Of a stretch of 61,161 nt of DNA, positions 1 to 61,161 are shown piece by piece; the first letter of the stretch is position 1; every line of letters starts with the position of its first letter. The DNA is from Promethearchaeota archaeon Loki_b32 (GTDB lineage Archaea > Asgardarchaeota > Lokiarchaeia > Sigyniarchaeales > SOKP01): NCBI GenBank assembly GCA_005223125.1, contig NJBH01000023.1, forward strand, positions 1-61,161, given 5' to 3'. A program made the position numbers and the translations under genes. The notes below the pieces were generated by a model that had not been told where the DNA came from, ran no database searches, and saw only the letters and a program-made list of their open reading frames with translations.

Positions 1-431
1 TAGATGAAATGTGTTCTGATATTACTTGGACTTATTGGGTAGGTAGTAATCCTTCAGAAGAATTCATAGATGCGTACAATGCACTTTATGAGTCAAAAGA
101 AATTGCAAATAAATATTATACTGATGGTACTCCAAGTCGTTTGCCTGCCATAAAATGTCGCGAATATTTAGCTGAAAAAGGTTATGATCATGAGAAATTG
201 TTTTTTCATGGATTAGGACACGCGCTAGATTTCGAAGCCCATGGTGTTGGTCCACGAGTAAGTTCGAAAGCACCTGAAAATACTCTACTCAAGGAGAACA
301 TGGTGTATACAAATGAACCCGGGCTCTATTGGATTGGTAAATGGGGGATAAGACTAGAAGATGATCTTATAGTTGGTAAAGAAAAATGCGAACAAGTAAC
401 ATACAACCCTAAAGAGCCTATAGTGATCTAA
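1..431 (+). CDS. M24-family metallopeptidase (Xaa-Pro dipeptidase-like), 3' part only
   Basis: The reading frame is open from the window edge, so the gene begins upstream; the ATG at position 9 is internal, because the codons before it (Asp-Glu) join directly to the conserved CSDIT segment. The visible 140 residues are the C-terminal half of a pita-bread-fold peptidase. CSDIT supplies a metal-binding Asp, HGLGHALD a catalytic/metal His, NEPGLYW a metal Glu and RLEDDL the last metal Glu. Family knowledge: such enzymes use two divalent metals to remove N-terminal residues or cleave Xaa-Pro dipeptides in the cytoplasm. The first metal Asp and the N-terminal domain are outside the window, so aminopeptidase and prolidase cannot be told apart. 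The family call is secure, the substrate is not. Confidence 0.88.
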   Translation, partial: DEMCSDITWTYWVGSNPSEEFIDAYNALYESKEIANKYYTDGTPSRLPAIKCREYLAEKGYDHEKLFFHGLGHALDFEAHGVGPRVSSKAPENTLLKENMVYTNEPGLYWIGKWGIRLEDDLIVGKEKCEQVTYNPKEPIVI

Positions 432-610
432 TCCATTGCTTTTCAGCGATGAAAATATTATGCAATAACTTATAATAATTCTTCAAAATAGTTTATTCAA
501 GCAAAAGCTTTTTATAGTTGATTTGTCACGGGATAATTGAAAATAGTGAAAAAATCTTCACTATTATAGCGAATCTATATTTTTATAATTTTGAAGGTCT
601 TTTTTGAAAT

Positions 611-2005
611 GTGTATAAAATGAAAATAAACAGAAAATGTTTTAGAATTGTTTTTACCGCTTGGATAGGCGTGCTTTTCTTAATGGGTTCGACATTCTTT
701 AACGAGATCAATACGAAACTCAACGAGGATTCTATTCAACTTCATAATTCAAGTGCATCAACTGATCTTTCATATTACACCTGGGGAGGAAGCGGTTCGG
801 AGGACGCATTTGATATCGCAACAGATTCATCAAACAATTCTTATGTAGTTGGGAAAACTAATAGTTTTGGGGAAGGTGATTATGACTTTTGCTTAATAAA
901 GTTCAATTCCTCCGGCGTGGAATGGAATCGAACGTTTGGTGGAATGTATAGTGATTGGGGAAAAAGTATCGTATTGGATTCCTTCAACAATATATACATC
1001 ACAGGGTACACTGAAAGTTATGGTGCTGGTGGCTCTGATATATGGTTGTTAAAAATCAACTCAACTGGGGGTGTGGAATGGAATCATACATGGGGAGGAA
1101 TTTACGACGATGTTGGATGGAGCCTTGCATTGGATTCCCTAAACAACGCGTATGTAACTGGATATACAAAGAGTTTTGGGGAGGGTGATTCGGACATGTG
1201 TTTGGTAAAGTTTAACTCAAGTGGTGTGGTATGGAACTACACTTGCGGAGGAAGCTATATGGATGTAGGTTATAGTGTGAAGCTGGATCCATTAGGGAAC
1301 GCCTATATTGTAGGAGACACTAAAAGCTTTGGAGTGGGAAAAACAGACATTTACTTGGTTAAGTTTAACTCGAGTGGGATGGTATGGAACTATACGTGGG
1401 GATGTGTCGAAGATGATCAGGCGACAGATATAATCTATAGTCCTTCTGGGGACTTATATGTCGCTGGGTATTACGAGCAACCTCCTAATTGCCATATCCC
1501 TCCTGGAGTTGGAATAAATTCTGTTCTAGGCTTGATAAAATTCACTTCTGAAGGAATTTATCAGTGGAACAGCACGTGGAAAGAAGGATATCTAGATTAT
1601 TCCTCTGGAATGGTGATGGATTCTTCAGGAAATGCATACGTTGCAGGATATACTCTCACAGACGGTCTGGGAGATTATGATTGGTGCTTGGTGAGGTTTA
1701 ATTCAAGTGGTGTTGCAGATTGGTATTGCACATGGGGTACAAGTGAATGTGAAGCCTGCAGAGCAGGTGTAGTGCTTGGCTCGAATGGAACGGCTCTCGT
1801 TGCTGGATATACGCTTGGCTACGGTGCTGGCGGAGCTGATATTTGTGTGGTGCAATTCATACTTGGTCAATGCCCAGTCGCACTACCCGAAGACACAAAC
1901 GGTCTAGTGATCCCGGGATATGATCCAGTCATTTTTATTGGTATCGCTGTTGTGATATCGATATGTTTAATCAAAAGAAAACAAAAGTTCACAATGAGAA
2001 AATAA
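611..2005 (+). CDS. Secreted SBBP-type beta-propeller surface protein with C-terminal membrane anchor
   Basis: A hydrophobic N-terminal helix (about residues 10-30) looks like a signal peptide. It is followed by seven tandem blades of about 45-50 residues with the pattern D..NN.Y..GYT.S.G.GD.D..L.KFNSSG..WN.TWGG, typical of SBBP/beta-propeller repeats. The C-terminus has VIPGYDPVIF followed by a hydrophobic stretch and IKRK, which resembles the IPGY-type C-terminal sorting/anchor signal of Lokiarchaeal surface proteins (recalled family knowledge, not searched). The first codon here is GTG at 611; an ATG three codons in (620) is an equally good start. The gene is visibly richer in G and C than its neighbours, which may mean a different history or strong selection on the Gly/Trp-rich repeats. 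Likely an extracellular, N-glycosylated (many N-S-S/N-x-T sites) binding or scaffold protein; the ligand is unknown. Confidence 0.75.
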   Translation: MYKMKINRKCFRIVFTAWIGVLFLMGSTFFNEINTKLNEDSIQLHNSSASTDLSYYTWGGSGSEDAFDIATDSSNNSYVVGKTNSFGEGDYDFCLIKFNSSGVEWNRTFGGMYSDWGKSIVLDSFNNIYITGYTESYGAGGSDIWLLKINSTGGVEWNHTWGGIYDDVGWSLALDSLNNAYVTGYTKSFGEGDSDMCLVKFNSSGVVWNYTCGGSYMDVGYSVKLDPLGNAYIVGDTKSFGVGKTDIYLVKFNSSGMVWNYTWGCVEDDQATDIIYSPSGDLYVAGYYEQPPNCHIPPGVGINSVLGLIKFTSEGIYQWNSTWKEGYLDYSSGMVMDSSGNAYVAGYTLTDGLGDYDWCLVRFNSSGVADWYCTWGTSECEACRAGVVLGSNGTALVAGYTLGYGAGGADICVVQFILGQCPVALPEDTNGLVIPGYDPVIFIGIAVVISICLIKRKQKFTMRK

Positions 2006-2334
2006 AAATATTAATATCCTAATAGGATTATCTAAACCACAATTTTTCAGATCTCTTTGTTATAAAGATCAAAAATTGATACTCACAGGAGAATGATAGA
2101 AAAAAAGAGAAAAAGTCGGAAAACATGATATTCAAATTAGGTAAATGTGATTAAGATTAGGGTCTTGAAAAAACACATTCATCACAATATTTATATTAGG
2201 TTAAATTATACAGAGTGAATAAATAGAGATAGTTTTACTGGGATTGTATGTTTTAAAAAAAAATTAAAAATATTAGATTATTTAAAAGATTATTAATAAT
2301 TACTAATATTGAAGAAAATAACCGTGGGTTAAAA
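2006..2334. other. AT-rich intergenic region with one copy of a short dispersed motif
   Basis: No gene or RNA is seen in these 329 bases. Positions 2115-2136 carry a motif (TCGGAAAACATGATATTC) that recurs nearly identically at 4461-4482, in both cases preceded by an A/G-rich run. The rest is A/T-rich spacer, presumably holding the promoter of the downstream zinc-ribbon gene. Confidence 0.5.
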
Positions 2335-3498
2335 ATGGTGAAAATAAAATGTTTTAAATGTAATTCTACAAGTATTGCTTCAAAACCATTTTTACATCGA
2401 AACCCTATAGGTACAACTTCTCGTTCTACATATAGAAGAGAAATTGTTACAGATCATTACCAACTTATTCCTTTAGCTGTTTGTAAAAAATGTAAGAGAC
2501 AATTTAATATTACTCAGAGATTAATTCCTTTTATGAGATTTCCATGTTGTTGGTGTGTAATTTTTTTTTTTCCAATAATAGGTTTCATAACTATTGGTTT
2601 TGCATTCTTACCAGGATTAATACTAATACTTATTGGTTTTTTAACGTTGGTATTTGCACTCTATTCTATGTATCGAGATACTAAATATTCTAAGCGCAGT
2701 AGTGGCAGGTATTTAAGAGTGTTTGGTAATGAGATATATGTAAAATCAGAGGATATGGTTGAATGGGTACACTATAATGAATTTATATCTGATGATTTTA
2801 AACCGTTAGTTTTAGATAAAACAGATAAAGTCCAGTTAAGATCTGTAATAATATCTCGGGTTAAACAAGGACATCAACTACAAAAATTAAACTTAAAGGG
2901 AACCGCAGAATTAGTTTCAGATTATTTCAATTTGGTAAATAATACAAAATCTTTATCCGAATATAGTAATTTATTAATTGAATTAATTCAAATAGATACA
3001 GCGTATTTTCATAACATGCTTTATCCTTGGGTATTGAAAAGACAGCTAAAAGCCTTTTCTGAGAAAGATTTACTAGACATGGAAAAAAAAATAGTCAAGA
3101 ATTCATTTATAGCAATAGATATTGGTGAAAATATAATAACGGATTTTCTAGGGACAATTTTTGTAAAACACTTAAAAAAAGAAAAAATCACTATTCAAGG
3201 TCATATTTTCTTTACTAATTATAGAATCTTATGTCCCTTCTGCCAATTTAAAATTAAAGATTCCATTCATGATTTAGAAGATAAAATTCTTCAACAACAG
3301 AAAGAAAAGATTACTGTTGGGTCACTTAAACCTTTTCTGAACATTCCCATAAATGTAGCAAACGATAATGTAGAATTAAAAGGTTTGTATCTTGTTATGC
3401 AGTCTAACTTTTATGAGAATTATAGGTTAGATATTAAGATAAGCTCTGTGGAATATTTAAAACATCATTATCAACTAATAAAAAAAGGATTCAAGTAG
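2335..3498 (+). CDS. Zinc-ribbon membrane protein of unknown function
   Basis: I do not recognise a family for this 387-residue protein. The N-terminus has a zinc-ribbon pattern: CFKC near residue 6 and CKKC near residue 52. A Cys-rich hydrophobic segment follows (FPCCWC, then two membrane helices between about residues 65 and 110). The C-terminal 270 residues are charged and helical, with another Cys pair (LCPFC) near residue 303. This suggests a cytoplasmic metal-binding head tethered to the membrane. The start is the ATG at 2335; a GTG follows directly and cannot be excluded. The gene stands alone, with AT-rich spacers on both sides. Confidence 0.6.
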   Translation: MVKIKCFKCNSTSIASKPFLHRNPIGTTSRSTYRREIVTDHYQLIPLAVCKKCKRQFNITQRLIPFMRFPCCWCVIFFFPIIGFITIGFAFLPGLILILIGFLTLVFALYSMYRDTKYSKRSSGRYLRVFGNEIYVKSEDMVEWVHYNEFISDDFKPLVLDKTDKVQLRSVIISRVKQGHQLQKLNLKGTAELVSDYFNLVNNTKSLSEYSNLLIELIQIDTAYFHNMLYPWVLKRQLKAFSEKDLLDMEKKIVKNSFIAIDIGENIITDFLGTIFVKHLKKEKITIQGHIFFTNYRILCPFCQFKIKDSIHDLEDKILQQQKEKITVGSLKPFLNIPINVANDNVELKGLYLVMQSNFYENYRLDIKISSVEYLKHHYQLIKKGFK

Positions 3499-3592
3499 AA
3501 ATTTATAAAATCATAGTTTACGCATTGAAAGAAAATATTAAGATTCTTAAGAAATTACAAGAGAGAGCACAAAAGTAAGAATTTCATCAGAA

Positions 3593-3967
3593 TTGGATCC
3601 GGATTTTAATTACTATGATCTCGAAATGGGGAGTCCAAAGGAAGAGCGTAGGACATTTCACAGGAAATTCAATGGAAGACTTATTAATAGGTGTTATAAT
3701 GAGCTAATTCAATGTGCGCACCAATCTAACTCCAGATTTGCTTTCCATGCATTAGGAGTCATAATATTAGAGTATGGGGCAAAGATGCCTGATGAAATTA
3801 AGAAGCTTATTATTGAAAATTCTCGTTGGATAGATGGGCGTAATAGATTTAAACATAAGCTAGCCCCAACTGAAAGAAAAAAATATCTTTTCGACTTTAT
3901 AGCAAAATTGTTAGAATATAAAGATGGAGAAATTGTTAAATTTCCTTGGGTACCAGAAGGCAATTAA
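3593..3967 (+). CDS. Small helical protein of unknown function
   Basis: A 124-residue predicted protein, rich in Arg/Lys and aromatic residues, with no recognised domain. The first available codon is TTG (3593); an ATG at residue 12 (3626) is an alternative, and the open frame may itself be a shortened descendant of a larger gene. The central part (EYGAKMPDEIKKLIIENSRW then IDGRNRFKHK) is copied in decayed form about 265 bases downstream, which argues that this was once a real, duplicated sequence. Function unknown. Confidence 0.4.
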   Translation: MDPDFNYYDLEMGSPKEERRTFHRKFNGRLINRCYNELIQCAHQSNSRFAFHALGVIILEYGAKMPDEIKKLIIENSRWIDGRNRFKHKLAPTERKKYLFDFIAKLLEYKDGEIVKFPWVPEGN

Positions 3968-4079
3968 TTTCACAGAATTCTTTAGGATTATTATTGACAT
4001 TTCGTTAAGAAATATTGTCAACTTTGTAATTTTTAAATATAAATAAATTTCTAAGTTATAAAATTCAAAAATTAATACT

Positions 4080-4186
4080 GGAAAATTCTCGTTGGATAGA
4101 TGAGCGTAATAGATTTAAACATAAGCGAGCCCGAACTGAAAGAAAAAAATATCTTTTCGCCTTTATAGCAAAAATTTTAGAATAAA
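4080..4186 (+). pseudogene. Decayed partial duplicate of the small gene at 3593-3967
   Basis: About 105 bases here match positions 3814-3920 with few substitutions. The conceptual translation reads ENSRWIDERNRFKHKRARTE then RKKYLFAFIAKILE and ends at an in-frame TAA, whereas the parent continues for 15 more residues. No start codon or 5' half is present, so this is a gene fragment, not a gene. Confidence 0.75.
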
Positions 4187-4277
4187 GGAAGAAAAAATAA
4201 TAATAATATCTTGAATTTATAAATTCTCCAATTTATAAGATAAAAATTAATAAATTTTGAAGGTCTTCATTCAGGAG

Positions 4278-4300
4278 ATTGTAGTTAGCTACAATTTTTA
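4278..4300 (+). terminator. Perfect 7-bp hairpin followed by a T run
   Basis: ATTGTAG-TTAG-CTACAAT forms a 7-bp stem with a 4-base loop and is followed directly by TTTTT. It resembles an intrinsic terminator reading on the plus strand, but the nearest plus-strand gene is over 300 bases upstream, so its role is uncertain. Confidence 0.3.
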
Positions 4301-4460
4301 GTATAATAATCATTAAGATCTTTAGAATCCAATCCTAATAGATTTCTATATTTCTTATTATTAAATTTTAATTATAAGTTAAATTGCTAGAAATTAATTT
4401 CAGGTTTAGTACAGACACAATATCTTATATATCGAAGAATTAAAAGAAAAAAAGGAAAAG

Positions 4461-4627
4461 CTCGGAAATCATGATATTCAAAATTGCAAAAAGAGGAGAC
4501 GTATTTATCTAATAACAGGGTTAAGGGTTGAGGTATTTAGCCGATTCAACGGCATTAGGTATTTCCCAATGTGGAGTATCCCTCCGCATTTTAAGAATAT
4601 ATTTTTTATCATGATATTCCGATCTTT
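4461..4627. repeat. Hairpin-rich segment bounded by inverted copies of a short motif
   Basis: The left edge (4461-4482, CTCGGAAATCATGATATTC) and the reverse complement of the right edge (4607-4627, GATCGGAATATCATGAT) are similar, giving imperfect terminal inverted repeats. The interior is richer in G+C than its surroundings and can form two hairpins: GCCG/CGGC at 4540-4553 and AATGTGGAG/CTCCGCATT at 4568-4590 (9 bp with one G-U). It could be a tiny non-autonomous mobile element or a structured RNA; nothing in the sequence decides between them. Confidence 0.35.
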
Positions 4628-4719
4628 TTATTTACATTTAATGTTCATCAAAAACTAGTATTTAAGGATTTCCTTTTTTTTCACATGAAAAAAATGACAA
4701 AGTTTTCTTATTTTTTTTA

Positions 4720-5574
4720 TTAAATATCTAATTTCCTTTCCTTTATCAACTCAAATAATGACTCGTTTATTATAGGTTTTCCATATTTGTTAGAAAAATT
4801 TACTAAAATTAATTTTATTAACTTCTTTTTCTTGTAGTATTTAATGTTACAGTCATTTTTATTGGAAAATTTTCGAAGATTATCATTTTTCGTTCTACAA
4901 TTATTAAAATTCCGAAATTTCTTTTCTTTTAAAAATTTGAGAATTTTTTCTTTTAAAATCCGTTTTACATTTTTATCGTAAAATCTAGCAATATCAAACC
5001 CATTAAAATTAACACATAATAGATTCCAACTTGGAATTTTAGCGAAATTAACATTTTTAATATAATAGCTCTCAAATTTTGATCGAAATATTTTTCGATA
5101 CTTCTTTTTTGAAGAGAGAGAAAAATGTAAGGCAAAAGGAGGTGTAATTGTGGTTTTATCTTTATAAAATTTTATATTGACATAATATACTCGTCCACCG
5201 TACATTCCATGAAGAAAATTTTCAACCGAACTTATTTTAACATTCTTTTTGTCTTCGGGAAATTTCGGTGAGGCCACACAACCACCCTTTCCATAGATTA
5301 TCCAAAGTACATGTATACCATTCTTGTTATAATATTCAGTTCGTTCAATGATTTCTTTTACTGAAATATATGAATTCTGAACTTCTACAACAATTTCTTC
5401 ACCAGATTTAAATCTGAAATATACATCTGCTCTTCTATTAATAAAATATTTTTCAAGAGATTTCTCTATTAAATCTTTATTGTTTTCTGAGATATATTTG
5501 AAAAATAATCTTTTAATTGCTTTATGGTAAAAGGATTCTGATTTCGTGTTATGAGTAGATAAAAGATTAGACAT
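4720..5574 (-). CDS. CoiA-like PD-(D/E)xK-fold nuclease
   Basis: The N-terminal 120 residues match the competence protein CoiA-like pattern: INRRADV (Asp50), then IVVEVQNSYIS (Glu64, Gln66), the D...ExQ variant of the restriction-endonuclease fold, followed by the characteristic ER..YY...GI.VLWI strand. The C-terminal half is basic and very Lys/Asn-rich with no recognised domain. CoiA-like proteins occur in many genomes outside competence and often behave as accessory defence or DNA-processing genes; the role here is unknown. The gene is extremely AT-rich, is transcribed alone on the minus strand, and sits beside the rearranged patch at 4-4.6 kb. Confidence 0.65.
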   Translation of the reverse strand: MSNLLSTHNTKSESFYHKAIKRLFFKYISENNKDLIEKSLEKYFINRRADVYFRFKSGEEIVVEVQNSYISVKEIIERTEYYNKNGIHVLWIIYGKGGCVASPKFPEDKKNVKISSVENFLHGMYGGRVYYVNIKFYKDKTTITPPFALHFSLSSKKKYRKIFRSKFESYYIKNVNFAKIPSWNLLCVNFNGFDIARFYDKNVKRILKEKILKFLKEKKFRNFNNCRTKNDNLRKFSNKNDCNIKYYKKKKLIKLILVNFSNKYGKPIINESLFELIKERKLDI

Positions 5575-5712
5575 TAGTTAAGTGAATATTTTATCTTTAT
5601 CTTAGTTAAATAAAATTGATTTTCAAAAATAAAGTTAAACGGGTAAAAAGTTTAATAAATTTTTAAATAAGATTTTTATTACTATCCTAAGTCAAACTCT
5701 ACTTTGAACAAA

Positions 5713-6906
5713 TTAACCTTTCCCCAAATTAGGTATATATTTCTCATCCGAGATTTCTATAAGAGATTTTGTGTAATCTATTATTTTCTTGGTTATTTCA
5801 GGGTGAGAAAGCATCTGAACTTGAACTTTTTCTCCTCGATCCCATAATAAATAAGGAGGGTCTTCATACTGGGCAATTTCTTTAGCTTCTTTTATCCAAC
5901 TATCTGGTAATTCATTTTCTAATTCTATATCGAGCATTTTGGATAAAAATATAGTCCATGCTCTTGGAACAACGGTCATCAAATACCCCCCACCACCTAA
6001 AGCCACCCATTTATTTTGACAATATTCACGTGCAGCTGTTTTCAATGTTTGAGCAATGTCTCTATAAATAGATAGTGAGAATCCCATTTGGGTTAGTGGG
6101 TCATCAAAATATGTATCTACTCCAAGTTGAGTTATTAAAATATCCGGAGCATATGCTTCTAATAATTTTGGAGCGGTTTTTCTAAACAAATTTAAAAATG
6201 GCTTATTATGTGTTCCTGGTAATAATGGAAAATTTATGGAAAAGCCTTTTCCTTTTCCTTCTCCATTTTCATTAATGTTCCCCGTCCCTGGAAAGAGGAA
6301 TCTACCATCTTGATGATATGAAATTGTTAAAACATTGGGATCATCATAAAATAGCCATTGAACACCATCTCCATGGTGACAATCAATATCTAGATAAGCA
6401 ATTTTAATATCCTTTTTTAACGTCTTGAGATGATTTATAGCCACTCCAATATCATTAAAAATACAAAAACCTGATGCTTTGTCTTTCATAGCATGATGTA
6501 AACCACCTGCGGGATTAAATGCGATTTTAAATTCTTCTTCATTCCAAACAGTTTCAACGGCTTTAATCGACGCCCCACATATTAGAGCAGATGCTTCATA
6601 CATTCCTTTAAAAATTGGATTATCTCCAGGACCTAAACCATAACGATATGGAATCACACTATTATCTTTAGGATTTTCACTTAATTTTTTGACAACCTTA
6701 ATATATTCTGGTGAGTGTGTGCTTTCAATTTCTTGTTGAGTAGCTATTCGAGGTTGTATAATTGTTAGTCTTTGATGTTCTAATAATTTTAATTTCTCCA
6801 TTAGACTATATGTCAACTTAAGTCTTAAGGGTCTTAAAGGATGATCTCTACCAAAATTGTATCTTTGATATTCATCTGTATAGATGAGTCCGACTTTATC
6901 AACCAT
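5713..6906 (-). CDS. Histone deacetylase/AcuC-family amidohydrolase
   Basis: A 397-residue arginase/deacetylase-fold enzyme with a complete active site: the His dyad His137-His138 in GGLHHA, zinc ligands Asp175 and His177 in DIDCHHGDG, the third zinc ligand Asp264 in GVDTYFDDP, and the catalytic Tyr308 in GGGGY. Family members remove acetyl groups from lysines (AcuC acts on acetyl-CoA synthetase in bacteria) or from small acetylamines. Length is normal for AcuC. It is divergent from the 7101 gene and is not in an obvious operon. The fold and chemistry are secure; whether the substrate is a protein, a histone tail or a polyamine cannot be read from the sequence. Confidence 0.92.
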   Translation of the reverse strand: MVDKVGLIYTDEYQRYNFGRDHPLRPLRLKLTYSLMEKLKLLEHQRLTIIQPRIATQQEIESTHSPEYIKVVKKLSENPKDNSVIPYRYGLGPGDNPIFKGMYEASALICGASIKAVETVWNEEEFKIAFNPAGGLHHAMKDKASGFCIFNDIGVAINHLKTLKKDIKIAYLDIDCHHGDGVQWLFYDDPNVLTISYHQDGRFLFPGTGNINENGEGKGKGFSINFPLLPGTHNKPFLNLFRKTAPKLLEAYAPDILITQLGVDTYFDDPLTQMGFSLSIYRDIAQTLKTAAREYCQNKWVALGGGGYLMTVVPRAWTIFLSKMLDIELENELPDSWIKEAKEIAQYEDPPYLLWDRGEKVQVQMLSHPEITKKIIDYTKSLIEISDEKYIPNLGKG

Positions 6907-7100
6907 ACTAGTAATTAAAATATAAAATCCTATTAATTATATTAATGTAAATTATATTTCTCTTTTATTTTTCTTGTTATATTTGATAAATTCTAAAAAA
7001 AAGTATTAATAAATATGAGAACTTGTATTATCAAAATATCATATTAAAAAAAATATAAGAAATAAATAGTTCATATAGAATTAATTTCAATCTTAAGAGA

Positions 7101-7655
7101 ATGAGCCAAAACTTCCGAAAATTTATAACTCGAGTGGGTCGGGAATCTGAATTTAAACCACTTAAGAACCAATTGCTTAATTACTTAAAAAAAGAGAGCG
7201 AAAATAAGTATAAGAATTATCCTAGGCTTTTGGAGTTAATGACAAATTATTGGCCAGAATATAAAGATCGCTCGCGCATCTCTCATCTCTTAATAGATCA
7301 TCATGAAGAAATTTTTTCTTTTTATTTGAATACATTCTTTCATTTCCGAAAGGGGGGCTTATCGTTCTCTGATCCAGAAGCCCCTACTCCCGTCGATTTC
7401 AAATTAGTCTTTAAATATCATTATAATGTTAAAGAAGTTGAAATTATCGAAGATGTGATGAAAGAAATAAATCTAGATGCCAGCACAGAATCCATTTTAA
7501 AGAGACTTTTTATATTTACGGTAAGTTCTTTTGGTTTTATGGTTGAACAAATATTTGGGAGACCATTTGCGTTCCAATTTTTTGATATTTCTGCAAATTC
7601 TCTTCCTAATAATGAATGGGAAGTAATCGCAATAATTTCTGGAAGGGAACAATAA
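7101..7655 (+). CDS. Conserved-looking protein of unknown function
   Basis: A 184-residue soluble, mostly helical protein. I see no recognised domain, signal peptide or membrane segment. It is rich in aromatic and charged residues, with a cluster around YWPEYKDRSRISHLLIDHHE and a hydrophobic C-terminal strand ending VIAIISGREQ. It lies between the deacetylase-like gene (divergent) and PDCD5 (convergent, 38-base gap), so it is a single-gene transcription unit. Confidence 0.6.
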   Translation: MSQNFRKFITRVGRESEFKPLKNQLLNYLKKESENKYKNYPRLLELMTNYWPEYKDRSRISHLLIDHHEEIFSFYLNTFFHFRKGGLSFSDPEAPTPVDFKLVFKYHYNVKEVEIIEDVMKEINLDASTESILKRLFIFTVSSFGFMVEQIFGRPFAFQFFDISANSLPNNEWEVIAIISGREQ

Positions 7656-7693
7656 TATATTCTAATAATAATTGTTAGTTTTAATATAAATTA

Positions 7694-8122
7694 TTAATCC
7701 TTACTAAGAAATGAACTTAAATCCATCATGTCATCCCCTCGTTTCACTTGAATCTTAGACCTTATACCTTTGGCTTTCCTTTCAAGATATATAATCGCAT
7801 CAAGAGGTATTTTTCTTGGAACTCCTCCTCTCTGCTGTATTAATGTTAATAAATAATCAATGTTTTGTATTACATCTGGACTTATAAGTTCATTATAAAT
7901 ATTCTGATAAACAAGGGGTTCATTAACCTTTATATTGTTTAGATGTGTATACGCATCCTGAGCTAAAACAACTTTTAAAACGAAATCAATTTTTTCATAT
8001 ATAGAACTAACTCTTTCTTGAGCAGCTTCCTTTCTCTTTTTAGCATCCATCATTACCTTCATCTTTCGCATACGAATTTTTTCTAATTCATGTTGGTCAA
8101 TATTATAGTTATTTTCACTCAT
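7694..8122 (-). CDS. PDCD5/TFAR19-family DNA-binding protein
   Basis: A 142-residue protein with the family features: a charged N-terminal helix with the ELEKIRMRKM motif, then a three-helix bundle and a C-terminal KRG-containing tail. Length fits archaeal PDCD5 homologues (usually about 110-130 residues), with about 10 extra N-terminal residues. Archaeal members are small nucleic-acid-binding proteins often encoded near ribosomal genes; in eukaryotes the family acts in apoptosis and tubulin folding. No ribosomal genes are visible here. Transcribed alone on the minus strand. Confidence 0.85.
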   Translation of the reverse strand: MSENNYNIDQHELEKIRMRKMKVMMDAKKRKEAAQERVSSIYEKIDFVLKVVLAQDAYTHLNNIKVNEPLVYQNIYNELISPDVIQNIDYLLTLIQQRGGVPRKIPLDAIIYLERKAKGIRSKIQVKRGDDMMDLSSFLSKD

Positions 8123-8365
8123 CTATTTTTTTTCTCTTTAGTCCTATTTACTTTTTAGCGGCTCTCACTATTTTATAATACACATTAACTATACATCCAA
8201 TAATTAAAGTAATGACGTCCTAAATAATAAGTTTGTGAAGTTTACTTAAGACGGATCTAAATTTACTCCATTGTATTTGAATCTTTTGAATATCAAAACA
8301 AATTAAATAAAGAGTTTTAAAGTTTAAATATTAATAAATTAAATGTAATTTAATTCTATCCTTAT

Positions 8366-10357
8366 ATGTATTGGTGCTTAATTATTAAATCTAAATCTCA
8401 TTTACTATTAATCTTATTTTTCGTTTGTTTTTGTTTTAATAATGGTCTTTATATGGAACAAGTTCCAAGAATTTCAGAAAAAGTGGAAGACATTTCGAGA
8501 ATTAATGAAAAAGAGTTAAATCAAACACCAGAATTATCATCAAATGGTGTAGAATTTTCCAGTTATAATCTTTCAGTTATTTTCAATCCATCTACTTCAA
8601 GTGTTTCTGGAAATTTGACTGTAAATTATTATAATAATGATCCTGTTGATTTTGAACAGATTCCTTTTCATCTGTTTTTATCAGGCATGCAATATGTAAG
8701 TAGAGAGGGAGATATTGATATTTTAAACGTTACTACTGTAAGTGAACCAAAAACACCTTTAAATTTTACTGTAGATGAACAAGCTCAACTTTTATGGGTT
8801 AATTTATCAACAACTTTAAATCCTTACGAAAGTATATCTTTTGAAATAGAATTTCATTCTATTATCCCGGATGGAGGACTTGACAGAGCAAATTCTCATG
8901 GCGAAGGGAATAATACAATTTTTAAATTTACAAGTTTCTATCCAATGCCATGTGTTTATGATGAGTTTGATGGATGGAATACTGATCCTTATCTAGACGT
9001 AGGTGATCCATTTTATCACGATATGGCTTACTATGATCTTATTATTGAAGCTCCAAAAAACATAACTATAGCAGCAACGGGAGAATTAATAGATAAGATA
9101 AATAAAGAAGCAACAATTGTACATCATTTTAGTCCACGATCAGTGGAAAATTTTGATCCATTACCAGTAAGAGAAGTAACATTTGCAGCTTCAGAAGGTT
9201 ATAAGAATGAATGGGAAATTATTAATGATGTTAATGTTTCTACTTATTACATACCAAATTCAGAAGAAATGTGGGAAAATAACGCTTTGGATTATTCTGT
9301 AGCGGCATTCAATCTTTTTAATGACACATTCGGTTTTTATCCGTATTCCACTCTTAATATTGTTGAGGAATATGCTCTTTATTTAGGAATGGAGTATCCA
9401 TTACAAGTGTATGCTTCAGAAATAATTGATAATTATGAATATTCTACGGCTGTTAAAAAACAGATTTTAGAAAAAGTAATCGTCCATGAAATTGCTCACC
9501 AGTGGTGGTACAATTTAGTTGGTTTTGACGAGATAGATTGGGGATTTTTAGATGAAGGGCTAACATGCTGGTCTACTGATTATTACGCAGAAATAATACA
9601 TGGCAATTGGGAATATTTTCAGTGGACAAAATATTATGATAGAGTAAGGACATACTACGCAGACGAATACCTTCCTTCAAAGATAAATCAATCCGCTTAT
9701 GATCTCATTGCTACTAGCTTAGATTGGGTATATATTTCATATTATAAATCTCCTTTAATATTTGAGAAAATTTGTAGAACTTTAGGTGAATCCAATTTTC
9801 TAATAGGATTAAGTAATTTTTTTGAACAATATAAATTTGAAATTGCCTTATTATCTAATTTACAAGATGTATTCGAGGCTTTCATTGGGTCATCGTTAGA
9901 TTGGTTATTCTTTCCTTGGTTTGATAATGATTATATTCCAAACTATCGATTCACTAAATGCGGTTATGATGAAAATACAAACAAATTAACAGTTATAATT
10001 GCAGACCAGAATGAAACTATAAATGATTACTTATATTCTCAGCAAGTAATGCTTTATGTATATGATTCTGGGGATTCGATAATATATAGCGACTATGTAT
10101 GGATAAATAGCACAACAACTATAGTTATTCCTCTTGTAGATATCCCTTACAATGTCAGATTGGAGTATGGTCAAGACGTAATAGCTCAATTAGGGGATGA
10201 GAATATAACATATATTGAAAGTCTAGTTGATGTTGAAGAAGAAAAAGGAAAAATATTCGGATTTGATGTATCCTTACTTCTAATCTTCTTTGTAGTACCA
10301 TTGATTTATCTAATTTACAAACTAAAAATCAAGCAGAAAAGAAATTCTAAAAATTAA
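8366..10357 (+). CDS. Secreted, membrane-anchored M1-family zinc aminopeptidase
   Basis: The 663-residue product begins with a signal-peptide-like hydrophobic helix (residues about 11-28), has an M1 N-terminal beta domain, a GMEYP sequence standing in for the usual GAMEN substrate-binding loop, and the zinc site HEIAH (His374, Glu375, His378) with the third ligand Glu397 in DEGLTCW. The end (about residues 635-657) is a membrane helix followed by KIKQKRNSKN, so the catalytic domain faces outside and is tethered at its C-terminus. Many N-x-S/T sequons support surface exposure. Family role: removal of N-terminal residues from peptides, here probably for scavenging. Single gene; the downstream neighbour is a tRNA on the other strand. 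Confidence 0.9.
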   Translation: MYWCLIIKSKSHLLLILFFVCFCFNNGLYMEQVPRISEKVEDISRINEKELNQTPELSSNGVEFSSYNLSVIFNPSTSSVSGNLTVNYYNNDPVDFEQIPFHLFLSGMQYVSREGDIDILNVTTVSEPKTPLNFTVDEQAQLLWVNLSTTLNPYESISFEIEFHSIIPDGGLDRANSHGEGNNTIFKFTSFYPMPCVYDEFDGWNTDPYLDVGDPFYHDMAYYDLIIEAPKNITIAATGELIDKINKEATIVHHFSPRSVENFDPLPVREVTFAASEGYKNEWEIINDVNVSTYYIPNSEEMWENNALDYSVAAFNLFNDTFGFYPYSTLNIVEEYALYLGMEYPLQVYASEIIDNYEYSTAVKKQILEKVIVHEIAHQWWYNLVGFDEIDWGFLDEGLTCWSTDYYAEIIHGNWEYFQWTKYYDRVRTYYADEYLPSKINQSAYDLIATSLDWVYISYYKSPLIFEKICRTLGESNFLIGLSNFFEQYKFEIALLSNLQDVFEAFIGSSLDWLFFPWFDNDYIPNYRFTKCGYDENTNKLTVIIADQNETINDYLYSQQVMLYVYDSGDSIIYSDYVWINSTTTIVIPLVDIPYNVRLEYGQDVIAQLGDENITYIESLVDVEEEKGKIFGFDVSLLLIFFVVPLIYLIYKLKIKQKRNSKN

Positions 10358-10432
10358 TCTAATAGGATTACTTAATCGTCTTGAAGTATTTGGAGAGCTT
10401 CGTTTAAATACCGTGAAGTATAATGAGATTAA

Positions 10433-10612
10433 TGGTCCCCTCTGCCGGCATATCGTGAATTTTTTTTGGAAATTCAACTCGATCCGGCGACCTCTACCGG
10501 TTTGGTTTACTCCAATACTCTCGGTTTCGGCTGACGTAATTTCATTAGCAATTAGCTTTATTACGCGATTTTATCTACAGCCGAGTACTCTACCAGTCTG
10601 AGTTAAGAGGGG
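10433..10612 (-). tRNA. tRNA-Tyr (GTA) with three introns and encoded CCA
   Basis: Read on the minus strand from 10612: acceptor CCCCTCT, TA, D-arm ACTC-AGACTGGTA-GAGT, A, anticodon stem CTCGG, loop CTGTAGA (anticodon GTA at 10578-10576), stem CCGAG, variable loop AGGTC, T-stem GCCGG, loop ATCGAGG, stem CCGGC, acceptor AGAGGGG, A73 and CCA. This 77-nt molecule is obtained only by removing three segments: intron 1 at 37/38 (10574-10526, 49 nt), intron 2 at 43/44 (10519-10494, 26 nt) and intron 3 at 59/60 (10477-10450, 28 nt); 77+49+26+28 equals the 180-nt span. Introns 2 and 3 show central 4-bp helices (ACCG/CGGT and ATCG/CGAT) with 3-nt bulges cut after the second base, the archaeal bulge-helix-bulge rule; intron 1 has a relaxed version. 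C1-G72 and A73 are the known archaeal tyrosine identity elements. A54 instead of T54 is the only oddity. Confidence 0.9.
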
Positions 10613-10862
10613 TTGTTAAGTTAAAATTAAATAATAATGTAATTAATTTATTTTTTATGTTTTTAGTTTTGGAGTGAATATTGCTATTAAGTTATATGCA
10701 TTTTTTTGCTCATAAAATCCTATCTTTTGTTTAAGAAAACTTATTAAATAAGAAATTTCACACTAGTATTAACTCAAAAATTGCACAACAAAAAAGCTCA
10801 AATTTCTTTTGTTGTGAAAAATTTTTAATAAATTAAACAATAATTTTATAAAATTAAACTAG

Positions 10863-10870
10863 TATAAAAA
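10863..10870 (+). promoter_or_regulatory. TATA box for a probably leaderless E2 transcript
   Basis: TATAAAAA lies about 33 bases upstream of the GTG start at 10900, and no separate ribosome-binding site precedes that start. The spacing fits an archaeal TATA box driving a leaderless or nearly leaderless mRNA. Inferred from spacing only. Confidence 0.4.
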
Positions 10871-10899
10871 TTACAATTTAAAGCAAAATTAAATGATAG

Positions 10900-11449
10900 G
10901 TGATAATCATTAGAGAAGAAACAGACTATACTGAGGCAATTGAATCGTACAAGAATGATCCGTATATAATTTTAGAACCATGGGGTAGGAGTATTGATCA
11001 TTTAAGACTTACCATCATCGGGAAGAAGGGAACCCCCTATGCAGAGGGTAAGTTCATTTTTGAAATCAAATTTCCAGAAAGATGAGAGACTATGCGTCCT
11101 CATTCTGGACAATTACCCATTTGCTCCTCCCTATGCTTACGCAGTTACTTTAATGTGGCATCCTAATATTGATTCCTCTATTCCCCCAGGAAAATTGAAC
11201 ATTTGTCTAGACCTAATTAATCCAGATCTTGTAGGTAAGGTGGATGCTTCAACTGGAGCAAGTGGATGGACACCGAGTAAAACTCTGATTAATATTATTG
11301 AAGCTTTAAAAGGAATGATGCATTACGAAGCTCCTTTCTTTAATCCGGGCGATCCATTGAATCATGAAGCAGGAGAACAATATTTCAGAGCCCTTAAGAA
11401 ATTTGAGGGAAAAGCTAACGCTTGGACTAAAAAATACGCGATGGATTGA
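10900..11449 (+). CDS. E2-like ubiquitin-conjugating enzyme, interrupted by one frameshift
   Basis: Two overlapping frames together give one UBC-fold protein of about 180 residues. The first (10900-11085, GTG start) ends in the E2 segment GTPYAEGKFIFEIKFPE; the second carries YPFAPPYAY, the HPN motif (WHPNID), the active-site Cys in LNICLDL (codon 11204-11206), and GWTPSKTL. Removing one base near 11079-11085 (GAAAGA to GAAGA) joins them as FPEDERLCVLILDNYPFAPP. That join has about eight residues more between the FP and YPF motifs than usual E2s, so the exact repair is uncertain. Role: accepts a ubiquitin-like modifier from E1 as a Cys thioester and passes it to lysines. The matching E1 is encoded on the minus strand 2.3 kb away; no modifier, RING or JAB protease gene is in the window. 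Sequencing error and a recent mutation are both possible. Confidence 0.85.
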
Positions 11450-11628
11450 ATATTAAGTAATTTTATTTTTTCTCTTAATTTTATTTTTCAAGAAAAAAAT
11501 TGAAATAATATATTAATTTTTCTGGACTTAAAACATAATTTGGGAGAATAATCTAACCTAATTTCTTCTAATTCTTAATCAAAACCTTTATTAAAATAAT
11601 TGGATTAAAGCAAATAATCAATAAAGAA

Positions 11629-12510
11629 GTGGGAATATTGCTAAAAATATCAAAAGGATTAAGATCAAAAATAATTGAACTGGATAAGTTTGATATCTCT
11701 TTATTTGAGGAGGATTTAGCAGAAAAAGCAAAAATGATAATTCCCAAAATCTTTAAGAGTGTAAAAAAATCGAGAAGAGATTATAAAAACGAGATGAAAA
11801 CTCCTCCTGGTGATTTGAAGCACGCAACTAAAGAATTTTGGGAAGAGATTATTAAAAAAGCAAAATCATTGCGAATTGATCTCATAGGATTTGCCCCTAT
11901 TGATGAGAATTTAATTTTTGAAAATGATTATGTAGGTGGAATCCAATTTTTATACGAAAATGGAATTGTGTTGGGTATGGAAATGGATTACTATGCAATA
12001 AATAGTGCGCCAAACCCTCCAGCTGGTTTAGAATCATTAAGAATATATGCAGAATTAGGTGTAGCTACGAATAAGTTAGCTGATTTTATTCGTTCTAAAG
12101 GGCATAAAGCGATTGCTTGCCATCCGTTAGGAGGGCCTATTCTTTATCCGGCAATGGCAGTTAAAGCAAAATTAGGAAAAATGGGAAAACAAGGGCTTTT
12201 AATAACAAAAAAATTTGGTCCTCGACAAAGACTGTCAATGATTGCGATAAATGCTGATCCCCTCCCAGAAAATACAAACGAAGATGTTGAAATTTCAGAA
12301 TATTGTGAAAAGTGCAGAAGATGCATTCATTTTTGTCCAGTGAATGCAATTTATGATGAACCAATTGTAAAACATAATGGAATAAAGACTCGAATTGATA
12401 GTGATAAATGTTTTGAATATTTTTATGAAACTACTGGGTGTTCAGTCTGTATTGAAACATGTCCCTTTCATAAAATAGGATATGAAGTTCTTTATTATCG
12501 ACAAATATAA
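11629..12510 (+). CDS. QueG/reductive-dehalogenase-like double [4Fe-4S] protein
   Basis: The 293-residue product ends with two ferredoxin-type motifs: CEKCRRCIHFCP near residue 225 and GCSVCIETCPF near residue 270, preceded by the CHPLGGP/GKMGKQGLLIT segment seen in epoxyqueuosine reductase and reductive dehalogenase relatives. Those enzymes use cobalamin plus two Fe-S clusters for reductive chemistry in the cytoplasm. The N-terminus lacks a Tat signal, so it is not a classical respiratory dehalogenase. It is shorter than QueG (about 350-380 residues), and archaea normally make archaeosine, so queuosine synthesis is not implied. Start GTG at 11629. The HAD gene follows 32 bases downstream on the same strand, a possible operon. 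Confidence 0.75.
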   Translation: MGILLKISKGLRSKIIELDKFDISLFEEDLAEKAKMIIPKIFKSVKKSRRDYKNEMKTPPGDLKHATKEFWEEIIKKAKSLRIDLIGFAPIDENLIFENDYVGGIQFLYENGIVLGMEMDYYAINSAPNPPAGLESLRIYAELGVATNKLADFIRSKGHKAIACHPLGGPILYPAMAVKAKLGKMGKQGLLITKKFGPRQRLSMIAINADPLPENTNEDVEISEYCEKCRRCIHFCPVNAIYDEPIVKHNGIKTRIDSDKCFEYFYETTGCSVCIETCPFHKIGYEVLYYRQI

Positions 12511-12542
12511 AAAACCGTTAATTCTGATAAATAAGAATAAAA

Positions 12543-13163
12543 ATGACGAAAATCTCTTTTGAATCTAAAAAAGTTATAATTTTTGATTTAGATGGGACTA
12601 TTGTTAATTTAACAGCAGATTGGATGTCTTTAAGAGATGTATTGGTTGAGAAATATAGAGAAATATATGAAGAACAATGTGATTTTGAACGAATTTCGAA
12701 ATGTCTGGATACGATTGTTGAAAAGAAAGATGAAGAAATATTAGAAATTTTTTTTGATATTATACGACAGTATGAGCTTGAAAATATAAAAGATACTCAG
12801 TTAATAGAAGAATCAATTTTTTTTATTAACAATAAAGAGTTATTTGGGATTAAAAACAAGGTCAAATTTGCTGTTCTATCACTCAATACAAGAAGTTCAA
12901 TAATTAGATCTTTAGAATTAGCCAATATTCGTAATAAAATAGATCTAATCGTAGGTAGGGAAGATGTTAGGAGATGGAAACCTGCTCCAGATGGGCTTAT
13001 AAAAATTCAAAAGTATTACAAAGTAAGCAAAAAAGAGATGATCTTTTTTGGAGATTTAGAAAATGATCTTTTAACAGGGAAAAATGCAGGTATCGAAGCT
13101 TATTTAATAGATGATTTAATAAAATTTGTAAATAAGATAAAAAATAAACAAAAAAATAACTAA
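12543..13163 (+). CDS. HAD-superfamily phosphatase
   Basis: A 206-residue haloacid-dehalogenase-fold hydrolase. Motif I is IFDLDGTIV near residue 14 (nucleophile Asp and acid/base Asp), motif II is in AVLSLNT, motif III the Lys in RRWKPAPDG, and motif IV FFGDLENDL with the metal Asp residues. The helical cap between motifs I and II marks it as subfamily IA, like phosphoglycolate phosphatase or beta-phosphoglucomutase. The phosphorylated substrate cannot be inferred. It follows the Fe-S protein gene by 32 bases and converges on the methyltransferase. Confidence 0.85.
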   Translation: MTKISFESKKVIIFDLDGTIVNLTADWMSLRDVLVEKYREIYEEQCDFERISKCLDTIVEKKDEEILEIFFDIIRQYELENIKDTQLIEESIFFINNKELFGIKNKVKFAVLSLNTRSSIIRSLELANIRNKIDLIVGREDVRRWKPAPDGLIKIQKYYKVSKKEMIFFGDLENDLLTGKNAGIEAYLIDDLIKFVNKIKNKQKNN

Positions 13164-13183
13164 GCTACTAATTTTATTCATTT

Positions 13184-13738
13184 CTATACTTTTGTAAAAT
13201 TAAAGACCTCATCCTTCCTCTCAATAAATTTAAATAATCCAATATTAATAATTTTGCCTATTATCTCATCATCTTTAAAATGATGATCATCTACTGATAA
13301 CCATCCATTTTTCTTTAAAATACGGTGTAGTTCTTTTAAAATACTCTCTGGATCTGACAGATCATGATAAATATCCAATAACAAAACGACATCGATGGTT
13401 TTATCTTCTAATTTTGTATCACAATCAGTTAAAATTGTTTCAATATTTTTTAGATCTCTTTCGGACGCCCTCTTTTCAACCTCTTCAATTGCTAAAGGAT
13501 GAATATCCGCAGCATAGACTTTTCCTGAGTTTCCAACTACTTCTGCTGCGGCAATTGAATAACTCCCTGGACCACAACCATAATCTAATACAATTTGGCC
13601 CTCTTTTATTTTAGTTTTTTCAATTTTATAAAGAGGTGGATATTTTTTATCACGTTGTCTAAAGTGTTTTACCATAAATTTAAAATGGGTTTTGCTCATT
13701 GGTGTATCTTTTTTAATTTTTTCTGGAATCACTAACAC
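13184..13738 (-). CDS. Class I SAM-dependent methyltransferase
   Basis: The 184-residue product has the Rossmann methyltransferase signature: motif I VLDYGCGPGSYS near residue 50, an acidic residue for the ribose hydroxyls in YAADIHP, motif IV DVVLLLDIYHDL, and post-motif helices ending in LKKNGWLSVDDHH. It resembles the UbiE/arsenite-methyltransferase-like group, but the acceptor is unknown. It lies 33 bases downstream of the E1 gene on the same strand and could be co-transcribed with it and with the giant coiled-coil gene further upstream. Confidence 0.85.
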   Translation of the reverse strand: MLVIPEKIKKDTPMSKTHFKFMVKHFRQRDKKYPPLYKIEKTKIKEGQIVLDYGCGPGSYSIAAAEVVGNSGKVYAADIHPLAIEEVEKRASERDLKNIETILTDCDTKLEDKTIDVVLLLDIYHDLSDPESILKELHRILKKNGWLSVDDHHFKDDEIIGKIINIGLFKFIERKDEVFNFTKV

Positions 13739-13771
13739 CTCTATTTAAAATATAAACAAACAAAAAGAATA

Positions 13772-15355
13772 TCACATAAAAGTGATTATAACATTAAATC
13801 TTTTAATTTCAGATTCAGTTAGTGCTTTTCCTAAAGGAGTTATTGTTATAATATCGTTACTTTTTATTTTTAATGTTGTCAATTTTATATTAGGGTCTTT
13901 TAAAGAAGGCATATATGGATTCCAATAAATTTCCTTAGTCATTGGGTTTGTTATCATCCATAATTCAGGATCTAACTCATAACCGGTTATTTTCATTGCT
14001 TCAAAAATGTAACCCACATCTGCATCAAATGGGACCACAATTTGTACATTTTCTTCTCCTTCTATTTTTCCACAAGCGAGACAATCATCTCTTTTTATTA
14101 TATTCAAATGATCAAATTGACCGTATATCCCATTATAATTTACGTAAGGAGGATCCATTGGAGCCCCAATATTCCTACCATTAACTCTAAATAGGAGTTT
14201 TAATGCTTCTTGAGATTGGATACTAGCAATAACAGAGCTAACAGTTTGTATTGCAGCTATCTTATTTCCTAGAATATTTTCCATTTCTTCGAATTTATAG
14301 TCTGGTCCAAAAGTTTCTTTAATATTAAGTTTCCATTCCTCTAATTCTTCTTCTGATAAAGTTTCTCTCTTTTCTGATGGGACATTTTCATTGAAGACTC
14401 GTTCTCTTAATTTTTCAAATTCTCCTTGTGCTATTTCTTTCAGCTTCACAACTTCGTCATTTAAATTAAGATCTGGTTTATGTCCATATCTTTTTTCAAA
14501 TTCTACTTCAGCTTTTATGACACAATGATTCCTATTACGCGGTAAACCTTTTAAGGTGCATGCTGCTACGAGTTTATCATCAGCAGGTGGTATTGGTACT
14601 AAACATCTATAGCACGGAGTTAAATCTAATAATTCCGGAGCATATTTCCAATCAAAAACCATTTCTATTTCTCTTCTAAATTTCTGAATTAATGGTGTTA
14701 TTTTTTCTGCTTTTATAGTTTCAATTTCTTCTTCTAATTCTTCTATTCTTTTCTGAGCTGCGAAATATTCAGGATATTCCATTTCAGTTGTTTCCCATAG
14801 CCTTGTTTGTACCAAATTTTCAATTTCTCTTTCTTTATTCTTATATTGCAATCCAGAACCCTCAGGAATAATTATTTGTACATGGCCTTCAAAAGCATGC
14901 GTAGCTCCTTCGACCATAGGTTTTTTAATTCTTAAACAGATCTTATTTAAATCCAACCTTGCGTTAAAATTATCTAAAGCAGCTACTACTATATCTGCTT
15001 CTTCGTAAACAGCCATTGGTAATTTTTGGAGTTTTTCAAAATAATAATCAACTTTAAGATATGGATTCATTTCTAATAATCTTTCTGCTGCCACTTCAGC
15101 TTTGGCTCTCCCTTCATCTCCAGGTCTAAAGAGCATTTGGCGTGATAAATTAGACGTTTCAATCGTGTCAAGATCGACTAGAATCAATTTTTTTATCCCC
15201 ATTAGAGCGAAATCCTTAGCAATTTCACAACCTAAAGCACCAACGCCAATAATCATAATTACTCCATTATCAATGATATCTTGATCCCATCCATCTATTA
15301 ACTGCTGTCTTGCATACATACGCGACTTAACAATGTCATCTGGCTTTTCAGTCAT
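13772..15355 (-). CDS. Eukaryote-like ubiquitin-activating enzyme E1
   Basis: The 527-residue product has the full layout of a UBA2/UBA3-type E1 rather than a short MoeB/ThiF. An adenylation domain has the nucleotide loop GVGALG (residues 37-42), the acidic LVDLDTIE and the SNLSRQ motif. Zinc is bound by C248/C251 and C425/C428. The catalytic-Cys domain begins with CTLKGLPRNRNHC, putting the thioester Cys at 266, and includes a helical insertion (about 285-375). A C-terminal ubiquitin-fold domain (about 435-510) would recruit E2. Role: ATP-dependent adenylation and thioester loading of a ubiquitin-like modifier. It sits 155 bases downstream of the giant coiled-coil gene and 33 bases upstream of a methyltransferase; the E2 is nearby on the other strand. 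The modifier itself is not encoded here. Confidence 0.93.
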   Translation of the reverse strand: MTEKPDDIVKSRMYARQQLIDGWDQDIIDNGVIMIIGVGALGCEIAKDFALMGIKKLILVDLDTIETSNLSRQMLFRPGDEGRAKAEVAAERLLEMNPYLKVDYYFEKLQKLPMAVYEEADIVVAALDNFNARLDLNKICLRIKKPMVEGATHAFEGHVQIIIPEGSGLQYKNKEREIENLVQTRLWETTEMEYPEYFAAQKRIEELEEEIETIKAEKITPLIQKFRREIEMVFDWKYAPELLDLTPCYRCLVPIPPADDKLVAACTLKGLPRNRNHCVIKAEVEFEKRYGHKPDLNLNDEVVKLKEIAQGEFEKLRERVFNENVPSEKRETLSEEELEEWKLNIKETFGPDYKFEEMENILGNKIAAIQTVSSVIASIQSQEALKLLFRVNGRNIGAPMDPPYVNYNGIYGQFDHLNIIKRDDCLACGKIEGEENVQIVVPFDADVGYIFEAMKITGYELDPELWMITNPMTKEIYWNPYMPSLKDPNIKLTTLKIKSNDIITITPLGKALTESEIKRFNVIITFM

Positions 15356-15510
15356 TTTAAAAACGCTATTTTTTATTATTATAATATTATTATTTCAAGA
15401 TCAGAATTTAAACTCTTTTAATGGGTTGTCTACCACTATTAAGAAATTAATTAAAATAAAGAGTTTCAATTTTATTTAAATTTAAAGGAGAAAATATTAA
15501 ATATTACTTT

Positions 15511-18500
15511 CTAACTTTTTTTCTTTTTAGATGATTCTTTAATCATTCTTTTGAGATTATTGATTTCTTCTCTTTCTTTTGCTTTTTTTAATTTTTCTTC
15601 GAATTCTCTTTTTTCTTCTTCTTTAGTTGCTATTTCATCAATAAGTTCTTGCTTCATTTTTATTAAATTACCCATTTCTTTACGAAATTCTTTTGCTTCA
15701 TACTTAATTATCCTCTCTTGTTTTTTAGCAGCTAGTTTTTGCTTTTGTCTTCTTTTTTCAATTAAATCTATTACTTCATCAGCCAATCCACTAACTTCAC
15801 TAATAGATTCTTTTAATTTTGCCTCTTCAACCTTTTTACGCTTTTCTTCTGTAATTCTTTGTTTTTCTAATTGCTCTTGAATTAATTGAATTCTCTCTTC
15901 TTCATTTTTAACTTTTTCTTCTAGTAATTTTGTATTTTTAATTTCAGTTGCAATATATTTTATTTCTTCGTTCCAACCTATTTCTCGGAATTTAATAATT
16001 GCTGATTCAAAGTTTGTGTATGCTTCATCAAAATTATGATAAGCTGCTTGCTTTTTACCTTTCTCAATGAGTTTTAAACCTTCATCTTTTATTTGTTCTA
16101 CATGTTGTTTTTTATAGATTAAATCTTGATATTGCTTTTCTTGTTCCCGTTTCAACTTTTCTTGTTCTATCCTTCTTCTTTTCACTTCCTCCTGAAATAG
16201 AGCATACTCATTTTGCCGTTGTAATCGTGCTTGTTCCTCTAAACGTTTCTTTTCAAGAAAATTAGCTTGTTCTTGTTGCAAATCTTTAATTAGTGTGTTT
16301 AAATTATTTATTTCTGGTTCCCACCCAATATTTTCTGCTAAAATATGTCTTGCCTGGATATACAATGAAATTGCCTCATTGTAGTTAGGAATTCTGTGTT
16401 TCAAATACTTTCCAGCCTCTTCCAAAAGGGAATATGCAGATTCTCTCACACTCATTTGTTCTTGTATTATTTTTTCTCGTTCTTTCTGTGCTAATTGTTG
16501 AGCGTCCCTCTTATCTCTTTCTTGTCTCTTTCTTTCCTCAACTAAGGCTTTTAATGCTTTTCCTTCTTCTAAACTTTCTAATTCTTTTTTATATTTTAAT
16601 TGTTTGGCTTCATCTGTTTGCTTCTTTAAGATATTTATTTTAAATATCATATTATTTATAGAATCTGTTGGAAACTGTAGTTCATTTAGAAAAATACTTG
16701 CCCTCCTATAACAAACTAGTGCATTATCATAATTTTGTTCTTTTAAATAGCGCTCTCCCTCCTCCAGAATCTTAAATGCTTGTTCTTTTCTTTCTTCTAG
16801 TCTTTGTTTCAATTGTTCCTTTTTTAATAATTCTAATTCTTTTGCTTTCAATCGTTCTTTTTCAATGAGTAAATTTTTAGAGATTTTTTGTTGGAATTTC
16901 CAATCATCTCGTTCTCTCAGCAATCTTTGTTCTAATTCTTTCTGTTTTTGTATTTGATGTTCTCGTTTTTTCTCTTGAACTTTAAGAATTAATTCTCTAA
17001 TTGTTTCAGTGGGATAAGCAATTTCATTTAAGATTAATTCAGCAGCATGATAATAATCAAGAGATTTACCATATTGTGTCTTATTCATGAATGTTTCTGC
17101 CTCTTCAAGAAGATTAAAAGCTTCATCTCTTCGATTTTCCATATCCTCCTGGATTTCTCTTTGTTTCTGTAATCCAATTTGTCGTTCTTTTAACTTTAAC
17201 TCATTTATTTTTATACTTTCTGCTAGCTTTTGCTGAAATTTAATGTTCTCTCGTTCTTTTTGAAGTATATTCTCTAGATTTATTTGTTTAGTTGACCATT
17301 CTTCTTTAGTTTTCTCTTGAATTTTGTAGATCATTTCTCTAATTACATTAGTTGGAAATCCAATTTCATTCAAAAGCAACTCTGCTTGTCTATATTTCTC
17401 TATAGCTTGAACAAATTTCTTTTGATTAAATAGATTTTCAGCTAAATCCATAACTTTAAACGCTTCTTGTTTCCGGTTTTCCATTAATTGTTTTAGTTTT
17501 TCCCTTTTTTGAATTTCAATTTCTTTAACTTTTAATCTTTCTTGTTCTCTTCTCATGCTTTCCGAAATCTTATTATGGAATTTTTCTTCTTCTTTTTGTT
17601 GTTGTATTAATAATTCATTCTCTGTTTCTTTCTGTCTTTCAATATCTCTCTTTCTAATTTCAATAGTTATTATGGTATCCTGTAGTAATTTCAAATAATC
17701 ACTTGTCCATCCGATTTCAGTAAAAAAATTTATTGCATTTTGATAATTTTTCAATGCATTATCATATTTCTTTTGACTAAGTAAGTTATATCCATCACTT
17801 ATCAATTTGAATGCTTCTTCTTGTTGTTCTAAATTTTGTGAAGTAATCAATTCTCTTTTATGAATTAATTCTCTTTCCTCTAAAGCTTTTGTTTCTTCTT
17901 TATCTTTCAGAACCTTTATCTTTTCCATAAATTCATAATCAGATTTTTCTTTTTCTATAGCGTCTTGAATCATTTTTTGTTTTAATAAGTCTTTCTCTTT
18001 CTTTTTATTTTCAATATTTTGTATAGCGTTATTTATGATTGGAATTTCATCAGTCCATTGAATTTGTGCAAATATATTAGCTACATTGTGATAGAGTTCA
18101 ATTGTATCATCAAAATTTCCCTGTGAAAGGGGATTTTGAGCTTTTTCTAAAATATTGAATGCTTCTTCTTTTTTTCTTTCCCTATAAGCAATTTCTTCCT
18201 CTCTTTCTCTAAGACTTATTGCTCTTTTCTTTAATTCATCACGTTGTAGTTTTATCTCCTTGACAAGGTTCTTTTGAAAAATATTATCTTGTTTTTCCTG
18301 TTCTAGATATGCTTTTAATTCCTTTTGTTTTTGTAATTCTATTTCTCGCTTTTTATCTTCAATTGCAATAATAGCTTTCTCAATCAAATCAATTTGTTCC
18401 TCCCATTGGATTTCGATAAAAATCTCTTTAGCCGTATTATATAAATCAATTGTTACTTCAAATTTACCTTGTTCAATTTGTCTTTGAGCTTCTTCTAAAA

Positions 18501-21500
18501 TAGTGAATGCTTCTTGTTTTTTCTGTTCTCTAACACGCCTTAAGTCTTCTTGTTTTAATAGGTTCTCTTGCTTTTCTTTCATTTTTAGTTCTTCAAATTT
18601 AATTTTCTCCAAAATTTGTTGTTGAAATATATGTTCATTTTGTTGTCTTCTAAGATTTAGTTCTAATTCTTTCATCTTATTCATGTTTTCTTCTCGTTTT
18701 TTCTCCTGAATCTTTTGAATCATTTCTCGAATAGCTCCGGTTGGAAAATTAATTTCATTTAATAACAATTCTGCACGATAATAGGATTTCATGGACTCCT
18801 CATATTCACCTTTATCTAATAGCAATTCAGCACTATTCATAATCTTAAATGCTTCTACCTTTAGATTTTCCATTTTTTGAAGTAAATCTTCTTTCTGTTG
18901 GATTTTTATTTCTTTAACTTTTAATTTTGATTGTTCTTTTATCATATATTCACTGATTCTTTTTTGAAATATATCATCTTCTTGCTGTTGCTTTAATGAG
19001 ATCTCAAATTCTATTTGTTTTTCCTTCTCATTTTCTCTTTTCTTTTCTTCAATACTTTGAATAGTTTCACGTAATAACTTTAAATATCCTTCCCCCCACC
19101 CAATATTTTTTAAAATTTCTATACCTTTATCATAATTACTTATAGCTTCATCAAGATTTTCCATTTGAAGTAAATTATCTCCTTCCTCAATCAAACTAAA
19201 TGCTTTCTGTTGTTTAGCTAAATTCTGAGCAGAAAGCTGTTTTTGTTTTTCAACTTGTTGTTTCTCCATTAAAATTTCAGCTTTTTTCCGCTCTCTTTGA
19301 TACTTAATACGCTCAATAAAAACTCTATCGTAAGTTTCTCTCTTTATTGATTTCTGTAATAATTTCTGTTTATTTAATTCATTTTCTCTTTTTCTATTTT
19401 CAATATTATTAATTGCTTCTTGGATTATTGTTATTTCTTCATTCCACTGAATTTGAGCAAATATATTTATTACATTATAATAAATTTCAAGAGAATCATC
19501 AAATTTTCGATGGGAAAGAAACTCTTGAGCTTTATCTAATAAATCAAATGCTTCTTGTTTCTTTTTATCTCGAAACGCAAGTTCTTTTTCTCTTTCTCTT
19601 ACAGTAATTTCTTTTTCCTTCAATTTTTTCTTTTGTAGTTTCATTTCCGTTATGATAGTGTCTTGAAATACTTTTTCTTGCTTTTCCCGGTCTAACCCTG
19701 TTTGCATTTTAATTTGATTCTGTAAATCGGCTTCTCGTTTTTTATTTTCAATCTCTATGATGGCGTTTTGGATTAGATTAATCTCATTTTGCCATTCGAT
19801 ATCGGCAAAAAAGTTTATAGCGTATTTTAAAATTTCAATGGCTCCATCATAATTTCCTTGTTGTACATTTTCTTGAGCTTCTTCAAGTAATTTAAAACCT
19901 GCGATCCTTCTTTCTTCTCGATATTTTTTCTCTTTTTCTCGTTCCATTAATTCAATTTTCTTCTTCTTAAGGTTATCTCGTTCTTGTTGTAAGAACTTTG
20001 AAATTTGTTTTTGAAATTCTTCTTCTTTCTTTTGAGTTTCAATAGCATCTTTTAACTTCTTTTGTTTTAGGATATTTTGGTTTCTCAGTAGTTCTTCAAC
20101 TTCCCTTATTGAATCTTCAATTAACGGAATTTCTTCTGTCCATTGGATTTCTGCAAAAATATTTGCCGCATTTTGATAAGCTAAAATAGAATTATCATAT
20201 TCACTTTTTTTTAAGGAATCTATAGCAGAATCTAAGAATTCGAAAGCAATATGTTTACGATGTTCGAAAAATTTAACTTCTTCTACGCGATCTTTAATAA
20301 TAATTTCTTTTTTCTTTAAACGATTTCTTTCTTTATCTAATTGGATTACAACATACTTCTGGAATTCTAACTCTTCCCGTTCTCTTTCCTCTATTTTTTT
20401 TTGCTCCTCAAATTTTTTTGTAAGTTGGGAATGCTTTAACTTTTCCACGTTAGAGATTGTATTCTTAATCATGGAAATATAAGTCTCCCACCTTGGACCT
20501 AAATCAGTAAGGATTGATAATGCATTCTTATATTCATTTATAGCGTCATCGAACTTCTTTTCCTTTAATATATTATCTGCTTTATCTAACATTATAAAGA
20601 GATCTTCTTCTCTAATTACTTCATGTATTATTTTTTCTTCATATTCTTTTCTTTTTTTGTCGAGCTCTTTAGCTGTTTTGACAATTTGTTCCTCTCGCTT
20701 TTTATATATTGAATCCCTAAGTATCATTAAATCTCTTTGTCTTTTTTCCCTTAAATGTTCAGCTACTTTTTCTCTCTTTTGCTTATCTTTTATTTGATTT
20801 ACAAGGCTTACAATTGGTTGGACATATGTATCCCATTCTATTGATCTAAGAAGTTGAATTGCTTGATCGAACTTTACAATTGCTTCAGAATACTTCCTTT
20901 CTCTTTCAAGCCTATTACCAATATCAATTAAATTAAACGCTTTATATTGAATTTGTTCCTCGTGTTTTTTCTCCGACTCAAATTTAATTAACTTTTCTTT
21001 TTTTAACTCCGCTTCCCTTTCTAAAACAACTTTCTGTTCTTCTATATCACTTGTTAATGGGAGAGTTGATTGTTGAGCCTGAAGAGTCTCAAATTGGGTT
21101 TTATCTTTTTTAAGTTTTTTAATAATTGATTTAATGTTTTGGATCTGAGCACTCCAACCTATGGAACTCAATAATTTCATCGCTCTTTCATAATTCAATA
21201 TAGCGTTGTCAAATTTTTTATCTTTTTCAAATATCTTAGCAGCATCGATATGTTCGAAAGCTTGATTTTGTATATTTTCTTCATGTTTTTTCTTTGCTCT
21301 AAATTGTTCAATTACCTCTGCTTTTTCAACGCTGCTTTTTTGTCCGAACATTCCAACGACTTGAGGTGTATCATCTGGGAGAAATTGAGTCTTTTGTTGT
21401 TTTAATTCCGTTTCTTGTAGCTGAGGTTGTTGAATAATCTTTTTTTGTTCTAAATCCCTAGATAACATGTTTATTTTTGTTTTTATGTTTTCCAATTGAA

Positions 21501-21882
21501 TTTCAGACCAACCCGCTTGAACTAATAATTGAATAGCAGCTAAATATTGTTGAATAGCATCTTCAATAAAACCATCAAATTCCAACTTTTTCGCTCCTTC
21601 TAATAGAGTAAAAGATTGATCTTGTAATTGTTCAATTTGAGCTTTAGTTAGAGTTTGTTGATATAATGTCTCCTTCTGAAGAAAATCTTTCAATTCACCA
21701 ATTCTATCATAAATTTCTTGAATTCTGTGCATCAAATATCCACTTTGTTTGAGAAAATCAGCAGCTTTTTGATAGTGTGAAATTGCGTTTTCTATATCGT
21801 TTTCAGCTTCAAGTTTTTGGGCAATATCTAAATACTTTAAAGCTTCTTGTGCTAATACTTCTGGATTCTGCAATTTAAACAA
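15511..21882 (-). CDS. Giant 2123-residue coiled-coil protein with 18 helical-hairpin repeats
   Basis: The protein alternates long charged coiled coils (Glu/Lys/Gln/Arg-rich) with 18 copies of a 45-55-residue TPR/MIT-like hairpin, pattern EAF.LLEEA......Y..AI..Y..A...F.EI.W..EI..I. There is no signal peptide, membrane helix or catalytic motif, so it is probably a long cytoplasmic scaffold or filament-like protein. The units fall into three types (tails IQW, IGW-YLKLL and FPT), ordered so that residues 660-1122 and 1123-1585 form two 463-residue super-repeats. The start is TTG at 21882; the next Met is well inside the first repeat. The same kind of hairpin occurs once in the longin GTPase at 28732-30606. 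Located upstream of and co-directional with the E1 gene (155-base gap). Function unknown; roles in cell shape, trafficking or assembling conjugation enzymes are guesses. Confidence 0.8.
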   Translation of the reverse strand: MFKLQNPEVLAQEALKYLDIAQKLEAENDIENAISHYQKAADFLKQSGYLMHRIQEIYDRIGELKDFLQKETLYQQTLTKAQIEQLQDQSFTLLEGAKKLEFDGFIEDAIQQYLAAIQLLVQAGWSEIQLENIKTKINMLSRDLEQKKIIQQPQLQETELKQQKTQFLPDDTPQVVGMFGQKSSVEKAEVIEQFRAKKKHEENIQNQAFEHIDAAKIFEKDKKFDNAILNYERAMKLLSSIGWSAQIQNIKSIIKKLKKDKTQFETLQAQQSTLPLTSDIEEQKVVLEREAELKKEKLIKFESEKKHEEQIQYKAFNLIDIGNRLERERKYSEAIVKFDQAIQLLRSIEWDTYVQPIVSLVNQIKDKQKREKVAEHLREKRQRDLMILRDSIYKKREEQIVKTAKELDKKRKEYEEKIIHEVIREEDLFIMLDKADNILKEKKFDDAINEYKNALSILTDLGPRWETYISMIKNTISNVEKLKHSQLTKKFEEQKKIEEREREELEFQKYVVIQLDKERNRLKKKEIIIKDRVEEVKFFEHRKHIAFEFLDSAIDSLKKSEYDNSILAYQNAANIFAEIQWTEEIPLIEDSIREVEELLRNQNILKQKKLKDAIETQKKEEEFQKQISKFLQQERDNLKKKKIELMEREKEKKYREERRIAGFKLLEEAQENVQQGNYDGAIEILKYAINFFADIEWQNEINLIQNAIIEIENKKREADLQNQIKMQTGLDREKQEKVFQDTIITEMKLQKKKLKEKEITVREREKELAFRDKKKQEAFDLLDKAQEFLSHRKFDDSLEIYYNVINIFAQIQWNEEITIIQEAINNIENRKRENELNKQKLLQKSIKRETYDRVFIERIKYQRERKKAEILMEKQQVEKQKQLSAQNLAKQQKAFSLIEEGDNLLQMENLDEAISNYDKGIEILKNIGWGEGYLKLLRETIQSIEEKKRENEKEKQIEFEISLKQQQEDDIFQKRISEYMIKEQSKLKVKEIKIQQKEDLLQKMENLKVEAFKIMNSAELLLDKGEYEESMKSYYRAELLLNEINFPTGAIREMIQKIQEKKREENMNKMKELELNLRRQQNEHIFQQQILEKIKFEELKMKEKQENLLKQEDLRRVREQKKQEAFTILEEAQRQIEQGKFEVTIDLYNTAKEIFIEIQWEEQIDLIEKAIIAIEDKKREIELQKQKELKAYLEQEKQDNIFQKNLVKEIKLQRDELKKRAISLREREEEIAYRERKKEEAFNILEKAQNPLSQGNFDDTIELYHNVANIFAQIQWTDEIPIINNAIQNIENKKKEKDLLKQKMIQDAIEKEKSDYEFMEKIKVLKDKEETKALEERELIHKRELITSQNLEQQEEAFKLISDGYNLLSQKKYDNALKNYQNAINFFTEIGWTSDYLKLLQDTIITIEIRKRDIERQKETENELLIQQQKEEEKFHNKISESMRREQERLKVKEIEIQKREKLKQLMENRKQEAFKVMDLAENLFNQKKFVQAIEKYRQAELLLNEIGFPTNVIREMIYKIQEKTKEEWSTKQINLENILQKERENIKFQQKLAESIKINELKLKERQIGLQKQREIQEDMENRRDEAFNLLEEAETFMNKTQYGKSLDYYHAAELILNEIAYPTETIRELILKVQEKKREHQIQKQKELEQRLLRERDDWKFQQKISKNLLIEKERLKAKELELLKKEQLKQRLEERKEQAFKILEEGERYLKEQNYDNALVCYRRASIFLNELQFPTDSINNMIFKINILKKQTDEAKQLKYKKELESLEEGKALKALVEERKRQERDKRDAQQLAQKEREKIIQEQMSVRESAYSLLEEAGKYLKHRIPNYNEAISLYIQARHILAENIGWEPEINNLNTLIKDLQQEQANFLEKKRLEEQARLQRQNEYALFQEEVKRRRIEQEKLKREQEKQYQDLIYKKQHVEQIKDEGLKLIEKGKKQAAYHNFDEAYTNFESAIIKFREIGWNEEIKYIATEIKNTKLLEEKVKNEEERIQLIQEQLEKQRITEEKRKKVEEAKLKESISEVSGLADEVIDLIEKRRQKQKLAAKKQERIIKYEAKEFRKEMGNLIKMKQELIDEIATKEEEKREFEEKLKKAKEREEINNLKRMIKESSKKKKS
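17128..18516 (-). repeat. Second 463-residue super-repeat of the giant coiled-coil gene
   Basis: Encodes residues 1123-1585. Its four hairpins (types IQW, IQW, IGW-YLKLL, FPT) and their coiled-coil linkers match, in order and spacing, those of the block at 18517-19905. Two internal landmarks (the EAF starts of the first and second hairpins) are each exactly 1389 bases from their partners. Confidence 0.8.
18517..19905 (-). repeat. First 463-residue super-repeat of the giant coiled-coil gene
   Basis: Encodes residues 660-1122, with hairpins of types IQW, IQW, IGW-YLKLL and FPT separated by coiled-coil linkers. It is the tandem partner of 17128-18516. The DNA copies have diverged substantially while the protein pattern and length are kept, so the duplication is old. 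Confidence 0.8.
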
Positions 21883-22026
21883 AACCGTTTAAACTTAATT
21901 TAAATTTAATAATTCTAATCTTATTCTTATTTTAATTTAACCACGGTAAGTAATTAAACTTTTTATATGGTGATAATTATTTTAACTAATTTATTAAGCA
22001 CGATAAATCATTAATGACGTGAAGAT

Positions 22027-23982
22027 ATGGAGATAAAAAATAGTAATATTATTATTGATTTTGAACCTATATCCCGAAGAGTGAATTTTTCAAGTGATCT
22101 TTCACTTTTTGAAATTCTTTCTGAATTAGATGTGTCAATAAGATCAATTTGTGGAGGTTTAGGCACCTGTGGAAAATGTAAACTCCTAGTTCAAAAAGGA
22201 AATGAATTTTTAACAGCCCTAAGTAATAGCGAGAAAAAAATTTTAAACATTGATGAACTTACAGATGGATGGCGTCTTGCTTGCCAAACAAAATTAGACA
22301 AGAATTACATTAAACATTTAGAAAGCCTTCAAACCCCTCAATTTAGAGTTTTTTTACCAAGTGATACTTTACTAGAAGATTTTAAAATACTTATGACAGG
22401 AATAAGTAAAGGGACAAAAATACAACCATCTATTCAAAAAGTTTATACTGAAGTGAAAATCCCTTCATTAGAGGAACCTGATGCTGATTTTGAAAGAATT
22501 TTAGCAGCAATAAAATCTAAACTTCCACATTTAAAGAAAAGTGATAGTATCAATATCGATTTTGATGTTTTGAAAGATATCCCTAATATTTTAAGAGAAA
22601 ATGAACATAAAATTACATTAATATTAAGGAATAATACCAATATTATTGCTTGTGAACCAGGTAATACTGTTAACGAGAATTTTGGAATTGCATTTGATAT
22701 TGGGACAACTACAATCGTATGTTATTTAATAAACTTAAATGATGGTAAAATATACGCTGTTGACTCAAAACTAAATAGTCAAACTGCGTATGGAGAAGAT
22801 GTAATAACCCGACTAACACTTATAAAGGAAAACAAAAAAAACCTTCAAAAATTAAATTCTATCGTAATTAACGATTTAAACGAATTAATCTCAAAAACAT
22901 GCAGTATAGCAAAGATCAAACCTTCTCAAATATATGAAGCTACTGTTGTTGGAAATTCTGCTATGCATCATATCTTTTTAGGGCTTGATCCAATCAATAT
23001 AGGTTTAAGTCCTTTTATCCCTGTCATTCAGAAAAATTTAAATGTTAAAGCAAAAAAATTGAATCTAAATATCTCCAGAAATGGGAATATATATATTGCA
23101 CCTATCATTGCGGGATTTGTAGGGGCTGATACGATAGGCGTAATACTTTCTTCACAAATTTATAATGAAAAATCAATTACTTTAGCAATTGATATTGGTA
23201 CAAATGGTGAAATCATCATAGGTAATCGAAAATTCTTATTTGTAGGGTCTTGTGCGGCAGGATCTGCTCTGGAGGGGGCTCATATTAGTAATGGGATGAG
23301 CGCTGCTGCTGGAGCTATAGATACAATTAAAATTGACCCTCATGATTTCATTGTATCTTATACAACAATCAAGGATAAAAAACCAATAGGAATATGTGGT
23401 TCTGGGTTAGTTGATGCCATGGCAGAGATGCTAAAATCTAAAATTATTACTAGAAGTGGAAATTTCAATCGAGAATATATTACTCATGAAAGATTCATTA
23501 AAAATGATAAGAATATAGAATTCATTATAGCCAAAAAAGAAGAATCTTCTATAAAAAAAGATATTACGATAAATCAGAATGATATTCGACAAATTCAAAT
23601 GGCAAAAGCAGCTTTTTATTCTGGATCAAGGATTATTATGAAACGTTTGAAAGAAAATTTGAACATTAAACAAGTTTTTTTAGCAGGTGCTTTTGGTAAT
23701 TATATCAATGCTTATAATGCAAAATTCATAGGTATGATTCCAGATATCAATGATGATGAGATTTTTCAAATAGGAAATGCTGCAGGAATTGGAGCACAGC
23801 ATTGCTTACTAAATAAGAATTTAAGAAATAAAGCACAACAGCTATTAAAGAGAATTCAATACGTTGAAATTGCTGTAGAAAAAGACTTCCAAAAAGAATT
23901 TGCTGAAGCAATGTATTTTCCTCACTTAAACCTTGATTATTTTCCGAATTTGAGCGAATATAATGAAATCCCAAAAAGATGA
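22027..23982 (+). CDS. [2Fe-2S] ASKHA-family ATPase, corrinoid-protein reductive activator (RACo/RamA-like)
   Basis: The 651-residue product starts with a plant-type ferredoxin domain, with cluster ligands Cys42, Cys48, Cys51 (ICGGLGTCGKC) and Cys86 (RLACQT). It continues into the ASKHA ATPase core with FDIGTTTIVCY near residue 228, VVGNSAMHH, and the second phosphate motif AIDIGTNGE near residue 390. This is the DUF4445/RACo layout; family members use ATP to drive one-electron reduction of inactive Co(II) corrinoid to Co(I) in methyltransferase or Wood-Ljungdahl systems. It implies that corrinoid-dependent methyl transfer exists in this organism, although no corrinoid protein is encoded in the window. 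Start ATG at 22027; divergent from the giant coiled-coil gene. Confidence 0.9.
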   Translation: MEIKNSNIIIDFEPISRRVNFSSDLSLFEILSELDVSIRSICGGLGTCGKCKLLVQKGNEFLTALSNSEKKILNIDELTDGWRLACQTKLDKNYIKHLESLQTPQFRVFLPSDTLLEDFKILMTGISKGTKIQPSIQKVYTEVKIPSLEEPDADFERILAAIKSKLPHLKKSDSINIDFDVLKDIPNILRENEHKITLILRNNTNIIACEPGNTVNENFGIAFDIGTTTIVCYLINLNDGKIYAVDSKLNSQTAYGEDVITRLTLIKENKKNLQKLNSIVINDLNELISKTCSIAKIKPSQIYEATVVGNSAMHHIFLGLDPINIGLSPFIPVIQKNLNVKAKKLNLNISRNGNIYIAPIIAGFVGADTIGVILSSQIYNEKSITLAIDIGTNGEIIIGNRKFLFVGSCAAGSALEGAHISNGMSAAAGAIDTIKIDPHDFIVSYTTIKDKKPIGICGSGLVDAMAEMLKSKIITRSGNFNREYITHERFIKNDKNIEFIIAKKEESSIKKDITINQNDIRQIQMAKAAFYSGSRIIMKRLKENLNIKQVFLAGAFGNYINAYNAKFIGMIPDINDDEIFQIGNAAGIGAQHCLLNKNLRNKAQQLLKRIQYVEIAVEKDFQKEFAEAMYFPHLNLDYFPNLSEYNEIPKR

Positions 23983-24221
23983 AGTTTCGTTATTAAAATT
24001 TATTTATTTATTTTCATTGTTATTTTTCAAGTTAAACGGATAGAAATGAATATAAACTAATTTGAGTTTATGTAAAAATATTTAAATTTATAATTTATTT
24101 TATCTTTAATTTAGTCTATATTAATAAATAAATAAATTCTTAAATACCATTTACGATATTAATTTATATACAGTATTAAAAAATTATAAAAGATTATAAT
24201 AACCGACGTGAGTGAAGCTTT

Positions 24222-24746
24222 ATGTCAAGTTTTAAACTAAAAGTATTATTAACTGGGGCGGCAGCTGTAGGAAAAACCAGCCTTGTCCAACGTTTCATAA
24301 AGAATAGATTCCAAGCTAACTATAAATTAACTGTAGGAGTTGATATTTTAACCAAAGATGTTGAATTTAGGCAAGGAGAGATTGCCACTCTGAGTATTTG
24401 GGATATAGGAGGGCAACAGCGTTTTGAATTCATTCGCAGTACATTTTATAAAGGTGCTGCTGGGGCTTTATTAGTCTTCGACTTAACTCGAGAACAAACT
24501 TACACGGAAACTAGAAAGTGGCTTACTGAGATAAGACAATTCGCGGGAGAGAAGATCCCCTTTGTTTTGATAGGAAATAAAGCGGATTTAATAGAAGATG
24601 TCGGCGTGGTTATAGATAGGGATGAAGCCCGCTCATTTGCAGAAAATGAGGGAAGTATTTATATAGAAACTTCTGCTAGGACGGGAATTAATGTTGATGA
24701 GGCTTTTACAGAACTTACTCGTCGAATTATTGACTCTAGAACCTAA
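24222..24746 (+). CDS. Rab/Ras-like small GTPase
   Basis: A 174-residue single-domain GTPase with all five G motifs: GAAAVGKTS (12-20), switch-I Thr37, WDIGGQ (60-65, catalytic Gln65 kept), NKAD (119-122) and ETSA (149-152). The order and the NKAD/ETSA motifs place it with the Rab/Ras branch that is expanded in Asgard archaea. It has no C-terminal Cys motif, so prenylation like that of eukaryotic Rabs is not expected, and no extra domain. Family role: a GTP-dependent switch in the cytoplasm or at membranes. It is a single gene, converging on aspartate kinase. Confidence 0.93.
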   Translation: MSSFKLKVLLTGAAAVGKTSLVQRFIKNRFQANYKLTVGVDILTKDVEFRQGEIATLSIWDIGGQQRFEFIRSTFYKGAAGALLVFDLTREQTYTETRKWLTEIRQFAGEKIPFVLIGNKADLIEDVGVVIDRDEARSFAENEGSIYIETSARTGINVDEAFTELTRRIIDSRT

Positions 24747-24813
24747 ATAACATTATTAAATTTATTGATCTAAGTTCTACTCTTATATTTTAAATTTTAA
24801 AGATTATTAAAAT

Positions 24814-26238
24814 TCATTTTGAACCCTCGAATTCCTCGTACAGATCATCATGAATGACATTAATCGCGTCAACTAACTTTTCTCTTTCAATAACTAGTGA
24901 CAAATTTAACTCATCATAACTTTGAGAAATTGCTTTAATCTTTATGTTTTTTTTATCTAATGCATTAAAGATTTCTGCTTTAGTTTTAGTTTCAAGAATT
25001 TTAAGCCCTGTTATATTAATTACAGCAACATGTTCCCATTTAATTTCAAAAAATTCCAGAAAATATTTTGAACTTTTTAAGGCTGTTATTGCTTTCTCAT
25101 AATCTTCCTCACTTATAATGAATGATGTACTAATTTCAGAGGAACTTTGGGCCACTAGAGAAACACTTATATTATTTTTACTCATAACTTTAAAAATCTT
25201 AGCTAAAACGCCAGGTACATCTACCATACTACCGGAAATTATAGTAATAATTGTTGCAAATTCCACTGCAGAAATCCCCTTAATATAATTCTTATCTGAT
25301 CTTTCAGATATCTCTGTGTAGTTCTTTTCTAAAGGAGTATTAAAATTTCTTATTTCTAATGGTATTTTATGCTTTTCAATAGCTTCTAAACATTTTGGAT
25401 GGAGAATTTTAGCTCCAAAATTGGCAATATGTTTAGCCTCATCATAATCAAGATTTTTGATAAGAAAAGAGTGAGGAACATATTTTGGATTTATCGCTAA
25501 TAAACCATCAACATCTTTCCATAAAGTAACTTTAATACATTTATCATTACCTACATCATATAAGGATCTAGCAATAATAGAAGCTGTATAATCGGAACCT
25601 CCTCTTCCTAGAGTTGTGATATAGCCTATCTTATTTCTACCAATGAAGCCTGTTAAACAGATTATTATATCTTTATTAGGATTTTCTAAAAGGGGGAGTA
25701 ATAATCTTTTAGTACGAGCATTAGTTAAATCATATAATGGATAAGCATTATTGAATTCATCATTTGTAATAATTAATTTATTCGTGGAAAAAAATAGAGA
25801 ATCTAGCCCATTACTTAATAGATATTGGTTTAATATATAGGTAGATAAAATCTCGCCAAAACTCATTATGTAATCTTTATAATATGGTTCTAATCCAAAT
25901 TCTTTAATATCCGCGCAGGTATCCTCTAATTCACTCAAATTCTTATCTATCCAATCCTTTGCCTTTAAATAATGTTCAGAATCTTCAGTAAATATCTGCC
26001 CAATTATATTAAGATGTTTTTTTTCAATTAAAGCTATGTTTTTGTCAATTTCCTTATCAGTTTCTAAATTATTAGCAGTTTTTAAGAGTAAATCTGTGAT
26101 TCCATTCAAAGCAGAAACAACATATACTTTCTTTATATCTTTATAGATACTGGTAATTTCGAGTATTTTTTTAAATGCATTTTTATCTATTAAACAGGAA
26201 CCCCCGAATTTCATAACGATTATTGGCACTTTACTCAC
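24814..26238 (-). CDS. lysC: Aspartate kinase
   Basis: The 474-residue product begins with the amino-acid-kinase signature VMKFGGSCL, has the LGRGGSDYTA nucleotide/substrate motif near residue 210 and ends with two ACT domains (about 320-470), the first containing SMVDVPGVLAKIF. It phosphorylates L-aspartate, the first step towards lysine, threonine and methionine, and the ACT domains normally bind an amino-acid effector. Length is typical. It is a single gene, so the rest of the pathway is elsewhere. The symbol names the reaction; which pathway's feedback it obeys cannot be read here. Confidence 0.92.
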   Translation of the reverse strand: MSKVPIIVMKFGGSCLIDKNAFKKILEITSIYKDIKKVYVVSALNGITDLLLKTANNLETDKEIDKNIALIEKKHLNIIGQIFTEDSEHYLKAKDWIDKNLSELEDTCADIKEFGLEPYYKDYIMSFGEILSTYILNQYLLSNGLDSLFFSTNKLIITNDEFNNAYPLYDLTNARTKRLLLPLLENPNKDIIICLTGFIGRNKIGYITTLGRGGSDYTASIIARSLYDVGNDKCIKVTLWKDVDGLLAINPKYVPHSFLIKNLDYDEAKHIANFGAKILHPKCLEAIEKHKIPLEIRNFNTPLEKNYTEISERSDKNYIKGISAVEFATIITIISGSMVDVPGVLAKIFKVMSKNNISVSLVAQSSSEISTSFIISEEDYEKAITALKSSKYFLEFFEIKWEHVAVINITGLKILETKTKAEIFNALDKKNIKIKAISQSYDELNLSLVIEREKLVDAINVIHDDLYEEFEGSK

Positions 26239-26359
26239 ATTTCTTTTAAAGTATTAGTACTTCTGAATAATAAATATAAATTATAATTAAATAGTTAAAT
26301 TTTATTCATTCAATTTTATTTAAACAAAAATAAAATCAGATTTTTAATTTATTTTTATA

Positions 26360-27232
26360 ATGATTGATCTTCATTTACACTCGTCTGTTTCTGATGGTTT
26401 AGAAACACCAGCAAAATTAATAGAACAAGGCCTATCTCTCAAACTAAAGGCTATTGCAATAACAGACCATGATACAATAGCGGGTGTAGAAGAATTCTTG
26501 TCTTTTGGAGAATCAAAAGATATAATTGTAATTCCTGGGATAGAAATTTCAATAAGGCATGAACCTAACAGGGAATTGATAGATGTTCATATTATTGGTT
26601 TAAATTTTGACTATTCTTCATCAAAATTAATCAATACAATAAAAAATCAGATTAAAGGAAGATTAGAACAAAAAAAGGCTATTTGTAAACGTTTAAAAGA
26701 TGAATTTGATTACAATATCTCATTTGAAGAAGTAAAAAGTATTGCCGGTGGTAATGTTGTAGGGCGACCTCATATTGTCGAGGTTATGAAAAGAAACAAT
26801 CCTGATAAGGTAAAAGGAAAATCTAAAAGCGAATTATTTAAGATGATAAGTATCGGTGGCATAGCATATGTAGATCGGGAAGTAGAGCTTAACCTTGAAG
26901 AATCTATAGAATTAATTAGTTCTGCTGGGGGAGTCCCAATATTGGCACATCCAGGAATTTATGATGTCGCAAACCGAATGAAATTTGTTGAACAATGCAT
27001 TAAAGCAGGAATAAAAGGTATTGAAATAGAATACACTTATGCAAAAAATAGACCATTTTACGAAACGGAAAAAGCAAAATGGGCTCAGGAATTTTTCCCA
27101 AATTATTACAGAAAGATTGCAGAAAACTATAATTTAATAAAATCTGGTGGTTCAGATTATCATGGTGGAAAAAAGGGAATTAAAATGGGAGATGCTAAAG
27201 TCCCTTATAATTACTTAAAGAGTTTTATTTAG
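26360..27232 (+). CDS. PHP-domain phosphoesterase
   Basis: A 290-residue PHP-fold metal-dependent phosphoesterase. The start is diagnostic: MIDLHLHSSVSDG gives the first HxH motif, AITDHDT the second, and the last ligands lie in ILAHPG (near residue 195) and SGGSDYHGG (near residue 270). The layout matches the YciV/TrpH branch, which in bacteria hydrolyses 3',5'-nucleoside bisphosphates or short RNA ends. The nucleotide substrate is not provable from sequence. Its 3' end overlaps the disrupted MFS gene by 8 bases in convergent orientation. Confidence 0.85.
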   Translation: MIDLHLHSSVSDGLETPAKLIEQGLSLKLKAIAITDHDTIAGVEEFLSFGESKDIIVIPGIEISIRHEPNRELIDVHIIGLNFDYSSSKLINTIKNQIKGRLEQKKAICKRLKDEFDYNISFEEVKSIAGGNVVGRPHIVEVMKRNNPDKVKGKSKSELFKMISIGGIAYVDREVELNLEESIELISSAGGVPILAHPGIYDVANRMKFVEQCIKAGIKGIEIEYTYAKNRPFYETEKAKWAQEFFPNYYRKIAENYNLIKSGGSDYHGGKKGIKMGDAKVPYNYLKSFI

Positions 27233-28624
27233 CATGAGACATGCTCTTAATACTTTCCGCTCTTTCTTTTAAGAGATTATCAACCTCAATATAATCTTTT
27301 TTGCATGTAAAAAAAAGTGGAACCCAAAAACATGTAGAAATAATACCAAAAATTAATGTAGACCAAAATATTGTTGATGAGAAGCTATCTGTAAAAGCAA
27401 TCATAAAACCCCCAATTATTGCTCCCAATGCTCGTCCAAAAGTATCTATAAATGAACCCATTGCAATCATAGTACCACGATTTTCGGGTAGATTCACATC
27501 AATAAGAGACGAATACCAGTTAGGAGCAATTCCAAAAGTAAAAGCAAGCCCAACTCCAAGTAAAATAGAAAAAATAATCCATAAAATCCAAAAGCCTATT
27601 ACATCTGTATAAATACTTTGAAAAAAAAGGTTTGACTAGCTACATTTGGAGACATAGAGAAAGCAATTAATAGAAATGGTAGGGTTAAAATTAAACAAAT
27701 TGTTGCTACTTTTACCCTTCCACTTAGATCTCCTTTTTGAACTTTTTTATCCCCCCAATGTGCTAAACCAAATTGACCAATTCCAAATCCTAATGGAACA
27801 ATAATTAACAATAAGACAATTACAGTCATAATATTAGTAACATTTATACCTAACTCTAATTCAAAATATGGAAAAATATATGCTACTAATAATCCTGAAG
27901 CGACAACATCGAATAAATTGAAGATTAAGAAGAAATTTGACTTACGAGTAAAGATAAATTTCAGATCACTTATTTTAATCTTATAAGAATAGTGGATATC
28001 TTCATCTGATAAGACTTCTTCTAAATACTTATCTTTACTTGCTCTAATAGGTTCAATAGTTATAAAATAGTTTAAAATTGTTAATATTAATGCACAAACA
28101 CCCAAGAGAAAAAAGGGTAGTTGCCATGTATTTAATAAATTGGGATATGTAGATTGGATAAAATCGATATTTCCTCGTATAGTCTCTGACTCAATATCCA
28201 CGCTTTCAAAAGGTATTCTATTAAATGTTAAAGCAAAAACTCCAGCAAATAGACTTGCTAATGTAGTACATAAAGACCAAAATGCAAATGATTTTGATCT
28301 TGATTTAGAGGAGATAAAATCTGTTAAGTATGAAATAGCCAAAGGTGTTGTTACTCCTGTAGCAGTTGCAGCAATTATTCTTAGAACAAATAAATGCCAA
28401 AATTCCGCAACAGCAATATGTAATATTGCCACGATAGACCACAGTAAGCCAGCAAGAACCAGTAACATTTTTCGTTCAATTATATCAGTAAAGTAGCCAA
28501 AAACTATGACAGAAATACCAGTAACTATCGTATAAACTCCAATCATAATTCCTATCATATCAAAATAAATATCTAGATCAGCTGCTATTAAAACTTGATT
28601 TGGAAGGATTAAAGCACTATCCAT
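27225..28624 (-). CDS. MFS transporter, frameshifted and lacking a start for its first helix
   Basis: Residues from the Met at 28624 give membrane helices 2 to about 10 of a major facilitator; the frame stops at about 27599. Translation of the next frame continues the same protein (DVIGFWILWIIFSILLGVGL, then helices 11-12) to 27225. Adding one T to the run of eight T (minus-strand sense, about 27622-27629) restores one frame (TFFFQSIYTDVIGFW). Upstream of 28624 the frame stays open and encodes KKKR followed by a hydrophobic helix that would be helix 1, but no ATG, GTG or TTG precedes it before a stop. So both ends show damage or error: either a decaying gene or sequence error. The substrate is unknown. 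It lies 107 bases downstream of the longin GTPase gene. Confidence 0.75.
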
Positions 28625-28731
28625 TATGATAATTAAAATTAATAAAACAAAGAGAACTATGGATAAAATATCTCTTTTTTTCTTAGGTCTAAAAGGCTGA
28701 CATATACAAATAGAATTATTTTTTTATGCGC

Positions 28732-30606
28732 CTAATAATTTAAAAGCTTTTGTAATTCTAGAATTTGTTGATCAATTCTTTGAATTAATTCATTAATTTT
28801 TATCTTTTTTTCTTGTAACTCCTCAGATGTTATTTCCCCTGTAAGTTCTTGCATATCTAAATCTAAAGACATCTTTGTAAGGTTAGCTTTTTTAATTCTA
28901 AGTTCTAATAATGACTTTTTCATATCGTCTTTTTGTTTAACTTCAATTAATGGGGTTTTTTGTTGTTGTACATTAATCTTTGATGAAGTAATTGGTTCTA
29001 CAGGTGTAACAGGCTTCTTCGGAATATCGTTTTCTATAGGTATCAACGTCTTTTTTGGCATTTCAGGTGTTTTGGATGGAGTAGGGGAAATTCTATGTTT
29101 TTGCTCCATTAATTTAAGGGGAGAAACAGGAACTGGGGCTTTGGGTTTGTCAATTGGTTTTGCTTGACCATAAGGTGATATTGTTAATTTAGATTTTGCA
29201 TCTTTTGGAACCATTCCTACAGATTTTGGTCTCGCTTTTACCATGAAGTCTTCTGGGTTTAACTTTAGACTAATCCTCTCCTGTGATGCTACAGATGCTT
29301 TAGGTTTGGTCGCATCTCCAGTTATTTTTACACTAGATTCAGGTAATTCTTCACTAGTATCTAATTTACTGCTTTTAGATATTTCAATTGATTCTTGAGT
29401 AATGGGTGTATCTTGAGGAGGTAATTGAGGCGTAGGGGGAGGAGATACTGTTTTTTCTAATATTGGAGCTTTATCAAGTGTAATGGGTTTAATTTTTTTT
29501 TCTGGTTCCTTTTGGATTACCTCCTGTTCTGATTCTTCTTCGAGAATACGAGTTGCTGGTGTAGGTGGGGGTGCACCAATCTTTTTTAACATATCTTTTA
29601 TTTTTTGGGATTTGTCAAAAAATTCTCTTCCCAATGAATCATCTCCCAATTCTATACACAAATCACTTATTTTATCAAATAAAAAGGCTGCTTTATTGAA
29701 ATCAGCACTTTTTAAAGCTTTTACAGCTTCCTCAGTTAATTTATCTCTCTCAAGTATTGGTTTTAAAAGAGGTGAGACCTCCGCGCTCATTTCTAAAACA
29801 TCAGCAATAATTTGGATCATTTTATTACGATTATCTGGTTCTAAAGCTATCATGGAGTAAGTTTTCAACCCAAGAACGTTTTCTATTTGAACAGGATTCA
29901 TTGCATTTTCCAAATCTTGTTTATTACCAATTACTGCGGATTGGGCATAAGGGGCTTGTTCTTTTATTAATTCTAAGAAATATTTACTTTTTTCAACATT
30001 TTCTAATGTAGAATCAGTAATTAAAAGAACTGCATCACTTCCCTTGATAAAATTGTTCCATAAATAACTAAATTGTTCCTGTCCAGCGAAATCCCATAAA
30101 TGAAAATGTAATTTTCCTATTCTAATAGTTGCAATGTCTCCTGTAATTGTTGGTATATGTTGCATAGGAATTTCGTCTGCTTTAATTAATTTGGTAATCG
30201 TGGTTTTCCCAACACCAGAAAATCCAATTAAAGATATTTTAGGGCGCAAATTTCGATGGATTAAATCGATGGTAGGATCAAAAACTTCGAAGGTTTTGGC
30301 ATCAAAGCGGTGTTGTAATATATCTTCAAATAGATTCAAAAATTCAGTTTTACACTTAACCAATTCCTTTTTTATATTTTCAAATTTATCAGTTAAACTT
30401 GTCACAAATAAAAAGATCAGATTTAGTTCTTTTTCTGTTATATATGCAACTCTAAATTTATAATAGTCATGAAAATCAATCGTTGATTCACTTCTAATCA
30501 ATGTTTCATTGATGATATCTTCTACTAGAAGGTTTAAAACTTCTTCCTTAAGAGCTTTCCCAAAGTGTCTATAATATAAAAGTTCATTACCTCTGTATAT
30601 AAACAC
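28732..30606 (-). CDS. Longin-domain plus Arf/Ras-like GTPase with proline-rich tail
   Basis: Domains in order over 624 residues. About 1-100 is a longin-like fold (starts MFIYRGNELLYYRHFG, ends in two amphipathic helices). About 121-275 is a small GTPase with P-loop GFSGVGKTT (128-136), switch-I Thr153 in IPTITGD, WDFAGQE (171-177) and NKQD (228-231). About 287-340 is a helical hairpin like those in the giant coiled-coil protein. About 345-555 is a long Pro/Lys/Ser/Thr-rich disordered segment, and 560-624 a coiled coil. No membrane anchor is seen. Eukaryotic longin and roadblock domains are partners of trafficking GTPases, so a membrane-associated switch or scaffold is likely; this is inference. 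The roadblock-like gene lies 51 bases upstream on the same strand and is probably a functional partner. Confidence 0.85.
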   Translation of the reverse strand: MFIYRGNELLYYRHFGKALKEEVLNLLVEDIINETLIRSESTIDFHDYYKFRVAYITEKELNLIFLFVTSLTDKFENIKKELVKCKTEFLNLFEDILQHRFDAKTFEVFDPTIDLIHRNLRPKISLIGFSGVGKTTITKLIKADEIPMQHIPTITGDIATIRIGKLHFHLWDFAGQEQFSYLWNNFIKGSDAVLLITDSTLENVEKSKYFLELIKEQAPYAQSAVIGNKQDLENAMNPVQIENVLGLKTYSMIALEPDNRNKMIQIIADVLEMSAEVSPLLKPILERDKLTEEAVKALKSADFNKAAFLFDKISDLCIELGDDSLGREFFDKSQKIKDMLKKIGAPPPTPATRILEEESEQEVIQKEPEKKIKPITLDKAPILEKTVSPPPTPQLPPQDTPITQESIEISKSSKLDTSEELPESSVKITGDATKPKASVASQERISLKLNPEDFMVKARPKSVGMVPKDAKSKLTISPYGQAKPIDKPKAPVPVSPLKLMEQKHRISPTPSKTPEMPKKTLIPIENDIPKKPVTPVEPITSSKINVQQQKTPLIEVKQKDDMKKSLLELRIKKANLTKMSLDLDMQELTGEITSEELQEKKIKINELIQRIDQQILELQKLLNY

Positions 30607-30657
30607 TTGTCTTAAAATAATATATCACCAAGATAATAAAAATTTCCTTCTTTAAAG

Positions 30658-31149
30658 TTAATTTGAAATATGTTTAACTAAGTCTTTAATAATGGAATAC
30701 TTATCTTTTCTTACTTTTTCTCGTTCCAATGTTTCTTCAATTTTAGAAACTTCTTTTGAAAAATCGAAGAGAGAAAATTTTTTAATCTCCTCTTCCTTAA
30801 CACTTAGACTCAGTTTTTTCAAAAATACACTAATACTTGGCATAAATTTAGCCAAATTTACATTCAAATCTAATTTTGATATTAATATTAATTCTTCACT
30901 AAAAGTAAACAGGTAATTATATTCTTGTGCCTCTAACGCAAAGGAATTTATCTTATTTAAGTTTAATTCATTAGCTATTTCTTTAGAATTTGAAATCAAT
31001 GATAAGATCCCTTGAGGGATAACTTTACCTTTTCCAAACTCTTTTATTAACGATCCTAATATAATTCCATATTTATTTGCTATAGCACATTCAGCATTAA
31101 GCTCAGATTTTAATTGAGAGATTATCTCCTCGTATTTAACTTGATTCAT
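30658..31149 (-). CDS. Roadblock/LC7-like protein
   Basis: A 163-residue protein whose first 110 residues fit the roadblock/LC7 pattern: an N-terminal helix, ECAIANKYGIILGSLI, a central helix (VIPQGILSLISNSKEIANEL), then strands ending in FTFSEELILISKLDLNVNLA and a helix. The C-terminal 50 residues are a charged coil. Family members are dimeric platforms or GTPase-activating partners for MglA- and Rag-like GTPases. It is co-directional with, and 51 bases upstream of, the longin GTPase gene, which supports a GTPase-regulator pair. The sequence is divergent, so structure prediction would be needed for certainty. Confidence 0.75.
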   Translation of the reverse strand: MNQVKYEEIISQLKSELNAECAIANKYGIILGSLIKEFGKGKVIPQGILSLISNSKEIANELNLNKINSFALEAQEYNYLFTFSEELILISKLDLNVNLAKFMPSISVFLKKLSLSVKEEEIKKFSLFDFSKEVSKIEETLEREKVRKDKYSIIKDLVKHISN

Positions 31150-31262
31150 AATTAAGAGATATTGTTTTTAAATAAATAATGAAAACCTATTTATTTATAT
31201 TTGTTTAGTTATTAGGCTCATTATATAACTAATATTTTAATAATTTTAACTCATAAAAATAC

Positions 31263-32060
31263 TTGAAAACCTACAAAACACGTTTTTTAGAAAAGGAATC
31301 TGATGTTACAATCATTTCTGACTCTAAAAAAGCTATTTTGAGGGCAAAAGAGAGTTTCTTTTATCACCGTAAAATTTTAGAAGAATATATCTCAAAGGAT
31401 AAACATTTTCTGAGTTCTTTTTCTCCGATTAAGGTAAAAACGAACTTAAAAATTATTAAAATTATGGCGAATGTGGCAGAAATTTGTAATGTCGGACCAA
31501 TGGCTTCTGTAGCTGGAGCATTAGCTGATTTAATGCTTGGAAAAATGATGGTCCAATATGATAATCAAAATTCAGAAACCATGCCTTGTAATATCGCTCT
31601 AGTTGAAAATGGAGGTGAGATAGCAATTGACTCCAAAGAATCAATAAAAGTTGCGTTGTATGCTGGTAAAAATGAGCTAAATTTAAATTTAGGCTTTCTC
31701 ATAAAAAATAAAGATTGTCCCATAGGAATAGGTACTAGTTCTGCAACTATTGGGCACGCGATTAGTTTAGGACAAGCTGACGCAGTTACGGTTTTTGCCA
31801 AAAAAGCAGCTTTAGCAGATGCAGCTGCTACAAGAATTTGTAATTTAGTTAAAGGTACTGATATAGAAAGTTCGATAAAAAGAGGGTTAGATATTGCTGA
31901 TGACTTAGATGGTATAAGTGGAGTCTTAATTTCCCGTAAAGATAAAATAGGCCAAATTGGAAAACTACCTCAATTAATAAAGATAGAGGGTTCTAAAAAT
32001 CGCATCTTAGAAAAAAAAATTGAAGAGATCTTTATTGATAATTCTGAAATATTTAAATAA
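31263..32060 (+). CDS. UPF0280-family protein (ApbE-like fold)
   Basis: A 265-residue protein matching the archaeal UPF0280 family, a divergent branch of the ApbE/FMN-transferase fold. Recognisable segments are VGPMASVAGA near residue 78, LVENGGEI near residue 113, GIGTSSATIGHA near residue 155 and GQADAVTVFAKKAALADAAA near residue 168. Family members are common in methanogens and other anaerobic archaea; the biochemical role is unsettled. The start is TTG at 31263, with no better codon upstream. Its 3' end overlaps the convergent GT-C-like gene by 8 bases. Confidence 0.85.
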   Translation: MKTYKTRFLEKESDVTIISDSKKAILRAKESFFYHRKILEEYISKDKHFLSSFSPIKVKTNLKIIKIMANVAEICNVGPMASVAGALADLMLGKMMVQYDNQNSETMPCNIALVENGGEIAIDSKESIKVALYAGKNELNLNLGFLIKNKDCPIGIGTSSATIGHAISLGQADAVTVFAKKAALADAAATRICNLVKGTDIESSIKRGLDIADDLDGISGVLISRKDKIGQIGKLPQLIKIEGSKNRILEKKIEEIFIDNSEIFK

Positions 32061-34332
32061 TCCAGAATAAAGGTGTTTCTTTTCCACTCTCTGTTCTTGC
32101 AGAATAGATTTTATTTAGATAACCAAGTCTATAGTATTGTTCTGATTCCTCTTTTGTTAACTGACCAAATAATTCAAATCCTTTATTTATAATATACTCA
32201 CCTGCAAAAATCAAAAACACATCTGTATTGTATTCCTCTTTAATTTCTTTTAAAATATTAATCCCACTATCATTAACATGATTGCTTGGAGGAAATAAAT
32301 CTATATTATATTTTAAAAAATAAAAGTTTTCATCATAAAGAAGTACTTCCGTTTTTTTATCAAAAGGGTAACCATAATACTTAAATGCATGGCTCCAGCC
32401 AAATTCAGTAATAATAACATTTTTATTTGAAGTATTATTTGAATACCATTGAATTGGGCGGATATCTCTCTCTTTTATAAGGAAAACATCAAAAGCATTT
32501 GATTCATAAAAGTATGTGGTAAATAGTGAAAATATTATAATAAATAAAACTACAAATTTCTTTTGGAATATCGAATGTGATTTTATAAGTTTATAAATAT
32601 ATGATATAAAACCAATTACGACAATAGGAGGGAGTAAATAGAGTATTCTCTGCCAAATCATATTAGTTAATATTAATAAATTAAATGCAATCCCAATTAT
32701 CAAAAATAACAATAATCCTATCCCCCAAATTAATAACGACTTTCCTCTTTGCTTCTTTTGAAATACAATTAATCCCCAGATTGCGAAACTACTTATCATA
32801 ACTATTTCAATCACATAGAAAATATTTATTAGTTCTATACTCATCCATACAAAGTCTACTACTAATAAAACAATAAGGACAATAATTAAAATGCTCGAAA
32901 TAAACGGAATTATTATCTTATCTTCTACACTTTTATAACGAACGTTTGTTTCTCCTCTAATTGTAGCATTAAACTTTCCATTTGTAAAACTGATTGATTC
33001 TCGTATCTTCCAAATAAAAATAAACAATACTAAACCTCCACCCATAACTCCCAAAATAAGAAGATACCAGGGTATATTCAGTGGTATAAAAAACCAGTAA
33101 TGTCCTTCTCCAATACCGAAAGTAGAAAAAATAATAAATAACCCCAATAATCCACATAAGAGGATAAAATCAAATCCTCTTCTAAAATCTCTTATGAAAT
33201 AAATCAAATATAACCAGAGAAAAGATAATAAGAAAAATAATGTAGTAATGTCATGAGTAAGAACTGAACTGATGAAAACTAATATAATTAAAATATAATC
33301 AAAAAAAATATTTGAAACAAGTGCTTTTTTAGTAGGACGTTCTAATTTGGAAAAATTCTGTAATCTTACATAAAGGAGGAAGAATATCATTAAACACTTT
33401 ATTAAAGCTGAACCAGAGGGCCAATACTGAATCATCATCGCGGAAAAGCCTAGAGAAGAGAATTCTAAAAGAAAAACTCCAAATATTGCTAAGTTTTGAT
33501 TTTTAAAAATTCTCATACAAATGTTATAAAAAATTAACCCTGATACAAAGAATGTATAAAAAGTAAAATATTTCGGGATAAGTGTGTGATTTATGCCAGA
33601 AAAGAAATTAATTACCGCACCAAATATGTTTAATCCCATAGTTCTGTGATAACCTTCTAAAGGTAATATATTGATATCAGTAATAATTCTACTATTAAGT
33701 ATGTGAAGCCAAGGATCAGTTCCAACAAAATAATTAACTTTAACGATGTTTAAAATACAAATAAGGAATAAAAAAATAACTAACAAAAGTACATTAAAAG
33801 AAATTAAATTTTTGAGGTAATTCCATAAAGAATAAATATTATAGTTTTCTTTCCTTAGAATTGAAATATCTTTGGATCTAAAAAAAACAAATGAATTTTT
33901 CTTGAATTCCAAAATTATTATAAAGCCTATTATTAAAAAGAATAATATTACTACTGAAAAAAAGAAAAAGAACCTTGTTATTGGGATATTTACCAAATAT
34001 CCAAGATATCCCATAAGTATGTAAAAAACTGAATTCATAACGATTGTTAAACTTAATTTCTCTAAAAAATTAAAAGATTTACCCTTGAATATAATGAAAA
34101 AAATGGGATAAGTAGGTAAAAATAAAATAGTGAAGATTGTACTTATAATGACTAATGTATGAAATAGGGAGTCTAAAAACAGAATTTCTGTAATACCTAA
34201 TATTAAATTTAAATTAATGATTTTGAATAGAATAAATATCAGAGACAATATAGAAACTAAAAAGACAAATAAATGAATTCTTGAGTTTAGAATAAACAGA
34301 ATTCTTTTGAATTTATTTCCAGAGATTTCCAT
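32053..34332 (-). CDS. GT-C-like multi-spanning membrane glycosyltransferase
   Basis: The 759-residue product has about 13-15 hydrophobic helices and a C-terminal soluble domain of roughly 130 residues. After the early helices comes an external loop with GTDPWLHILNSR, which fits the Asp-containing catalytic loop of GT-C enzymes that use lipid-linked sugars. The WWDxG signature of the archaeal oligosaccharyltransferase AglB is not seen, so a lipid-sugar-dependent glycosyl- or glycophosphotransferase is more likely than AglB itself. It is the last gene of the 46-32 kb minus-strand cluster (12 bases after the epimerase). A decayed relative lies at 53543-54219, and a second GT-C-like gene at 56753-58696. 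Confidence 0.65.
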   Translation of the reverse strand: MEISGNKFKRILFILNSRIHLFVFLVSILSLIFILFKIINLNLILGITEILFLDSLFHTLVIISTIFTILFLPTYPIFFIIFKGKSFNFLEKLSLTIVMNSVFYILMGYLGYLVNIPITRFFFFFSVVILFFLIIGFIIILEFKKNSFVFFRSKDISILRKENYNIYSLWNYLKNLISFNVLLLVIFLFLICILNIVKVNYFVGTDPWLHILNSRIITDINILPLEGYHRTMGLNIFGAVINFFSGINHTLIPKYFTFYTFFVSGLIFYNICMRIFKNQNLAIFGVFLLEFSSLGFSAMMIQYWPSGSALIKCLMIFFLLYVRLQNFSKLERPTKKALVSNIFFDYILIILVFISSVLTHDITTLFFLLSFLWLYLIYFIRDFRRGFDFILLCGLLGLFIIFSTFGIGEGHYWFFIPLNIPWYLLILGVMGGGLVLFIFIWKIRESISFTNGKFNATIRGETNVRYKSVEDKIIIPFISSILIIVLIVLLVVDFVWMSIELINIFYVIEIVMISSFAIWGLIVFQKKQRGKSLLIWGIGLLLFLIIGIAFNLLILTNMIWQRILYLLPPIVVIGFISYIYKLIKSHSIFQKKFVVLFIIIFSLFTTYFYESNAFDVFLIKERDIRPIQWYSNNTSNKNVIITEFGWSHAFKYYGYPFDKKTEVLLYDENFYFLKYNIDLFPPSNHVNDSGINILKEIKEEYNTDVFLIFAGEYIINKGFELFGQLTKEESEQYYRLGYLNKIYSARTESGKETPLFWII

Positions 34333-34344
34333 AATAGCTTTTTT

Positions 34345-35316
34345 CTATTTTATCTTTAAATCAAACTTATATTTCTTGCAAAACCATTGAAAATAATCTC
34401 TTAGTCCCTGTTCTTGAGTGTATTTTGGCTGAAATTTTAAAATTTCTATTGCCTTTGAAATGTCAGCAAAACTGTGTATGATATCTCCAGGTCTAGGAGG
34501 ATCATAGATGATTCCTAATTCCTCCTTATTTGTGAGTTTTAACATAAGTTTCGCAAGATCTAACAATTTTATTGGAGAACCCGCACCAATATTAAAAATT
34601 TCTCCTGATAGTTTATTTTCAGCAGCTAAGATATTAGCTTGAATAACATCTTTTATGTATGTAAAGTCTCTTGACTGGTTACCATCACCAAATATTATCA
34701 AACTTTCATTTTTTATTATTTGACCCAACCAGATTGCAATTACTCCACTATATGGAGAATCCTGTTGTTTTGGCCCAAAAACGTTAAAATAACGTAATGA
34801 AATTGTATTTAATCCATAAACATGATGAAAAACCTGCATATATGATTCGCATGTTAGTTTAGATACACCATATGGAGAAATTGGTATTCTTGACATTTCC
34901 TCTTTTTTAGGTAGTGTTGGAGTATCTCCGTATACTGCTGAACTCGAAGCAAATATAATTTTTTCAACATCCCTTTTTCTTGAAGCATTTAATAAATTTA
35001 AAGTACCATTAATATTAACATCATTACATGATTCTGGCATTTTTATTGACTGAGGTACACTTGTAAACGCTGCTTCATGATAAATTATATCTATATCTTT
35101 AAATATATCCAATAAAAAATTAAAATCTCTTATATCTCCTTTATGGAATTGAAAATTTTTATGATTTAAAGCCTCATCTAAGTTCTCTAACCGTCCATTA
35201 AAGAAATTGTCAATACCAACTATATTTGCGCCCAATTCGAGTAAATAATGTGTTAAATTACTCCCTATAAATCCAGCAGCTCCAGTAACTAAGATTCTTT
35301 TATCTTTAATTTTCAA
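34345..35316 (-). CDS. NAD-dependent sugar-nucleotide epimerase/dehydratase (extended SDR)
   Basis: A 323-residue extended short-chain dehydrogenase. The NAD loop is ILVTGAAGFIGSN, followed by HEAAFTSVPQS, the Ser/Tyr/Lys triad in SSSAVYGD and YGVSK, and SLRYFNVFGP. It resembles UDP-glucose or UDP-N-acetylglucosamine 4-epimerases, which supply UDP-galactose-type sugars for surface glycans. Length is normal. It lies between phosphonopyruvate decarboxylase (103 bases upstream) and the GT-C-like gene (12 bases downstream), which suggests that its sugar is used in the same product. The exact substrate is not resolvable. Confidence 0.88.
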   Translation of the reverse strand: MKIKDKRILVTGAAGFIGSNLTHYLLELGANIVGIDNFFNGRLENLDEALNHKNFQFHKGDIRDFNFLLDIFKDIDIIYHEAAFTSVPQSIKMPESCNDVNINGTLNLLNASRKRDVEKIIFASSSAVYGDTPTLPKKEEMSRIPISPYGVSKLTCESYMQVFHHVYGLNTISLRYFNVFGPKQQDSPYSGVIAIWLGQIIKNESLIIFGDGNQSRDFTYIKDVIQANILAAENKLSGEIFNIGAGSPIKLLDLAKLMLKLTNKEELGIIYDPPRPGDIIHSFADISKAIEILKFQPKYTQEQGLRDYFQWFCKKYKFDLKIK

Positions 35317-35419
35317 TTTATTCCACTTAAAATATTAAGTCTGATTTTACCATTTAAAATTACATATCATATAAAAATGTTCATAAAGAAAAATTGATTA
35401 AGGGTTATAATAGATTTAT

Positions 35420-36556
35420 TTAACTTAAATCTAAAAGATATTTCATAAATTCTTCCTTATATTCTTTCGGAAGTTTGTTTGGTCTTTTTAAATTTAAGGC
35501 GGAATGAAGTTTTGTTTTTATTAAAATTAGTATCGGGCCATCCCGATTTTTAATATTATCAAGAGAATCTAACAATTGTTCTTTTGTCTCAATTTTAATA
35601 CTCCATCTGTAATTCGATGCAATTGCCAAGTCTTCAAATTTAATGATTGAAGAATTCGTTGGTTGACTTCCAGTAGATTCATGTGCTTCATTATCTATAA
35701 TTATATGAACAAAATTTGTAGGAGAATATTTTCCTATCGTTGAAAATGCACCCATCTGCATAATAGCTGCACCATCTCCATCGAATACAATGATTCTTTT
35801 TTGTGGTTTTTGAAGTGCTATACCTAATCCAATAGAACTAGCGCACCCCATAGAGCCAATATTATAAAAACTTTTATAGTGATCTTTTTCATTTGATTCT
35901 CTATATTCAAATAATAATCTCGAAATATAACCAGTATTGGAAATAATGATTTCATCTTTAGATAAACTGTTTAAAATTAAGTGAATTACTTCTTTTGTAG
36001 TTAAACTATATTTATTCGATATTACTCTCTTCATTTCATAATTTTGAAAGAAGTTTCTTCGAAATATTAAAGCAAAGGGGCCCTTTTTCTTGTCAAAATA
36101 TTGTAAGGCTTTATTAAATTCTTTTTCAATCTTTTGGGCATTTGGCTCTAATATGGCATAAGGAATTTGGAGAGTTTCTAATAATGGCAATGTAATTTTA
36201 CCCATTTTTTTATGTTGTGGAGCATCTTTTTTATTAGGTTCACCTCGCCAGCCAATCATTAAAAGAATAGGAATTGAATATATCTCAGGGTCGCATAACG
36301 ATGTAAGTGGATTAATAGTTTTTCCAAATCCAGAATTTTGCATGTAAACAACTCCTATTTTATTGGTTGCTAAATAATATCCTGCTGCTATAGCAATTGC
36401 TTCGCATTCATTACACGCAATTATATTTTCAAAGTTTTCACCCTGATTATCGGTTAGAAATTTCATCAAATCCTTAAATGTCGAGTCTGGAATTCCAGTA
36501 AAAAAGGTTAAATTATGCTCATTTAAGATATTGAAAAACTGTTCGCAAGAAATCAT
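35420..36556 (-). CDS. Phosphonopyruvate decarboxylase
   Basis: A 378-residue thiamine-diphosphate enzyme. The N-terminal half has FTGIPDSTFKDL and NECEAIAIAAGYYLAT (Glu50 in the position of the cofactor-activating Glu). The C-terminal half has the metal/ThDP-binding GDGAAIMQMGAFSTIG motif and IIIDNEAHESTGSQPT, both typical of phosphonopyruvate/sulfopyruvate decarboxylases. It decarboxylates 3-phosphonopyruvate to phosphonoacetaldehyde, the step that pulls the unfavourable PEP mutase reaction forward. The gene sits 6 bases after a nucleotidyltransferase and downstream of the reductase and PEP mutase, so the phosphonate assignment is stronger than sulfopyruvate decarboxylase. Confidence 0.93.
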   Translation of the reverse strand: MISCEQFFNILNEHNLTFFTGIPDSTFKDLMKFLTDNQGENFENIIACNECEAIAIAAGYYLATNKIGVVYMQNSGFGKTINPLTSLCDPEIYSIPILLMIGWRGEPNKKDAPQHKKMGKITLPLLETLQIPYAILEPNAQKIEKEFNKALQYFDKKKGPFALIFRRNFFQNYEMKRVISNKYSLTTKEVIHLILNSLSKDEIIISNTGYISRLLFEYRESNEKDHYKSFYNIGSMGCASSIGLGIALQKPQKRIIVFDGDGAAIMQMGAFSTIGKYSPTNFVHIIIDNEAHESTGSQPTNSSIIKFEDLAIASNYRWSIKIETKEQLLDSLDNIKNRDGPILILIKTKLHSALNLKRPNKLPKEYKEEFMKYLLDLS

Positions 36557-36562
36557 TTTTAT

Positions 36563-37297
36563 CTATGAAATTTTATAATTTTGTTTATTTTTATTTAGGT
36601 AATTCTTTACTCCTTCTAAATCTTCATGATCATCAATTTCAACACAAAATTCATCATAATAACAAGGTTTTAAAATAAGAAGATCTAAAATTTCATTTAA
36701 AGCATCTTCAGCATAACAATTTACTTTACTGTTGTTTATAAAATCTTCAATTTCTTGTAGCCATCTTAACATAAATTCTTTAGACAATTTATATAATGGT
36801 GCTAAGAAGGCAGTATTATTCCCTTTTAAATTAACTCCAATTTTATAAACTCTGTTGTTCATTATTATTGACTTAAAATCTTTTTCTGGAGGTGGGATGT
36901 CTCTATTAACTAAAACACAATCCTTGTTATTAGATTCAATTAATAATTTTACTAAATTTTCAGAAAAGATTAAATCTCCATGAGAATACAAGACATCATC
37001 ATTTATAATGTCCTTAGCTAAATATAAAGAATAAATGTAATTTGTTTTATTATAAAGTGGATTATTCACATATTGAACTTTAATTGAAGGATAATGTTGT
37101 TTAATATGCTTTTTAATTCTATTTTCAAATGGACCTGTAGTAATGATAAAATCTTTAAAACCTAATTTTAATATATTCTTTAATTGATGATCCAAGATTG
37201 TCTCATTATTCCTTATTTTAACAAGACATTTTGGCGTATTATTAGTCAAAGGAGCTAATCTCTTACCAATCCCAGAATTTAACAATATAATTTTCAT
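36563..37297 (-). CDS. Sugar/phosphonate nucleotidyltransferase (PntC/LicC-like)
   Basis: A 244-residue GT-A-fold nucleotidyltransferase with a canonical start: ILLNSGIGKRLAPLTNNTPK carries the Gly-rich nucleotide loop, the Arg and the conserved Lys. The metal Asp is in YSHGDLIFS (about residue 107) and the second acidic site in EIDDHEDL near the end. The closest family members are choline-phosphate and aminoethylphosphonate cytidylyltransferases. Its start overlaps the stop of the phosphonoacetaldehyde reductase gene by 4 bases, so translation is coupled. In context a CTP:2-hydroxyethylphosphonate cytidylyltransferase is the best guess; direct evidence is lacking. Confidence 0.8.
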   Translation of the reverse strand: MKIILLNSGIGKRLAPLTNNTPKCLVKIRNNETILDHQLKNILKLGFKDFIITTGPFENRIKKHIKQHYPSIKVQYVNNPLYNKTNYIYSLYLAKDIINDDVLYSHGDLIFSENLVKLLIESNNKDCVLVNRDIPPPEKDFKSIIMNNRVYKIGVNLKGNNTAFLAPLYKLSKEFMLRWLQEIEDFINNSKVNCYAEDALNEILDLLILKPCYYDEFCVEIDDHEDLEGVKNYLNKNKQNYKIS

Positions 37298-38430
37298 TTA
37301 ATATCCTTTAAGATACTTCTTAATTGGGTTTCTGTTAATAATCTTGGATTATTTTTAACTCTTTCAGGGTTAAATCCATTTTTAATTATAATTTCTCTAT
37401 CCTCTTGATTTTTTATGCCTAATTTTCCAAGGTTTGTTTCTAATCCAACATCATCAATTAATTTTCTAACTTTATCTTTTGCCTCCATAAAATTAGAAAC
37501 TCCTAAGAGTGATATCAGCTCTTTCATAGTTTTTTTAACATAATCAACTCCACGAGGATCTTTAATATCTTCATTACTAACTCTTGAATTAAAAATAATC
37601 ATAGAGGGTAAAGTTAAAGCTACAGCATGTCCATGTGGTACTTTAAAATAAGAGGTAATTGGATATGAAATAGCGTGACAGGCTGTAGTTTTTGTTATAT
37701 TTATTGCCTTACCAGACAAATTTGCAGCAATTGCCATGTTGTATCTAGAATCTCTACTAGGATTTTGAAATGCAGTCAAAATATTACTCATTATCAATGC
37801 TATTGCCTTTTTAGAATAATTTTTTGATTCACTTGTAGAATTAATATTCCAATAGGATTCAATAGCTTGTGTAAATGCATCTAAACCTGAAGTTGCTGTT
37901 AGATTCTTGGGTAAACTTTCAGTAAATTGAGGGTCGACTATAACATATTCAGGCTGCATGTAATCAGAATCTCCTAACGAATATTTATTTTTATCTATAT
38001 AAACAACAGCAAAATGAGTTGCTTCACTTCCGGAACCCGCCGTTGTGGGAATTCGAATTAAAGGAACCCCCTTCTTTTTTATCCTTTTTTGTTTAAGAAC
38101 ATATTCTTCAGGAGAACCATTATTAGTTGATAAAATCGAGATGCATTTACCCATATCTAAAACTGATCCTCCTCCAACAGAAAGAATCACATCAAATTCT
38201 TGCTCTTTAAATAAATCTAATCCTCTTTTTATATCATTAATTTTAGGATTTGGAGAAAAATCATTAAATTGAAAAAAATCATGATCCTTAAGAATTTCGA
38301 GAATAACTTTTTTTATGATAGTTTTTTCAAAAGAGTCCTTTCCAGTTATTAAGAAAATTTTATTGAATGAGGATTCTTCAAGTATTTTCCTTAATTTATT
38401 TATAGAATTAAATCCTAAGTATTCAATCAT
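37294..38430 (-). CDS. Phosphonoacetaldehyde reductase (iron-type alcohol dehydrogenase family)
   Basis: A 378-residue group III alcohol dehydrogenase with the NAD(P) motif SVGGGSVLDMGK (about 84-95), PTTAGSGSEAT (128-138) and a metal region with Asp184 (GLDAFTQAIESYW), His252 and His266 (VPHGHAV). The usual first metal His is Gln188 here, as I recall for phosphonoacetaldehyde reductases. It would reduce phosphonoacetaldehyde to 2-hydroxyethylphosphonate. Adjacent genes are PEP mutase (52 bases upstream) and the nucleotidyltransferase (4-base overlap). Its presence, and the absence of a class V aminotransferase, point to hydroxyethyl- rather than aminoethylphosphonate as the product. Confidence 0.88.
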   Translation of the reverse strand: MIEYLGFNSINKLRKILEESSFNKIFLITGKDSFEKTIIKKVILEILKDHDFFQFNDFSPNPKINDIKRGLDLFKEQEFDVILSVGGGSVLDMGKCISILSTNNGSPEEYVLKQKRIKKKGVPLIRIPTTAGSGSEATHFAVVYIDKNKYSLGDSDYMQPEYVIVDPQFTESLPKNLTATSGLDAFTQAIESYWNINSTSESKNYSKKAIALIMSNILTAFQNPSRDSRYNMAIAANLSGKAINITKTTACHAISYPITSYFKVPHGHAVALTLPSMIIFNSRVSNEDIKDPRGVDYVKKTMKELISLLGVSNFMEAKDKVRKLIDDVGLETNLGKLGIKNQEDREIIIKNGFNPERVKNNPRLLTETQLRSILKDIK

Positions 38431-38482
38431 ATTCTAGGTTAATTTAATTGGAATTATAAAGATATAATTTAATTAGTTTTAA

Positions 38483-40192
38483 TTATATTAATTTTTCAGC
38501 AACATCAACGTCTTTTCTAGTATGAATCTCAAACCATCCTTTATGAACTTCCAATATATCCACTCTGAACCCTCTATCTATCACTTCTTGTATAAGATCT
38601 ATAAAAGATGCTTTATTAAATGAATCGGCCTCATGAAAATTCCCTTTATGGTTCAAATTGCACTCATTATATATCCTTCTAATGATCTCAACCCCATATT
38701 CTGAGAAGTATGCGATTCCAGTAAATTCATAATCTGCCATGTCCATATTAATTGTTCTTCCAATTCTTATAATTTCATTTTCCACTTGGTATAAATCCCT
38801 TGTTTGTTCGCTTGGTTTATTTTTTGTTAAAATAAGTTCAAGATTTTTATCAATCTTATGTTTATGATATGTATAAGAATTATCTAAAACCAAAATAATA
38901 TCTCCTTTTGATATAAGCAGATTTTTTATTATTTTTTCATTGAACAGAATATCGGAATAAATAAATATGAATCCACCCTCCATTTCCTCTTCGGCTTTAA
39001 AGAGAGAATGTAAAATGTAATATTTATCATATTCTTCATTATTAATGTATTTTACCCCATCGACATTAAATTCTTCTTTTTTAAATCCTCTAATAACAAT
39101 TATTTCACTGATACCACAATTTTTTAACGTTTCTATTTGCCTTTGGAGAACAGGTTTACCCTTTAAGATAGTCATTGCTTTTGGAATTTCAAATTCTGGA
39201 TCTGCACCAGCAGCAGGAATTATAACTTTTATAGTGCCTTTAATATATTTCATATCTTTTTCTTTGACATCCAAAAACCCCACATCTTTAAAAACCGTTT
39301 TCACAGGGCTACACATAGCTTCTGCTTCAAAAGCTCTTTTATTTCTTAAAATGATCGAAGCTGTTTCCTTCATTGCCTTATGAGCCGCTCGTAACAGGTG
39401 ATTAGCATAAATTACAATGTTAAAACCATGATCTTTTAATTCATCCTCAGTAATTGTATTATAAGTAGTGGGAACGCATACTAATGGCTTTCTATCCCCT
39501 AACTCCTTTGATAGCTTTTCATATTCATTAGCAAAATCGAATATCTCTTTTGGATTGATATTTTTAGAATGAATCATAATTCCATCTGCACCTGCTAATA
39601 GATACTTTTTTGCTCTATAAATAGCATCTTTTAATCCTGCACCTGAAATTAAACTTTCAATCCGAGCTATAAGCATAAAATCGTTTGAGATTTGGACTTC
39701 CTTACCCCTTTTGATTTTCGTAGCAAAAACATCTGGATCTTCCTGATCTTGAATTGTACCACTTTCTAGACTATTTCTCTTTGGAAATTTTTTATCCTCA
39801 ATAATAACCATTGAAACGCCCATATCTTCTAAGGATCTTATAAAATATTCGAATTTCGCAGCTTCACCACCAGTATCACCGTCAATAATAATAGGCTTAT
39901 TTGAACTGTTTAAAACTTGTCTGATTGTTTCATATCGAGATTCAACTCCGATAATTTCAATATCAGGATATCCTTTTGAAGCGCTATCTGTGAAACTACT
40001 AAACCAGAAACCATCAAATTCGAGAATTTCGTCTCTAACGTTCTCCTTAATATTATTAGCAATAATAGCGCTAAGTCCATTGTGAGTTTCTAGAATTCTT
40101 ACAAAACCCTTGTTAATAAGCAATTTTTTCAAAATACTCCTTCTATCATTAGGTAAGATTCTCCCTTTTAATTTTAATTCCATCCTTATCAC
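38483..40192 (-). CDS. Phosphoenolpyruvate mutase fused to a nucleotidyltransferase-like domain
   Basis: Residues about 15-315 are PEP mutase of the isocitrate-lyase fold: SSFTDSASKGYPD, the metal-binding DGDTGG (104-109), the diagnostic loop EDKKFPKRNSL (132-142) that separates true mutases from lyases, and ARIESLISGAG. It converts phosphoenolpyruvate to 3-phosphonopyruvate, creating the C-P bond. Residues about 321-569 are a GT-A nucleotidyltransferase-like domain, but the usual Gly-rich G.G.R loop is replaced by PAAGADPEFEIPKAM, while the downstream YSDILF and end motifs resemble the 41703 protein. Such fusions are known in phosphonate pathways. An alternative start is Met4 (40183). It leads the core phosphonate genes on the minus strand. 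Confidence 0.93.
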   Translation of the reverse strand: MIRMELKLKGRILPNDRRSILKKLLINKGFVRILETHNGLSAIIANNIKENVRDEILEFDGFWFSSFTDSASKGYPDIEIIGVESRYETIRQVLNSSNKPIIIDGDTGGEAAKFEYFIRSLEDMGVSMVIIEDKKFPKRNSLESGTIQDQEDPDVFATKIKRGKEVQISNDFMLIARIESLISGAGLKDAIYRAKKYLLAGADGIMIHSKNINPKEIFDFANEYEKLSKELGDRKPLVCVPTTYNTITEDELKDHGFNIVIYANHLLRAAHKAMKETASIILRNKRAFEAEAMCSPVKTVFKDVGFLDVKEKDMKYIKGTIKVIIPAAGADPEFEIPKAMTILKGKPVLQRQIETLKNCGISEIIVIRGFKKEEFNVDGVKYINNEEYDKYYILHSLFKAEEEMEGGFIFIYSDILFNEKIIKNLLISKGDIILVLDNSYTYHKHKIDKNLELILTKNKPSEQTRDLYQVENEIIRIGRTINMDMADYEFTGIAYFSEYGVEIIRRIYNECNLNHKGNFHEADSFNKASFIDLIQEVIDRGFRVDILEVHKGWFEIHTRKDVDVAEKLI

Positions 40193-40373
40193 TTTAATTT
40201 ATTTTAATTACTAGATTTAATGTGAAATACTGATACAAGTTTATTTTTGAATAATCTCGAACTCATAATTAATAAAGTCTTCATAAATTAAATACTTAAA
40301 TGTAACAAGTTTAATTAGCTTTTCCTATTCAAAAAATAGCTAATACTAAAAATAAAAAAAATAGAATTGAATT

Positions 40374-41687
40374 TTAAATATATTCTTTTCTCTCTGGCAT
40401 ACTTTTCCAATCTAATAATAGGACTAATCCCCCTATTAATGCAACTATAATCCAGAGTAAAAAAGCAGCTTCGGAACCCGCAGTATCAATAAGAGCTCCT
40501 GATGTAAAAGATGTAATTGCAGCGCCAATATATCCCCATCCATCAATAAACCCAGTAGCAGCAGAAGCAGCTTTTCTTGTGCCAAACTCCATTGGTATAG
40601 TAGCAACTAGAAGAGCATGAGGTCCAAAATTTAAAAATCCAATTAAAAGTAATACTGGAATTCCAAAAACAATATCAAGTGGGGGCAACAATGTATAAAT
40701 AACCAATGTTAATGATAGCGCAAAAAATAGGGCACAAATCACAGGCATTCTTCTTTTTCCGGCAAATTTATCAGAAATCCAAGCACCAACAATAACTCCA
40801 ATTGTACCACCTATTGGATAGAAAATAGATTTCCATATTGGAAAAAATCCTGCACCTGTAATTTCAGGACTTAAGAGATATGGTAACCAATCTGTTAATC
40901 CGTATCTTACCATATTCAAACAAAATAACCCAAAAGAAGCAAAAAGAACAGTTTTTGTCTTAATGATTGTACCAATTGTGTATTTAAAGCCCACAAAATC
41001 ATCTTCACGACACTCACCCATTACAATTTTCCCATCGCATTCCTCTTCCAATGTTGGTAAGCCAACTTCTTCAGGAGCATTTCTACCTCGTAAATAAAAA
41101 TGTATCGCCATGAAAAGCATTATAATTCCAGGGAAGATGAAAGAAAATCTCCAATTTAAGCTGAGTGTGTCAGTGATTAAAATTGCTATAAACCATGATA
41201 CTACACCTCCAAGTAAATATGAAGTAGCGAGTCTACTGGACCATTTTCCTCTCTCGTCTGGAGGATGCCAATTGGCTATGGTTTTAACTGAAGGTGCCCA
41301 TCCCATTGATTGAAAATATCCATTTAAACCCCATAACAGAAATATAAGCCAAAGAAAATCAAAGGCTACTCCCATAAATAAATTTATGACTGAAGAAACA
41401 ATCAAACCAATGGTTATAAACCGTCTTGCCCCTATCTTATCCCCTAAAAAACCATTAACAAATTGCCCAAAAGCATAAGCCAAGAAAAAGGTAGTTCCAA
41501 CAAATCCCATTACTGTTGCTGAAATCCCATATTCAGGCATAAGATGGGGTTTTGCAATGGAGAGATTAGTACGTCCGATATAATATATCATATAAGTAAT
41601 CCAAACTGTAAAAAATATCCGCATCCTCCATTGTTTAAATTTTTCTTTTACTTCAGTTTCACTAGCAGTGTTTTCAATTTCGCTCAT
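40374..41687 (-). CDS. OPA-family major facilitator (GlpT/UhpT-like)
   Basis: The 437-residue product has 12 predicted helices with the organophosphate:phosphate antiporter features: YYIGRTNLSIAKP in helix 1, the loop 2-3 motif GDKIGARR, and NGYFQSMGWAPSVKTIANW in the middle. Family members exchange glycerol-3-phosphate, hexose-6-phosphate or phosphoglycerate for inorganic phosphate. Because it lies 15 bases after a nucleotidyltransferase and 181 bases before PEP mutase, it may move an organophosphate or phosphonate connected with the pathway, in either direction. That link is inference from position only. Confidence 0.85.
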   Translation of the reverse strand: MSEIENTASETEVKEKFKQWRMRIFFTVWITYMIYYIGRTNLSIAKPHLMPEYGISATVMGFVGTTFFLAYAFGQFVNGFLGDKIGARRFITIGLIVSSVINLFMGVAFDFLWLIFLLWGLNGYFQSMGWAPSVKTIANWHPPDERGKWSSRLATSYLLGGVVSWFIAILITDTLSLNWRFSFIFPGIIMLFMAIHFYLRGRNAPEEVGLPTLEEECDGKIVMGECREDDFVGFKYTIGTIIKTKTVLFASFGLFCLNMVRYGLTDWLPYLLSPEITGAGFFPIWKSIFYPIGGTIGVIVGAWISDKFAGKRRMPVICALFFALSLTLVIYTLLPPLDIVFGIPVLLLIGFLNFGPHALLVATIPMEFGTRKAASAATGFIDGWGYIGAAITSFTSGALIDTAGSEAAFLLWIIVALIGGLVLLLDWKSMPERKEYI

Positions 41688-41702
41688 TTTTTTTTCCTAA
41701 TT

Positions 41703-42467
41703 TTATATTTTTCCTTTTTTAATTAATTGTTTAGCATATTCATAATCTTCATCTGTATCCAACTCAACCCAATTTCCTTGAATATCTACAGAATAAATAG
41801 GATATCCTCTATTAATAAGTTCTTCAAACATATCTGTTAAGTATGCTTTATCGAAAGTTGTGGCGTCATGAAAACGTCCATCATACTTACACGTTTTATT
41901 ATACTTTGCACGGTTATAATTACGTGTAAGGATTTCTGCTCCTTTTTTAGAAATCTTGCCTAAACCTATGAATTCTCCATAGGCAACATCAGGATTAAAA
42001 AATTTTGAAAGACGAGTTACTTTTCCATCAACAACGCAAGCTAACTCTGCTTCGTCTGTGGGATGTTTTGTTCGATTTTCATATCTTATTCTCCAATCTC
42101 TATCAATTATAAGATTAAAATCATGTGGAGCATCTAAGAGTTTTTGAACAACTTTTTTATTATAAAGGATATCTGAGTATGTAAATATAAACTCTTCGTC
42201 CAATTCTGGTTCCGCGTAAAAAAGAGATTCAAGAATATTATTGTTATAATAATTATCATTGTCATAATACTTGATATTTGGTAGATTAATTGTTTCTTTC
42301 TGATATCCACGAATAATGACAATATCATTAATACCACAACTATAAAAAACCTCTAGAATCCTATCAAGAATTGTTATTCCTTCAATTTCTAATAAGCATT
42401 TGGGTTTATATTCTGTAAAGGGTCGTAATCTAGTACTTGGTCCTGCTGCGATGATTATAGCTTTCAT
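41703..42467 (-). CDS. Nucleotidyltransferase, LicC/PntC-like
   Basis: A 254-residue GT-A-fold enzyme with the intact nucleotide motif IIAAGPSTRLRPFTEYKPK, a metal Asp in FTYSDILYN and an acidic C-terminus WVELDTDEDYEYA. It is clearly related to the C-terminal domain of the PEP mutase fusion (shared YSDILxN and GRFHDATTFDKA/GNFHEADSFNKA segments), so the two may be paralogues within one pathway, one with an intact loop and one without. Probably activates a phosphonate or phospho-alcohol with CTP. The start codon lies in a 162-base gap after the sulfatase-like gene; 15 bases follow before the transporter. Confidence 0.8.
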   Translation of the reverse strand: MKAIIIAAGPSTRLRPFTEYKPKCLLEIEGITILDRILEVFYSCGINDIVIIRGYQKETINLPNIKYYDNDNYYNNNILESLFYAEPELDEEFIFTYSDILYNKKVVQKLLDAPHDFNLIIDRDWRIRYENRTKHPTDEAELACVVDGKVTRLSKFFNPDVAYGEFIGLGKISKKGAEILTRNYNRAKYNKTCKYDGRFHDATTFDKAYLTDMFEELINRGYPIYSVDIQGNWVELDTDEDYEYAKQLIKKGKI

Positions 42468-42629
42468 TTGCTAAAACTTCCATGTTTAATTTATGTTTTA
42501 ACTCTATTTACAATAAATAGTTTTATATAAAAATTGTAGATTTTATTAATTTCTTTCGGAAATATATAGAGTTCACATATTACAAAAATGTTAAAATAAT
42601 TAATCGAAATATAATAGGAAATTTAAATT

Positions 42630-44135
42630 CTAATTGTAATATTTTCTTAAATGCTTATTAAAATAAAGAGGAAAATATAAAATCCAAACTAAAATTTCTT
42701 TCCATCTTTGAAAGAGTTGATTTCTTCTAACAATAATTGATTTTATAACAAATCTTAAGTATCCTGTTTTATTCCACTGATCTGATACATCAGATAATTC
42801 AGTATCTAGAATTAAGTAATTTTTTGAAATGTTCTTATATTTCTTTATTAATTTTTTTAACCCATAACCAGTTAATCTGTTGAAAAAAAGAATAGTTGTA
42901 ACATCTTGTATTTGAGAGGTATTTCTATTGATTATATCATGTTGATTGATTACAACATTTTTTGCTTTTAGTGTTTCTCGTAAATATTTTACTAGAGTAG
43001 GGGGAAATTGGTCAGGCATTAAAATAGTTTTAGATTTTAGTTTAGGCAATATACTATGATTATATAATGAATCCAAAGTTGATTTGAAATTATCATAAGC
43101 TTTTGATTCTGTATCTAAATAAAAATTATATAATTCATTGTAAATTTCAGGAAATTTTTCCTTAATATCTTTTTCTTCCAGCTTGTCATTAGCAAGGTTA
43201 AATAATGAAAACTTTCCATTATCATTGAGTAATTTCCAATCACCTTTGGTTATCATAGTCTTCTTTATTGATTGAAACATTAAATAACAATCACCTCTTA
43301 CCTTTCTTTCACTATTAACATCGATATCATTCTCTATCAATGGTTTGAATGAAATGGAATGTCTATCATGTTCAGTTTCAATATTTAAGTAATTTAAAAT
43401 AGTTTCCAGTATATCTATTAGATATACTCTCTTATATATTGTTCTAAATGTTGCAGTTGTTAAAATTGATGGAATTCTTATGAATAAAGCTGGTTGCATT
43501 GAAGATTGATGTATATCATCAAAATGTAATAGTTTTGTTTTTTTGTATAGAATTTTGTCATAATATCCATGATCAGAATTAAGAATAAATATAGAATTGT
43601 TCCAAAAATTATTCTTCTTTAAAAATTGAATAATCTTTCTAATATATCGGTCAACTTGAGGGTCACTAGGTCTAAAGAATATGAAATATAGATTTTTTTC
43701 CTTTGATTTTATATGCTCAACTTTTTCCATAAACAGATCATAAATTTCTTTCGCATCTAACCAATGGTCTCCTTGATACATCTCTTCGATATAATAAGGA
43801 TTGAGAATATCCTTTAGAACAATTACCTGCTCTCTACCAAATATAATGGATTCAATATTATATCCTTCTTGTTTTAAAGGATAAATACTATTATTTAATT
43901 CTAAACTTGGAAGGTTCTCTATTGATCGATAATAATCAGGGAATATATAATAGGGAAATCTACCAGTTAAAAATGAAAGAAGAGATAAATTTGTTGAAGG
44001 AAATTGAGAAACACAGTCTTCAAAATATAATCCTTCTTTATTCTTTTTTAGTTTTTTATATATTGGAAGCAACCCATGCAGATCAGATCTTTCATAATTA
44101 CAGATTGAATCAGTGACTATCCAAAAAATATTCAT
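42630..44135 (-). CDS. Sulfatase/alkaline-phosphatase-superfamily enzyme, possible phosphonate/phospho-alcohol transferase
   Basis: The 501-residue product has the superfamily skeleton: first metal Asp in IVTDSICNYE (residue about 8), a nucleophile region FPSTNLSLLSFLTGRFP, and the second metal pair in NSDHGYYD near residue 190. The Cys/Ser-x-Pro-x-Arg motif of true sulfatases is absent. It has no signal peptide or N-terminal membrane domain; the last 120 residues form a distinct basic domain. Superfamily members hydrolyse or transfer sulfate, phosphate esters and phosphonates. Within a phosphonate cluster it could hydrolyse or transfer phosphonate esters on a glycan or lipid; this is inference. 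Confidence 0.7.
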   Translation of the reverse strand: MNIFWIVTDSICNYERSDLHGLLPIYKKLKKNKEGLYFEDCVSQFPSTNLSLLSFLTGRFPYYIFPDYYRSIENLPSLELNNSIYPLKQEGYNIESIIFGREQVIVLKDILNPYYIEEMYQGDHWLDAKEIYDLFMEKVEHIKSKEKNLYFIFFRPSDPQVDRYIRKIIQFLKKNNFWNNSIFILNSDHGYYDKILYKKTKLLHFDDIHQSSMQPALFIRIPSILTTATFRTIYKRVYLIDILETILNYLNIETEHDRHSISFKPLIENDIDVNSERKVRGDCYLMFQSIKKTMITKGDWKLLNDNGKFSLFNLANDKLEEKDIKEKFPEIYNELYNFYLDTESKAYDNFKSTLDSLYNHSILPKLKSKTILMPDQFPPTLVKYLRETLKAKNVVINQHDIINRNTSQIQDVTTILFFNRLTGYGLKKLIKKYKNISKNYLILDTELSDVSDQWNKTGYLRFVIKSIIVRRNQLFQRWKEILVWILYFPLYFNKHLRKYYN

Positions 44136-44278
44136 TGGGGTACCTTTTTTAATATCTATTTTAATGTTTTTAATTATTTGAGTATAAATGCATTTAATGA
44201 TTAATTAAATGATAAAAATTTATTGCATCATGCTTAACTCTTAAAATTATTATTCTAACTTAATTACTCACTATTCTA

Positions 44279-45388
44279 TTATTGCAAACATTTTTCATAT
44301 GTATCTAAAACAGTTTGTGCGCTCTTTTTCCAGGAAAATTTCTTGACTCTTTCAAAACCCTTATTTATTAGATTATTCCGTAAATTTGTATCATTAATTA
44401 TCTGAATAATTTTATTCGCAAGTTCACTTGGATCTCTGTTATCATTTAAAATTAGGGCAGCATCTCCTACAACTTCTGGGATAGCAAAAGCATTTGATGT
44501 AATAACCGGGCAACCACAAGCCATAGCTTCTATATTGGGTATACCAAATCCTTCGAAAAATGATGGAAATACAAAAACTTCAGCTAAATTTAAAAGCTCA
44601 ATAATTTCTTCTCGAGAAATAAAGCCTGTAAAAATAATATCTTTAAGTATATTCTTCTTTTTGACAAATTCAACTACTTTTTGATTTTTCCATCCTTTCC
44701 CTCCCAAAACAAATTTTAGATCAAATTTTTTTTCTTTTAGAATTTGAAATGCATTTAGCATTGTCCAAGGGTTTTTTCTCACAGAATATTTACTCAAATG
44801 AAAAATAAAAGGTTTATCTATTCCAAATTTTTTTTTGGCTTTTATTGGATTATCTTTATATTTTTTGAAATCCTTGTCTACAGAGCTATGAGTAAAAAAG
44901 ATTTTATCTTTTTTCACATGGTATTGATTAGTAATAAAAAATTTACCCGCTTTTGAACCCACAAATATGTAATCCATTTTTCGAATATAAAATGGCTTAA
45001 TAATTCTTGAGTGCAACACTTTAATTTTAGAATATTGATATGGAAAATAGAATTGTGCTGCTCCTCCTCCATGGATTGAAGTAATTTTTTTTGGTTTTCT
45101 TAACCAAATAGGAGAGAATATAGTTATAGGATAAAAATGAAGAATATCAAATTTTTCCTTTATAAGCTTAATAGTTGCTAATAATGGATTTTTAGAAATA
45201 ATAAGTTGATCTGCTTTTTTATAAATTTCATTGTTATTTTTCGAGTAATGTATAAGTACAATATGAAATCTATCATTAATATTTAAAATATTATTAACTA
45301 ATTGTCTTAAATAACTACCACTTCCACTTGTTCCTTGATCTATTGGTTTTGTAAAAATCCCTACTTTTGGCCGGTTATTTGATTTCAA
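44279..45388 (-). CDS. GT4-family glycosyltransferase
   Basis: A 369-residue GT-B-fold enzyme. The N-terminal domain has GTSGSGSYLRQLV (acceptor/phosphate loop) and the C-terminal domain HLSKYSVRKNP, VLGGKGWKNQ, FTGFISREEI and the retaining-GT4 nucleotide-sugar signature FPSFFEGFGIPNIEAMACG with the conserved Glu residues. It transfers a sugar from a nucleotide donor to a membrane-bound glycan precursor on the cytoplasmic side. The CDP-alcohol phosphotransferase is 29 bases upstream, so the pair is probably co-transcribed. Sugar specificity unknown. Confidence 0.9.
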   Translation of the reverse strand: MKSNNRPKVGIFTKPIDQGTSGSGSYLRQLVNNILNINDRFHIVLIHYSKNNNEIYKKADQLIISKNPLLATIKLIKEKFDILHFYPITIFSPIWLRKPKKITSIHGGGAAQFYFPYQYSKIKVLHSRIIKPFYIRKMDYIFVGSKAGKFFITNQYHVKKDKIFFTHSSVDKDFKKYKDNPIKAKKKFGIDKPFIFHLSKYSVRKNPWTMLNAFQILKEKKFDLKFVLGGKGWKNQKVVEFVKKKNILKDIIFTGFISREEIIELLNLAEVFVFPSFFEGFGIPNIEAMACGCPVITSNAFAIPEVVGDAALILNDNRDPSELANKIIQIINDTNLRNNLINKGFERVKKFSWKKSAQTVLDTYEKCLQ

Positions 45389-45417
45389 CTTTATTTTAAC
45401 ATTTCTTTGATTTGTAA

Positions 45418-46293
45418 TTAATCATATATATTCGCAGATTGAAAAATCTTGATAATATCCTTTTCAAACGTTTTAAATTTAATAATTATAAATGATGTAA
45501 ATACAATAAACATAAAAATAGTATAAACTATCATAATAAGTTCTAATATCTGTAAATAACCAAAATTCATATATAATATGAAGCCAATGAAAAATACCGT
45601 TATAATGATATAAGGATGACTAAAAGCATTAACAAGATTAATAATTAAACCTTTTATAGATTTAATAAATCCTTTTTTTGACGATTGTAATTCGTTACTT
45701 TCTACTTTTTGATTAATAATATTTCTGATTTCACTCTTTGTAGACGCTATAATGGCTATCTTACGGATTACTCTTACTCCTAATAAAAGGTAAGACGCTA
45801 CTGCTCCTAAAATTATGTATAGAAATTCTGTATTAATATTATAAATACTATAACCAATGGCAAAGAAAAACCATCCCAGAAAGATTAAATGTCCTATCTC
45901 ATCGTAATAAATTCCTCGCAATGAAATTTGTTTTTTATACCTTGCAATCTCCCCGTCTACTTCATCAGAAAGATAATATAGATATAATAATATAAAACCA
46001 AGGATAATGAAAAAGTTACTACCTAACCCAATCAATAATAATCCTATTAAACCAATTACAATTCCGAAAACTGTAACAAAATTTGCAGTAATTGGGGTTT
46101 TTACTAATATCCAGGTGATAAAAGGAGAGATAAAGTGAGCAGGAGAGTGCCACCAAGCCTTTTTTCTTTTTGTTCTTTCTAATTTTTTTCCTTGAGCGAT
46201 CCTTTTGAATTCTTTAAATTTCATCTTACATTTTAAAAACATTTTAATTTGTAATATCCTTACAAATTTTTTGAAAAATAAATTATTTATCAA
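45418..46293 (-). CDS. CDP-alcohol phosphotransferase with His in place of the fourth motif Asp
   Basis: An integral membrane enzyme with about six helices and the family motif D..DG..AR........G...D...x. Here it reads Asp110, Asp113-Gly114, Ala117-Arg118, Gly127, Asp131 and then His135 where most families have a fourth Asp (the proposed catalytic base). These enzymes transfer a phospho-alcohol from a CDP donor to a hydroxyl; in phosphonate clusters they can place a CDP-activated phosphonate on a lipid or glycan. The TTG at 46293 is the longest start, but the ATG at 46224 (MKFKEFKRIAQGK) looks more natural. First gene of the minus-strand phosphonate cluster. The His may mark a subfamily with altered chemistry. 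Confidence 0.85.
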   Translation of the reverse strand: MINNLFFKKFVRILQIKMFLKCKMKFKEFKRIAQGKKLERTKRKKAWWHSPAHFISPFITWILVKTPITANFVTVFGIVIGLIGLLLIGLGSNFFIILGFILLYLYYLSDEVDGEIARYKKQISLRGIYYDEIGHLIFLGWFFFAIGYSIYNINTEFLYIILGAVASYLLLGVRVIRKIAIIASTKSEIRNIINQKVESNELQSSKKGFIKSIKGLIINLVNAFSHPYIIITVFFIGFILYMNFGYLQILELIMIVYTIFMFIVFTSFIIIKFKTFEKDIIKIFQSANIYD

Positions 46294-46563
46294 AATCTTC
46301 GAATCATAAATATAATTCGAAACTCATAATTTTTTATTAAAATGAATAAAAGAGGTCATAGATTTTTTACTTTTAATATGAAACCCCGAAACATTGAGAA
46401 ATAGCTACCTAAAGATAATACAGAGTACAAAAATTTAGCTACTAATACATTTTACTCCATTTTAAAGAAATTCTGCGAGCAATGATAAACTTTTTTAGGT
46501 AGTTTAAATTACCAACTACAATCATTATGTAAAATATTTTAATTCTTTATATATAGGTCAAAA

Positions 46564-47232
46564 ATGAATAATAGAGTTTTTATTTTGTGTGCTGGAGAAT
46601 CCACCAGATTTGGAGGCAAACCAAAACAATTGATTAAAATAGCTGGGGAAGAAATTTTAAGACGAATTATAAGATTTTTAAAGCAATATGATAGAATTAG
46701 CGAAATTTTTATTATAACCCATCGTGATGATATTAGAAACAATATAAAAGAATTAAATGACAATACAATATACTTTATAAACCCATCAAAAAGGAGATAT
46801 ACGCTTGAGTCGATGCTATCCACCCAAGATGAATGGGTTGATAGAAATATTATTTTACTTGGAGATGTTATATTTTCTAAAAATGCTTTAGAAAAAATAT
46901 TAAATTCTAAGAAAGATTTTTGCTTTTTTGGAAGAACCAAGCCTTATAAATCTACCAACAAAATAGAACAGGAGATCTATGGCATAAAGATCCCCTTTAG
47001 CGAAAAAGAAAGAAGAATAAAAGATTCTCTTGAAGCAATAGAAAAATCTATGGGAAAAAATAAGGGAAAGCTAAATAGTCTCTTTTCCTATTTAGAAAAA
47101 CAAGAGAAAAGCAAAGGGTTTTTTCGTGAAAAATATTGGTTTGAAATTAACGATACAACTGAAGATATTGATTCTAAAGAAGACTTAGAACAATTTAAGG
47201 AAAATATACTAGATAAAAATTTATTAGATTGA
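46564..47232 (+). CDS. MobA/GlmU-like nucleotidyltransferase
   Basis: A 222-residue GT-A-fold protein. The start FILCAGESTRFGGKPKQL has the Gly-rich nucleotide loop with Arg and the conserved Lys, and ILLGDVIFS holds the metal Asp near residue 100. The C-terminus EINDTTEDIDSKEDLEQ has the second acidic site. It probably activates a sugar phosphate or a phospho-alcohol (CTP, UTP or GTP donor not resolvable). It is divergent from the phosphonate cluster and is followed by the flippase gene on the same strand (163-base gap). Confidence 0.8.
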   Translation: MNNRVFILCAGESTRFGGKPKQLIKIAGEEILRRIIRFLKQYDRISEIFIITHRDDIRNNIKELNDNTIYFINPSKRRYTLESMLSTQDEWVDRNIILLGDVIFSKNALEKILNSKKDFCFFGRTKPYKSTNKIEQEIYGIKIPFSEKERRIKDSLEAIEKSMGKNKGKLNSLFSYLEKQEKSKGFFREKYWFEINDTTEDIDSKEDLEQFKENILDKNLLD

Positions 47233-47395
47233 AATTATAAGTCCGATTTAGCAAGATTATAATAATAATTTAAATTTAAAATAAATTTTTCTTCATAAAT
47301 TTCTTCTTAAAATCTTTAAATCATAAATTTAATTTGAAGGTTTAAATTTAGTTTTTTAAAATTGTTAAAATTATCACAAATTTTTCACCTTACTT

Positions 47396-49060
47396 ATGGC
47401 ACCTAGTGAAGCAGAGACAGAATTGTCAAATGCACATGATGAGTACAAAAAATTGGCGACAAATACTTTTTTTTCATTTCTAATAAATTATGGATCACAT
47501 TTTTTCACGTTTATATACTCATTTCTTTTAGCTCGCTTAATTACAGATCAAATTTGGGAATTTCTAATAATAGCAACTTCATTCATATCGATTATAGTAT
47601 TGATTACAACTTTATTACCTCCTGGTCTAAATTTTGCTTTGAATTATTATATTCCACGATATCTTGCTTTAAATCAAAAATCAATGATAAAATCATTAAT
47701 AAAAAATGCTATTCTAACAAAACTGATCTTTGTAATACCTGTTTATATTATTAGTATTATTGCTTTTTCGTATCTTACGGATATTTTCGCAATAACTTTA
47801 TCAAATAAGATATCTCTTCTATATATTTTATCTCCTTTGATAATAATTAATAGTTTTAATGTAATTTTAGCTGCAGTAAACAGAGGGTTTAGTAAATTCA
47901 ATTTTCTTTTTTCTTTATTAATAATAAAAAACGTGATTCACATACTTCCTTTATTGTTTTATTTTTTATTTGATTATAATATTGAAGTTGAATTAATTGC
48001 CATAATTGTTATGTTTTCAAGTTTAGTTCCATTTATAATAAATTTCTTAAGTGTAATTTTAAGGTATTTAAAAATCAAATCAGAAGGAAATAAAACAGAA
48101 GCATTTAAGGAAAGCTTTTCTAAAACATTCAAATATGGAAGCTATACAGGTTTGACAGATAATATCATGCGTTTTTGGAAAGAGATTCAACTTCAAGGAA
48201 TTTCTGTCTTTGAACCACTAGGGGTAGTAACAGGTTATAATATAGCTCTAAACTATCGTAGTTTATCCTCATATTCAGCGGCTTCATTTCGTTTTCCATT
48301 AATGACATCTTTTTCAGGATTATCTACTAAAGAGAAGTTTGATCAAGTAAATAAAATTTACAAAATAACTTATAGAGTAAATTTATTTTTATTATTAATC
48401 ATATCAGGAGTATTATTTTTTAGCGTAGATTTTGTATTAGATTTTGTGTTCCTTGAAGATCGTTTAATTTATTCAACTATCCTTAAGTTGGTTTTAATTG
48501 CAACGATATTTAGGATGTTTGGACAATTTTTACAAACACTATTAAACGCTCAGAATAAGGTAAAATTACCTCTTATTCTACAAATAACATACATGTTATA
48601 TATTATACCCCTATTCTTTATAGGATTGATATTCTTTGAAGGTATTAGGGTTGAAGTAGCAATAATTTTAGGATTAATTATTGGCAATATTATATCATTA
48701 GTTATTCAAATTTTAGCAACACATCGATTTGGAAATATTAAATTAAATATTAAAAGAATGGTTTTTCAATATTTAACATTTTTTATCCCATTAGGAATTA
48801 CGCTAATGTTAGAATCTGTTATCTTTAAAGAATTAAGTTTTAACATAATTCAGAATTTAGGTTTATCACTCTTTAAGAATTTTGATTTTTTATCTATTGG
48901 TGCTTTTGTTTTACTATTTATTTCAATGAATTTAATCTTAAAAACAGTGACGACAAACGATATTCAGCAGTTTGAATCATTTTTTGTCAATAAAGACAAA
49001 ACCTTGAATAAAATCGTGCTGAAAATTTTAAGTGTTTTGAAGAAAATAACAAGAGATTAA
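47396..49060 (+). CDS. Polysaccharide flippase (Wzx/MOP superfamily)
   Basis: A 554-residue protein with about 14 membrane helices, a charged N-terminal tail and the layout of oligosaccharide/lipid-linked glycan flippases (RfbX/Wzx). Landmarks are an early FFSFLINYGSHFFTFIYSFL helix, the central cytoplasmic loop with KTFKYGSYTGLTDN, and a second half-repeat. It would flip an undecaprenyl- or dolichol-linked glycan from the inside to the outside of the membrane. Its place between the phosphonate cluster and further glycosyltransferases fits export of the surface glycan made here. Confidence 0.87.
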   Translation: MAPSEAETELSNAHDEYKKLATNTFFSFLINYGSHFFTFIYSFLLARLITDQIWEFLIIATSFISIIVLITTLLPPGLNFALNYYIPRYLALNQKSMIKSLIKNAILTKLIFVIPVYIISIIAFSYLTDIFAITLSNKISLLYILSPLIIINSFNVILAAVNRGFSKFNFLFSLLIIKNVIHILPLLFYFLFDYNIEVELIAIIVMFSSLVPFIINFLSVILRYLKIKSEGNKTEAFKESFSKTFKYGSYTGLTDNIMRFWKEIQLQGISVFEPLGVVTGYNIALNYRSLSSYSAASFRFPLMTSFSGLSTKEKFDQVNKIYKITYRVNLFLLLIISGVLFFSVDFVLDFVFLEDRLIYSTILKLVLIATIFRMFGQFLQTLLNAQNKVKLPLILQITYMLYIIPLFFIGLIFFEGIRVEVAIILGLIIGNIISLVIQILATHRFGNIKLNIKRMVFQYLTFFIPLGITLMLESVIFKELSFNIIQNLGLSLFKNFDFLSIGAFVLLFISMNLILKTVTTNDIQQFESFFVNKDKTLNKIVLKILSVLKKITRD

Positions 49061-49119
49061 TAGTTTCAACCCATTTTGAGATCCTACATATAAATTCTAA
49101 TATTTTAACGCTCTACTTT

Positions 49120-50078
49120 CTATTTTTTTATCAACCAATTATAAGTTCTTTGCAATCCTTCATCAATATCAATTTTGGGTTGATAATTTAAAATATTTTT
49201 TGCTTTATTTATATCTGCATGAGTTATTTCCAAATCTCCTTTTTTCTTTTCTTTATAGTTAACTTTTTTAGGCTTATTAACAATATCATAAATTTTATTT
49301 ACTAATTGATTAATACTTTTGGATTAGACCAACCCAGGTTAAATGCTTGACCTGAAGATTCTCTTTTTTCAGAGGCTAATATTAAACCATTAATTATGTC
49401 GGAAATATAAGTAAAGTCTCTTAATTGTTCTCCATCTCCATATATCATTAATTCCTTATTCTGTAATACAAGATCGAAAAATTTCCCCGCAACCATATCT
49501 GGTCTTCCCCTTGGACCATAAACTGAGTAAAATCGAAGTGAAGTTATAGGTATAGAATATTCTCTAAAAAAATAATCAGCATAAATTTCACCACATAATT
49601 TTGATAAACCATATGGACATATCGAATTTTTTGGATGATCTTCATCTACAGGAGTATAAATTGGATTACCATAAACAGTAGAAGATGATGCATAAACAAG
49701 CTTTTTAATCCCTTTCTTTCGTACAAATTCCAAGAGATTTACAAAACCTCCTATATTATTTCTTGTAACTTGTACAGCGTTGAGCATTGAATATTGTACT
49801 CCGGCATGAGCAGCAAGATGGAAGATAATATCAATTTCATCTGCAATTTTGCCATAAATTGATTTATCCAATAAATCAACTTTAATTACTTTATAATCTT
49901 TTAAAATTTCATAATTTTGTGTAATACTTGCTAAATTTTCTTCTTTTCCTGAATAATAACATTGATTAAAATTATCTATTATCTCAATATAATTATTTTC
50001 TTGTATAAGGGTTTCAAAAAGATGCGTTCCAATAAAACCGGCTTCGCCTGCTATTAAAATATTTCTATTTTTTTTCAT
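49120..50078 (-). CDS. UDP-sugar 4-epimerase-like SDR, interrupted by a frameshift
   Basis: Residues 1-255 are an extended SDR: LIAGEAGFIGTHLF for NAD, HLAAHAGVQYSM, the SSSTVYG and YGLSK triad residues, and SLRFYSVYGPRGRPDM, a UDP-glucuronate/UDP-glucose 4-epimerase-like pattern. The frame then stops just after NLGWSNPK (stop at 49302). Adding one A to the run of four at 49317-49320 opens a second frame (SINQLVNKIYDIV, then KGDLEITHADINKAKNILNY, ending LQRTYNWLIKK) to a stop at 49120, the expected C-terminus of this family. One base therefore separates this from an intact gene of about 320 residues; sequence error or recent inactivation. Flanked by the flippase (convergent) and the second CDP-alcohol phosphotransferase (divergent). 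Confidence 0.85.
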
Positions 50079-50528
50079 TTCAATGAAAGACTTTATGTTT
50101 TCCTATTTAATAATAATCAGAATATTATAAGGTAATATCTTTGGAATCGTTTAAGTGTATCCTTCTGAAATTTCTCCTATTTTTACCAGTTTAGTACAAA
50201 ATTTAAGAAAAAAACCTTTTTAATAGAAATTTTTGAAGAGTCCGGAATAAACCTCTGATCTGATAAACTTTCTAATCTGAACGGGAATAATTTTTTCAAG
50301 AACTTCGCAAAAGTTAAGTTTTTAATATTTTTTTTCTTATCAAATATATAAAATAATTTCAAACTTAGTTATTAACGAAAAATATCAAGTTCTATTATCT
50401 AAATTAACCTTTTGACTATTAATATTGTTTTAAAAGTAGAAAAAGTATCTAAAAATTGTAAAAAAATGAAAATATAACACTCTAAACTAAAATTATAATT
50501 TAAAGAAAAACTAACAATCATGATATAA
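50079..50528. other. AT-rich divergent intergenic region
   Basis: These 450 bases lie between the divergent epimerase and CDP-alcohol phosphotransferase genes. I see no open frame with family similarity, no tRNA signature and no clear repeat. They presumably hold both promoters. Confidence 0.5.
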
Positions 50529-51182
50529 ATGAAAAAAGAAAGTGGTTTAAAACGGATATATCGCTATTTAGGAATTGGATTTTCAAATATCCTATATAAA
50601 ATCTCAAAAAAAATAAATCCTAATGTAATTACTGTTTGTGGATTTTTTGTTTTCTCCTTAGCCTGGTTGCAGTATTTAGTTATGTTTCTATTTGGTGAAG
50701 TAAATTTAATAAATAAGATACTTCTCATTGTAGGTTTTAATATAGCTTTAATTATTGATTATCTTGATGGTGAATATGCTCGAAAAACAAATAAAGATTC
50801 TAAGATAGGACACCACCTAGACGGTATTTTAGATTTTATTAAAATTTCAACCACTTATTTGTTACTTTATCTTACAACGACTGAACACTTCGGAAAACTA
50901 TTTATTTTTGTATCATCAGTCATATTTACTATCTTCATATGGAGTAAATATACTAGTTATCGTGAAAATTTAATGAGTAAAGCTCCAAAAGAAGGTAAAT
51001 TTTTATCACTGAGCTTATTATTTAGCTTTTCAATAGCACATCAATATCTTTACTTTTCAATTTATCTAATGTTTGGACTTTGGCAAATTCTAGTCTTACA
51101 GATAGCCTTAGGATCAGTATTTACTTTTAAGAATTTTGTAAAACTCTTTAAAATGGCAAAAATTATAGATAGATCTGAATAA
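50529..51182 (+). CDS. CDP-alcohol phosphotransferase, canonical motif
   Basis: A 217-residue membrane protein with about six helices and the complete family motif: Asp77, Asp80-Gly81, Ala84-Arg85, Gly94, Asp98 and Asp102. It transfers a phospho-alcohol from a CDP-activated donor to a hydroxyl acceptor. Unlike the homologue at 45418-46293, it keeps all four Asp residues, so two chemically distinct transferases may act on the island's CDP-activated products. Alternatively it could be a general phospholipid head-group synthase. It is monocistronic, between the frameshifted epimerase and a GT4. Confidence 0.87.
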   Translation: MKKESGLKRIYRYLGIGFSNILYKISKKINPNVITVCGFFVFSLAWLQYLVMFLFGEVNLINKILLIVGFNIALIIDYLDGEYARKTNKDSKIGHHLDGILDFIKISTTYLLLYLTTTEHFGKLFIFVSSVIFTIFIWSKYTSYRENLMSKAPKEGKFLSLSLLFSFSIAHQYLYFSIYLMFGLWQILVLQIALGSVFTFKNFVKLFKMAKIIDRSE

Positions 51183-51213
51183 CTTCTTTTAGTAATATTG
51201 AATTCATTTACTT

Positions 51214-52371
51214 TTATTTGAGGTATATTCTTTCAAAATTCTTAATATTGCTCTCCCATAAAAATTTAGTTTTAATTGTATTTAATCCATTTTTTTTAAA
51301 ACTTTCTCTTATTCTTTCATTTTGTAAAAGTTTTTTTATAGATTTTGCATAACAGTAGTAATCTTCTGCTTCACACAATAGCCCATTTTCTAAATTGTCA
51401 ACAAGATCTGTTGTTCCAGCAATATTACTTGTGACTATTGGAATTTGATAAATCATTGCTTCCATTAAAACACCAGGTAATCCTTCACCTCTACTAGGAA
51501 AAAAAAATATATCTGCTTGATTATAAAAATTATGAACATCAAGACGGTTTCCTAAAAAATTAACCTTTTCAGATAGCCCTAAATTTGAAATTAATTTAAT
51601 TGATTTCTCTCTCTCTGGGCCATCTCCTATTAATATAAACCTAATGTTCTCATTTCTCAATAGATTTGCTGTTTTTATAATTAAATCAATACCTTTTCTT
51701 TTATTATGTAGACCAACAAATAATACTATCTTTTCATCAGCTCCAATATTTAAAAGATCTCTAATATTTTCTTCAGAAGATTTTGGATTAAAATTGATAC
51801 CAGTAGGAAAAACCCTAATCTTCCTCTTAGGTACACCTGATTTTTTGGCATAATTAACAAATGAATCTCCATAAATTACAATATAATTAGAAGCAATATA
51901 GGGAAGTTTTCCCACTGTCTTAAAATATATTTTAAACAAAATATCAAATATTGATGATACTTTGAATGAATATGCTGGAAAAGTATCCATTGTAAGAATT
52001 AACTTTTTCTTTTTAAAAAATAAGAGTTTTAATAAACAAATAATAAAAGTATTAGGATAAAAAGGAACCCAAACATGGATAATGTCGTTTTCTTTCAATA
52101 TTTTCCAAGCTTTTCTTAAAAAATCCAAATTAGTGGGAATTGGCCAAATGAATCCTGATGATTTTGTCCAAATAGGATATGTTAATAAAGTTATACCTTC
52201 AAAATCATCATAGTGTCTCGTTTTTTCTCTCTTTATTGCTGATTTTTCTCTGGGAGTTAAAATTGATATTTGATAATCTTTCATCTTCAATAGATTCATT
52301 ATAAAAGAGATCGGACGCCTAATATTAATACCGGGGTTCACGTAACATATCCTTTTGTTAACAGCTCCCAT
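51214..52371 (-). CDS. GT4-family glycosyltransferase
   Basis: A 385-residue GT-B enzyme. The C-terminal domain has VLFVGLHNKRKGIDLI, RFILIGDGPE, VNFLGNR and the nucleotide-sugar signature FPSRGEGLPGVLMEAMIYQ with the retaining-GT4 Glu pair; the N-terminal domain has IIHVWVPFYPN. It adds a sugar from an activated donor to a glycan precursor at the cytoplasmic membrane face. It is distinct in sequence from the GT4 at 44279. Its stop is 31 bases from the convergent CDP-alcohol phosphotransferase; 350 bases of spacer precede it. Confidence 0.9.
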   Translation of the reverse strand: MGAVNKRICYVNPGINIRRPISFIMNLLKMKDYQISILTPREKSAIKREKTRHYDDFEGITLLTYPIWTKSSGFIWPIPTNLDFLRKAWKILKENDIIHVWVPFYPNTFIICLLKLLFFKKKKLILTMDTFPAYSFKVSSIFDILFKIYFKTVGKLPYIASNYIVIYGDSFVNYAKKSGVPKRKIRVFPTGINFNPKSSEENIRDLLNIGADEKIVLFVGLHNKRKGIDLIIKTANLLRNENIRFILIGDGPEREKSIKLISNLGLSEKVNFLGNRLDVHNFYNQADIFFFPSRGEGLPGVLMEAMIYQIPIVTSNIAGTTDLVDNLENGLLCEAEDYYCYAKSIKKLLQNERIRESFKKNGLNTIKTKFLWESNIKNFERIYLK

Positions 52372-52721
52372 AAATAAGAATAAGAATGATATAATATTTA
52401 AATTATCTTTTTGAACAAAATCTTTATTTTTTTCTTCCTAAATATAATAAAGATTAAAAGGGGAGGAAATTACTTACTTTTAGTATATATTCAAACAAGA
52501 TTAAATAGCCTCGTGGGGTTTCACATGCAATTTTTTAATATGAATAATTTTTTAATATGACAAAATATTCTAACATTTAATACAAATTTATTAAGAATGT
52601 TATCAAAAATTAAGAATTATTACTGATTCTAAATTAAAGCAAGGAATATAAGTTGAAATTATTATTTTTTTCTCAGGAGTCAAATTATACCAAAGAATAA
52701 ATTAACTAAAAACCGTAAATT
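52372..52721. other. AT-rich divergent intergenic region
   Basis: These 350 bases separate a minus-strand GT4 from a plus-strand GT2. No gene, RNA or repeat is recognised; promoters for both genes are presumed. Confidence 0.5.
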
Positions 52722-53489
52722 ATGAAATACCTTTTTCCAAGTTTAAAAATTGGGCTAGTAATACCTGCTTACAATGAGGAATTAAATATTGGAAAAACAA
52801 TTGAACAAATTCCTCGTAATATTTCTGATAAATTAGATGTAGTAGTTATAGATGATGGATCTATAGATAAAACTAGTGATATTGCTAGTAAATACAATAT
52901 TACACTTTTAAAACATCCTAAAAACCGAGGGAATGGAGCTGCAACAAAAACAGGATTAATTTATTGCAGAGAACGAAATTTTGATATAATTGTTATTTTA
53001 GATGCAGATGGTCAACATGACCCTAAATATATTAGTAATTTTATTACTCCTATTTTAGAAGATAGCATTGATTTCACTATTGGAAACAGGTTTAAATATT
53101 ACTATGACATGGAACCGAAAAGAAAATTATGTTCAAAATTCATGTCAGCATTCTATTTTATTTTTCTTCGTAGAAAAGTAGCTGATCCTACAAATGGATA
53201 TCGGGCTTTATCTTCTAAATTATTACAGGAATTAGAATTTGAATCTGAATATTCTCTAACACAAGAAATGCTTTATAAAATCATTCCTTACTACAAATAT
53301 AAAGAAATCCCCGTAAAAGTTAATCCAAGGAACCATGGTCAGTCTTTTATTAAAATCAAAAATTATTTACTTAAAATTATACTTCTCTTTCTTAAATTTT
53401 ATATCTTCCCTAAAGTAAAGAAAATAACTCATAAAATCTTAAGTGATGAATTTAGAACAAGAGTTAAATCTTATTATTTAAAAACGTAA
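52722..53489 (+). CDS. GT2-family glycosyltransferase (dolichol-phosphate-mannose synthase-like)
   Basis: A 255-residue GT-A enzyme with LVIPAYNEELNIGKTIEQIP, the nucleotide-binding VVVIDDGSIDKT, the metal-binding DADGQHDP (DxD) and NGYRALSSK. This is the layout of dolichyl-phosphate hexose synthases; they make polyprenyl-phosphate-linked mannose or glucose, which GT-C enzymes use outside the cell. A basic C-terminal hydrophobic helix may attach it to the membrane. GT-C-like partners are encoded at 32053 and 56753. A related GT2 is at 59066. Confidence 0.88.
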   Translation: MKYLFPSLKIGLVIPAYNEELNIGKTIEQIPRNISDKLDVVVIDDGSIDKTSDIASKYNITLLKHPKNRGNGAATKTGLIYCRERNFDIIVILDADGQHDPKYISNFITPILEDSIDFTIGNRFKYYYDMEPKRKLCSKFMSAFYFIFLRRKVADPTNGYRALSSKLLQELEFESEYSLTQEMLYKIIPYYKYKEIPVKVNPRNHGQSFIKIKNYLLKIILLFLKFYIFPKVKKITHKILSDEFRTRVKSYYLKT

Positions 53490-53542
53490 AGAGATTTTAT
53501 GTCTTAACGTGAGGATATTAAACAGATATAAAAAAAAAAATA

Positions 53543-54219
53543 GATGTTGTATTAATAGGAGCAGGTCCAATGGCAATTCCATCTCTTATTTTTTCTCTGT
53601 TCAATCAGACTATTTTTAAGATAAATATACCATATATTTTTTATTTTTTAGACATATTAATCATCGTGTCATTTGCTATATGGGGATTATTAATTTTTCA
53701 ATATAAAACAAGAGGAAAACCATTATATTTGTGGGGACTAGCACTTGATTTCTTATTCTTAATAATGTTTTTATTCGAGACTATAGTTGGAGTTTCTACT
53801 TTCTTTTTAAGAGTATTTCATTTAACTTTAATAATTATTATTATAGGTTTTGTATCTTATTTGTATAAATTAATCAAAAATAACTCATTCCAAAAGAGAA
53901 AATTTAAACCTTTTTAATTTTTATTGTAGGTTTTTCAATATCTACCTCATATTATTTTGACTCGACAGCAGGAGATACTTTTTTTTTAAAAGAACAAGAG
54001 GTGAATTCTATACAATGGTATTCTAATTACACCTCTGGAGAAAAAGATAAAGTTTTTGGAAAGTTGAATATCTGCCCAAATAAGGATTGCACTGCTTCAC
54101 TAAAGGAAAATATTCTAACAAAATTACAAAAAAAAGCCATAGTAAACTGCCCAAACTGTAATGCTGAATTAAATGAGGGTAATATTAAAGAAGTATCCTT
54201 TAATTATGTAAAAGTTTAG
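53543..54219 (+). pseudogene. Chimeric remnant: dinucleotide-binding start, GT-C fragment and zinc-ribbon tail
   Basis: The first codons (from 53543) read DVVLIGAGPMA, a Rossmann nucleotide-binding start with no initiation codon. The same frame then continues as a hydrophobic segment (SFAIWGLLIFQYKTRGK, IGFVSYLYKLIKNNSF) that clearly matches the C-terminal third of the GT-C-like protein at 32053-34332. It stops at 53917. After a frameshift in a T run, the match resumes (FSISTSYYF, IQWYSNYTS; compare FSLFTTYFY, IQWYSNNTS). From about 54062 the sequence becomes an unrelated CPNKDC/CPNCNAEL zinc-ribbon tail. So at least three unrelated pieces are joined; not a working gene. Confidence 0.7.
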
Positions 54220-54324
54220 TTTTACTCTTTTTATTTTCGATTATTGCAACATTATGAGAATTTATTTAACTTTTTTTAAAGTAGTTTAATTTTAGAATAA
54301 AATATAGAAGCTTTTATCACAACC

Positions 54325-54334
54325 TTTATATAAA
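54325..54334 (+). promoter_or_regulatory. TATA box of a leaderless gene
   Basis: TTTATATAAA is centred about 28 bases upstream of the ATG at 54358, with no ribosome-binding site in between. This is the classic spacing of an archaeal TATA box to a transcription start at the start codon, so the mRNA is probably leaderless. Confidence 0.55.
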
Positions 54335-54357
54335 AGTGGATCCAAACTATAATTACT

Positions 54358-56433
54358 ATGTCTAAAAAATCATTTTTAATACTAGGCATAATTTTTATAG
54401 CCTTTGGTGGTGCTTTAATACCAACAGGCTATTTTTTGAACAACTACTTTGTAGAACAAGTCGCAGAAGGAGTACCTGAAGCTCTTTTAGGAATTCAAGA
54501 TGAAGCCATTCCAAGTTTGGAAGATCAAATACCAGTTTTAGCAACTCCAGAAGCTTTAATGAATATAAAAATGCAAGCATTAACGCAAGTAAATGATTCT
54601 TTTAAAATTTTGTCCACACCAAGTGCTCTCCTAGGAATTAGAGAAGAAGCTTTAGTTCAATTTCCTATTATAATTAATTGTTCAGGAGCAGCTTTAGCAA
54701 TAAATCAAACATTAGAAGGAGTAGGCGGAGTGATTGGCCTTGGTGCTGCTAAAGAACAATTCTTTAATAGTCCAATATTTCAAGCTACTTACGGCACCCC
54801 TATGCAAGGTGTATCAGATTATTACGATACATTGGCTGGTAATCCCGATTTAGTTAACCTTGAGTATAATAAGACTACTCGAAATTATTTATTATATGGA
54901 AACAACTCTCTTCTCCCACTTCCAGGATTAATGGATGATATGGATTTAGGAATGGGTGTAGCGGGATTTTTGCAACTCTATCTTAATGTAACCCTAGGAA
55001 TTGGTCCCGTCGATAATACAACATTACAGTTTGGTTACAATGCTTCATGGACCCAAATTGAAGCACTTGCGGGATATATTCAGAATTATGTATGGGAACA
55101 GGTAGTAAAACCTCAGTGGATCGGAGCTGGTTATGCTACTTTAGATGATTATGCTGAGGCATTATTCTATGAACAATGGGCTAACGGAACCATCAATGGA
55201 GATAGTGTTCTCCCTTCTGGGCTGTTAAGTATGATTAATGTATCTTGGGCAGAAGAGGCTCCATATTTTGAAGTAGGACTACCGACAGAAACCAAATTCT
55301 CATTGAACTTGACAGAAGCATTATGGAATGAAGCAGATCCCAATACTTTTGTTCATGTTGCGGGAATTCAAACTTGGCTATATGCTGCTGCAGGAGATCC
55401 CGGAAATGTAACAAAGATACTTACAGATTTTGCTGCAGATGGTCTCACTTTCAATAATATGACGGCACTTCTATTTTGGTTAGCAAACCCTCCTGGATTC
55501 TATCCCGATAGAGTAGAAGACCTTCTAGTATATGAATATGGTTGTCCATTAGAAGATATTCCCATGTTTATGTTGTACGAACAATGGGCTAATGGTACAA
55601 TCGGGGGCTCTTCTGTTATACCAAATGGATTTCTTGCTGAGCTTGATCCAATGTTTGCACTTTTAACTCCTTTTGAAGTAGGATTGCCAACACCAACTGG
55701 TCTTTCACGTTTGGAAGTTAGTAACCTGTGGAATCCTTATGATGAAGCTTCTTTCTTTAATAGTTTTGGGATATTAATTTGGCTCGGAGCAGCTACAAAT
55801 ACAACTCTTCAAGATCTCTTGAAATTTCAATATGGAATATCAGATCTTGAATTACTGGCTCTTTTGACATGGTTAGGTGATTTTATAGAGGAAACTGTGC
55901 CTATACTTATTCTAGCCGATACAGGTTACACTATATCAGAGCTCGCACAAGTTCTGTTCTATGAGCAATGGGCTAATGGCACAATTTATGGTGGAGACCT
56001 TTTACCAGATGGATTTCTCAGTGAACGAGATCCCCCTATTTATGGTCCACCTTACTTTGAAGTTGGATTAACTATTGGACCTACGGGATTATCAGTTGCA
56101 CAATGCGTAGCTCTATGGGATGAAGATAGTGACTATTCCTTAGTTACTGTTAGAGGAATAAATAAATGGTACAATGCAAAAGAAGGTAATGCAGTCTGGG
56201 AAGAACTAAAAACAGAAAATGGCGGTTTATCTGATGCTCAAATGGCTGATATTAAAGAATGGCTACCCAAATTCAGGGATGTTATTACTAATAAACTAGC
56301 GAAAGATGATAAGAATTTGCCAATGGAACCATATGACCTTGGAAATACATTATTTATAGTAGGTGCAGCAGGTGGAGGAGCATTAGCGGCTTTAGGTGTA
56401 GTTCTAGCTATATTATCAAGAAGAAAAATCTAA
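54358..56433 (+). CDS. Two-anchor surface protein with three internal repeats (possibly CD36/LIMP-2-like)
   Basis: The 691-residue product has an N-terminal membrane helix (about 5-27, with a pattern like hhGhhhhhhGhhhhP), a large external region with many N-x-S/T sequons, and a C-terminal helix followed by SRRKI. Three units start with YEQWANGTI at about residues 266, 407 and 536; each continues with a G..LP.GFL segment, then FEVGL and an ALW/NLW helix. The ends-anchored layout and the FEVGL/LW segments remind me of eukaryotic CD36/LIMP-2 scavenger receptors, but this is memory-based and weak. The gene is distinctly richer in G+C than its neighbours. Function is unknown; a surface lipid- or glycan-binding role is possible. 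Confidence 0.55.
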   Translation: MSKKSFLILGIIFIAFGGALIPTGYFLNNYFVEQVAEGVPEALLGIQDEAIPSLEDQIPVLATPEALMNIKMQALTQVNDSFKILSTPSALLGIREEALVQFPIIINCSGAALAINQTLEGVGGVIGLGAAKEQFFNSPIFQATYGTPMQGVSDYYDTLAGNPDLVNLEYNKTTRNYLLYGNNSLLPLPGLMDDMDLGMGVAGFLQLYLNVTLGIGPVDNTTLQFGYNASWTQIEALAGYIQNYVWEQVVKPQWIGAGYATLDDYAEALFYEQWANGTINGDSVLPSGLLSMINVSWAEEAPYFEVGLPTETKFSLNLTEALWNEADPNTFVHVAGIQTWLYAAAGDPGNVTKILTDFAADGLTFNNMTALLFWLANPPGFYPDRVEDLLVYEYGCPLEDIPMFMLYEQWANGTIGGSSVIPNGFLAELDPMFALLTPFEVGLPTPTGLSRLEVSNLWNPYDEASFFNSFGILIWLGAATNTTLQDLLKFQYGISDLELLALLTWLGDFIEETVPILILADTGYTISELAQVLFYEQWANGTIYGGDLLPDGFLSERDPPIYGPPYFEVGLTIGPTGLSVAQCVALWDEDSDYSLVTVRGINKWYNAKEGNAVWEELKTENGGLSDAQMADIKEWLPKFRDVITNKLAKDDKNLPMEPYDLGNTLFIVGAAGGGALAALGVVLAILSRRKI

Positions 56434-56498
56434 ATTCAATTAATTATTTTTTTTTTATTTCTAATTTTACTTAGCTTTTAGCGAAAGAAAGTTTAATC

Positions 56499-56744
56499 TT
56501 ATTTGTAATACTTTATCCAGTAGTCAAACATATCTTTCAGAGTTTCTTCTAGAGGACTTGCAATGTTCCAACCTAATTCAGTTTTAATTTTCGAGTTATC
56601 TCCTAATATTATATCCTCATCTGTCGCTCTTAATTTATCAGGGGAATTCTCTCTGACTTCTATTTCTCTTTTAGAAAAGCTCAGAACTATATCTAAAATT
56701 TCTTTAATTTGAAATTTTAAATTCTTTCTTAATTCTTTATTTGA
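56499..56744 (-). pseudogene. C-terminal remnant of GDP-mannose 4,6-dehydratase
   Basis: On the minus strand about 80 codons read KELRKNLKFQIKEILDIVLS, then SPDKLRATDEDIILGDNSKI and TELGWNIASPLEETLKDMFDYW to a TAA at 56499. The LRxxDxxxLLGD..K....GW pattern is the C-terminus of GDP-mannose 4,6-dehydratase, an enzyme of about 330 residues. An in-frame TGA precedes it and no N-terminal domain exists upstream, where the GT-C-like gene ends. It is a leftover of a larger gene, cut by recombination. Confidence 0.75.
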
Positions 56745-56752
56745 AATTCAAT

Positions 56753-58696
56753 CTATAAGATCTCATACAAAGTGAAATCACTACTTGTTGATTCTCCTAC
56801 TAGAATATTAAAAGTACTATTAGAAGAAAAATCATCAATAAAATCCTGATCGAAAGAAGATAAATTTATAATTAAATTATTAATTGAATTCATTTGAAGA
56901 AAATCCCAAAAATCATTAAAAGATGTATTTCCTATAAATTGATAATATTCTAAATTATACTTGTATAATAAGTAATATATTGCACCCGCATGTTGTGATA
57001 ACGAATAAATCTCATAAACAGCTATATTAGATTCCGGTTCAATATTTCTATTAATAAAAAACACACACTCAACTAAAGAATCATCATAGTAATAACGGGA
57101 CCTAATATTAATGCTGGTATAATTATATGCTAAAAGATTCGAAGTAAACATAAAAATAATCAGAAAAAAAGGTAAACTTAACACTCTTTTATTGAATTCG
57201 GTTTTTTCAACCTTCTTCTTAAGGTTAATATGGTTAAGTTTAATTTTTTCCCATACTCTACCAAAAACAGATAAACCCCATTCAAAAGTTAACCCTAAAA
57301 GAAGTATTAGAAAAGGAACTGACACTTCTAATATTCTTATGAAATATACCCTAAAAAAACTTATTGAAAATAAAAAGAAAGGTGAAAGTAAGACTAAAAT
57401 CATAATTACATATCCTACTTTTAAAAAGTTAATAATTTTTCTAGAATTACCTTCTAGTTTTCTTTTTTTATAAAATAAACCTAAACCAGGTCCAAGAATA
57501 ATGAATCCAAAGTAAAGAATAAATTGAATATCATAGAATATAAAATTAGACAAACTCAACAAAAACTTGTTTGGACGAGAATTTAGGGGAGCATTAACCA
57601 AAGTATCAAGTTGATTATAATTCTGAATTTCAAATAAACCAGAAAAAGTTCGAAAAAGGTCAATTAAATCTTTAGAATAAAAAAAAGATACACTTAGAAT
57701 GTATGGAACAACAAAAAATATCGATAATAACATAATCAATAAGGATTCTTTAATAATTAAGATCCTATTTCGATTTGAAATTTTTATTTTTATAATATAA
57801 TAAAATGCCAATATAATAACAAAATATAATGAGTACACAGGATTAATTAAAAAAGTAGCTGATATAATAAAACATAAAAGATAATTTGGCGTTTCTGTTA
57901 AAAGTATTAGAAATGAAATTAAAATGAGTAATAAAGCAATAGACGATGATAAAAACATCATTGTTCTATAAATAAAGAAAATTTGTGCTAAGATAGAGAA
58001 TAAACAAAAAAAGATTATAGCGTTTTTTTTGAAAACTCTTTTAGAAATTGAAAACATAACTAAAATGTAGAAATTTAAGAAAGGAAAACATGCAAATTTC
58101 ATAAAAAAATATGTTGTAGTGAAGCTATTTGATATTAATATATTTCCACTGCAGAAAAGAAAAAACCCCCATGGATAAGTAGAACCATGCTCTGAATAAT
58201 TAACAATCCCATTTTCATTAAGGTAAAGTACGTGTTTAGTCCAGTAATAAGTATCTCTGGCTAAAAGTGCTGAAGATTCTGAAGTTTTTATCCAAAAAGT
58301 TATAAATTGAAATAAGTAAATGATAAAAAGAATTAAGATATGAATAAAAATACTTTTATAATTTGAGCTTAAGTAACGTTTGATTTGAGTTAATGTATTC
58401 CGAATTTTCTTCTTTTTTAATATAAATAATAAAAATGTTGAAGAAATAATTAAAAAAGGTAAATAAGCAGTATAAAAATTGAAAATTTCAAATAAATTTA
58501 GGATATACGAGATAAAAATATATATTAATATTCCTACCGCATAAGAAATAATTCCATACTCAAGTAAAGTTAAATTCCATTTCTTTTTACTATGTTTTTG
58601 GTAAATATAAATAAAGACACTTCCAAATATTGAAATAATCACAGAAAAAAGTATGAAAATAATGTAAGTTTTAATAAGTGATAAATATAAGGTCAT
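56753..58696 (-). CDS. GT-C-like multi-spanning membrane protein
   Basis: A 647-residue protein with roughly 12-13 hydrophobic helices and a C-terminal soluble part of about 100 residues. Between the early helices, an external loop has ARDTYYWTKHVLYLNENG followed by GSTYPWGFF, consistent with the Asp-bearing catalytic loop of GT-C enzymes. It is not closely similar to the GT-C protein at 32053, though the topology is alike. It probably uses a polyprenyl-phosphate sugar outside the membrane, with one of the GT2 enzymes as donor synthase. The GMD remnant abuts its 3' end, marking a recombination boundary. Confidence 0.6.
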   Translation of the reverse strand: MTLYLSLIKTYIIFILFSVIISIFGSVFIYIYQKHSKKKWNLTLLEYGIISYAVGILIYIFISYILNLFEIFNFYTAYLPFLIISSTFLLFILKKKKIRNTLTQIKRYLSSNYKSIFIHILILFIIYLFQFITFWIKTSESSALLARDTYYWTKHVLYLNENGIVNYSEHGSTYPWGFFLFCSGNILISNSFTTTYFFMKFACFPFLNFYILVMFSISKRVFKKNAIIFFCLFSILAQIFFIYRTMMFLSSSIALLLILISFLILLTETPNYLLCFIISATFLINPVYSLYFVIILAFYYIIKIKISNRNRILIIKESLLIMLLSIFFVVPYILSVSFFYSKDLIDLFRTFSGLFEIQNYNQLDTLVNAPLNSRPNKFLLSLSNFIFYDIQFILYFGFIILGPGLGLFYKKRKLEGNSRKIINFLKVGYVIMILVLLSPFFLFSISFFRVYFIRILEVSVPFLILLLGLTFEWGLSVFGRVWEKIKLNHINLKKKVEKTEFNKRVLSLPFFLIIFMFTSNLLAYNYTSINIRSRYYYDDSLVECVFFINRNIEPESNIAVYEIYSLSQHAGAIYYLLYKYNLEYYQFIGNTSFNDFWDFLQMNSINNLIINLSSFDQDFIDDFSSNSTFNILVGESTSSDFTLYEIL

Positions 58697-59065
58697 TATA
58701 CTAACTCAAATCTAAATACTTATTAAAATTTAACTTATCATTCAAGGGGTTTATAAGACTTTTTATCTGATATTATGAATTCTTAACATAAACCCATTGA
58801 AACGTTTGAGCTAATTAAGTGATTGTTGAGATTTTTCCATATTGGAATCTTTTCTAATTATGTATTATTTTACTTTAAATCTTTCTTAATATGTACAAAT
58901 ATTGCATCAAAACATTCGAGGTGGCAAAACCTTAATTTACAAGAATGATTGGAATATATAATAAAAAAGGACAAAACTTGCAAAGATTTATTAAGCAATT
59001 TTAGTTCTATTTTTATTAAATATTAGTAATATTTTTAATAATTATTTGCAGGGTAAATTGATAAA
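58697..59065. other. AT-rich divergent intergenic region
   Basis: These 369 bases separate the GT-C-like gene (minus) from a GT2 gene (plus). I see no gene, RNA signature or repeat. Confidence 0.5.
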
Positions 59066-59932
59066 ATGAATATTAAACCAATTATTTCAGATATAAATGA
59101 ATCTAGCATTGATAAAAATTTCATTAACGAATCACTAAGTAAAATCAAAAATTTTGACACAGCAGAAGAACCTTTAATCTCTATTATAATCCCTATGTAT
59201 AATGAAGAGTATTCTATCAGAGAAGTAATTGAAAGAATACCAAACCACAATTCGTATGAAATTATTGTAGTCGATGATGGTTCTACTGACAATAGTGTGA
59301 AAAAAATCAAAGAAATAAAAGAAAGAAACATTCAGATTATTCAACATGAGAAAAATCTTGGTTATGGGGCCGCAGTACTAACTGGTTTTAAGCGTGTTAC
59401 CGGGGATATAATTGTAACAATGGATTCTGATGGCCAACATAATCCTGAAGAAATCCCTAATTTGATTAAGCCCATCATCGATAATCAAGCTGATTTTGTT
59501 GTTGGATCAAGATATTTAGGCAGTTCTAAATATAAAGTACCTCTTCATGCACGTATGGGAGAAAATCTTATAAAAATTTGTTTGTGGTTTTTATATCGTC
59601 AAAAGGTTAGCAATAATCAGAGTGGGTTTCGAGCGTTTAATAGCCAATATGTAAAAATATTAAAAAACATAAGAGATACCAAGTTTGGGTTATGCACTGA
59701 AACCATTTTTAAAGCAGGGCATAGTAAATTAAGAATTTCTGAAGTACCCATTAATATAAACGTTCGACAGTATGGAAACTCACGTGTAGATTTATTTAAA
59801 ATTTTTATTTCAATTTCAACTTGTATTCTAATTTATATCGTGAAACGCTTCAAGCTAAATAGATTTTTTTCAAATCGAATTCTTGCCAAAATAAAGAATA
59901 AGATAACAATATTAATTGATAAATTTACATAA
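59066..59932 (+). CDS. GT2-family glycosyltransferase (dolichol-phosphate hexose synthase-like)
   Basis: A 288-residue GT-A enzyme with a 35-residue N-terminal extension, then ISIIIPMYNEEYSIREVIER, the IIVVDDGSTDNS nucleotide site, VTMDSDGQHNPEE (DxD) and NNQSGFRAFNS. The C-terminus has a hydrophobic helix and a basic tail. It resembles the GT2 at 52722 and dolichyl-phosphate mannose/glucose synthases. In this island it would supply a polyprenyl-phosphate sugar for the GT-C-like proteins. It stands alone with long spacers on both sides. Confidence 0.88.
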   Translation: MNIKPIISDINESSIDKNFINESLSKIKNFDTAEEPLISIIIPMYNEEYSIREVIERIPNHNSYEIIVVDDGSTDNSVKKIKEIKERNIQIIQHEKNLGYGAAVLTGFKRVTGDIIVTMDSDGQHNPEEIPNLIKPIIDNQADFVVGSRYLGSSKYKVPLHARMGENLIKICLWFLYRQKVSNNQSGFRAFNSQYVKILKNIRDTKFGLCTETIFKAGHSKLRISEVPININVRQYGNSRVDLFKIFISISTCILIYIVKRFKLNRFFSNRILAKIKNKITILIDKFT

Positions 59933-60354
59933 AACTTTTTTTAATTAAATCTATTAAACCAACATCTTGAAATTTAAGAATAAAAGAAATTCTTATGAAA
60001 ATAAACCTTTAAAAATAGTTGTTCGTGGGTTAAATTGTGCAATTTTGTAAAATAATTGTGTTTATATTCAGTTTTATAGTTTGTAAAATGTTAGTACAAT
60101 AGAATTTGCTCCAAGCGCAATTTACAATAAATTCAATTTTAATATAATAGAGTAATTTAAAATTAAAATTAATACCTTACCGGTTTCATTAGGTTCAAAT
60201 TTTTAGCAATTTATCCAAGGCATACTGCTTAATCTATGTCATTATCTTAAATTTTGAAATATTGATATTTGAATAAATATTATCTCAATGGGAAAATATT
60301 AAATTAGTGAAGAAAAAAAGAATTTTTGAAACAACAAACTTAACTTGATGCATA
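59933..60354. other. AT-rich intergenic region
   Basis: These 422 bases precede the UDP-GlcNAc 2-epimerase gene. A weak tRNA-like string (GGTTCAAAT near 60194) has no matching stems. No feature is supported. Confidence 0.5.
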
Positions 60355-61161
60355 ATGAAAAAAATAATTACTTGTATAGGAATCCGTCCAGATATTATAA
60401 GACTTTCTCAAATTATTAAAAAACTAGATTTATTTTTTAAGAACATAATTGTTGATAGTGGTCAACACTATGATTATAACCTAAACAAAATTTTTTATGA
60501 ACAATTGGAAGTCCGTATTCCAGATTATAACCTAAACATTAAGAGTGGAACACATGCTACTCAAGTAGGAAAATTGATGATTGAATTTGAAAATGTATTA
60601 ATTAAAGAGAGTCCTGAGTTTGTGATAGTATTAGGTGATAATAATAGTAGCTTAGGCTTCGCTTTAGCAACTTCAAAATTAAATATTCCTTTAGTTCATA
60701 TAGAAGCAGGGATGCGAAGTAAAAATTGGCTAATGCCTGAAGAAAAAAATCGTGTAATTATTGATCATATTGCTGATATGAATATTTGTTATTTACCAGA
60801 ACATAAACTAAACCTAATTCGAGAAGGTTTAAATCCACGTAGAATTTGGGTTGTCGGAAATCCTATTTTAGAGGTAGTTCATTCTGTAGAAACTAACTAT
60901 AAGCAAATTAATCCTTTTTATCTAGTCACTTGCCATAGAGCTGAAAATACAGAAAATATTGAAAATTTAGAAATCATAATAACCTTTCTTGGGAAATTAT
61001 ATCAAATAAAAAAAGTTGAAATTAAATTTATTCTAATGCCAAAAACTAAAAATATAATGGAAAAATATCAAAAAAGTTTTCCAGAAGGAATAAATCCAAT
61101 ACCCTCTCTAGGTTTTCTTGAATTTTTAGGAATGGAAAAAGAGGCAGATTTAGTTCTAACT
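60355..61161 (+). CDS. UDP-N-acetylglucosamine 2-epimerase, 5' part
   Basis: The frame opens with ATG at 60355 and runs to the window end without a stop (269 codons), so about 90-110 C-terminal residues are missing. It shows the WecB/non-hydrolysing epimerase hallmarks: CIGIRPDIIRLSQII at the start, DSGQHYDYNL, VLGDNNSS, HIEAGMRS, PEEKNRVIIDHIAD and TCHRAENTENIENL with the UDP-binding His-Arg-Glu. It interconverts UDP-GlcNAc and UDP-ManNAc in the cytoplasm, feeding ManNAc or mannosaminuronate into surface glycans. It fits the glycosyltransferase island. Confidence 0.92.
   Translation, partial: MKKIITCIGIRPDIIRLSQIIKKLDLFFKNIIVDSGQHYDYNLNKIFYEQLEVRIPDYNLNIKSGTHATQVGKLMIEFENVLIKESPEFVIVLGDNNSSLGFALATSKLNIPLVHIEAGMRSKNWLMPEEKNRVIIDHIADMNICYLPEHKLNLIREGLNPRRIWVVGNPILEVVHSVETNYKQINPFYLVTCHRAENTENIENLEIIITFLGKLYQIKKVEIKFILMPKTKNIMEKYQKSFPEGINPIPSLGFLEFLGMEKEADLVLT

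Follow-up and report, generated by a model that had tools for sequence, protein, structure and literature searches.

The window analysed here, a stretch of 61,161 nt that corresponds to contig C30 of genome G000 (4.13 Mb in 71 contigs, 95.5% complete), carries on its minus strand a tRNA-Tyr(GTA) gene, which we read from the sequence at positions 10612..10433. Once 49 nt at position 37/38, 26 nt at 43/44 and 28 nt at 59/60 are removed, a 77-nt cloverleaf ending in CCA remains, with all of its stems paired, and the lengths account for the whole locus (77+49+26+28 = 180 nt), so that the exact arithmetic and the complete cloverleaf bear out the three introns and the coordinates proposed in a preliminary description of this DNA. 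Exon 1 (10575..10612, minus strand; tRNA positions 1-37), which is conserved in relatives, comprises the acceptor 5' strand, the D arm, the 5' strand of the anticodon stem and CTGTAG, with the anticodon GTA at 10578..10576 (minus strand), and reads CCCCTCT TA ACTC AGACTGGTA GAGT A CTCGG CTGTAG up to the 49-nt intron. It is followed by exon 2 (10520..10525, minus strand; positions 38-43; A CCGAG), the 26-nt intron, exon 3 (10478..10493, minus strand; positions 44-59; AGGTC GCCGG ATCGAG), the 28-nt intron and exon 4 (10433..10449, minus strand; G CCGGC AGAGGGG A CCA), which supplies G60, the 3' strands of the T-stem and acceptor, A73 and the encoded CCA. All four stems (CCCCTCT/AGAGGGG, ACTC/GAGT, CTCGG/CCGAG and GCCGG/CCGGC) are formed entirely of Watson-Crick pairs. 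The GTA anticodon, C1-G72 and A73 are all present, the last two of which we take to be the tyrosine identity elements of archaea (the TyrRS rule).

Position 54 of the gene is A instead of the usual U and its T-loop ends in GG, features that it shares with the uninterrupted relatives L007 and L008. An A or C at position 54 was observed in many Lokiarchaeia (the window gene, L002, L003, L007, L008 and L047), and the usual modification of U54 is therefore impossible in these tRNAs. A TATA/BRE-like element, AAAAAATAAATTAAT, lies 30-44 nt upstream of the mature 5' end (10642..10656, minus strand), occurs in similar form in congeners and probably acts as the promoter. The downstream T-run of most relatives' tRNA-Tyr genes is absent in G000. 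On the other strand, a frame of 62 codons (10413..10601, plus strand) bears no sign of being a gene, as had been supposed. The ORF adjoining the tRNA gene (window 11039-11449, plus strand) matches the ubiquitin-conjugating enzyme family (UQ_con, E=5e-13), a eukaryote-like family.

Neither ARAGORN nor Rfam reported a tRNA anywhere within the window, and the tRNA-Tyr locus was not among the 33 places listed by the Rfam tRNA model over the whole genome at E<=10, confirming the expectation that ordinary tRNA searches may miss the gene. Both methods thus drop an essential gene of a Lokiarchaeon, and the tRNA sets of such genomes are likely to be under-counted. We obtained a single match in the genome with the 180-nt gene as query, a single tRNA-like match with the pattern TGGNAGA-N9-TGTA and a single match with a covariance model of intron 1, and found no GTA anticodon among the above-cut-off Rfam tRNA matches. 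The search for another tRNA-Tyr gene, which the preliminary description had called for, accordingly gave no intact copy elsewhere by any of these routes, an absence that is less than absolute because the assembly is 95.5% complete. The gene pattern retrieved 17 named records, all of them Candidatus Lokiarchaeota/Lokiarchaeia, in agreement with the earlier impression of an Asgard genome.

Each intron boundary could be assigned a bulge-helix-bulge (BHB) or relaxed BHB motif. Intron 3 (28 nt; 10450..10477, minus strand; position 59/60, T-loop) has a strict hBHBh' motif with the T-stem as its outer helix: folded alone, the segment forms an outer helix of 5 bp, a central helix of 4 bp (ATCG/CGAT) flanked by two 3-nt bulges, and an inner helix of 7 bp, and the central and inner helices were kept in only 14 of 1e6 mononucleotide shuffles of the intron. 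Intron 2 (26 nt; 10494..10519, minus strand; position 43/44, between the anticodon stem and variable region) is of the HBh' type, with a 4-bp central helix (ACCG/CGGT, often only CCG/CGG in relatives), 3-nt bulges (AGA on the 5' side) and an inner helix that contains a single bulged A; an outer helix is lacking. The 4-bp central helices and 3-nt bulges noted earlier for both introns were therefore recovered, intron 3 being a strict BHB, but intron 2 is a relaxed motif and not a full one. Intron 1 (49 nt; 10526..10574, minus strand; position 37/38) is relaxed, as previously described, with a CTG/CAG helix (GCTG/CAGC if the base of the stem is counted) and enlarged bulges, of which the 5' bulge is long and the 3' loop measures 4 to 14 nt, depending on the genus. 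It has no 3-nt bulges, and its 3' cut is placed by homology, not by a canonical motif. Other registers with canonical bulges were rejected by eye, as they produce an 8-nt anticodon loop or fail in L036 and L020, relatives with longer 3' loops, and the 37/38 position therefore stands.

The strongest evidence for the junctions comes from homologues that lack individual introns, which independently support each of the three. A member of the same genus (L007, in G001) retains introns 1 and 2 without intron 3, and its continuous GCCGG ATCGAGG CCGGC contains exactly the predicted T-loop, ATCGAGG; a second congener (L008, in G005) retains only intron 1 and is continuous through the variable region and T-loop (CCGAG CGGTC GCCGG ATCGAGG); and an intron-less gene from another Asgard family (L009) reads CTGTAGA without interruption where intron 1 sits. 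The three splice points read earlier are thus upheld by relatives that lack introns at exactly the predicted points. A third congener, G009 (L040), also has three introns near the positions of those in the window: one each at 37/38 and 43/44, and one in the T-loop, where the registers 59/60 and 57/58 score equally.

Among 66 parsed tRNA-Tyr genes, 65 contain the 37/38 intron, a frequency biased upwards because the loci were gathered mostly with intron-1-based patterns and the covariance model. A pattern based on exon 1 recovered no more than 8 of 58 relatives, since it fails where the D arm has an intron or bases have changed; the intron-1 pattern and covariance model performed far better. The T-loop intron at 59/60 occurs in about 30 of the 66 (in some congeners the 57/58 register scores equally), the 43/44 intron in six, and a D-arm intron at 22/23 in three clear cases. 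Intron 2 is nearly letter-for-letter identical between the window and L007, which come from independent assemblies. Intron 1 is conserved and old; introns 2 and 3 seem to have been inserted sporadically and recently. The relatives thus provide a fine-grained series of presence and absence of BHB introns at 22/23, 43/44 and 59/60 of a single orthologous gene, in part among members of one genus, on which the gain of such introns can be tested directly.

Some relatives contained inserts that our parser could not place. In L004 and L005 (G022 and G035), the acceptor 3' strand AGAGGGG has no pairing partner immediately 5' of the D arm; CCCCTCTT occurs farther upstream and precedes an insert that resembles a hairpin (ATTTAAAGGAATAACCTTTAAAGAGG), which suggests an intron near the junction of the acceptor and D arm. 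The T-loop insert of these two genes is at a different point from the others. In another Asgard family (f24), inserts without an assigned position follow the anticodon stem (L128) and lie at the 5' edge of the T-loop (L130).

We identified further interrupted tRNA genes in the genome. The tRNA-Thr(GGT) gene on contig C56 yields a perfect 76-nt cloverleaf after two 30-nt segments, at 43/44 and 59/60, are taken out, and the Gly(TCC) and Glu(TTC) genes each have one BHB intron to remove. The tRNA-Tyr gene is therefore one of several interrupted tRNAs, in which the 43/44 and 59/60 positions recur. As about half of the genome's other tRNA loci gave no parse with a generic multi-intron parser, we claim no genome-wide percentage of introns.

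The genome encodes two paralogues of the splicing endonuclease, one with an intact catalytic triad and one without. The first (on contig C18) matches the alpha subunit of Aeropyrum pernix (E=2.4e-35), retains the Tyr/His/Lys triad, and has a lysine, K60, that aligns pairwise with chain residue K44 of the A. pernix Crenarchaea-specific loop, which is required for the broad specificity of that enzyme (PMC6379350). The second (on contig C2) matches Methanocaldococcus jannaschii EndA (E=7.9e-24) and has Ser at the catalytic His. Such a pairing is the signature of an (alpha-beta)2 enzyme, the type known to cleave relaxed motifs, and the two subunits are predicted to assemble in this way, which would place a Crenarchaea-type splicing endonuclease in Lokiarchaeia. 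An RtcB ligase (a 524-aa frame, E=1e-170) and an enzyme of the TruD/Pus7 family are also encoded. We propose that the gene would be transcribed as one pre-tRNA with three introns, from which the (alpha-beta)2 endonuclease with its Crenarchaea-type loop would cut intron 3 at a strict BHB, intron 2 at an HBh' motif and intron 1 at a relaxed one, and that RtcB would join the exons to give a tRNA that could be charged. Introns 1 and 2 would be in competition for CCGAG, a strand of the anticodon stem: excision of intron 2 would need ACCG paired to that intron's own CGGT, whereas the strand stays free when intron 1 is folded (CGGCTG/CAGCCG), and intron 2 is therefore probably removed before, or independently of, intron 1.

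The gene, cloverleaf, junctions, pattern of intron presence and absence, and enzyme genes are all there in the sequence itself, and we consider it very probable that 10433..10612 is a functional, and probably the only, tRNA-Tyr(GUA) gene of this Lokiarchaeon, made as one three-intron pre-tRNA and spliced by an (alpha-beta)2 endonuclease and RtcB. A tRNA-Tyr pseudogene in decay that has taken up insertions, the functional copy having been left out of the assembly, would be compatible with a genome that is 95.5% complete and has a precedent in the partial tRNA-Tyr relic of the congener G017; it is nevertheless highly improbable, given that all stems are perfectly paired, that CCA, C1-G72 and A73 are intact, that the intron lengths and positions agree with those of functional-looking genes of relatives, and that the intron-exon central helices, which decay would break, have been kept. 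Still harder to credit is that mis-assembly or chance produced the extra sequence of the anticodon stem and T-loop and that the tRNA parse is coincidental, for which only the draft status of the genome speaks: the near-identical intron 2 of L007 comes from an independent assembly, T-loop introns occur in about 30 genomes, and the strict BHB of intron 3 is as rare among shuffles as described above.

Within intron 1 we identified a conserved stem with a kink-turn-like internal loop (10534..10566, minus strand; GCGTAAT-AA-AGC..GCT-AATGA-AATTACGT), supported by covariation and by covariance-model matches across the phylum. In a fixed-length parse, all 32 sequences of a first set show the same succession of AT-n-(A/T)TC, a strand of 7 nt, RA, a short hairpin, NRTGA, a strand of 8 nt and CAG. 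Over 23 sequences, 97.5% of cells are paired and 22 are double-changed, a result equalled by none of 500 shuffles and destroyed by sliding the partner strand by 1-3 columns. Of 79 genomes in the order, 56 contain a match to the covariance model of the intron (R1), and weaker matches occur in other families of the class and phylum. The succession of NC-stem, RA, C-stem, a 3-nt loop NRU and GA resembles the C-stem, 3-nt loop, tandem G.A and NC-stem of a kink-turn. RA/NRTGA combined with a stem of 4 bp or more is present in 44 of 65 introns versus 161 of 3250 shuffles, the 21 introns outside the strict motif including several that miss it by a mismatch only, and several distant introns (L132, L138 and L159) have the textbook UGA opposite AUGA. 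The 2n position is A in G000 and many congeners and G in others, and L7Ae still binds kink-turns with A at 2n, a known rare variant (PMC3985660); the motif is a possible L7Ae site. A box C/D or H/ACA guide was rejected from the fold, in which a stem of its own locks up the strand on the 5' side of RA and there is no 3' pocket strand; inspection of the fold showed no ACA box or guide complementarity in intron 1.

The element raises the possibility, which would add to the splicing account above without replacing it, that intron 1 is more than a spacer and binds L7Ae, being kept because it helps pre-tRNA-Tyr to be spliced, folded or modified (Psi35, for example). We regard this as plausible but somewhat doubtful. 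The covarying stems, the enrichment of the motif, its textbook form in the distant introns, the model matches in other classes of the phylum and the tolerance of L7Ae for A at 2n all point towards it, as does the TruD/Pus7-type enzyme, to which UGUAG is suited; conversely, 21 of 65 introns miss the strict motif, the retention of intron 1 is over-counted with loci gathered by patterns and a model derived from the window's own intron, and L009, which lacks the intron, presumably still makes tRNA-Tyr. Only tentatively, and as a rather unlikely proposal in this specific form, do we suggest that Asgard tRNA-Tyr keeps an ancient 37/38 intron because of a conserved L7Ae-binding kink-turn, which would replace the missing canonical BHB in splicing or serve modification of the anticodon. 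If true, a tRNA precursor would contain an intron that functions by binding a protein and that is conserved throughout the phylum regarded as the origin of the eukaryotes, and the element is a candidate functional tRNA intron in a lineage near the eukaryotes, in which tRNA-Tyr introns matter for Psi35. No literature combining Asgard tRNA introns with a kink-turn was found among titles and abstracts, which is weak evidence of novelty.

Multi-intron tRNA genes, with up to three introns, are known in the Thermoproteales (PMC4033280, PMC4090602), as in the tRNA-Pro(UGG) of Pyrobaculum islandicum, with introns at 25/26, 37/38 and 56/57 (PMC4090602, PMC4033280). The present gene resembles these in its small introns at canonical and non-canonical positions, its BHB and relaxed BHB motifs and its predicted (alpha-beta)2 endonuclease, but comes from another phylum and combines 37/38, 43/44 and 59/60 in a Lokiarchaeon tRNA-Tyr. 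Position 59/60 is a listed archaeal intron position, whereas 43/44 is absent from the same list, which itself ends in "etc." (PMC4090602). Among Asgards, 92-95% of the tRNA genes of Atabeyarchaeia and Freyarchaeia are reported to contain introns, over half of them several and often at non-canonical positions (PMC11291895); these belong to other Asgard classes, and the passages on these introns give neither the present gene nor a gain/loss series or an analysis of the endonuclease. To call three introns in an Asgard tRNA unusual, as the preliminary description did, was thus an overstatement: such genes are already known in Thermoproteales and, since 2024, in other Asgards, and the tRNA-Tyr case extends them to another Asgard class. 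Its surprise is moderate, and the conserved element of intron 1 is less expected. The predicted endonuclease pair shares with that of A. pernix (PDB 3p1z, 3ajv; PMC6379350) the Tyr/His/Lys triad of alpha, the lysine aligned with K44 and a catalytically incomplete beta, but belongs to a Lokiarchaeon. The box C/D intron of euryarchaeal pre-tRNA-Trp (PMC11408192) is an archaeal tRNA intron with a kink-turn-type motif, comparable to the kink-turn-like element of intron 1, which differs in having a single motif, a long flanking stem that hides any guide, and no identified guide complementarity.

Finally, homologous LAGLIDADG ORFs were observed beside interrupted tRNA genes in two genomes. In G000 (L091, C56:2600-4250), such an ORF (3003-3746, minus strand) lies between tRNA-Thr(GGT) and an interrupted tRNA with a CAT anticodon, and a fragment resembling the 5' end of the latter, GCTGGTGTGGCTTA, is found on the far side of the ORF. 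In the congener G017 (L125, C18:57400-58900), an intact tRNA-Tyr with introns at 22/23 and 37/38 is followed by a free LAGLIDADG_3 ORF (488..1222) and by a second tRNA-Tyr copy that lacks the 5' half and begins at TAGAT, near the boundary of exon 1 and intron 1, with 82% identity over 110 nt. This arrangement looks like the entry of a homing-endonuclease element into tRNA-Tyr at the exon 1/intron 1 boundary, bringing with it a replacement 3' half.
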